A stretch of 33,889 nt of DNA, from NCBI GenBank assembly GCA_015060445.1, contig SUYL01000011.1:1-33889 (forward strand), read 5' to 3'. Under the pieces are notes generated by a model. That model made no database searches, was not told where the DNA came from, and saw nothing but the letters and a program-made list of their open reading frames with translations. The stretch comes from Bacteroidales bacterium. GTDB lineage: Bacteria > Bacteroidota > Bacteroidia > Bacteroidales > UBA932. Of this stretch, positions 1-33,889 are shown one piece after another. Positions within the stretch are counted from its first letter, which is position 1; the number at the start of each line of letters is the position of its first letter. Both the position numbers and the translations under genes were made by a program.

Positions 1-192
1 ATTTTCCTTTATGCATATGCCATTCTACGTTAGTCTGGCAAAGATAATTTCAAATCGGCGCGCTCCAAAAACCTCTGTAACTACCTAACATTCAATATTT
101 TCAAAGAACTTTTATAAATTTTTACCGGACACTAATGATCCAAAATATCAATAAAATGATATTCCACTCTTCCATTTATTTAAAAAATAAGT

Positions 193-200
193 TAAATTTG
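193..200 (+). promoter_or_regulatory. Candidate -7 promoter box upstream of the first nagA
   Basis: TAAATTTG matches the Bacteroidota -7 consensus TAnnTTTG and lies 25 bases before the chosen ATG, leaving a short leader. I see no good TTTG -33 element 19-21 bases upstream, so the call rests on the -7 box alone. The preceding 190 bases are AT-rich and contain no gene I can support. Confidence 0.4.
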
Positions 201-224
201 TATGTTATATAAAAATTGATAGAT

Positions 225-1382
225 ATGTTGACACAAATTATAAATGGAAAGATCCACACGCCACAAGGTTGGCTGAAGAACGGATCGGTAATCATTAATG
301 ACAATAAAATTCTTGAAGTTTCCAACTGTGATCTTGCCGTTGTAGGTGCCAAGATAGTTGATGCAAGGGGAATGTACATTGTTCCCGGTGGAGTTGAAAT
401 TCATGTGCACGGAGGTGGCGGAAGAGACTTTATGGAGGGTACTGAAGATGCATTCAGAACAGCCGTGGATGCACATATGCAACATGGTACGACCAGTATA
501 TTCCCTACCCTATCATCTTCAAGTATCCCTATGATCAGGGCAGCCGCACAGACAACCGAGAAACTGATGGCAGAGAAGGACAGTCCGGTTCTGGGCCTTC
601 ATCTTGAGGGGCATTACTTCAATATGAAAATGGCAGGCGGACAGATTCCTGAATATATAAAGAATCCTGATCCAAATGAGTATATTCCTCTTCTTGAGGA
701 GACAAACTGCATAAAGAGATGGGATGCATCACCAGAACTTCCTGGAGCACTCCAGTTTGGAAAATATGTCTCTTCAAAAGGAATCCTTGTTTCAGTTGCC
801 CATACCCAGGCAGAATTTGATGACATTATGGCCGGTTACGAAGCGGGCTATACACATGCAACCCACTTCTATAACGCTATGCCAGGATTCCACAAGAAGA
901 ATGAATACAAGTATGAGGGTACTGTTGAGTCAATCTACCTGATGGATGATATGACAGTTGAAGCAATTGCAGATGGAATCCACGTTCCTCCAACAATTCT
1001 GAGACTTATCTACAAAGTTAAAGGTGTTGAAAAGACTGCACTAATTACAGATGCCCTTGCATGTGCTGCAAGTGACAGCAAAACTGCATTTGATCCAAGG
1101 GTAATAATTGAGGACGGAGTATGCAAACTGGCAGACAGATCTGCCTTGGCAGGAAGTATTGCAACAATGGACCGTCTTATACAGACAATGACATTCAAGG
1201 CCGAGGTCCCTCTGTTTGATGTTTGCAGAATGATCTCAGAGACACCTGCAAAGATAATGGGTGTTTATGACAGGAAAGGTTCCCTTGAGAGGGGAAAAGA
1301 TGCTGACATCCTTCTTCTGGACAAGAATCTTGATGTTAAGGCTGTTTGGGCAATGGGTAAACTGGTAAAGAACTTTGAGTAA
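225..1382 (+). CDS. nagA: N-acetylglucosamine-6-phosphate deacetylase (active copy)
   Basis: Cytosolic amidohydrolase that deacetylates GlcNAc-6-P to glucosamine-6-P and acetate in amino-sugar catabolism. The 385-residue protein is normal family length. Metal and catalytic residues are all visible: the H-x-H pair H60/H62 (IHVHGGGG), E128 in LHLEG, H193 in VAHT, H214 in HATHFYNAM and the catalytic Asp D276 in LITDA. H253 in DGIHV corresponds to the E. coli residue donated across the dimer interface to the substrate phosphate. An in-frame TTG at 216 would add three residues. The ATG at 225 is preferred because the downstream paralogue begins with the same MLTQIINGK. The paralogue follows after 9 bases. 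No nagB or kinase gene is adjacent in the window. Family assignment is firm; the exact substrate is inferred. Confidence 0.93.
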   Translation: MLTQIINGKIHTPQGWLKNGSVIINDNKILEVSNCDLAVVGAKIVDARGMYIVPGGVEIHVHGGGGRDFMEGTEDAFRTAVDAHMQHGTTSIFPTLSSSSIPMIRAAAQTTEKLMAEKDSPVLGLHLEGHYFNMKMAGGQIPEYIKNPDPNEYIPLLEETNCIKRWDASPELPGALQFGKYVSSKGILVSVAHTQAEFDDIMAGYEAGYTHATHFYNAMPGFHKKNEYKYEGTVESIYLMDDMTVEAIADGIHVPPTILRLIYKVKGVEKTALITDALACAASDSKTAFDPRVIIEDGVCKLADRSALAGSIATMDRLIQTMTFKAEVPLFDVCRMISETPAKIMGVYDRKGSLERGKDADILLLDKNLDVKAVWAMGKLVKNFE

Positions 1383-1391
1383 AGTAATGTT

Positions 1392-2534
1392 ATGCTTACA
1401 CAAATAATCAATGGCAAAATACTTACTGCCAATGGCTGGCTGGAAGGCGGCTCCATAATCCTGAGCGATTCAAAAATTCTTGAAATTGCAAACAGTGACC
1501 TTCCAAGGGTAGGTGCAACAATAGTAGATGTAAGGGGGGACTATATCCTACCAGGGTTTGTGGCAATGAATATTCACGGCGGTGGAGGCCATGCATTCAA
1601 GGAGGGTACCCAAGAAGCATTTGACACTGCAGTAAAGACACACCTCAAACATGGTGCAACCACCATTTTCCCTACAATATACACTGCAAAGATTGAAAAG
1701 ATATACAATTCTGCAGCAGTGTGTGAGGAAATGCTGAAAGAGGGCAATTCACCTGTAAAAGGACTACATATTGCCGGACCATACTTCAACCCAAAAATGG
1801 TAAAAGGTTTTCCTGGAGCCAAGGATCCCGACAAGGAGGAGTATCTTAAGATACTTTCAGACATCTCCTGCATAAAGAGATGGGACTTGTCGCCTGAACT
1901 ACCTGGTGCTTATGAGATGGCAAAGATTCTCAAATGGAAAAACATTGTAGCTGGAATTACACATACACAGGCCGAGTTTGAAGTTGTAAGGGATGCTTTT
2001 GATGCCGGATTCAGCCATGTTTCACAGTTGTACAACTCAATGCCGGGATTCCATAAGCGTGGTGAATACAAATACGAAGGTACTGTTGAGAGTGTACTCC
2101 TTCTGGATGATATGAGTGTTGAGGTTATTGCAGATGGGAAACATCTTCCTGCCACCATTTTGAGACTTGTTTACAAACTCAAAGGTGCAGATATGATGTC
2201 ACTTGTAACTTGTGCATTGAAATATGCTGATTTCAATGGGGAACTGGAACCTGACTCAGATTTCATAATTGAGGACGGTGTGTGCAAACTTAAGGACCAC
2301 TCCTCATTGGCAGGCAGTCTTGCCACAATGGACAAGGTTGTACAGGTTGCAGTAGCAGCAGGTATTCCACTTGAGGATGCGGTAAAAATGGCATCTGCTA
2401 CCCCTGCAAAAGTGATGAACTGCTACGACAGGGTAGGTTCACTTGAAGAGGGTAAAGACGCAGATATAGTTTTAATGAATAAAGAATTGGAAGTTACTGG
2501 TGTTTGGACACAGGGTATCAGGTATAATGGTTAG
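1392..2534 (+). CDS. NagA-family paralogue with degenerate active site (probable pseudoenzyme)
   Basis: Full-length (380 residues), uninterrupted and clearly a tandem duplicate of the upstream gene: same N-terminus MLTQIINGK and shared blocks such as CIKRWD, PELPGA, PGFHK and KYEGTVES. Four residues of the metal/catalytic set are replaced. The first His of H-x-H is N60, the metal Glu is A128 (HIAGP), the second histidine ligand is Q212 (VSQLYNSM) and the catalytic Asp is C274 (LVTCAL). H62, H191 and the dimer-interface histidine H251 (DGKHL) remain. Deacetylase activity is therefore unlikely. Retention of the fold and of the interface histidine suggests a structural or regulatory partner of NagA, or a binding protein, but that is inference. 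It lies 9 bases after nagA and overlaps the next gene by 8 bases. Confidence 0.9.
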   Translation: MLTQIINGKILTANGWLEGGSIILSDSKILEIANSDLPRVGATIVDVRGDYILPGFVAMNIHGGGGHAFKEGTQEAFDTAVKTHLKHGATTIFPTIYTAKIEKIYNSAAVCEEMLKEGNSPVKGLHIAGPYFNPKMVKGFPGAKDPDKEEYLKILSDISCIKRWDLSPELPGAYEMAKILKWKNIVAGITHTQAEFEVVRDAFDAGFSHVSQLYNSMPGFHKRGEYKYEGTVESVLLLDDMSVEVIADGKHLPATILRLVYKLKGADMMSLVTCALKYADFNGELEPDSDFIIEDGVCKLKDHSSLAGSLATMDKVVQVAVAAGIPLEDAVKMASATPAKVMNCYDRVGSLEEGKDADIVLMNKELEVTGVWTQGIRYNG

Positions 2535-3495
2535 AGCAAGTTTCCTGCTGGTTTTTCTGCTGTGCATGATTTCATGCTCGTCTCCACTTGAAAAATCGGT
2601 CCTTTCACCTTTGACATCCAAAGAATTGGATAAAGTTGCCGGGGAGGATGCATCATTCCTGGCAACTTATTCTATTGTAGAGGAGAAATCCAACTACATC
2701 CATACACCAGCAGATTCTGCCAGGTGGAAAGCAATTACATACAAAAGGCTCCACTCCTATATTACAACTATAAAGAGTGCAGAACTAAACTCCCCCCTTT
2801 TCACACAGTTGAGGGAGAAATGGGAAAAGATCTACAACAGCAACAACTATAAGGTTGACAGCACAATTTTATATTGGAACAACTACCTGAAAACCAATTC
2901 ACCGGACTCTCTTATATCAATACAATATGAAGGGGCAGAGACTGAAAGGATAAGGAACAGGAACAAACAGATTGACACACTTGTAAAGGCAAAATTACGT
3001 CTGAAACCTCTCAAGTTTCCCATAGACTCTGTAAAACTGCTCTACTCCCTTGCATCTGCAGAGATGAGTCCCATATACTATTACCCTTTCAATGGTGAAT
3101 TGAACCATATCAACTACAGGAAGAGACTCAAGGATGACGTTCTTGTAAAGGTATTCCCGTATCTCCTCCCAAACATAAAGAAAAGGGTTGCAGAAGGTGA
3201 TTCATCTGTACTGTTCCAATACACCGTACATTCGGTTTACTCTTCAGGCAAGTGCTACAGTACAGATTCCCTCAATAAAGATCTTCCCAAGAGTGTAATG
3301 CAGTACAACTCATCTAAAGCGGCAGCAGTTGACGGTCAGCCGTTTGATGAACTCTATTACAGGGAGAAAATAATAAAGGAACTGATAAACCCTTCTTTCA
3401 TTCCGCAAAGTGCATATATAAAGATTAATGCAGAGCAATATTACCGCCAGATAGACTCCCTGGTTTTCAGTTACACAAACCTCAATGGAGAGTGA
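2527..3495 (+). CDS. Putative lipoprotein of unknown function
   Basis: I do not recognise the family. The 322-residue protein starts with a short charged N-terminus (MVRAS), a hydrophobic stretch to residue 16 and C17 followed by SSP, which fits a Bacteroidota lipoprotein signal. The mature part is hydrophilic, probably helical, rich in Tyr, Lys and Ser, with no repeats or metal motifs that I can see. An in-frame GTG at 2500 would add nine non-signal residues. The ATG at 2527 is preferred because it places the hydrophobic segment at the N-terminus. The start lies inside the end of the nagA paralogue (8-base overlap), so translation is probably coupled. The 3' end overlaps the convergent cyclo-ligase gene by 25 bases. 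Confidence 0.75.
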   Translation: MVRASFLLVFLLCMISCSSPLEKSVLSPLTSKELDKVAGEDASFLATYSIVEEKSNYIHTPADSARWKAITYKRLHSYITTIKSAELNSPLFTQLREKWEKIYNSNNYKVDSTILYWNNYLKTNSPDSLISIQYEGAETERIRNRNKQIDTLVKAKLRLKPLKFPIDSVKLLYSLASAEMSPIYYYPFNGELNHINYRKRLKDDVLVKVFPYLLPNIKKRVAEGDSSVLFQYTVHSVYSSGKCYSTDSLNKDLPKSVMQYNSSKAAAVDGQPFDELYYREKIIKELINPSFIPQSAYIKINAEQYYRQIDSLVFSYTNLNGE

Positions 3496-4049
3496 TACAC
3501 CTGTTTGTCTGTAATTACCATATCCAGTGGAGAATCAAAAGGTTCACAAGGAATCTCGTCAATTATCTGGAAATGGAATCCTATACCTATCTTTTTGCAA
3601 GCCATATTTGGAAGCAGCCTGTCATAAAAACCTTTTCCCCGCCCCATCCTGTTGCAACGGGAATCAAATGCAACCCCAGGAATAATGGCAAGGTCAACCT
3701 CTCCGGGAGATACAGGTTCCCCTTCAGGTTCAAGAATATTCATATAGCCATCCTGCATCAGGTTGGGAACAAACTCTTTCAGCACAAGATTTTCCCCATC
3801 TACCACAGGGAGTAGAACCCTTTTGCTTCCCGACAGCCGGTTGCTGAGGGAATGCAGTAGAGTTGATGTATCAACTTCATCGGGAAGAGCGTGGTACAGA
3901 AGGATAGTGCCGGCATTGGAAATTTCTTCCAATTGGAGCACCTTTTGCTGTACAATTGAAGAGAGGGCACACCTCTCCTGTTCCGCAACAGAGTTCTTGA
4001 GGAGCCTGATCTTTTTCCTCAAATCCCTTTTTTTCTCCTTCAAAAGCAT
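3471..4049 (-). CDS. 5-formyltetrahydrofolate cyclo-ligase
   Basis: ATP-dependent conversion of 5-formyl-THF to 5,10-methenyl-THF (MTHFS/YgfA family) in the cytosol. The 192-residue length is typical. It shows the N-terminal basic KKRDLRKKIR segment, the LYHALPDEVDT block that contacts folate, IIPGVAFD, and the ATP-binding glycine-rich loop RMGRGKGFYDR at residues 134-144. The ATG at 4049 is used. The reading frame extends to a TTG at 4058, but that would overlap the marC stop. The gene starts one base after the marC stop codon, so the two are probably cotranscribed. The 3' end runs 25 bases into the convergent lipoprotein gene. Confidence 0.9.
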   Translation of the reverse strand: MLLKEKKRDLRKKIRLLKNSVAEQERCALSSIVQQKVLQLEEISNAGTILLYHALPDEVDTSTLLHSLSNRLSGSKRVLLPVVDGENLVLKEFVPNLMQDGYMNILEPEGEPVSPGEVDLAIIPGVAFDSRCNRMGRGKGFYDRLLPNMACKKIGIGFHFQIIDEIPCEPFDSPLDMVITDKQVYHSPLRFV

Positions 4050-4050
4050 A

Positions 4051-4689
4051 TCAACCAAGGAATGAGTTTATGAAAGGCCTTATACCGGCAAGGAAAAATT
4101 CAACTGCAATAACCATAATTATAAGTCCCATAATCCTGAGCATTACATTTATACCGGTTTCGCCAAGATATTTTACAATTTTGGTTGAAAAGGCAAATAT
4201 TATGTAACTGAGTACAAGTACCACAACAACTGAAACCACAAATGCAATCTTCAGGGGTATAGTTGAAGCATCCTCCATAAGTACTATTGCATTGGTTATG
4301 GCACCGGGACCGCAAAGCATAGGGATTGCCAAAGGGGTAATTGCAATATCTTTGGCCGCCTTATGTATCTCATCCTTTCCCCCTTTAATGGGTGAAAGGC
4401 GGGCATTAAGCATGTCAAAACCTACAATAAAGAAAATTGCACCACCTACAATCCTGAAACTGTCAACCGAGATTCCAAAGAATTTGAACAGGAACTGCCC
4501 TGAAAATGCAAAACCCAGAAGAATAAGAAGTGCGGCAAAAACAGCCCTGCTTGCTATGAGCAGTTTTTCCTTGGTGCCAATTTGAGAAGTAAGGCTTAGA
4601 AAAACAGGAAGGATGCTTATTGGATTAATTAGTGTAAAGAAAGATGTAAATACCAATAAGGCGTACGAAATTACTGAATTCTGCTCCAT
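4051..4689 (-). CDS. MarC-family integral membrane protein
   Basis: The 212-residue polytopic protein has about six hydrophobic segments and family-typical blocks: TLINPISILPVFLSLT near the N-terminus, GGAIFFIVGFDML, then ITPLAIPMLCGPGAITN. MarC/UPF0056 proteins are inner-membrane proteins whose transport substrate is not established. The E. coli name reflects an early and disputed link to multiple antibiotic resistance. The ATG at 4689 (MEQNSV) is chosen. The longer frame to 4740 would add 17 residues and run through the predicted promoter. It sits upstream of the folate cyclo-ligase gene and diverges from the WYL regulator gene. Confidence 0.87.
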   Translation of the reverse strand: MEQNSVISYALLVFTSFFTLINPISILPVFLSLTSQIGTKEKLLIASRAVFAALLILLGFAFSGQFLFKFFGISVDSFRIVGGAIFFIVGFDMLNARLSPIKGGKDEIHKAAKDIAITPLAIPMLCGPGAITNAIVLMEDASTIPLKIAFVVSVVVVLVLSYIIFAFSTKIVKYLGETGINVMLRIMGLIIMVIAVEFFLAGIRPFINSFLG

Positions 4690-4735
4690 TGGAGATTTAT
4701 TTTTTATGACATTTATAGATAAATTCCCTATACAA

Positions 4736-4750
4736 CGCAAAAACTTTGCG
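4736..4750. promoter_or_regulatory. Palindromic candidate operator between divergent promoters
   Basis: CGCAAAAACTTTGCG is a perfect 6-bp inverted repeat with a 3-base centre. Read on the + strand its right arm supplies TTTG (4745-4748), the -33 element for the WYL operon. Read on the - strand its left arm supplies TTTG (4741-4738), 20 bases upstream of TATAAATG, a weaker -7 candidate for marC. A protein bound here would cover both promoters. The neighbouring WYL regulator is the obvious candidate ligand; this is inference. Confidence 0.5.
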
Positions 4751-4777
4751 CTATAAAGATAGTAATTATTATATTTG
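4745..4777 (+). promoter_or_regulatory. Bacteroidota-type promoter of the WYL-acetyltransferase-WYL operon
   Basis: TTTG at 4745-4748 and TATATTTG at 4770-4777 are separated by 21 bases, matching the TTTG / TAnnTTTG architecture of the Bacteroidota primary sigma factor. Transcription would start near 4783, a few bases before the ATG at 4800. Confidence 0.65.
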
Positions 4778-4799
4778 TATAGGAAAAAAATTTAATGTT

Positions 4800-5900
4800 A
4801 TGAGCAATTTTTCCAATGCCGTACTAAGACACAAGACTATAGATGCATGCCTGAGGGACACCAGCCGCAAATATACCTTGCTCGACCTCATAAATGCATG
4901 TACTGCTGCAATTAAGGAGAAATACGGTTCCAAAGTGGGAGCCAAGTATAAAGTTTCCGTACGTTCTCTCCAGTTGGACATTCAGATTATGAGAGACAAA
5001 CACAAAGGGTACGGAGCCCCCATTATAGTATATGAACACAAATACTACAAGTACAAGGATCCCAATTATTCAATAGAAAAATCCAGACTTGGTAAGGAGG
5101 CCCTTAACCAGGTGGCTGAACTCATTGCCAATCTCAACCAGTACTCCTCTTTCAGGGAACTTGCAAAACTGAAGAACATATCCCAGATACTTGAAGAGGA
5201 GATTACATCAAAACTCCACAGACGTGACAGTGTTATAGAGAATGAAGAGAGGAAAGACCCTCTGGGGCTGGAATATTTTGACACAATTTACGATGCAATC
5301 ACAAACAGGAAGGCTCTCTGCATAGGTTATTTTTCCTCAAGGTCAAACAATATCATGAGCATCATTTTCTACCCTTTCTATCTTAAGGAGTACAAAGGGA
5401 GATGGTATGCACTCGGTTACAAGGACGGGTTAAACGGAGTATACAAACTTCCACTTGACAGAATAAGGGACTACTCTTATTCTATTCTTCCGTTTCCTTC
5501 AGAATATTCCTTTAATCCCGACGAATATTTCCGGGACATTATAGGTGTCACAAAATTGTCGGGAGAACCGAGGGAAATAAGATACCTTGTAAAGAACAGG
5601 CTCGCCCCGTTCATTAAGAAGAATCCTCTGCACCATTCGCAGAAAATAGCATATCTGCATGAAAACGGTGATATGGAGTTTACAATAAAGATTATTCCAA
5701 ACAGGGAGTTCTATAACCTAATCTTTGACTATCAGCCGCATATACAGGTTATTTCACCAAGGGAAATAGGCCTCCAGGCCAATGAAAGGGTACTGGAAGT
5801 TGTATCCCAATTGCCGGATTACACCCTTGTAAAACAAAAGGATGAGACACCGCAGGCTGACTTGTGGGACAACGGAGACAATTTATTTTCAAACTTATAG
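4800..5900 (+). CDS. WYL-domain transcriptional regulator
   Basis: The 366-residue protein has an N-terminal DNA-binding region (residues about 8-75, LRHKTIDACL ... SVRSLQLDIQIMRD) and a C-terminal WYL domain. The latter is recognised by FYPFYLKEYKGRWYALGY and the following KLPLDRIRDY, around residues 200-240. Such proteins are ligand-responsive DNA-binding regulators, often binding nucleotides or nucleic acid. In this copy the WYL signature reads W-Y-A. The ATG at 4800 lies downstream of the promoter at 4745-4777. An upstream in-frame TTG at 4746 falls inside that promoter and is rejected. The acetyltransferase gene follows after 4 bases. Autoregulation through the palindrome at 4736-4750 is plausible but unproven. 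Confidence 0.85.
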   Translation: MSNFSNAVLRHKTIDACLRDTSRKYTLLDLINACTAAIKEKYGSKVGAKYKVSVRSLQLDIQIMRDKHKGYGAPIIVYEHKYYKYKDPNYSIEKSRLGKEALNQVAELIANLNQYSSFRELAKLKNISQILEEEITSKLHRRDSVIENEERKDPLGLEYFDTIYDAITNRKALCIGYFSSRSNNIMSIIFYPFYLKEYKGRWYALGYKDGLNGVYKLPLDRIRDYSYSILPFPSEYSFNPDEYFRDIIGVTKLSGEPREIRYLVKNRLAPFIKKNPLHHSQKIAYLHENGDMEFTIKIIPNREFYNLIFDYQPHIQVISPREIGLQANERVLEVVSQLPDYTLVKQKDETPQADLWDNGDNLFSNL

Positions 5901-5904
5901 CATT

Positions 5905-6579
5905 ATGAATTCAAATACCAGAACAATTATCAATCTTAATACCTGGGAGAGAGCAAAAAGTTATGAGTTTTACAAAAACTTCATCAATCCGCAGGTATGC
6001 ATAACAGCAGAGGTAGAGTGTACTGCCGCTTACGAGGATTGCAAGGAGAACAAAAGGTCATTTTTCCGCAAATATGTATATGCAATTCTCCGCTCTGTCA
6101 ATGACATAAAGGAGTTGAAATACCGTATTGAGGTTAAGGACGGCGAGGAACAGATTGTATTATATGACAAAATTTCATTGTTGACACCTGTTAAAATCAA
6201 CAGCAGCGGTGAATTTACAACAATAAAGGTCCCTTATCATCTCACATTTGAGAAGTTCAATGCAGTAATGGATGAAATTATGGATGGTGTTGACAAAGAG
6301 GTTTCCGAGCCTTATTATCAGGAAGAGGAGAGTGACAAAAGGGGATTTTGTGATGTAGTGCTGGTAAGCGCACTGCCCGACCTCCATTTCACCAGCATCT
6401 CCCCTACCCAATCTTACAGTCACGGATCAAGAAAACCAATAATAAATGTAGGAAAGGCAGTTATGAAGGAGGGGAAGATGATGATGCCAATAGCAATTGC
6501 ATTCCATCACGGTTTGTGTGACGGTTTCCATATAAGCAGTTTCTACAGCAAAGTTGAAGAATATCTCAAGAACCTGTAG
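5905..6579 (+). CDS. Chloramphenicol acetyltransferase-like acyltransferase
   Basis: The 224-residue protein is the length of a CAT monomer. It carries the superfamily catalytic signature H-H-x-x-x-D-G as HHGLCDGFH at residues 201-209. H202 would be the base and D206 its structural partner. Earlier blocks (NLNTWERAKSYEFYKNF near the N-terminus, VSALPDLHFTSI around residue 160) also follow CAT order. Classical CATs transfer acetyl from acetyl-CoA to chloramphenicol, but many chromosomal homologues have unknown acceptors, so resistance should not be assumed. The gene is sandwiched between two WYL regulator genes with gaps of 4 and 3 bases, implying one operon and tight control by those regulators. 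Confidence 0.85.
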   Translation: MNSNTRTIINLNTWERAKSYEFYKNFINPQVCITAEVECTAAYEDCKENKRSFFRKYVYAILRSVNDIKELKYRIEVKDGEEQIVLYDKISLLTPVKINSSGEFTTIKVPYHLTFEKFNAVMDEIMDGVDKEVSEPYYQEEESDKRGFCDVVLVSALPDLHFTSISPTQSYSHGSRKPIINVGKAVMKEGKMMMPIAIAFHHGLCDGFHISSFYSKVEEYLKNL

Positions 6580-6582
6580 ATT

Positions 6583-7485
6583 ATGGACCAGCCAAAGATA
6601 GAGAGGGTGCTGCGTCTAATGATGATGCTTACATCCAACAACAGATATACCATAGAAGAGTTGGGGGAGAAACTGGAAACCTCTCCCCGCACAATATACC
6701 GTTATCTTGACACATTTAAGGAGGCTGGTTTTGTAGTGTCAAAAAAGGGGGACTATTTCAGGCTCGACAGGAAGTCGAGATATTTCAAGGATATCTCACA
6801 ACTTGTCCACTTTACTGAAGAGGAGGCATATATTCTCAACTCTGCAATTGAAAGTCTGGACCCTACAAATGCCATAAAGCAGAACCTCAAGGCCAAACTC
6901 GCCTCCATTTATGATTTCAAGATGCTGGCAGAATGTGTTGTTAAAGGTGATAACGCAAGGAATGTAAATGCCATTATAGAGGCAATAGAAAACAGGAAGC
7001 AGATTATCCTGCACAATTACACCTCTGCCCACAGCAGGCAAGTGTCTGACCGCATTGTGGAACCAATGTCATTTACAACAAATTACATTCAGGTGTGGGC
7101 TTACGAGGTATCATCGGGAAGAAACAAACTGTTCAAACTCTCCAGAATTGGGAAGGTGGAAATTCTTGATAAAGAGTGGGAATTTGAGCAGGAGCATAAG
7201 GAGGGGCTGATGGACCTCTTCAGGATAAACAGTTTTGAACAGATACCTATAAAATTGAAACTTGGTTTGAGGGCAGCATCTCTCCTTGTAGAGGAGTACC
7301 CTCTGGGAGAAAAGTACATCTCCCCTCTTCCCGACGACCCATCCCATTTTATCCTTGATACCTGGGTTTGCGGATATGAAGGTGTGGGAAGATTTGTCCT
7401 TGGGTTGCTGGATGACATAGAGATTATTGAGGGGGACGGGCTCAAGGCATTCCTAAAAGAGAGGATGTCTCTGGCTAAATATTAA
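6583..7485 (+). CDS. HTH and WYL-domain transcriptional regulator
   Basis: The 300-residue protein has an N-terminal winged-helix DeoR/HTH_11-like domain (residues about 5-60, IERVLRLMMMLTSNNRYTIE, then TSPRTIYRYLDTFKEAGF). A WYL-type ligand domain follows: PMSFTTNYIQVWAYE, then KLFKLSRIGKVEIL, around residues 160-210. It differs in length and HTH type from the WYL protein two genes upstream, so the pair is not a recent duplication. It is the last gene of the operon. An inverted repeat with a T-rich tail begins directly at its stop codon. Target and ligand are unknown. Confidence 0.85.
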   Translation: MDQPKIERVLRLMMMLTSNNRYTIEELGEKLETSPRTIYRYLDTFKEAGFVVSKKGDYFRLDRKSRYFKDISQLVHFTEEEAYILNSAIESLDPTNAIKQNLKAKLASIYDFKMLAECVVKGDNARNVNAIIEAIENRKQIILHNYTSAHSRQVSDRIVEPMSFTTNYIQVWAYEVSSGRNKLFKLSRIGKVEILDKEWEFEQEHKEGLMDLFRINSFEQIPIKLKLGLRAASLLVEEYPLGEKYISPLPDDPSHFILDTWVCGYEGVGRFVLGLLDDIEIIEGDGLKAFLKERMSLAKY

Positions 7486-7522
7486 GAAAAAGGGCTTCAG
7501 ATTACCTGTAGCCCTTCTTTTT
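7486..7522. terminator. Bidirectional intrinsic terminator
   Basis: AGGGCT (7491-7496) pairs with AGCCCT (7510-7515) across a 13-base loop. The right arm is followed by TCTTTTT, and the left arm is preceded by an A-rich run that reads as T-rich on the - strand. It can end the WYL operon (+) and the HAD gene (-), whose last codons it overlaps. Confidence 0.6.
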
Positions 7523-8368
7523 GAATTCCATTTTAAGTTTCTTAAGATCATCATCTGCCTTTATCTTGCAGATAATCCCTTTTACCAGAGTGTCCAAATT
7601 CTTTCCTGGAGAATAGTCTGCAGGGCAAACATAATCGCACCTGTCCTGGTTGAGAATCTTCTTGGCAACCTCCCTCTTCCTCTCATTCTTTGGTTCATAT
7701 ACTGCAATGGTGTTGCCACCCATCTGTTTTATGAGTTTCATACAAGGGACATCAGTCTCTCCGTCTCCAAAATAAACCATATTGGTAAACGGAACCCTTT
7801 TCTTTGAGTCAGGCATCGATTCATTGATCTTTACAGAATCCCTTATTGTAAAGATTCCTTTGTTTATCTTGTACAGGAACTGGGTCTTATTGGTATAGTT
7901 TACTGCAGCAGCAGGCCACTGGGCATCTCCGTTTGCATCATAGTAATATGAACTTGCAAAAATTGTCTTGAACTCATCTGCAATAGGGGTACCCTCTATC
8001 ATCTCCTTCATTCCCGACGAATTTATATAGTGCTCCACAATTACACCGTGATCCATTCCAAAATCACTTATCCTGCGGAACCACTCCTTTACCCCATTGA
8101 ACAGTTTCACATCTTCACCATATTTTTTCAGGCTCTCCCTCTTGATTGGAATTCCCCTCTCCTTTGCCTTTTCAAGCATCAGCAGCATATATACAAGGAC
8201 ATTGTCTGAATCCTGTGCTTCAGCCATAACCGAGGTCTGTCCCCAGAAATCCTCTTTCTTCTCTCCCACACTCTCAATAAAGGAGTACTCCTGCATGTTG
8301 CCCGCGGCAAGAGTGCCGTCAAAATCATAAATAAGTGCCACAATTGGCAATTTGCTCCTGGTCCTCAT
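7502..8368 (-). CDS. HAD-superfamily hydrolase
   Basis: Haloacid-dehalogenase-like phosphohydrolase of 288 residues. Motif I is DFDGTL with D15 the nucleophile and D17 the acid/base. The C-terminal acidic motif is FGDGETDVPC. A large helical cap region lies between them, as in phosphoserine-phosphatase-like members. The substrate cannot be told from sequence. The C-terminus is Lys-rich. The ATG at 8368 (MRTRSK) is chosen because a good -7 box (CAAATTTA on +, 8393-8400) lies between it and the alternative ATG at 8410, which would be upstream of transcription start. It diverges from the EamA transporter gene. Confidence 0.83.
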   Translation of the reverse strand: MRTRSKLPIVALIYDFDGTLAAGNMQEYSFIESVGEKKEDFWGQTSVMAEAQDSDNVLVYMLLMLEKAKERGIPIKRESLKKYGEDVKLFNGVKEWFRRISDFGMDHGVIVEHYINSSGMKEMIEGTPIADEFKTIFASSYYYDANGDAQWPAAAVNYTNKTQFLYKINKGIFTIRDSVKINESMPDSKKRVPFTNMVYFGDGETDVPCMKLIKQMGGNTIAVYEPKNERKREVAKKILNQDRCDYVCPADYSPGKNLDTLVKGIICKIKADDDLKKLKMEFKKKGYR

Positions 8369-8392
8369 CAATTCAACAGTTTGTATTGTATG

Positions 8393-8400
8393 CAAATTTA
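8393..8400 (-). promoter_or_regulatory. -7 promoter box for the HAD hydrolase gene
   Basis: On the - strand this reads TAAATTTG, matching TAnnTTTG. A partial -33 (ATTGG) lies about 21 bases upstream. It decides the start of the HAD gene at 8368. Confidence 0.5.
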
Positions 8401-8412
8401 ACAAAAGCATTG

Positions 8413-8420
8413 TACATTTG
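8413..8420 (+). promoter_or_regulatory. -7 promoter box for the EamA transporter gene
   Basis: TACATTTG matches TAnnTTTG and lies 22 bases before the ATG at 8443. It is back to back with the opposing box at 8393-8400, so the two promoters may compete. No convincing -33 element is visible. Confidence 0.45.
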
Positions 8421-8442
8421 CCAATAATTAGAATAATAAATC

Positions 8443-9366
8443 ATGTGGGTTTTACTGGCATTTACATCAGCCTTCTTCCTGGGGTTCTATGATATTGCAA
8501 AGAAGAAATCTCTCAACGGCAATGCAGTACTGTCTGTACTGTTCTGCAACACATTGTTCTGTGCAATCATATTTTTGCCCTTTATATTGATTTCTGCAGT
8601 CTCACCCCAGTCTGTTGAAGGGAGCATTTTCAATGCCTCCTTACCGTCCTTATCCGGCAACGGAGTTCTTATTTCACCGCTTAAGGCTCATCTTTTCATT
8701 ATACTCAAATCATTCATAGTACTCAGTTCCTGGATAATGGGATATTATGCCCTAAAACATCTGCCAATCACCATAGCCGGACCTGTTAATGCCACCAGGC
8801 CAGTTCTGGTGCTTGTTGGTGCAGTATTTCTTTTTGGAGAAAAGTTAAATCTGCTGCAATGGTGCGGTGTTGCAGTATCTTTGTTCTCACTGTTCCTGCT
8901 GAGTTTGTCGGGAAGAAAAGAGGGGATAGATTTTACAAAGAACAAATGGGTATATATACTCTTTGGAGCAGTAGTCATGGGGGCAGTCAGTGGATTGTAC
9001 GACAAATACATTATGAAGCAGTTGCCGCCTCTGTTTGTACAAAGTTGGTTCAATATGTATCAGGTAGGGATAATGGGTACTGTACTTTTGATAATGAAAA
9101 GGTACACAAATACCCGTCTTCAGTGGAGATGGTGGATTCCAATGATCTCCATTTTTATCTCCATTGCAGATTTTGCATATTTTTACTCACTTTCATACCA
9201 GGATTCGCTGATTGCAGTAATTTCAATGATAAGGAGAGGCAGCGTAATTGTATCATTTACTGCAGGAGCGTTGCTTTTCAGGGAAAAGAACCTCAAGTCA
9301 AAGGCAATTGACCTTGTACTTATTCTGATTGGACTGGCTCTCCTGTGCTGGGGAAGTATCCGCTGA
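8443..9366 (+). CDS. EamA/DMT-family transporter
   Basis: The 307-residue membrane protein has about ten hydrophobic segments arranged as two similar halves, the hallmark of drug/metabolite-type EamA exporters. The first half ends with the typical PVLVLVGAVFLFGEKLNLLQ (around residues 120-140). The second ends with a similar gain-of-helix block SFTAGALLFREKNLKSKA. Substrates of this family range from amino acids to drugs and cannot be predicted here. The gene diverges from the HAD gene. Its stop is only 6 bases from the convergent end of the MATE gene, and no terminator is visible between them. Confidence 0.85.
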   Translation: MWVLLAFTSAFFLGFYDIAKKKSLNGNAVLSVLFCNTLFCAIIFLPFILISAVSPQSVEGSIFNASLPSLSGNGVLISPLKAHLFIILKSFIVLSSWIMGYYALKHLPITIAGPVNATRPVLVLVGAVFLFGEKLNLLQWCGVAVSLFSLFLLSLSGRKEGIDFTKNKWVYILFGAVVMGAVSGLYDKYIMKQLPPLFVQSWFNMYQVGIMGTVLLIMKRYTNTRLQWRWWIPMISIFISIADFAYFYSLSYQDSLIAVISMIRRGSVIVSFTAGALLFREKNLKSKAIDLVLILIGLALLCWGSIR

Positions 9367-9372
9367 GGCACT

Positions 9373-10704
9373 TTATTTCATCTTCCTGAAATGATAGAAC
9401 ATCATTGATGAAGAGATAAGGCATGCTATGGCATCTGCAGCCGGCATACTGGCCCAAATGCCGTTAAGGGAGAAGAATTGCGGAAGAATATACATTAACG
9501 GGAGAAGTATCAGAAGTTGCCTTGTAAGGGAGAGGAAAATGGCTGTTCCAGCATAACCTATACTCCTGAAGAAATTTGATGTAACCATTTGGAATCCTAC
9601 TATAGGATAAAACATGAAGGATATTCTCACACCTTGTACGGCTGTCTGCACAAGTTCCCGGTCAGATGTAAACATCATTACAAGCGCCTTGGGAAACAGT
9701 TGTCCAATGAGAAAGCCTGTGGTGGTTACAACTGTGGCACACAATATTGTTGCCATAACTACCTTTTTGAGTCTGTCGTAGAGTCTTGCTCCAAAATTGT
9801 AACTGGCAATGGGCTGCATTCCCTGGTTCAGCCCCATTACAACCATCATAAAAAGGAAAGTGAGTTTATGTACAATGCCATATGCAGCAATTGCCATATC
9901 CCCACCATATTGTTTCAGTCCCTGATTGAATATTATTACTACAAGGCAAGCGGTGGAATTCATGAAGAATGGGGACATTCCAACAGAAAGAATCCTCCCG
10001 ACAATTAATTTGCATAGCCTGTATCCCCCTTTCTGAAAATGGACAACATGATTTCTGTCGCTCAATACAAAAATGACCCAGGCCAAAGAGATGCTCTGTG
10101 CAATAATGGTTGCAATGGCTGCCCCCCTTATTCCCCACAGATATATTAAAAGGGGATCAAGTAAGGCATTTATCAACACTGTATATATTGAAGCGTTCAT
10201 TGCCTTTTTGGGAAGACCTGTAGCCCTCAGAACTGCATTAAGGGCAAAATATGTATGGGAGATTATATTTCCTCCAAGTATAACCTGCATATACTCCCTT
10301 GCAGGTGCAATTGTATTCTCACTGGCTCCAAAGAAATAAAGAATAGGATCCAGAAATGTGAGGACACCAGCCATATACAATATGCCAATGATGAAATTGA
10401 GTGTAACAACATTCCCCAAAACTTTCTGGGCCATATTGTAGTCTTTCTTTCCTAGAAAAATTCCGATATTGGCAGATGCACCTACAGCAATGAGGGAACT
10501 GAAGGCGGTCCCCAGGTTCATAAGGGGAAAAGTAAGGGCAAGACCGGCAAGGGCATATCCCCCGGCAAACTGACCAATGAATATGCTGTCCACCAGATTG
10601 TACAACGAGTTGCAACTCATTGCTATAATTGACGGAACAGCATACTGCACAAGCAGTCTGCTTATCTTCTCTGTTCCAAGTTCTGTAGGTACGCCGGCTT
10701 GCAT
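9373..10704 (-). CDS. MATE-family efflux transporter (downstream copy)
   Basis: The 443-residue protein has about twelve hydrophobic segments and MatE family blocks: GVPTELGTEKISRLL at the N-terminus, SLYNLVDSIFIGQ, GLNQGMQPIASYNFGA at the start of the second half. It would export cationic compounds in exchange for Na+ or H+. It is strongly similar throughout to the MATE gene at 11347-12708, indicating duplication within the operon. It begins 5 bases after the cytidylate-kinase-like gene. The start codon (ATG, MQAGVPTELG) is supported by alignment with MAVAGVPTELG of the other copy. Confidence 0.9.
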   Translation of the reverse strand: MQAGVPTELGTEKISRLLVQYAVPSIIAMSCNSLYNLVDSIFIGQFAGGYALAGLALTFPLMNLGTAFSSLIAVGASANIGIFLGKKDYNMAQKVLGNVVTLNFIIGILYMAGVLTFLDPILYFFGASENTIAPAREYMQVILGGNIISHTYFALNAVLRATGLPKKAMNASIYTVLINALLDPLLIYLWGIRGAAIATIIAQSISLAWVIFVLSDRNHVVHFQKGGYRLCKLIVGRILSVGMSPFFMNSTACLVVIIFNQGLKQYGGDMAIAAYGIVHKLTFLFMMVVMGLNQGMQPIASYNFGARLYDRLKKVVMATILCATVVTTTGFLIGQLFPKALVMMFTSDRELVQTAVQGVRISFMFYPIVGFQMVTSNFFRSIGYAGTAIFLSLTRQLLILLPLMYILPQFFSLNGIWASMPAADAIACLISSSMMFYHFRKMK

Positions 10705-10709
10705 TTCAA

Positions 10710-11357
10710 TTACTTAATCCATCCTTTGCTGTAAAGAACATCCTTTATAATTTTCACACACCCCTCAATTCCAAACAAAGAAGAATTCAGACACAAATCG
10801 TATGATGCAGACGCACCCCATTGTTTGTATGTGAAATAATTATAATATGTCTCCCTTTTTGAGTCACTTTTCTCAAGAAGATCCAACATCTCTTCCATTG
10901 AATATCTCTCTGCATCTGGAATCTTGTTGCACTCAAGAAGCCTTTCGACCCTATCTTCTCCCGTTGCAGTTATAAATACATTGAGACAGGCATTCCTCTC
11001 CCTGAGTATATAATCAGCACATCTTCCTACAAATATTGCAGATTCCCTGTTTGCAATATGCTGGATACACTCACTCTGTATCCTGAAAAGTTCCTCCCTG
11101 CTTATTCCCGACGAAGTGCCGTATTCTGTATACAGGGACCCCATAATTCCAGAAAAGAATCCGGAAATGAACTTTGAACCGCGTCTTTCATCTATATTGG
11201 CAAAAATCTCCTTGCTCAAACCGCTCTCCTTTGCAGCAATATCCAGCAACTGTTTGTCATAGAATGGAATACCGAACTCCTCCGACAACCTTTTTGCTAT
11301 TTCAAGTCCGCCTGCACCTTTCTGGCGGCCAATTGTAATGTAGAATTTAGTTTCCAT
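10710..11357 (-). CDS. Cytidylate kinase-like family protein
   Basis: The 215-residue protein begins with a nucleotide-binding strand and loop YITIGRQKGAGGLEIAKRLS (residues 6-25), then GIPFYDKQLLDIAAKESGLS. This is the pattern of the cytidylate-kinase-like (AAK6/Cmk-like) family, in which the P-loop departs from the canonical GKS/T form. FVGRCADYIL in the middle also fits. The true phosphate acceptor of this family is not established, so I do not call it cmk. Its start overlaps the end of the upstream MATE gene by 11 bases and the second MATE gene follows after 5 bases, so all three are one operon. Confidence 0.82.
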   Translation of the reverse strand: METKFYITIGRQKGAGGLEIAKRLSEEFGIPFYDKQLLDIAAKESGLSKEIFANIDERRGSKFISGFFSGIMGSLYTEYGTSSGISREELFRIQSECIQHIANRESAIFVGRCADYILRERNACLNVFITATGEDRVERLLECNKIPDAERYSMEEMLDLLEKSDSKRETYYNYFTYKQWGASASYDLCLNSSLFGIEGCVKIIKDVLYSKGWIK

Positions 11358-12708
11358 TGTCTATACCTTTTTTAAATTTCTTCAATTGGGAATAAAGCAT
11401 TGTAAATGACACCATACTTGAAAGGGCATCTGCTACAGGCATACTCATCCATATTCCGTTTGCCTGGAAAAAGTGAGGAAGCACCAGCAGACATGGCAGC
11501 AAAAATATCAGTTGCCTGGTCAATGAAAGGAACACTGCCTTGCCGGCCATGCCTACACTCTGGAAGAAATTGCCCGTTACCATCTGGAACCCTACTATCG
11601 GGAAGAATGCAAAGACAATCCTCATTCCTGATATTGAATGCTGTATGAGGTCCTCATCAGTTGTAAAAATCATTACAAGTTGCCTTGGAAATATCTCCGC
11701 TACAAGAAAGCCGAAGGTCATGATAACAGTAGCACAGAGGATAGTAAGTTTCAGTACTCTGTCAACCCTGTCATATTGTTTTGCGCCAAAGTTGAATCCC
11801 GCAATAGGCTGCATTCCCTGATTGAGTCCCATAACAATCATTACAAAAACAAATGAAATGCGGTTTACAATTCCGTATGCTCCTATAGCAAGGTCTCCTC
11901 CATGCCTCTGCAATCCCTGGTTTATGAGAATCACTATAAGACATGCTGCAGTATTCATGAAGAACGGTGCCATTCCTATAGAAATAACATCCTTTACAAT
12001 TCTTGTTTTGAGTTTGTAGATTCCTCGCTTAAAATGAATTACAAGTTTTTTGTCGGAGAATATCTTTGCAATCCACACCAATGCAATGGATTGTGCAATG
12101 ATTGTTGCAATTGCCGCCCCCTTTATTCCCCAGTCCAGAACATATATGAAAATTGGATCAAGCACTGTATTAATTACGACAGTATATATGGTAGCCATCA
12201 TTGCCTTTTTGGGAAGCCCGGCAGAACGCATTACGGCGTTCAGACCCAGATACATATGAGTAATTATATTTCCAATGAGGATAATTGTCATATAATCCCT
12301 TGCATATCCTATTGTATTTTCACTGGCCCCGAAGAAATATAGAATGGGGTCCAGAAATGCAAGAAAGACAACCGTATATACCAGTCCAATTATTGTATTG
12401 AGAGTTACAACATTACCCAATACCTTCTGGGCCATTTCATAGTTCTTCTGCCCCAGAAGCATAGAGATTGTTGCAGACGCACCTACACCCACCAACGCTC
12501 CAAATGCTGCTCCAAGATTCATAAGCGGGAATGTAAGAGCAAGTCCAGCAATTGCAAACTTGCCTACTCCATGCCCAATAAAGATGCTGTCCACCATATT
12601 GTAAAGCGAGGATGCTGTCATAGCAATAATTGCCGGAACAGCATATTGCCTCAATAACCTGGACACTTTTTCAGTCCCCAATTCTGTAGGAACTCCTGCT
12701 ACTGCCAT
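11347..12708 (-). CDS. MATE-family efflux transporter (upstream copy)
   Basis: The 453-residue multidrug-and-toxin-extrusion family membrane protein has about twelve hydrophobic segments. Signature blocks include SLYNMVDSIFIGHGVGKFAI, ALTFPLMNLGAAFGAL, LGLNAVMRSAGLPKKAM and GLNQGMQPIAGFNFGAKQYD. It is first in the operon and shares most of these blocks with the copy at 9373-10704. The ATG at 12708 lies about 28 bases downstream of a -7 box at 12744-12737. The 3' end overlaps the kinase-like gene by 11 bases. The exported compound is unknown. Confidence 0.9.
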   Translation of the reverse strand: MAVAGVPTELGTEKVSRLLRQYAVPAIIAMTASSLYNMVDSIFIGHGVGKFAIAGLALTFPLMNLGAAFGALVGVGASATISMLLGQKNYEMAQKVLGNVVTLNTIIGLVYTVVFLAFLDPILYFFGASENTIGYARDYMTIILIGNIITHMYLGLNAVMRSAGLPKKAMMATIYTVVINTVLDPIFIYVLDWGIKGAAIATIIAQSIALVWIAKIFSDKKLVIHFKRGIYKLKTRIVKDVISIGMAPFFMNTAACLIVILINQGLQRHGGDLAIGAYGIVNRISFVFVMIVMGLNQGMQPIAGFNFGAKQYDRVDRVLKLTILCATVIMTFGFLVAEIFPRQLVMIFTTDEDLIQHSISGMRIVFAFFPIVGFQMVTGNFFQSVGMAGKAVFLSLTRQLIFLLPCLLVLPHFFQANGIWMSMPVADALSSMVSFTMLYSQLKKFKKGIDNGN

Positions 12709-12736
12709 ATACTTTTGATTTAAGAAACCTAATCTA

Positions 12737-12744
12737 CAAAGTTA
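12737..12744 (-). promoter_or_regulatory. -7 promoter box of the MATE operon
   Basis: Reads TAACTTTG on the - strand, matching TAnnTTTG, 28 bases before the MATE start. The -33 region is AT-rich without a clear TTTG. Confidence 0.5.
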
Positions 12745-12772
12745 ACTAAAATAAAAGATATATAGGAATTAA

Positions 12773-12820
12773 TTTTTAAAACCCGGTCCCCGACTTAAGT
12801 CGGTCCCCGAGTTTTAAAAA
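12773..12820. repeat. 48-bp symmetric palindrome with embedded direct repeat
   Basis: The element is symmetric about 12796/12797. TTTTTAAAAC (12773-12782) pairs perfectly with GTTTTAAAAA (12811-12820). One C/A mismatch, 3 paired bases and a 3x3 internal loop follow. The core CCGACTTAAGTCGG (12790-12803) is a perfect 14-bp palindrome without a loop. CGGTCCCCGA is also directly repeated at 12784-12793 and 12801-12810. It lies between the hsp20 terminator and the MATE promoter. It could extrude as a cruciform, act as a second terminator, or be a small palindromic repeat element. Confidence 0.6.
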
Positions 12821-12847
12821 ATTAAGGGCTACTGATGTAACCCTTAA
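12816..12847 (-). terminator. Intrinsic terminator of hsp20
   Basis: On the - strand TTAAGGG (12847-12841) pairs with CCCTTAA (12828-12822) over a 12-base loop. The stem is followed by a run of six T (12821-12816). It lies 11 bases past the hsp20 stop. The T tract overlaps one arm of the adjacent 48-bp palindrome. Confidence 0.65.
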
Positions 12848-12857
12848 CAGATATATA

Positions 12858-13283
12858 TTATTGTACCTCAATTTGTTTCTCAACAGGCTCCACTTTGTCG
12901 GGCGTTTTCTTAGGGATACAGATATCCAAAACGCCGTTGTTCACTTTAGCGCAAATTTTGTCCTTATCTACATTTTCCGGCAAAATGAGATTCTGTTGGA
13001 ATTGAGTGTAAGAAAATTCCTTTCTCAGGTATCTCCCTTTTTTGTCTTTCTCTTCTTTATGCTGCTCCTGTTTCACAGAGACGGTAAGAAGATTATCATT
13101 GGTAACTTTAATGTTGAAATCATCTTTAGTAAGGCCCGGTGCAGCAATCTCAACTTTAAAGTCTGCATCTGTCTCAATAATGTTTATTGGAGAAGAGGAA
13201 TGAAGTCTCTCTACCCAATCGCTCCCTATGAAATCGTTGAAGATTGAAGGAAACCAGTTCTGATTCTTTTTGGTTGGTAACAT
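12858..13283 (-). CDS. Small heat-shock protein, Hsp20/alpha-crystallin family
   Basis: ATP-independent holdase chaperone of 141 residues. The alpha-crystallin domain spans about residues 32-128: PINIIETDADFKVEIAAPGL, a charged central loop (KQEQHKEEKDKKGRY), the RKEFSYTQFQQNLILPE strand and the conserved NNGVLDI near 115-121. The C-terminal IEV provides the I-x-V anchoring motif. It lies 66 bases downstream of the amylase gene on the same strand and ends in an intrinsic terminator. I see no CIRCE element or clear TAnnTTTG box before it. Cotranscription with the glycolytic genes or a separate stress promoter are both possible. Confidence 0.92.
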   Translation of the reverse strand: MLPTKKNQNWFPSIFNDFIGSDWVERLHSSSPINIIETDADFKVEIAAPGLTKDDFNIKVTNDNLLTVSVKQEQHKEEKDKKGRYLRKEFSYTQFQQNLILPENVDKDKICAKVNNGVLDICIPKKTPDKVEPVEKQIEVQ

Positions 13284-13349
13284 ATCCTTTATTTGTTAAT
13301 TGTTTCCTAAACAACAACAAAGTGGAGCATATGTTCAAAGATGAATGTA

Positions 13350-15059
13350 TCAGTATTGGAATTGGAGAATTCCCACTCCATATTTATCAAATACAATCTC
13401 TACCTGTTCGTATGGATTGAACTTCCCGAAAGGTATCTCCCAATGTCGGAAAAATTCTTGTGGCAGATTGATTTTTACTGAAGAGATGCTTTGGGAGAAA
13501 TCAACTGCAATTATTACAACTTCACTTGGCGCAGAAGCGGCATTTGCAATTGTATTGCCTCCCCTATGGAATGAGTCATCAAACTCTCCCGGAGTGAATT
13601 TCCTGGCAAACACAAAGCATTTGCCGGTGTCAAAAGAAGGATTGTTGAAGTTTGCATATTGGAGGTCAAAAGTCTCTCCACAAGTAATAGCCTTGCTTGA
13701 TGTGGCAAAAGAGAAAATCCCCCTATATATTTTAAGAAGTTCAGACTCCTCCCTGGTGAGGGCCGAAGTTGAATTTGAAGGGTTGTGGCCAATTGACTTC
13801 AACAATCTTACTACAGAAGGGGCCGAGCACCAGTCAAAAATGGAGGTTCTTCCATCCCTGCCGCTGAAACCCTCTTCCAGCATACCTGATTCACCCACTT
13901 CCTGCCCGAAATAGAGCATGAACGGAGCCTTGTTGAGCATAAGTGAAACTGCAAGTGACGGGATAGCCCTGAAAGGATTGCCAAGATTGAAATCAGACGC
14001 TATACGCTGTTCATCGTGGTTCTCAAGAAAATTGAGCATCCTGTTCTGCATATCATTTATGCTTTGCCAGCATCCGGTAACTGCAGAAGCGGAAGGTCCC
14101 CATCCTCTTCCCGACAAATTTTGAGAAATCCCTTTCAAAGTGTCATACAGGCCAACCTTGTCATACAGATAGTCAAACCCGCCCCTATACATATACGAAG
14201 CATACTCGGAAGGATTGTAAACCTCTGCAATGAACTGCAGTAGAGGATATTTCTGTTTAACCTCCTTTATGCACCATTCCCAGAACTCAACCGGTACCAG
14301 TTCAGCCATATCACAACGGAATGCATCCACACCTTTGGAAGCCCAGAAACAGAGGATGTCATGCATCATTCTCCAGGTTTTTGGTATCGGATTGAAATGT
14401 CTGCTTCTGCCATTGAGATAATCTACCCCATAATTGAGTTTTACTGTCTCATACCAGTCATTGTCGGATGGGGTTGAAGAAAAGCAGTCATTTCCGGTGG
14501 CTTTTGCCGGACGTTCATTGTATGTCCCCCTGGAAAACATCTCCCCGGGGATATAATAGAAATTGTTGTCGGGAGAAAAATTGTTCTGGTTGTCCCCTAT
14601 TCCAAAATCATTTGCCCAATAAGGGATGGAATCTGAGTTATACTCCCTTGCAAGGTGGTTGGGTACAAAGTCCAGCACCACTTTAAACCCCGCATTATGA
14701 GTGCGCAGTACAAGATCCTCAAACTCACCCATGCGGTTATAAACATTGTCGGCAAGGTAAGGATTTACATCATAGTAATCCTTAATTGCATACGGAGAGC
14801 CGGCAATCCCTTTTACTACAGAAGGGTTATCCCTCCTGATACCCCACTCCTCGAAAGACTCGCAAGTGGCGTGTTCAATTACACCTGTGTACCATATATG
14901 GGATACTCCAAGGGTACGCAGATGGTCAAATACAGCATCATTTACAGAAGAGAACTTGCCTGTGCCATTTAAAGACAAAGAGCCGTTGGGAACACAATTT
15001 TCATTTGTATTCCCAAAGACTCTGAGCAACATCTGGTAAATGATGAACTTCTGCTCCAT
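13350..15059 (-). CDS. Cytoplasmic alpha-amylase-family glycoside hydrolase (GH13)
   Basis: The 569-residue TIM-barrel enzyme acts on alpha-glucans. All four GH13 regions are visible: DFVPNH at 130-135, GVDAFRCDMAEL with nucleophile D250 and its partner R248, FIAEVY with acid/base E279, and LENHDE with D349. No signal peptide is present (MEQKFIIYQMLLRVFGN), so it should act on intracellular glycogen or imported maltodextrins. Whether it hydrolyses or transglycosylates cannot be told. It begins 17 bases after the PPi-phosphofructokinase gene, suggesting an operon that couples polysaccharide breakdown to glycolysis. Confidence 0.92.
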   Translation of the reverse strand: MEQKFIIYQMLLRVFGNTNENCVPNGSLSLNGTGKFSSVNDAVFDHLRTLGVSHIWYTGVIEHATCESFEEWGIRRDNPSVVKGIAGSPYAIKDYYDVNPYLADNVYNRMGEFEDLVLRTHNAGFKVVLDFVPNHLAREYNSDSIPYWANDFGIGDNQNNFSPDNNFYYIPGEMFSRGTYNERPAKATGNDCFSSTPSDNDWYETVKLNYGVDYLNGRSRHFNPIPKTWRMMHDILCFWASKGVDAFRCDMAELVPVEFWEWCIKEVKQKYPLLQFIAEVYNPSEYASYMYRGGFDYLYDKVGLYDTLKGISQNLSGRGWGPSASAVTGCWQSINDMQNRMLNFLENHDEQRIASDFNLGNPFRAIPSLAVSLMLNKAPFMLYFGQEVGESGMLEEGFSGRDGRTSIFDWCSAPSVVRLLKSIGHNPSNSTSALTREESELLKIYRGIFSFATSSKAITCGETFDLQYANFNNPSFDTGKCFVFARKFTPGEFDDSFHRGGNTIANAASAPSEVVIIAVDFSQSISSVKINLPQEFFRHWEIPFGKFNPYEQVEIVFDKYGVGILQFQY

Positions 15060-15076
15060 AACGGAGAAAATCTGTA

Positions 15077-16309
15077 TTACCAGTTCAGGATTTTCTTGAA
15101 ATCGTACTCCTCAGGATTCTTAACATATTTCTTTGCAGCCTCATACTCATCTGGAGTGATGTAGTTGAGAATATGGTCAAGAATCTGCTGTACCTTATCT
15201 GTGTGGATATTAACTCCACGAGGCGGGATCTTGCCGGTTGCAGGATCCTGCATATCTTTAAGGTACAATGATTTGATATTACCGTTAAGGTCGAGATATA
15301 CCATACATCCTGTTACACCCTCAGTAAAGAGTTTGTATACACCCATACCCAACTGTGAACAGTACATAAGGTCGTAACCTACTGGGGTAACGCAACGCAC
15401 CTCGTAACCTATCTCTACCGGACGTGATTTAACTGAAATGCCCAATGATTTAAGTTTGTTCTCAACCATATCGTTGAACATCTGAGCTTTGGAAATCTTG
15501 CCCAACTCAGGGTGGCCGTGGTCATCGTAAGTGAACTTTACACCACATGACAAAAGCTCTTCATGAGAAAGCTCATGGAATACACCCTCAGAAATCATGA
15601 TTGCTCCGTAAGGAACACCCATAATCTTTCTCTTTAGAATTGATGAAATGGCGAGGTTGATGATCTTCTCTGCAGTGATTGTAGTCTTGTTGAACATCTC
15701 AGGAATTACAATCATAGGATAGTGGCAAGATGCACCAATACCCAATGCAAGGTGTCCTGCTGAACGTCCCATTGCAGAAACTATGAACCAGTTTGCACTT
15801 GTTCTTGCATCCTCATAAACAGTAGCGGCAATCTTGGTACCCTCTGCTTTAGCAGTGTGGTATCCGAAGGTTGGGATATTCTGTGGAAGAGGAAGGTCGT
15901 TGTCAATAGTCTTTGGCACGTGGATGTTTGCAATAGGATAATTCTTCTCTGCAAGGAATTTTGCAATTCTGTTTGCAGTTGAAGCGGTATCGTCACCACC
16001 TACAGTAACCAAAAGTTTGATATTGTTTTTTACAAAGAAATCAAGATTGAAATTCTCTTTGAAATCTGTGTCAGAAGGTTTGAAACGGCTCATTACCAAA
16101 TATGAACCACCTCTGTTGAAAATCCAGTCTGCACAAGTGAAATCCAACTCTGTATAATTTGGATCCGGTGAGAACAGTCCTTTATAACCGCCATGTAGAC
16201 CAAGTACCCTATACTCATTCTGAAGGAAAGTCTTGGCAATGCTGCCCACAACTGTGTTCATTCCTGGAGCAGGACCGCCACCTGTTAAAATTACAATTGA
16301 TTGTTTCAT
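15077..16309 (-). CDS. Pyrophosphate-dependent 6-phosphofructokinase
   Basis: Phosphorylates fructose-6-P to fructose-1,6-bisphosphate, here probably with pyrophosphate instead of ATP and therefore reversibly. The 410-residue protein starts with TGGGPAPGMN. The donor-site signature is GGDDT (104-108); ATP enzymes have Gly at the second Asp. The catalytic loop is PKTIDND (132-138) with Lys where ATP enzymes have Gly. Both residues are established markers of PPi use, and D136 is the catalytic base. It is first in a - strand unit with the amylase gene. A -7 box lies at 16366-16359. The exact donor remains to be tested biochemically. Confidence 0.92.
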   Translation of the reverse strand: MKQSIVILTGGGPAPGMNTVVGSIAKTFLQNEYRVLGLHGGYKGLFSPDPNYTELDFTCADWIFNRGGSYLVMSRFKPSDTDFKENFNLDFFVKNNIKLLVTVGGDDTASTANRIAKFLAEKNYPIANIHVPKTIDNDLPLPQNIPTFGYHTAKAEGTKIAATVYEDARTSANWFIVSAMGRSAGHLALGIGASCHYPMIVIPEMFNKTTITAEKIINLAISSILKRKIMGVPYGAIMISEGVFHELSHEELLSCGVKFTYDDHGHPELGKISKAQMFNDMVENKLKSLGISVKSRPVEIGYEVRCVTPVGYDLMYCSQLGMGVYKLFTEGVTGCMVYLDLNGNIKSLYLKDMQDPATGKIPPRGVNIHTDKVQQILDHILNYITPDEYEAAKKYVKNPEEYDFKKILNW

Positions 16310-16358
16310 TTCTTAAAATTTATTTCCTGTTGTTATTTCTTTTGCCTTTATCGGGCCG

Positions 16359-16366
16359 CAAATTTA
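16359..16366 (-). promoter_or_regulatory. -7 promoter box for the phosphofructokinase unit
   Basis: Reads TAAATTTG on the - strand (TAnnTTTG), about 50 bases upstream of the ATG at 16309. No clear -33. Confidence 0.5.
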
Positions 16367-16398
16367 CATTTTTATTAAAAATTTACCTATTTTTTAGT

Positions 16399-16406
16399 TA
16401 TTTTTG
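16399..16406 (+). promoter_or_regulatory. -7 promoter box for ligA and its downstream run
   Basis: TATTTTTG matches TAnnTTTG and is 20 bases before the GTG start of ligA. Start of transcription would be near 16413, leaving a very short leader. Confidence 0.45.
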
Positions 16407-16426
16407 TTTGTTTAAAATGGTAAAAA

Positions 16427-18436
16427 GTGAAGAAATCTGAGGCTAAAACAAGAATTGCAGAGTTGTCCGCTGAACTGGAGAGGCACAATTACAATTATTA
16501 TGTGCTTAATTCTCCAGAAATTACGGATTTCCAATATGACCTGCTCATGATGGAACTGGGGGAACTTGAAAGGAGATTCCCCGAGTATGCTTCGTCTGCA
16601 TCCCCTACTGCAAAGGTTGGAAGCGACATTGCCCCCAATGCCCAATTTGCCCAATATCCTCACAAATACCCTATGCTTTCACTCTCCAACACATACAACA
16701 TTGGGGAGATAGAGGATTTTGCAGAAAGGGTGTCAAAAGGGACATCACTCCCCTTCACCTTTTCATGTGAACTGAAATTTGACGGAACCGCAATTTGCCT
16801 TACATACAGGAACGGCACCCTATTCCGTGCACTTACAAGGGGAGACGGAACCGTTGGTGATGATGTTACCCGGAATGTGCTGCAGATACCGTCAATACCA
16901 AAAAAACTGAAGGAAGGTACCGGCTATCCATACGAATTTGAGATCAGGGGTGAGATTTATATGCCATACAAGGCTTTTGACAAATTGAACCGGCAAAGGG
17001 AACTGGATGAGGAACCTCCTTTTGCAAACCCCAGAAATGCGGCATCGGGTTCACTGAAACTGCTCGATCCTCAGGCTGTGAAGGGAAGAGGGCTTGAATG
17101 CACACTGTATCATCTCCTTACAGATGAGCCGGTTGCACCGGAACATACCCAATCCCTGAAGATTGCAGCCTCATGGGGTCTTCCGGTGTCTGAGCATATA
17201 CGTGAGTGCAGTACAATTGAAGAAATAGAGCAGTATATTGCCTATTGGGATACAGAAAGGAAGAACCTCCCTTTTGCAACTGACGGAATAGTTATAAAGG
17301 TAAACCAGATACCGGTGCAGACATCCCTTGGATATACAGCCAAATCTCCAAGATGGGCAACAGCCTACAAATTCAAGCCGGAAGAGGCACTCACCAAACT
17401 TGTCTCAATTGATTACCAGGTGGGAAGGACAGGTGCCATAACCCCAGTTGCCAACCTTGAGCCTGTACAATTGAGCGGAACAAAGGTAAAAAGGGCATCA
17501 CTCCACAACTGGGAACAGATGAAACTGCTTGACATACACATTGGTGATTATGTATATGTAGAGAAAGGGGGAGAAATTATACCAAAAATTACCAGAACTG
17601 CTCCTGAAAAAAGGGGATTTGACATTATTCCCGTGGAGTTTCCCCAGAATTGCCCTGTATGCGGTACCCCATTGGTCAAGGATGAAGAGGAGGCAAAGCA
17701 TTTCTGCCCCAATTCAGATTTTTGTCCTCCGCAGATAAAGGGGAAATTCATACATTTTGTCGGGAGGAAGGCAATGGATATAAATGCAGGTGAGGCTACC
17801 ATTGAACAATTGTACAACAAGTGTTATATTAAGGTACTCAGCGACCTCTATACCCTTACCCGGGAACAGTTGCTGACCCTGGACAAATGGAAGGAGAAAT
17901 CTGCAGACAACTTCCTCAAATCGTTGGAAGAGAGCAGGAAAGTGCCGTTTGAAAGGGTTCTTTTTGCATTGGGTATACGATATATAGGAGAAACTACTGC
18001 AAAAAATCTTGCCCGGACATTCGGCTCTGTTGAAGCAATAGCATCAGCAACAAAAGAGGAACTTCTTGCAACGGATGAAGTTGGAGAGAAACTGGCTGAA
18101 TCCATAATAGGATACTTCTCCGACCCACAGCATATCAGGCTCATTGAAGATCTCAAAAGTGCAGGGCTTAGAATGGAGAGCGACAAAACCGCAAAAATTG
18201 CCGAGTCTGAAATCCTCAAGGGGATGACAATTGTTATATCCGGGAATTTCTCAATATCAAGGGACGATATGAAAGCCCTTATAGAAAGGCATAGCGGAAA
18301 GGTTGGTAGCGGCATAAGCGCAAACACCACCTATATGGTTGCAGGCGAAAAGAGCGGACCGGCCAAACTTGCAAAAGCAGAAAAACTTGGCATAAAAGTA
18401 ATTACAGAAGAAGAATTTCTTGAAATGATTAAATAA
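16427..18436 (+). CDS. ligA: NAD+-dependent DNA ligase
   Basis: Seals nicks in replication and repair using NAD+. The 669 residues match the family. In order: an N-terminal Ia domain with HNYNYYVL, the adenylation domain with nucleophile K117 in ELKFDG, an OB fold, a Cys4 zinc finger (C409, C412, C427, C433), helix-hairpin-helix repeats around 460-580 and a C-terminal BRCT domain from about 590. The start is GTG: an in-frame stop at 16421 excludes any upstream start. An out-of-frame ATG at 16417 opens a 7-codon frame that ends at 16440, across the GTG. It heads the long + strand run; the flavodiiron gene follows after 12 bases. Confidence 0.95.
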   Translation: MKKSEAKTRIAELSAELERHNYNYYVLNSPEITDFQYDLLMMELGELERRFPEYASSASPTAKVGSDIAPNAQFAQYPHKYPMLSLSNTYNIGEIEDFAERVSKGTSLPFTFSCELKFDGTAICLTYRNGTLFRALTRGDGTVGDDVTRNVLQIPSIPKKLKEGTGYPYEFEIRGEIYMPYKAFDKLNRQRELDEEPPFANPRNAASGSLKLLDPQAVKGRGLECTLYHLLTDEPVAPEHTQSLKIAASWGLPVSEHIRECSTIEEIEQYIAYWDTERKNLPFATDGIVIKVNQIPVQTSLGYTAKSPRWATAYKFKPEEALTKLVSIDYQVGRTGAITPVANLEPVQLSGTKVKRASLHNWEQMKLLDIHIGDYVYVEKGGEIIPKITRTAPEKRGFDIIPVEFPQNCPVCGTPLVKDEEEAKHFCPNSDFCPPQIKGKFIHFVGRKAMDINAGEATIEQLYNKCYIKVLSDLYTLTREQLLTLDKWKEKSADNFLKSLEESRKVPFERVLFALGIRYIGETTAKNLARTFGSVEAIASATKEELLATDEVGEKLAESIIGYFSDPQHIRLIEDLKSAGLRMESDKTAKIAESEILKGMTIVISGNFSISRDDMKALIERHSGKVGSGISANTTYMVAGEKSGPAKLAKAEKLGIKVITEEEFLEMIK

Positions 18437-18448
18437 AGAATAACAGAT

Positions 18449-19642
18449 ATGAAAGAAGTACTATTGTCACCTGGCATATATTACACAGGTGTAAACGACA
18501 GAAAAAAACATCTATTTGAAAACAACTGGCCCCTCCCCTATGGAGTATCATACAACTCATACCTTATAAAGGATGAGAAGAGTGCCCTTATTGATACAAT
18601 TGAATACGGAAGCAATGACAACTATCTGAACCGCATTGAAAAGATACTTGGCGGTGCATCATTGGATTATCTCATTGTAAACCACATGGAACCAGACCAC
18701 TCAAGCATGATTGAGTGCGTACTCCGCCGTTTCCCTGAGGTAAAGATTGTTGGAAATGCACAGACACAGAAAATTCTCAAACTTTATTTCAATATTCCCG
18801 ACAGTTCACTTTTGACAATAAAGGACGGTGAGGAACTTGTTCTGGGTGAACATACACTTTCATTCCACCTGATTCCTTGGGTACACTGGCCGGAAACTAT
18901 GGTTACCTATGAAAAGACAACTGCCACCCTATTCTCTTGCGACGCATTTGGAGGATTCAGGACACTTGACGGAAGCATTTTTGATGACGAAAATGACTTT
19001 GAGGCAGACTATAAAGGTGAAATGCTGAGATACTATTCCAATATAGTAGGCAAATACAGCAATATGGTGCAGAAGGCATTTGCAAAACTCCAGGGGGTGG
19101 AAATTAAAATGATTGCCCCTTCACACGGACTTATTTGGAGAGGCAACCCTTCAAGGGTACTTGAACTCTACAGCAAATGGTGCAACTGGGAATCTGAGGA
19201 TGGTGTTGTAATTGTATATGCCAGCATGTATGGTAACACCGCGCAGATGGCAGACCACATTGGACATCTGCTCGGCAGCAGAGGTATAAGGGTAAAGACA
19301 TATGATGTGTCAAAGACACACGTTTCATACATTCTCTCAGATATATGGAGATACAAAGGGGTTATACTTGGAACATGCGCATACAATACACAGATGCACC
19401 CGATGATGGAGCACCTTTGCAATGAGATAAAACTGATTGCCCCTAAAAATAAAATTCTCTCTATCTTTGGAAGTTCAACCTGGAACTGTGCAGGTGTAAA
19501 ATCCCTTGTGAATTATGCACAGGAATTGGGTATGGAACCTGTATGTGAGCCGTTTGAAATTATGGGTTCTGCCGGTATAGAAAAGATTGAAGCAAAAGCG
19601 GAAGATTTTGTAGAAAAATTCATTTGCAATTATCAGAAATAA
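18449..19642 (+). CDS. Flavodiiron protein (FprA/A-type flavoprotein)
   Basis: Cytosolic four-electron O2 reductase and/or NO reductase of anaerobes. The N-terminal metallo-beta-lactamase domain holds the complete diiron ligand set: H79, E81, D83 (NHMEPDHS), H146 (HWPET), D165 (SCDAFG) and H226 (PSHG). The C-terminal flavodoxin domain begins near residue 250 with the FMN loop YASMYGNTAQMA. At 397 residues there is no rubredoxin or flavin-reductase extension, so an external electron donor is needed. It sits between ligA and a thioesterase gene (2-base gap) and four genes upstream of relA. It probably protects oxygen-sensitive enzymes such as HydG. O2 versus NO preference cannot be read from sequence. 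Confidence 0.93.
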   Translation: MKEVLLSPGIYYTGVNDRKKHLFENNWPLPYGVSYNSYLIKDEKSALIDTIEYGSNDNYLNRIEKILGGASLDYLIVNHMEPDHSSMIECVLRRFPEVKIVGNAQTQKILKLYFNIPDSSLLTIKDGEELVLGEHTLSFHLIPWVHWPETMVTYEKTTATLFSCDAFGGFRTLDGSIFDDENDFEADYKGEMLRYYSNIVGKYSNMVQKAFAKLQGVEIKMIAPSHGLIWRGNPSRVLELYSKWCNWESEDGVVIVYASMYGNTAQMADHIGHLLGSRGIRVKTYDVSKTHVSYILSDIWRYKGVILGTCAYNTQMHPMMEHLCNEIKLIAPKNKILSIFGSSTWNCAGVKSLVNYAQELGMEPVCEPFEIMGSAGIEKIEAKAEDFVEKFICNYQK

Positions 19643-19644
19643 CT

Positions 19645-20013
19645 ATGGCTAAATTGGATGATATTTATAAAGTTGAAATAACTGTAACTGAATCGGACAC
19701 AGCAATAGCACACAAGTCCGGAGGATTGCCTGTATATGCCACTCCTGCAATGATTGCACTTATGGAGAATGCAGCATTCAGCCTTCTTAAGGCAGAAGGG
19801 AGTGACAGTGTGGGCACTCAGATGAATGTGAAACACACCCGTGCCTGTACTGTAGGGACACAGGTGCATGCAATTGCAAAAGTTACAGGATGCAACGGAA
19901 ACTGGGTAAATTTTGAGGTGTCTGCCTTTGACAGCAAAGGGGAGATAGGCTCAGGGGAGCATACAAGATATATTATTGACCCCCAAAAATTTATGGACAA
20001 ACTTAACAGATAG
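19645..20013 (+). CDS. Hot-dog-fold acyl-CoA thioesterase, FlK-like
   Basis: The 122-residue single hot-dog domain resembles the fluoroacetyl-CoA thioesterase-like family. Residues in the right order for a Thr-Glu-His triad are T33 and E41 in TPAMIALMENA and H64 in NVKHTRA; the T-E spacing of eight equals that of FlK. The natural substrate in gut-type anaerobes is unknown and fluoroacetate is not implied. The ATG at 19645 is preferred to an upstream in-frame TTG at 19624 that lies inside the flavodiiron gene. It is 2 bases from its upstream neighbour and therefore probably cotranscribed. Confidence 0.82.
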   Translation: MAKLDDIYKVEITVTESDTAIAHKSGGLPVYATPAMIALMENAAFSLLKAEGSDSVGTQMNVKHTRACTVGTQVHAIAKVTGCNGNWVNFEVSAFDSKGEIGSGEHTRYIIDPQKFMDKLNR

Positions 20014-20043
20014 GATAAAGTGAGGGATCTTTGGGAAGAAATA

Positions 20044-21003
20044 ATGGAACTGTACCGCTGGCTCATCAAATTCATCACAGATGATATCTGGCACCTTGAA
20101 CTTGATGATTTTGGAAGAGCCAAGAAAAAGTTCCTCAAATATCTGAGGGTTGCAATAATAACAGTAAGGGAGGCAGGCATCAACCATCTTGGGCTGTATG
20201 CCTTCTCCTTGAGTTTCTTTACAACCATGGCTATGGTTCCGTTTGCCGCTGTGGCATTTGCGGTAACTGACGGCTTTGGCCTTAAAGGGACTCTCCAGAA
20301 TATGCTTCTCGAATATTTTTCTTCAAACAAGGAGATTGTACAACTGGTAATACAATTTGCAGAGAACATTGTACAGATAAGCCAGCAGGATGCATTTGGA
20401 ATTATAAGCCTTGCGTTCTTCATTGGAACAATACTGTGGCTCATACTTAAAGTTGAACAGTGTTTCAATATTGTATGGAAAGCGGAAAGGGGAAGGTCCA
20501 TTGCCAAACGGTTTCTATATTATTTTGGAATACTTATTGTTGCTCCGCTTGTGATAACCATGTTCCTGTCAGTAACACTGCTGGCTACAAACATGCTCAA
20601 CAGTTTCGGTTTGGAGTTAAGGCTCTTCAACCTCGCAGGAGTATTTATACAATGGCTTGCATTCTATGGTATCATTACGTTGTTCTTTACAATACTGTAC
20701 AAATATGTACCCAATGTAAAGGTGAAGTTTTCAGCAGCCTTTTTTGCAGCACTTTTTTCTGCCGCTGCTTTTGTGATATGGGAATACCTTTATATGGAGA
20801 CACAGTTGTTTGTTTCAAGGCTCAACTCGGTATATGGAGCATTTGCGGCAATACCTTTGTTCCTTATATGGATGAATGTAAGTTGGACAATAATCCTCAT
20901 TGGTGCTGAGATATCACACGCCTACCAATACGAAAACAGTTATACATCTGATGATGATTTCCAAAAACTGGAAAAAGAGGTAATTGAAAAAATTAATTTA
21001 TGA
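20044..21003 (+). CDS. YihY/virulence factor BrkB-family membrane protein
   Basis: The integral membrane protein has about six hydrophobic segments. Family blocks include YAFSLSFFTTMAMVPFAAVA, VEQCFNIVWKAERGRS, ITLFFTILYKYVPNVKVK and SVYGAFAAIPLFLIWMNVSW. The old label ribonuclease BN is considered wrong for this family; the role is unknown, probably in transport or the envelope. The start is ambiguous: ATG at 20044 (319 residues) or an in-frame GTG at 20020 with eight extra residues, 6 bases after the thioesterase stop. The 3' end overlaps the hydG start as ATGA. Confidence 0.85.
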   Translation: MELYRWLIKFITDDIWHLELDDFGRAKKKFLKYLRVAIITVREAGINHLGLYAFSLSFFTTMAMVPFAAVAFAVTDGFGLKGTLQNMLLEYFSSNKEIVQLVIQFAENIVQISQQDAFGIISLAFFIGTILWLILKVEQCFNIVWKAERGRSIAKRFLYYFGILIVAPLVITMFLSVTLLATNMLNSFGLELRLFNLAGVFIQWLAFYGIITLFFTILYKYVPNVKVKFSAAFFAALFSAAAFVIWEYLYMETQLFVSRLNSVYGAFAAIPLFLIWMNVSWTIILIGAEISHAYQYENSYTSDDDFQKLEKEVIEKINL

Positions 21004-22430
21004 TGAATGGTGTAAAAATAAATATGGAACTCTCTGCGAACGCTGTCAATTTTATTGATGATGCAAAATTGCAGAGTCTGCTAAAGGAGACAAAAGAGGA
21101 TCTTCCCCGCGCGAGGGAAATCTTCAGAAAGGCTCTGGACAAGAATCCCCTCACAGTGGAGGAGACAGCCATATTGCTGGCAATAGAATCTCCGGAAGGG
21201 CTACAGGAACTCTTTGAGGCTGCAAGGGAACTTAAAAGGAATGTTTACGGAAACAGGATTGTCCTTTTTGCCCCCTTATATGTTGGAAACCATTGCGTAA
21301 ACAACTGCAAATACTGCGGATTCAGGAGAGATGCCAAGGGTATAGTCCGCAAAACCCTAAAGCATGACGAACTGGTTGCAGAAATAGAGAATCTTGAAAA
21401 ATATGGACACAAGAGACTTATCCTTGTATTTGGTGAATCACCGGTATATACCCCAGAATTTATTGCAGAGAGCGTACGTACCTGTTACAAAATAAAGGTA
21501 GGGAACGGTGAGATAAGGAGAGTAAACATTAACGCCGCACCCCTTGATGTGGAGGGTTTCAGGATAGTGAAGGAGGCTGGAATCGGGACATTCCAGGTAT
21601 TCCAGGAGACATACCACAAGGAGACTTATTCACAATATCACCCGTCGGGAGACATAAAAGGTGACTATATGTGGAGATTGAATGCTATGGACAGGGCCTT
21701 TGAGGCTGGAATTGATGATATGGGAATAGGTGCCCTCTTTGGACTCTACAACTGGAAGTACGAGGTGCTGGGACTTGTTTCCCATGCACTTCACTTGCAG
21801 AAGACTCACGGAGTGGGCCCCCATACAATTAGTTTTCCCAGAATCAAGCCTGCGGCCGACATGAATCTTGAATTGCCATATGAGGTAAATGACAATGAAT
21901 TCAAGAGGATTGTGGCTATTTTAAGGCTTGCTGTACCATACACAGGACTGATAATGACTGCAAGGGAGAGTGAGGCAATAAGGGATGAGGTAATTCAGTT
22001 TGGAGTTTCACAGATTGATGCGGGAACCAAACTTGAAATTGGAGGATACCAGAACCAGAAAGGTAACCAGCAGGATATAAACAAGGAGCAGTTTGTAATT
22101 GGAGATACAAGGGAACTTGATGATGTAATGCACTGGCTCCTTACAAAAGGTTATATACCAAGTTTCTGTACAGCATGCTACAGAATGGGGAGGACCGGTG
22201 AGCATTTTATGGAATTTGCTATACCGGGATTCATAAAAAGGTACTGTACCCCAAATGCTATCATTACTATGGCTGAATACCTGGAAGACTATGCATCAGA
22301 AAAAACCAGGGAAGCAGGTTATTCGCTTATAGAAAAAGAACTTGAAAAAATGCCTGAGAGTGCGCAGAAACAAAAGATTATAACTAATTTAGAGGCGGTA
22401 AAACAAGGTAAAAGAGATTTGAGGTTTTAG
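21000..22430 (+). CDS. hydG: [FeFe]-hydrogenase H-cluster maturation radical SAM enzyme HydG
   Basis: Cleaves tyrosine to make the CO and CN- ligands of the [FeFe]-hydrogenase H-cluster. The 476-residue protein has the radical-SAM triad C99, C103, C106 (CVNNCKYC). It also has the HydG-specific C-terminal cluster motif C390-x2-C393-x22-C416 that binds the auxiliary dangler-iron cluster. ThiH, the closest paralogue, lacks that motif, so HydG is favoured. hydE, hydF and a hydrogenase gene are not in the window. The start overlaps the yihY-family stop (ATGA), and relA follows after 1 base, so expression is tied to housekeeping genes. Confidence 0.94.
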   Translation: MMNGVKINMELSANAVNFIDDAKLQSLLKETKEDLPRAREIFRKALDKNPLTVEETAILLAIESPEGLQELFEAARELKRNVYGNRIVLFAPLYVGNHCVNNCKYCGFRRDAKGIVRKTLKHDELVAEIENLEKYGHKRLILVFGESPVYTPEFIAESVRTCYKIKVGNGEIRRVNINAAPLDVEGFRIVKEAGIGTFQVFQETYHKETYSQYHPSGDIKGDYMWRLNAMDRAFEAGIDDMGIGALFGLYNWKYEVLGLVSHALHLQKTHGVGPHTISFPRIKPAADMNLELPYEVNDNEFKRIVAILRLAVPYTGLIMTARESEAIRDEVIQFGVSQIDAGTKLEIGGYQNQKGNQQDINKEQFVIGDTRELDDVMHWLLTKGYIPSFCTACYRMGRTGEHFMEFAIPGFIKRYCTPNAIITMAEYLEDYASEKTREAGYSLIEKELEKMPESAQKQKIITNLEAVKQGKRDLRF

Positions 22431-22431
22431 T

Positions 22432-24714
22432 ATGTTTACAGAGCAGGACAACGAACTGATTCAAAAAGAATTTGAATCACTGAGAATTGCAAGTCTTAAA
22501 AGATGTGCAAACAAAGAGGAATATGAAGATGTAATAAGGGCTTTTGAGTTTGCCAACGAAGCACACAAAGGTGTCCGCAGGCGTTCAGGTGAGCCATATA
22601 TAATACATCCCATTGCTGTGGCAAAAATTGTTGTTCAGGAGATTGGCCTGGGCTACAAATCTATTGTCACAGCCCTGCTTCATGACATTGTAGAAGATAC
22701 AGAATATACAGTAGAGGACATTGAAAGGCTTTTTGGACCCAAGGTTGCCTCACTTGTTGACGGACTTACAAAAATAAAGTCGGCAATGGACAACAAGCAC
22801 AATTCTCCAAACAACGATGAGAAGTCGATGCAGGCTGAGAATTTCAAGAGGATTCTCCTCACACTCAATGACGATGTTAGAGTTGTCCTTATAAAACTCG
22901 CCGACAGGCTGCATAACCTGAGGACCATAGGATCAATGCCTGAGAGGAAAAAAGACAAGATTCTGAGCGAAAGCATGTATATTTTTATCCCTCTGGCACA
23001 CAAACTGGGTCTGTACAGCATGAAGTCTGAGATGGAAAACATATGGTTGAAATATAGGGAACCTGATTATTTCAACAATATAACCAGAAAAATTGATGCC
23101 CTTATAGAGGAGAGGGGTGATTCAATAAACCAGTTCATTGCTCCAATCAACCAGTCGCTTCATCACGAAGGGTACAAATTCACAATTACCAAAAGGACCA
23201 AGACCCCCTACTCCATCTGGAAGAAAATGGAGACAAAAGGGATTCCTTTTGAACAGATATATGACCTGTTTGCAGTAAGGATTATCTTTGAACCTAAAGA
23301 GAATATATCTGAAAGAAAACAGTGCTGGGACATATATTCAATCATTTCTGAACACTACAGGTCCAAGATGGACAGGATAAGGGATTGGGTAAGTGTTCCC
23401 AAATCCAACGGTTATGAAGCGCTCCATTGTACATTGATGAGCCAGAACGGCAACTGGGTTGAAGTACAGATACGGTCGGAGAGGATGAACCAGATTGCAG
23501 AAAAAGGTGTTGCTGCACACTGGAGTTACAAGGGTGTGAACAAGAGTGAGACCGAACTGGACAACTGGCTTGCAATGGTAAGGGGTGTACTTGAGAATCC
23601 TGATGTAAGTGCATTGGAATTCCTGGATAAGTTCCATGAGGGACTCCTTGCATCTGAGATATATGTATTTACCCCTAAAGGTGATTCAAAATCCCTCCCT
23701 AAAGGGGCCACTGCATTGGACTTTGCATACTATATACACAGTAAAATAGGAAATAGGGCCATTGCTGCAAAAGTGAACCACAGGCTTGTACCGCTTTCCC
23801 ATGAATTGAAGAATGGAGACCAGATTGAGATTATTACAGCGGAAGCCCAGAAACCGCAGAGGGAGTGGCTCGATTATGCCCATACTCCAAAAGCAAAGGA
23901 GATTATTTATGATGCCCTGAAAGCAGATATAGATGATGCCATCTCCAAAGGACAGCATATTCTGGAAACGGAACTTGGCAAATTGGGCGTTAAAGTACAG
24001 AACAGGGTTATAAGAAAACTCCTCATTGAATACAATCTGAACAATAAGGACGAACTTTACAACAAGATTGCCACAGGAGTTGTAAAACTTAACGACCTTG
24101 ACAAGATTCTAAGGAAAAACAATGAGAACAAATTTGTAAAATACTGGAAACTGCAGTTCTTCTCTTCAAAGGAAGAGGATGATGACAGTGACGAATCCAT
24201 TGAGAATGAAATTCGTAACGAGAAGAAGCCTGCAATTGACAAGAAAAAGGATTATCTGCTTAAGGAAAATTATGACAACACCCTTACATATAAGGTAGCA
24301 GAGTGTTGCAATCCTATCCCTGGAGATGCCATAGTAGGTTTTGTAGATGAACACAACAATGTAATAGTCCATAAAAAAGTGTGTCCTAAAGCCATATCTC
24401 TCGCTACAATACAGGGTGAGAAGATAGTGAATGCCAAATGGACCAAACATACCTTCCTCTCATTCCTTGCCAGAATAACCTTAAGAGGTATAGACAGAAT
24501 GGGAATTGTAACGGAAATTACCCAATTCATCACGCTCGACCTTAGTGTGAACATCAGGAAAATTCATTTTGAAACACATGACGGCATTTTTGACGGATAT
24601 ATAGACCTTTATGTACACGATGCGCAGGACCTTGAAATGATTATGAAGAGAATCATGCAGGTAAAAGGTGTGGAGAGCGTAACCAGGACAGACATAAAAA
24701 AAACAGAAGAGTAA
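22432..24714 (+). CDS. Bifunctional (p)ppGpp synthetase/hydrolase, RelA/SpoT family
   Basis: Controls the stringent response alarmone. The 760-residue protein is full length: HD hydrolase domain with H45, H59 and the intact HDIVEDT motif (84-90), then the synthetase domain (KRTKTPYSIWKKM, DLFAVRIIF, VPKSNGYEALHCT, EVQIRSERM). Then TGS (YVFTPKGDSKSLPKGATALD), helical, conserved-cysteine (AECCNPIPGDAIVGF) and C-terminal ACT domains. Both catalytic regions look intact, consistent with the single bifunctional Rel of many Bacteroidota. An acidic-basic linker rich in Glu, Asp and Lys (around 575-605) precedes the cysteine domain. It starts 1 base after hydG and ends 1 base before the Ig-like lipoprotein gene. 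Confidence 0.95.
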   Translation: MFTEQDNELIQKEFESLRIASLKRCANKEEYEDVIRAFEFANEAHKGVRRRSGEPYIIHPIAVAKIVVQEIGLGYKSIVTALLHDIVEDTEYTVEDIERLFGPKVASLVDGLTKIKSAMDNKHNSPNNDEKSMQAENFKRILLTLNDDVRVVLIKLADRLHNLRTIGSMPERKKDKILSESMYIFIPLAHKLGLYSMKSEMENIWLKYREPDYFNNITRKIDALIEERGDSINQFIAPINQSLHHEGYKFTITKRTKTPYSIWKKMETKGIPFEQIYDLFAVRIIFEPKENISERKQCWDIYSIISEHYRSKMDRIRDWVSVPKSNGYEALHCTLMSQNGNWVEVQIRSERMNQIAEKGVAAHWSYKGVNKSETELDNWLAMVRGVLENPDVSALEFLDKFHEGLLASEIYVFTPKGDSKSLPKGATALDFAYYIHSKIGNRAIAAKVNHRLVPLSHELKNGDQIEIITAEAQKPQREWLDYAHTPKAKEIIYDALKADIDDAISKGQHILETELGKLGVKVQNRVIRKLLIEYNLNNKDELYNKIATGVVKLNDLDKILRKNNENKFVKYWKLQFFSSKEEDDDSDESIENEIRNEKKPAIDKKKDYLLKENYDNTLTYKVAECCNPIPGDAIVGFVDEHNNVIVHKKVCPKAISLATIQGEKIVNAKWTKHTFLSFLARITLRGIDRMGIVTEITQFITLDLSVNIRKIHFETHDGIFDGYIDLYVHDAQDLEMIMKRIMQVKGVESVTRTDIKKTEE

Positions 24715-24715
24715 G

Positions 24716-26524
24716 ATGAAGATTGGCAAGAATACGATATACAATTTGTTGGCAGTGGCGCTTACAGTGGCATATTCACTCCATACAAGTTCATGTGCCA
24801 GTACAAAGGCTGCACCTACAGGTGGCCCCAAAGATACAATTCCCCCGGTAGTTACCAATATTCTGCCGGCGGAGAACACAACCTCATTCCCTGTTGAAAA
24901 GGGGGAGATTGTATTTACTTTTGATGAATATGTGCAGGTTAAGGATGCCAACAAGAACATCATCCTCTCCCCTCCCCAAAAGAAATCTGTAAAGACCAGG
25001 GTAAAAGGGAAAAGTGTGATTGTATCATTCCAGGAACCTCTGGATTCTTCACAGACATATTCACTCAGTTTTGGTGAAGGGATAGTGGACAATAATGAAA
25101 ACAATCCCCTCTATGGCTTGTCATACAGTTTCTCAACGGGAAGCACTATAGATTCAATGATGTTGAGCGGAACAGTGGTAGATGCAATGTCTCTGTTTCC
25201 TATAGGGAATGCTACGGTAGCCCTATATCTGCAGGCAAAGGATTCAACTGTAATGACCACCAGACCGGATGCAATTGCCAGGAGTGATAAATGGGGTTAT
25301 TTTACAGTAAAGAATCTGAAACCGCAGCCGTATCATATTTTTGCATACACAGACGGCAATACCAACAACAGATATGACCAGGGGGGAGAGATGATAGCCT
25401 TCTGCGACACTTTGGTAACACCAGTAAAGGTAATGAAGCAAGATTCTCCTGAACTTAAATATTATGATCCTAAAGATACTTTGGCATGTTTGGGTAGGCC
25501 ATCTGAGATAGAATTGGCATTGTTTACAGAAAAATCTGCGATACAGTTCATAAGGGAGAACAAAAGGTTCTCAAGAAGAGGTATGGGAATTAGGTTCAAT
25601 GCGGAAAATGCGGTAATTGATTCTCTTGCAATTGCAGGTATTGCAAATGAGAGACTCATTACACAATATAATATAACCGGAGACAGCCTTACAATATGGA
25701 TACAAGGGGGCAACAGACTGGAGGACACACTCAATCTTGCAGTCAAATACCACAAGACAGATACATTGGGGAAACTTGTCCCTACAGTTGACAGGCTGAA
25801 GATGATATCTCATGAAAAGAAAGAGGGCAGGCGCAGGGACAAGTCGGCCAAGGAGGATGACAAAAGGAAGGATCTGCTTGAATTTTACATAAATGCAGAC
25901 AGCAAGATGGTTGAGCAGGAAGGAATTGTATTGGAGTTCAAGGAGCCATTGATACAGATGAACCTTGATACAGTGAAATTCAGGATGAGAAATCCCAAAA
26001 TGATAGAGAGCAATGTTGAATATGACATTGTACGGGATTCTCTGGAAATTACAAAATATGTAATTAGGCCAAAAGAACAGTTCATAAAGGGAAATGATTA
26101 TGAACTTACAATCCCTATGGCTGCATTCAAGGATATTAACGGTTTCACAAATGATTCATCTGTTACCAAAATATCCCTCCCTACAGACGAGAACCTCAGT
26201 TCAGTTACATTTGAAATGAAGAATGTTGATACCAGGTATATTGTAGAACTGGTAAATCCTGCGAGATCTCAGGTTTTCAGAAAATATATTATTGACAGAG
26301 ATTGTGAACTCACATTCCCATATCTCGCCCCTGGCGACTACTCTGTAAGGATAACAGAAGACAAGAACAGCAACGGAATCATTGACACAGGAGACCTGCT
26401 TTCAAGAAAGCAGCCTGAAAAGGTTATCCTCTACAGGCTTAGTGACGGAAAGGATATTATAAAGATTGCAGAAAGGACAGATTTGACTCAAACTGTTGAC
26501 ATTGCAACCATGTTTGGAAAATGA
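24716..26524 (+). CDS. Ig-like domain lipoprotein (PTGGPKD type)
   Basis: The 602-residue secreted lipoprotein has a signal segment to residue 26, lipidation at C27 (TSSCAST), then the family-typical APTGGPKDTIPPVV. An N-terminal bacterial Ig-like domain follows (PAENTTSFPVEKGEIVFTFD through SLSFGEGIVDNNENNPL). A carboxypeptidase-regulatory-like beta-sandwich comes next (GTVVDAMSLFPIGNATVALY, around 150-200), and another is near the C-terminus (LAPGDYSVRITEDKNSNGII). Such proteins are widespread in Bacteroidota and sit in the envelope, but their role is not established. It overlaps the barrel gene by ATGA, suggesting joint function at the outer membrane. Confidence 0.82.
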   Translation: MKIGKNTIYNLLAVALTVAYSLHTSSCASTKAAPTGGPKDTIPPVVTNILPAENTTSFPVEKGEIVFTFDEYVQVKDANKNIILSPPQKKSVKTRVKGKSVIVSFQEPLDSSQTYSLSFGEGIVDNNENNPLYGLSYSFSTGSTIDSMMLSGTVVDAMSLFPIGNATVALYLQAKDSTVMTTRPDAIARSDKWGYFTVKNLKPQPYHIFAYTDGNTNNRYDQGGEMIAFCDTLVTPVKVMKQDSPELKYYDPKDTLACLGRPSEIELALFTEKSAIQFIRENKRFSRRGMGIRFNAENAVIDSLAIAGIANERLITQYNITGDSLTIWIQGGNRLEDTLNLAVKYHKTDTLGKLVPTVDRLKMISHEKKEGRRRDKSAKEDDKRKDLLEFYINADSKMVEQEGIVLEFKEPLIQMNLDTVKFRMRNPKMIESNVEYDIVRDSLEITKYVIRPKEQFIKGNDYELTIPMAAFKDINGFTNDSSVTKISLPTDENLSSVTFEMKNVDTRYIVELVNPARSQVFRKYIIDRDCELTFPYLAPGDYSVRITEDKNSNGIIDTGDLLSRKQPEKVILYRLSDGKDIIKIAERTDLTQTVDIATMFGK

Positions 26525-27291
26525 AATTGAAAATGAAAATTATTAAATTTACAATATTCCTCCTGGGAATCATCTTATTTGTCCCTTATGCATCGGGGCA
26601 GAATGTTGTATCTGAAGAGGAGGCTGCCCTAAAGGAGTTTGACATGAATTCCTTTGCCCAGGCACAGACCAAAATAAAGGACAGCACTATCCTGTACCAG
26701 CACCTTGTAGGTGTAAAATGGGGATATGCAATGTCCAACGTTGCATTCAGCCAGTCCGGAAAGCACAAGGGGTTTACCTCTACAAAAAATTTCGGCCTCT
26801 ACTATACATATCTTCATTCAATGTTGGGAAATATGCCCTACTTTGGAATCCAGTTTGGTCTGGAATCTACAGAAATGGGTTACACCCATGTTACAGAGAT
26901 AGAAGAGAATGTGTTTGAAGAGGCAGAACAGAGATATTCTGCAATTGTTTTCCCCCTTATTGCACTTTTCAGGGTTGACATTTCAAAAATCCGTCTCATG
27001 CTTGGAGTTGGAGGTTACGGGTCATACATTTATGACACACAACTTCCCGGAGGCATTCCAGAAACTACAAACAAAATGGGATTTGGAATTATGGGACAAG
27101 GAGGATTTGCCATTAAGTTACATCCGGTAGAACTCCATCTGGAAGCAAGTTACAGATATGGTTTCACCCATTTTGTAGACCCTACAATATACTCAGACCT
27201 ATATTGGCTATATACCCACCAGAACCAGTTGGAGATTTCTGTTGGGGTACATTATAATCTTGGCGGCAAATACTATAAGAAGAAGAAATGA
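26521..27291 (+). CDS. PorT-like outer-membrane beta-barrel protein
   Basis: The 256-residue protein has a signal peptide (MKLKMKIIKFTIFLLGIILF, cleavage probably after YASG). Alternating hydrophobic/polar strands rich in Gly, Tyr and Phe follow, as in eight-stranded barrels of the PorT/OMP_b-brl_2 group. The protein ends in the basic tail YYKKKK, unlike the aromatic last residue of classic porins. PorT proper is part of the type IX secretion system, but sequence similarity that I can judge by eye is not enough to claim that. ATGA overlaps occur at both ends, linking it to the Ig-like lipoprotein gene and to ispG. Confidence 0.7.
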   Translation: MKLKMKIIKFTIFLLGIILFVPYASGQNVVSEEEAALKEFDMNSFAQAQTKIKDSTILYQHLVGVKWGYAMSNVAFSQSGKHKGFTSTKNFGLYYTYLHSMLGNMPYFGIQFGLESTEMGYTHVTEIEENVFEEAEQRYSAIVFPLIALFRVDISKIRLMLGVGGYGSYIYDTQLPGGIPETTNKMGFGIMGQGGFAIKLHPVELHLEASYRYGFTHFVDPTIYSDLYWLYTHQNQLEISVGVHYNLGGKYYKKKK

Positions 27292-28619
27292 CCATGAACA
27301 GTATACAGGTAAAGGCAGGTAATGTCATTATTGGCGGCAATACCCCAATCAAAATACAGACAATGTGCAACACTTTTACACAAGATGTTGAGAAGTCTGT
27401 AAAGCAATGTGAAGAGATGGTAAATGCAGGTGCCCAACTCATTAGACTCACAACCCAGGGACTCAAGGAGGTAGAGGCTCTTAAGGAGATTAAGGCCGTC
27501 CTTCGCTCAAAAGGGATTGATGTTCCCCTTGTTGCAGATGTTCATTTCAGTTCGGAGGTTGCTATTGAGGCAGCCAAAGTTGCAGACAAGGTAAGAATAA
27601 ATCCGGGCAACTTTGCCAAAGAACACTCTGTAGCATGCAGCCAGTTTGCCAAATTCATAGAGGTGTGCAAGGAATATGGTACAGCGGTAAGGATTGGGAT
27701 AAACCACGGTTCTTTAGGAGAAAGGATAATAAATTTATATGGAGATACCCCTCTTGGAATGAAGGAGGCTGCAAAGGAGTGGCTTCAGATGTGCCATGAC
27801 AACACTTTCTCAAATGTTGTTATCTCTCTTAAGGCAAGCAATACCATTGTAATGGCCCAGGCATACAGGCTGCTGTGGGAGGATATGGTAAAGGATGGGA
27901 GAGTTTATCCACTGCATTTGGGAGTTACAGAAGCGGGCAACGGAGATGCAGGAAGAATAAAGTCTGCTGTAGGAATTGCCGCTCTCCTTAAAGACGGAAT
28001 AGGCTCTACAATTAGGGTATCACTTACAGAAAACCCCGTAAACGAAATTCCAGTGGCCGGAATTATTGCAGAATATTTCAACTCAGGTGAATACAAAGAG
28101 AGCATGAAAGGGATTGGCCATACATCTGAGGGGAGTGTTCCGTACAAAAAATATGAGTGTGCCACATGGGAGGAGTTCATTATTAAGGCATCATGTGACT
28201 TTGGACCGCTTCTTCTGGATAAAGTAATTGATGACTTCAATGTAACAGCAATCTGTGACGGAAAAGAGGTTGGTTCTGAAATGGTTGATGATTTCAAGGA
28301 TAATCTCATGCAGGCTGCAAGGAGAAAATTTACCAAACCTGAGTACATTGCATGTCCAGGATGCGGAAGGACATTGTACAATCTGGAAGAGACATTCAAT
28401 GAAGTAAAAAGAAGGACTTCTCACCTTAAAGGGGTGAGGATAGCCATAATGGGCTGCATTGTAAACGGCCCAGGAGAGATGGCAGACGCAGATTTTGGCT
28501 ATGTAGGTGAAGGAAAAGGGAAAGTTGCAATATATAAAGGCAAAGAGCCTGTATTGAGGAGCGTACCACAGGAAGAGGCAATAGATGCACTCCTTAAAAT
28601 TATAGAGGAGAATATTTGA
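27288..28619 (+). CDS. ispG: 4-hydroxy-3-methylbut-2-enyl-diphosphate synthase, shortened Bacteroidota type
   Basis: [4Fe-4S] enzyme of the MEP isoprenoid pathway (MEcPP to HMBPP). Barrel motifs are clear: RLTTQG, VADVHF, VRINPGNFA, GINHGSLGERI, LKASNTIVM and HLGVTEAGNGDAGRIKSA. Cluster ligands are C356, C359 (ACPGCGRTL) and C390, with catalytic E397 (GCIVNGPGEMAD). The protein has 443 residues. The E. coli form is about 370, while the Bacteroidota and plant form, whose core this matches, is around 600 because of a large inserted domain. Here only about 100 residues separate barrel and cluster domain, with a possible remnant (FGPLLLDKVIDDF). Start is the ATG at 27288 (ATGA overlap with the barrel gene), or the ATG at 27294. 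It ends the long + strand run. Confidence 0.93.
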   Translation: MTMNSIQVKAGNVIIGGNTPIKIQTMCNTFTQDVEKSVKQCEEMVNAGAQLIRLTTQGLKEVEALKEIKAVLRSKGIDVPLVADVHFSSEVAIEAAKVADKVRINPGNFAKEHSVACSQFAKFIEVCKEYGTAVRIGINHGSLGERIINLYGDTPLGMKEAAKEWLQMCHDNTFSNVVISLKASNTIVMAQAYRLLWEDMVKDGRVYPLHLGVTEAGNGDAGRIKSAVGIAALLKDGIGSTIRVSLTENPVNEIPVAGIIAEYFNSGEYKESMKGIGHTSEGSVPYKKYECATWEEFIIKASCDFGPLLLDKVIDDFNVTAICDGKEVGSEMVDDFKDNLMQAARRKFTKPEYIACPGCGRTLYNLEETFNEVKRRTSHLKGVRIAIMGCIVNGPGEMADADFGYVGEGKGKVAIYKGKEPVLRSVPQEEAIDALLKIIEENI

Positions 28620-28620
28620 T

Positions 28621-30207
28621 TCACTTAATTAATCTCCATTGGGCACACCCCTCTGTCTCTTCAAGAGACACAGATGAACAGAAGAACCTGTAAAGGAGTT
28701 CCCTTACATCTGTATATTTGCCAGTACAGATTCCCCCAAGTTGGGAAGATTCCAGGCCTGTTGCCTTGGAAAGGAGACCGCCTCCGCCGTTGGCCCTGTA
28801 TGAGACCATAGCGGCAGAGTAGGTTGAATCCATATCAAACTTCTGTCCGTTGGTAAAAGAAAATATATGTACCCTCTCCCCCACTGGTCTGGAGAGGGTA
28901 ACTTCATATATGACACCTCCAGCACAATCAAATTTGTACGGTTTGCCAACTGTTTTGCCTTTATCATCAAAGATACTGTAAGACTCTTCAAGATACTTCT
29001 TTATCTCAGATCCTTTCAATCTCACCTTATAAAGTATATTCTCAAATGGGTACAATTGGAGAATATCATTCCAGGAAACAACCCCTTCCTTGAGTATATT
29101 GCCAGATTTTGTAGGTGAAACAAACGATATGTCTGCTCCAGTACACTGCAACTGCACAAAGTGGAGCAAATTGGAATATGCACACGGAGAATTGAAGATT
29201 TTTCCCGGATCAATATCCCTATCTGTTTTGCCTATAGGAGAATTGGAAAAGCGGTCCACTTCACCAATTTCTTCAGTGAACATATTGAGGAAATCCTGAG
29301 AAGGATCAGCATCTGCAGTATGTATCGCCACTGGAACCACATTTTTCCCGACAATTTTTCCATCATTTACATACACTCTGATTTGGGCATTGTTGAGTAT
29401 TGCTCCGTAAGGACCGGAATTTAGGATATACACTCCATTTTCATATGAAATGGATGACAAATGGTCATGTGCAGCAAGTATAAGATCTACTCCTGAAATA
29501 TTGGAAGCAAGATAGGATGCCACATTCTCATAGTCTGAAACTGTACCGTCACCTGCTCCCGAGTGCAGGGCAAGAATTGTAAAATGTGGTTTCTCCACCT
29601 CATTTACTTGTTTCACAAGGGAATCTGCCATATTCTGAATCCGCTCAAAATGCAGGCCACCCCTCTTTTCAGGTCCGAGCCATAATTCTACAGAAGGTGT
29701 GGTAAAACCTATTACTGCTATCTTCAAACCATTTTTATCAAGTATTGCATATGGGTGCAGATAAGGGGTACGGGTTGCAGAATCAATCACATTTGCAGCA
29801 AGATAAGGCATCTGCAATTCATCTTTAATCTTATTGAAATTTTCAAAACCGGCCTCTATGTCATGATTGCCGGCCACAATGGCATCGTACTTCAGGGAAT
29901 TTGCAATTCTTGAATAAAGATGCCCCTCACCTTGCAGATACCTGTAGATATGATTGAAATAATATGCAGAATTGGAACCATGGTTATGGTCACCCAAATC
30001 TATGAATAGAACATTTTCTTCGCCTACTGAGTCCCTTGCCTGCTGAACAATTGAGGCTATCTTTGGGAGTGTAGTGAAAAAGTTCCCATGAAGGTCTCCA
30101 TGGGAATATAGTTCAAGCGTATAGGTGCCGTCGGGAAGACAGGATGCACGGGAACATGAGGAGAATGCAACTGCAAGGAGCAGAAGGATGTGGCAAATGC
30201 GCATCAT
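28621..30207 (-). CDS. 5'-nucleotidase/metallophosphatase lipoprotein (UshA-like)
   Basis: The exported 528-residue lipoprotein has a hydrophobic segment to residue 17 and C18 in AFSSC. The N-terminal calcineurin-like metallophosphatase domain has SHGDLHGN, DLGDHNHGS, VAGNHDIE, ALHSGAG and AAHDHLS as metal and catalytic motifs. The C-terminal 5'-nucleotidase domain (about 330-500) contains ADISFVSPTKSGNI, LYPFENILYKV and the NGGGGLL loop. It probably dephosphorylates nucleotides or related phosphoesters at the cell surface or in the periplasm. The start is ATG at 30207 (overlapping the amidase stop as ATGA) or the next codon, ATG at 30204. An upstream TTG at 30240 is rejected because it would bury the signal peptide. 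Its end is 1 base from the ispG stop on the other strand. Confidence 0.87.
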   Translation of the reverse strand: MMRICHILLLLAVAFSSCSRASCLPDGTYTLELYSHGDLHGNFFTTLPKIASIVQQARDSVGEENVLFIDLGDHNHGSNSAYYFNHIYRYLQGEGHLYSRIANSLKYDAIVAGNHDIEAGFENFNKIKDELQMPYLAANVIDSATRTPYLHPYAILDKNGLKIAVIGFTTPSVELWLGPEKRGGLHFERIQNMADSLVKQVNEVEKPHFTILALHSGAGDGTVSDYENVASYLASNISGVDLILAAHDHLSSISYENGVYILNSGPYGAILNNAQIRVYVNDGKIVGKNVVPVAIHTADADPSQDFLNMFTEEIGEVDRFSNSPIGKTDRDIDPGKIFNSPCAYSNLLHFVQLQCTGADISFVSPTKSGNILKEGVVSWNDILQLYPFENILYKVRLKGSEIKKYLEESYSIFDDKGKTVGKPYKFDCAGGVIYEVTLSRPVGERVHIFSFTNGQKFDMDSTYSAAMVSYRANGGGGLLSKATGLESSQLGGICTGKYTDVRELLYRFFCSSVSLEETEGCAQWRLIK

Positions 30208-30992
30208 ACTATTACATTGAATGTATCTGCATCCATCCATGCAGGGAACTTGTACCTGAAGTCATACAGAGAGTCAAGGTCTATGCAGCATTGCAGAATC
30301 TGTGTCTTCTTACCTTCACAATCCTCTATGTACATCTCCTGAGAGACTGGTTCTCCCTTGAAATTATATATTTGGGAACTTGGAGAGTATGTGCATTTGG
30401 GATCATTGCCATCTCTATTTGCAAATATTGCATATGCAATATTTTCTATTGCCCTTGCCCTTACAAGCGGTTCAATGGCATTGATCCTCACTTGTGGGAA
30501 ATTTGCAATGTTGATGAGCACATCATATTTGTTTCCTATATTTCTGCTCCATACAGGAAATCTGATGTCATAGCAAACATTTATTGCAATTTTAACACCC
30601 TTGTACTCAACAATGCATTTTTCATCTCCCCTGGTGTAATGGCTGTTTTCATCTCCCATCCTGAAAAGATGGCGTTTGTCATATACGCTCCATGTACCGT
30701 CGGGCTTTACGAAATATGCCCTATTGAAAAAATTTCTCCCATTCTGGGAATAAGGTATAGAGCCCAACAATGCAATATTGTGCTTTTGGGCAAATGACAA
30801 CATCCATTTGAGTGTTTCACCTGCAGCGTCTTCTGCAAGAGAAGTGTTCATGGTAAAGCCTGTAGAAAACATCTCGGGCAGCACAAACAGGTCTCCCGGA
30901 TCTTCAATTGATGACATTAAAGACTCTATCTTTCTGAAATTCAAATCTTTGTTTTCCCATGCTATATTAAGGGAGCATACTGTAATTTTCAT
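30204..30992 (-). CDS. Omega-amidase, YafV/Nit2-type carbon-nitrogen hydrolase
   Basis: The 262-residue cytosolic nitrilase-superfamily enzyme hydrolyses alpha-keto-amides such as 2-oxoglutaramate. The Glu-Lys-Cys triad is visible: E40 in VLPEMF, K106 in DKRHLF and C140 in CYDIRFPVWSRN. The sequence after the cysteine is that of the YafV/omega-amidase branch. It starts by ATGA overlap with the symporter gene and ends by ATGA overlap with the nucleotidase gene, so the three are translationally linked. In context it may repair or salvage nitrogen from dead-end amides of glutamine and methionine metabolism. Confidence 0.9.
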   Translation of the reverse strand: MKITVCSLNIAWENKDLNFRKIESLMSSIEDPGDLFVLPEMFSTGFTMNTSLAEDAAGETLKWMLSFAQKHNIALLGSIPYSQNGRNFFNRAYFVKPDGTWSVYDKRHLFRMGDENSHYTRGDEKCIVEYKGVKIAINVCYDIRFPVWSRNIGNKYDVLINIANFPQVRINAIEPLVRARAIENIAYAIFANRDGNDPKCTYSPSSQIYNFKGEPVSQEMYIEDCEGKKTQILQCCIDLDSLYDFRYKFPAWMDADTFNVIV

Positions 30993-32158
30993 CTCTTCCT
31001 GTATATTTTATCTACAACCAAAGCAATTGCACCATCTCCGGTAACATTACATGCAGTACCGAATGTATCCATTGCTATATATAGGGCTATCATAAGCCCC
31101 TGAAGATCTTCATTGAATCCCAACATGGATGAAAGGAGCCCCAATGCAGCCATAATTGCTCCTCCAGGTACTCCAGGTGCAGCAACCATTGTAATCCCAA
31201 GCATGCAGATAAAACCTGCAAAAATGTCAAGTCCGTGAGGCATCCCCTGCATCCACAGAATTGCAAAGGCACAGGCAACAATTTTTAGAGTACTGCCAGC
31301 AAGGTGTATGGTAGCACACAACGGAACTACGAATCCAGCCAGTTTTTCATCTACCCCATTCTTTATTGCCTGCTTTAAGGTAACAGGTATAGTTGCAGCA
31401 GAAGACTGTGTTCCAAGCGCAGTAACATAGGCCGGAAGCATAGTTACAAGCAATTTGAACGGATTTCTCTTTACAATTGCTCCAGCCAGAACAAACTGTA
31501 TAAGAAGCAATGAAACGTGCAGTACAAAAATTACTGCAATAACCTTTATGAACAGTTTCATAATGGCACCCGCCTGCCCTTCTGCACCTATCTGAAGGAA
31601 AATGCCAAAAATATAGAGTGGCAACAAAGGTATGATTACTCCCGATATCACTTTATTTACAAGTTCCCTGAATTCGAGCAATCCGTTCTTGAGTTTGTCT
31701 CCCTGTATTGCACACAGCCCGAGTCCCAGGACAAATGCAAAAACAAGTGCGGTAGTTACACTGAAAAGTGGCGGCATATCCACACTGAAATATGGAAGAA
31801 TCTTCTCAGCATGTGCAACTGACTGCGCCAAAGAAGATTGCGAATTGAGTACAAGGGGATATGACAAGTCACATGCAAAATATGAAAAGAATCCTGCAAA
31901 CAATGTTGAGCCATAGGCTATTGCTGCTGTAATGGCCAACAATTTGCCTGCTCCGTTACCCAGTTCCGCTATACCGGGTGCTACAAGACCAACAATAATG
32001 AGGGGAATGGTAAAACCCAGGAAATTGCCGAAAATCCCATTCAATGTAACAAAAACCCGGTTCAAAAAATCCGGAAAGAAAAAAGAGCATAATATGCCCA
32101 AAGCAATTGCAATCAGAACTTTACCCAATAAAGGGAGTTTATTTAATCTTGCAAACAT
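30989..32158 (-). CDS. Dicarboxylate/amino acid:cation symporter (SDF/DAACS family)
   Basis: The 389-residue membrane protein has eight or more hydrophobic segments and two re-entrant hairpins. The first hairpin shows ALGTQSSAATIPVTLKQAI (the serine-rich HP1). Later come APGVPGGAIMAALGLL (HP2) and the substrate/Na+ site AMDTFGTACNVTGDGA near the C-terminus, where the family usually has D-x-x-R/G-T-x-x-N-V-x-G-D. It imports glutamate, aspartate, serine or C4-dicarboxylates with Na+ or H+; specificity cannot be read with confidence. First gene of a - strand operon with the omega-amidase and nucleotidase genes. It diverges from the ferredoxin fusion gene with a 68-base spacer. Confidence 0.9.
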   Translation of the reverse strand: MFARLNKLPLLGKVLIAIALGILCSFFFPDFLNRVFVTLNGIFGNFLGFTIPLIIVGLVAPGIAELGNGAGKLLAITAAIAYGSTLFAGFFSYFACDLSYPLVLNSQSSLAQSVAHAEKILPYFSVDMPPLFSVTTALVFAFVLGLGLCAIQGDKLKNGLLEFRELVNKVISGVIIPLLPLYIFGIFLQIGAEGQAGAIMKLFIKVIAVIFVLHVSLLLIQFVLAGAIVKRNPFKLLVTMLPAYVTALGTQSSAATIPVTLKQAIKNGVDEKLAGFVVPLCATIHLAGSTLKIVACAFAILWMQGMPHGLDIFAGFICMLGITMVAAPGVPGGAIMAALGLLSSMLGFNEDLQGLMIALYIAMDTFGTACNVTGDGAIALVVDKIYRKR

Positions 32159-32199
32159 ACAATAAGCGGTTGGTTAATTAATAGTAACGATAAAATTAG

Positions 32200-32207
32200 T
32201 AATTTTG
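32200..32207 (+). promoter_or_regulatory. -7 promoter box for the NapH-NapG-like gene
   Basis: TAATTTTG matches TAnnTTTG and ends 19 bases before the ATG at 32227. No TTTG lies at the expected -33 distance. Confidence 0.5.
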
Positions 32208-32226
32208 TAGCCAAAAAACAAAGGCA

Positions 32227-33744
32227 ATGAACAAAATACCCAGAATTTTAAGAATAATTGCAGCTACAATTGTGTTCGTATGCATAACCTGTGGCTTTCT
32301 TAACATAAGCGGAGGCAATCCGCTTTCACAAGCAATGTTGAGGACACAATTTACACCGGCTCTTGTCTCCATTTTCTCAGGAAGTGCCGCAGCATTCATT
32401 ATTCTTATTGTTGTAACTATTCTGTTTGGAAGGGTATACTGCTCTTTCCTGTGTCCGCTGGGGATATTCCAGGACATTATAATTAGAGTTTCAGACATTG
32501 CCAGGAAAAGGGCTAATGGTGGAAGGGTGCCAAAGAAGAAATACAGGAAACCCCATAATACACTCAGGTATTCAATACTTGCTGTTACTGGATTCATAAC
32601 TTTGGCATTGGGCTCTGCATATCCGCTGGCTTTGCTCGACCCATATTCAAATTACGGCAAAATCTGCACCCAAATTTTCAGTTCAGTTGAGATTGCAATT
32701 ACCAATGGATTGTCGGGAATATTCCCAAGTATGTTCTATACACAGGAATATGCACGCCTGAGCCTGCAGTCATTCATATTTGCACTGGTATTCCTATTTA
32801 TTATTGTACTGTTCAGCGCATTCAGGGGAAGATTGTACTGCAATTCAATCTGTCCTGTGGGTTCTTTTCTTGGTGTGCTGAGCGGAATATCATTATTCAA
32901 GCCTCAAATAGAGAAAGACAAATGCGTAAAATGCAACTTATGTGCAGGCAACTGCAAAAGCAACTGTATTGATCTGGAAACTAAGGAGATTGACATTACA
33001 AGATGTGTAGCATGCTATAACTGCCTTGTTTCCTGTAAAAGGGGTGGAGTAAAACTTGTTCCAACGTGGTTTACAGGTAAAAAGAAAAAGAATGATGACA
33101 AGGAACATGATTCAATAGAGAACAAAGGTAGAAGGAATGCCCTGATTGCAATGGGAGGTTTTGCCGCTGCAGCGGTAGCAGGCAAATACTTGTCGGGAAG
33201 AGGTAAATCCGGGAGTGCATTGCTTGATGAAGACTCACAGGGATGTATAATGCCTGCCGGTGCTGGAAATCTGAATTCATTCAAAAATTCATGTACAGCA
33301 TGTTATGCCTGTATTGCTGCGTGTCCCGAACAGATTATCAAACCTGCGGCTTTTGAATATGGAATAGACGGAATAATGCTCCCTGTATTGAAATATGACA
33401 ATGGGTATTGCAGGTACGATTGCAATAAATGTTCACAGACATGCCCTAATGGTGCATTAACCCATATTGCACTGGAAGTTAAACAGAAAACTTCAATAGC
33501 AGTTGCACAATATGACGCATCTTCTTGCGTTATAGTTACTGACGGTGTCAGATGCGGCGCATGCAGCAGAAACTGCCCTGCAGGGGCAATTCAAATGAAG
33601 GAGAATCCGGCAGTACCAGGCCAGTTCCTCCCTGCAATTGATGCTGCAAAATGTATTGGCTGCGGTGCATGTAAAGATGTATGCCCCGGAATGCCAAAGG
33701 CCATTGAGATTAAGGGTAAGAGAGTACAGACAATGGCCATTTGA
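32227..33744 (+). CDS. Membrane polyferredoxin, NapH-NapG-like fusion
   Basis: The 505-residue electron-transfer protein appears to join two nap/nos-type ferredoxins. Residues 1-230 are NapH-like: several membrane segments and two C-x3-CP motifs (C72/C76 after FGRVY, C205/C209 after FRGRLY). Two cytoplasmic 4Fe-4S sites follow (C233-x2-C-x2-C-x3-C243 and C260-x2-C-x2-C-x3-C270). At 301-320 GRRNALIAMGGFAAAAVAGK resembles a twin-arginine signal. The C-terminal part has four more 4Fe-4S sites starting at C356, C395, C434 and C476, as in NapG. Domain order implies a cytoplasm-to-periplasm relay. The electron donor (quinol or another membrane carrier) and the acceptor are unknown, since no reductase gene is adjacent. 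An IS begins 37 bases after its stop. Confidence 0.85.
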   Translation: MNKIPRILRIIAATIVFVCITCGFLNISGGNPLSQAMLRTQFTPALVSIFSGSAAAFIILIVVTILFGRVYCSFLCPLGIFQDIIIRVSDIARKRANGGRVPKKKYRKPHNTLRYSILAVTGFITLALGSAYPLALLDPYSNYGKICTQIFSSVEIAITNGLSGIFPSMFYTQEYARLSLQSFIFALVFLFIIVLFSAFRGRLYCNSICPVGSFLGVLSGISLFKPQIEKDKCVKCNLCAGNCKSNCIDLETKEIDITRCVACYNCLVSCKRGGVKLVPTWFTGKKKKNDDKEHDSIENKGRRNALIAMGGFAAAAVAGKYLSGRGKSGSALLDEDSQGCIMPAGAGNLNSFKNSCTACYACIAACPEQIIKPAAFEYGIDGIMLPVLKYDNGYCRYDCNKCSQTCPNGALTHIALEVKQKTSIAVAQYDASSCVIVTDGVRCGACSRNCPAGAIQMKENPAVPGQFLPAIDAAKCIGCGACKDVCPGMPKAIEIKGKRVQTMAI

Positions 33745-33790
33745 AAGTATTGATTATAAAGATATACCCCCGCCAGACTAATGACATGAA

Positions 33791-33819
33791 CCCCAAAAGT
33801 TAGACAAAAACTTTTGGGG
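33791..33819 (+). terminator. Hairpin inside the IS left end, upstream of the transposase start
   Basis: CCCCAAAAGTT (33791-33801) and AACTTTTGGGG (33809-33819) form a perfect 11-bp stem with a 7-base loop, followed by TTTTGTT. In a transcript entering from the NapH-NapG-like gene this would act as a terminator-like or start-masking structure before the ATG at 33827. Confidence 0.65.
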
Positions 33820-33826
33820 TTTTGTT

Positions 33827-33889
33827 ATGTTAAAAAAGAGAAAGAAGCACGGCTATGCAGAACGATTGAAGTATATGCATATGCTTGAG
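33827..33889 (+). CDS. Transposase OrfA-like N-terminus (partial, runs off the window)
   Basis: Only 21 codons are present, beginning MLKKRKKHGYAERLKYMHML. A strongly basic start followed by a helix matches the N-terminal helix-turn-helix region of IS3-family OrfA proteins. The call depends mainly on the adjoining IS-like end, because the peptide itself is too short to classify. Confidence 0.55.
   Translation, partial: MLKKRKKHGYAERLKYMHMLE

Follow-up and report, generated by a model that had tools for sequence, protein, structure and literature searches.

The window analysed here, a stretch of 33,889 nt, is contig C64 of a Bacteroidales genome of 2.18 Mb (67 contigs, 87% complete). Its first complete gene is an intact nagA (positions 225–1382, plus strand; ATG at 225, the listed open reading frame running from a TTG at 216). 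This gene scored 254.7 bits against TIGR00221, the NCBIfam equivalog for nagA (cut-off 225.65 bits), and every NagA active-site residue that was checked is present, including the HxH motif, the metal Glu, the two His and the catalytic Asp (HHEHHD). A second copy of the gene (1392–2534, plus strand) begins 9 bp after the nagA stop codon; it starts with an ATG and codes for 380 amino acids with no internal stops. The next open reading frame (2527–3495, plus strand) starts at an ATG and shares 8 bases with the end of the second copy. Its product appears by eye to carry a lipoprotein signal, and a Pfam search with it gave no match. The lipoprotein-like frame follows the pair in five of the six same-genus relatives with sequence at this point (it is absent in G022), and it evolves fast, showing 48–59% identity to species whose second copies are 82–88% identical.

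Upstream of nagA, TAAATTTG (window 193–200) resembles what we take to be the Bacteroides -7 promoter box. In the window's genome (G000), as in G012 and G018, the contig ends about 224–235 bases upstream of nagA (window 1–224; ends of L010 and L011). G012 and G018 have 129 bases in common at this break, with 99% identity, which suggests a repeat; the window end lacks these bases. The amino-sugar pathway continues in the window's genome, since nagB is present elsewhere in it (447.3 bits); the same genome also gives a nagB match that falls below the cut-off (G000:C41:17362–18057), in an open frame of 650 aa. In a Parabacteroides locus, the gene that follows the pair (L035:7377–9380) fuses a glucosamine-6-phosphate isomerase-like domain to a PIG-L de-N-acetylase-like domain. 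Further along the window, on the minus strand (9373–12708), a cytidylate-kinase-like gene lies between two genes for MatE-family transporters.

The two NagA copies are 54% identical over 378 columns, in agreement with the original prediction of a full-length paralogue adjoining an intact nagA. Aligning them also confirmed the four substitutions first noticed in the second copy (all coordinates on the plus strand): His60 is replaced by Asn, leaving Asn60-Ile-His62 as a remnant of the HxH motif (1569–1577), Ala128 takes the place of the bridging metal Glu (1773–1775), Gln212 that of a metal His (2025–2027), and Cys274 that of the catalytic Asp (2211–2213), a position held by Cys, Asn, Ala or Asp in relatives. 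In addition, the conserved Asp at position 68 is replaced by Ala, and the substrate loop, shortened by two residues, has lost its Gln. H62, H191, N215 and H251 are retained; among the metal Glu, the two His and the catalytic Asp, only H191 is left. Against TIGR00221 the second copy scored 212.8 bits, which is below the cut-off, while it scored 77.5 bits against the amidohydrolase superfamily profile PF01979 (cut-off 25). The best solved relatives of both copies are NagA structures, and a solved NagA chain matches the second copy at 2.4e-37. Absence of the first HxH His is not by itself necessarily fatal to activity: the NagA proteins of E. coli and V. cholerae carry QxN at this site, and M. 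marinum NagA mutated to QxN stays active with a 7-fold higher Km, as described in PMC6016474. To judge by its lost residues, the second copy is almost certainly catalytically inactive.

H251 was originally taken to be the histidine that in E. coli NagA reaches into the neighbouring subunit's active site. The accounts of two related enzymes do not support this. In MSNagA, the M. smegmatis enzyme, all metal ligands come from one subunit and Arg-219 of the other contacts the substrate phosphate, while His-244, the equivalent of H251, binds the sugar within its own subunit (PMC6016474). In human AMDHD2 the catalytic residues are contributed by one monomer and the phosphate contacts by both; the residues that reach the neighbour are His242* and Arg243*, whereas His272, the H251 equivalent, acts in its own monomer, and monomeric or H242A/R243A mutants are dead (PMC8970586). 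On these descriptions H251 was set aside as a trans residue. It is K222/R223 of the second copy that align with MSNagA Arg-219/Arg-220, a placement shared by the B. subtilis alignment; the 3EGJ and 6JKU alignments place the loop gap differently, and AMDHD2 was compared by description only. MSNagA Arg-220 points away from the ligand, and its M. marinum counterpart is required for activity (PMC6016474). By homology to MSNagA and AMDHD2, codons 217–234 of the second copy (2040–2093, plus strand), which include K222/R223, form a putative trans-acting phosphate loop.

A search of 39 same-genus genomes gave a match of some kind in 11 and none in 28. The matches comprised eight tandem pairs, two genomes with the active copy only (G012 and G018) and one with a distant homologue (G035); three more tandem pairs were found in g228, another genus in the window's family. 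The family thus yielded 11 second copies, none of which retains the metal Glu (Glu-less copies); among the matches read for residues, all 11 adjoin an active copy. The gaps between the two genes measured 2–12 bp in the nine pairs read, which makes it probable that the copies are co-translated and, as a separate promoter would not fit between the genes, that the pair is co-produced. An active and a second copy occurred together in 15 of the 16 genomes behind the named loci, even when far apart (a contig end truncates one of the 15 active copies); the search of G440 gave a second copy only. In G012, G018 and G568 the active copy stands alone, and the flanks fetched for these genomes gave no second match of any strength worth noting as strong. 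The second copy is thus not obligatory, and an active NagA can presumably work as a homodimer. In the window's genus, the usual residue at the trans position is Lys for active copies and Arg for second copies; the three second copies of g228 carry Lys there. Loss of the trans Arg from the active copy was considered as proof of a division of labour and rejected: G012 and G018 have Lys there in the absence of a second copy, and g228 has Lys in both copies.

That the second copy is maintained rather than decaying, as originally proposed, was strongly supported, and a check of its orthologues for random substitutions or stops came out against decay. Open frames were found in all 11 Glu-less copies, including the eight of the window's genus (the G005 copy ends at a contig end; that of G573 has 386 aa, and its reported TAA lies outside the frame). 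Identity to the window's second copy was 82–88% for five same-genus copies and about 60% for two; the active copies are more conserved (82–97% identity to the window's, ten sequences). Codon models returned a dN/dS ratio (omega) of 0.056 along six second copies and of 0.016 along their six active partners; these are tree-wide values and approximate, since synonymous sites are saturated (many YN00 pairs gave nan and some NG86 dS values were saturated). Fixing omega at 1 lowered lnL from -4606 to -5233 (kappa was fixed at 2.0 in that run). Neutral decay of a redundant duplicate could accommodate the loss of active-site residues one by one and the lack of a second copy in G012, G018 and G568. Against it stand the omega of the second copies, their open frames and the 82–88% identity to five species despite saturated synonymous sites. 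These make neutral decay exceedingly improbable for this clade; it was rejected, and unconstrained decay is excluded. Essential catalytic residues have been lost under purifying selection, as in a pseudoenzyme, inactivity here being judged from sequence.

What the second copies spared was scored over 136 columns conserved in at least 97% of 134 intact copies. The alignment comprised the 11 Glu-less copies, of which that of G005 is cut at 325 aa by the contig end, and 163 distinct rows of the family, 134 of them intact, that had passed a filter on His226, Lys227 and Tyr/Phe233. In the Glu-less copies, changes were seen in 48 of the 66 cells of the six metal and catalytic columns and in 185 of the 1182 cells of 109 other conserved columns. 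The trans loop (active-copy residues 222–239, 15 conserved columns) showed none in its 165 cells, being untouched in 11 of 11 copies, and interface helix 9 showed one in 66. Columns with any change numbered 1 of 21 in loop plus helix versus 38 of 109 elsewhere (Fisher p = 0.004), for loop limits fixed after data inspection and sequences that are related to one another; columns changed in the majority of copies (0/15 in the loop versus 14/109 elsewhere) gave a non-significant p = 0.21. Part of the loop conservation is by construction, since the reference rows were filtered on three loop residues. The active copy is equally conserved in this loop, so that a folding constraint, rather than donation, could account for the sparing. 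The residue losses and the untouched loop together indicate that what the second copy's own site needs has been lost, while residues that a partner's site would draw on have been kept.

A wider genome scan covered the best 80 of 412 relatives, mostly Parabacteroides, Bacteroides, Phocaeicola, Mediterranea and other Bacteroidales. Two adjacent NagA open reading frames were found in 60 of these 80 loci and one in 20 (a few of them cut by contig ends). Residues were read after leaving out frames below 150 bits and loci repeating others, and active copies were told apart from second copies by their BLAST scores against the window's two proteins. The active copies read His-His-Glu-His-His-Asp in 68 of 68 cases. 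Among 74 second copies outside the window's genus, 52 were intact, eight carried His63→Asn, nine His63→Asn plus His217→Gln, four Asp279→Ala and one His196→Tyr (His63, Glu131, His217 and Asp279 correspond to N60, A128, Q212 and C274 of the window's second copy). Second copies of Bacteroides and Phocaeicola are mostly intact, as in Bacteroides faecis, and many of those of Parabacteroides lack His63, with or without loss of His217: His63 is lost in P. goldsteinii and P. gordonii, and both His63 and His217 in P. massiliensis. Among the rows read, loss of Glu131 was confined to the window's family, with eight cases in the window's genus (seven Ala, one Val) and three in g228 (Val); in these two genera Asp279 is mostly lost as well. 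The Glu-less copies L027–L031 come from metagenome assemblies, and the same states recur in separate assemblies. No Glu131 loss was found among the 28 second copies of a Tannerellaceae search, several of which are repeated sequences and several of whose Parabacteroides genomes repeat those of the genome scan. One of these 28, at L193 (1480–2637, minus strand), has lost His63, His196 and His217 and kept Glu and Asp, and is a further, independent degeneration.

In trees built from 92 and 73 hand-chosen rows, the second copies formed a single clade (44 and 52 rows, respectively; 100/100 in both), sister to the nagA copies. A recent, species-private duplication was rejected, since this clade includes Bacteroides, Phocaeicola and Parabacteroides. 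Ten of the 11 Glu-less copies grouped together (99/98); this clade and the G022 copy lay inside a Parabacteroides group already lacking His63 and His217 (22 rows, 99/95), and the two-residue deletion in the substrate loop is common to seven of nine Parabacteroides copies without these two His. The nesting and the shared deletion indicate that the active site was dismantled in steps. Branches of the Glu-less clade are long: those leading to the window's group measure 0.28 plus 0.55 changes per column. Both genes nest near Parabacteroides, and 28 of the 39 same-genus genomes gave no match; a Parabacteroides-like source therefore probably supplied the pair to the window's family, by what would be a transfer. 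The G022 second copy (L008:1501–2631, minus strand) lacks the metal Glu and at least two metal-site His, yet scores 257.2 bits against TIGR00221; automatic annotation would call it an active NagA, since this is above the cut-off of 225.65.

The trans Arg was present in 55 of 55 second copies of linked pairs outside the window's genus. A separate clade of second copies, seen at eight of the best 80 of 412 loci, carries either Cys or Asn there, and these loci contain no second NagA frame. Four of the eight (L071, L080, L082 and L090, all Bacteroidaceae) combine Asn at the trans Arg with catalytic Asp→Ala and intact metal ligands; the L071 locus starts 786 bases from a contig end, which limits the reading of its linkage. 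A link between an unlinked second copy and loss of the trans Arg was rejected, since the eight loci form one clade and are non-independent. This clade does indicate that the fate of the second copy differs between lineages.

The proposal that the second copy acts as a partner of NagA is the reading that best fits these data, although the reason first given for it, H251, is unsupported and the relatives with a lone nagA argue against an obligatory heterodimer. With its residue losses, its purifying selection, its tight tandem linkage in the window's lineage and its spared interface loop, the second copy has about an even chance of being a non-catalytic subunit that pairs with the adjacent active NagA. 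Both copies would be co-produced from one presumed transcription unit, and the second would assemble with the active NagA, as a heterodimer or hetero-oligomer, via the conserved TIM-barrel interface. Its K222/R223 might then be lent to the partner's active site as trans phosphate contacts. With its own metal site discarded, there would be one working site per dimer, and the second copy may stabilise or tune the active NagA. Weighing against this reading, besides the lone active copies, are the orientation of MSNagA Arg-220, the Lys at the trans position of the g228 second copies, and the retention by the Glu-less copies of residues of their own site (H191 and H251 in all 11, N215 in ten).

The second copy might instead be a regulatory or sensing subunit, whose metal-free pocket binds GlcNAc6P or GlcN6P and alters the activity or assembly of the active NagA, or of another protein, according to the sugar-phosphate level. 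Its own site retains sugar and phosphate residues (of the 11 Glu-less copies, all have H251 and ten have N215), and NagA mutants in the metal site or catalytic residue are described as still binding GlcNAc6P (PMC6016474). All 11 Glu-less copies, however, have an altered substrate loop that has been shortened by two residues, and profile searches gave no DNA-binding or signalling domain. No specific support was found for the sugar-phosphate sensor of the original prediction, and we consider this role unlikely.

A free-standing protein with a new, non-NagA role (as a homodimer, scaffold or moonlighting protein), kept in the operon by history, would fit the long Glu-less branches, the omega above that of the active copy and the unlinked second copies in Bacteroidaceae. 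An interface loop of NagA left untouched in all 11 copies, every one of which, among the matches read for residues, lies next to an active copy, is less easily explained in this way, and such a role appears quite improbable. Residual catalysis, or catalysis altered to use another metal arrangement or substrate, could draw on H191 (11/11) and H62 (6/11). The bridging Glu is gone from all 11 copies, though, and the E127A, D272A and AxA mutants of M. marinum NagA are described as being without activity (PMC6016474). Nor is there a conserved replacement at position 274, which is Cys in four copies, Ala in four, Asn in two and Asp in one; Cys274 as a new nucleophile was rejected on account of this variation, and catalysis by the second copy is very improbable.

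A wider form of the partner reading takes in Bacteroidaceae, Tannerellaceae and the window's family. The tandem-pair NagA would be a two-gene heteromer whose second site is being dismantled stepwise, from an intact state through loss of His63, then also of His217, to loss of Glu131 and Asp279. One working site would remain in each dimer, and selection would preserve the partner for its trans contacts alone. We advance it tentatively and regard it as possible rather than probable.

The second copy shares with NagA and AMDHD2 its family (TIGR00221; amidohydrolase superfamily), its full length, the interface loop and several pocket residues, and differs from them in lacking the bridging Glu, a metal His, the first HxH His and the catalytic Asp, and in scoring below the equivalog cut-off. 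Dihydroorotase belongs to the same superfamily. An inactive dihydroorotase homologue is described as a needed subunit of the Pseudomonas ATCase, and a related pseudo-DHO domain as lacking the zinc ligands (PMC7053772); unlike the case proposed here, the partner is another enzyme, ATCase, and not its own active paralogue. Caulobacter also has two NagA homologues in one genome, NagA1 and NagA2, but these are described as functionally redundant enzymes, 75% identical and encoded in separate clusters (PMC13046382). Another parallel is found in the trypanosomatid prozymes of deoxyhypusine synthase and AdoMetDC, in which a dead paralogue partners its active twin (PMC3663545, PMC5201418); the active sites of human deoxyhypusine synthase lie at the monomer interface (PMC3663545). 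Both there and here a dead duplicate stands beside an active enzyme. The active subunit of the prozyme systems is grossly impaired alone and the complex has been demonstrated, whereas here lone active copies occur and the complex is a proposed one. The prozyme traits seen here are linkage, co-occurrence and interface sparing only; the further expectation that the active paralogue never stands alone, which is not strictly defining, does not hold in G012, G018 and G568. A literature search that covered few subscription papers returned no report of a dead NagA partner, nor any on BT_0675/BT_0676, which we take to be a NagA pair. Dead-paralogue partners are thus already known as a kind; the NagA instance, with its graded series, appears to be new.

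If true, gut Bacteroidales would possess a dead-partner version of a central amino-sugar enzyme, together with living intermediates of the loss of its active site. The passage from homodimer to heteromer would then be testable within one enzyme, with its earlier steps available in named, cultured species.
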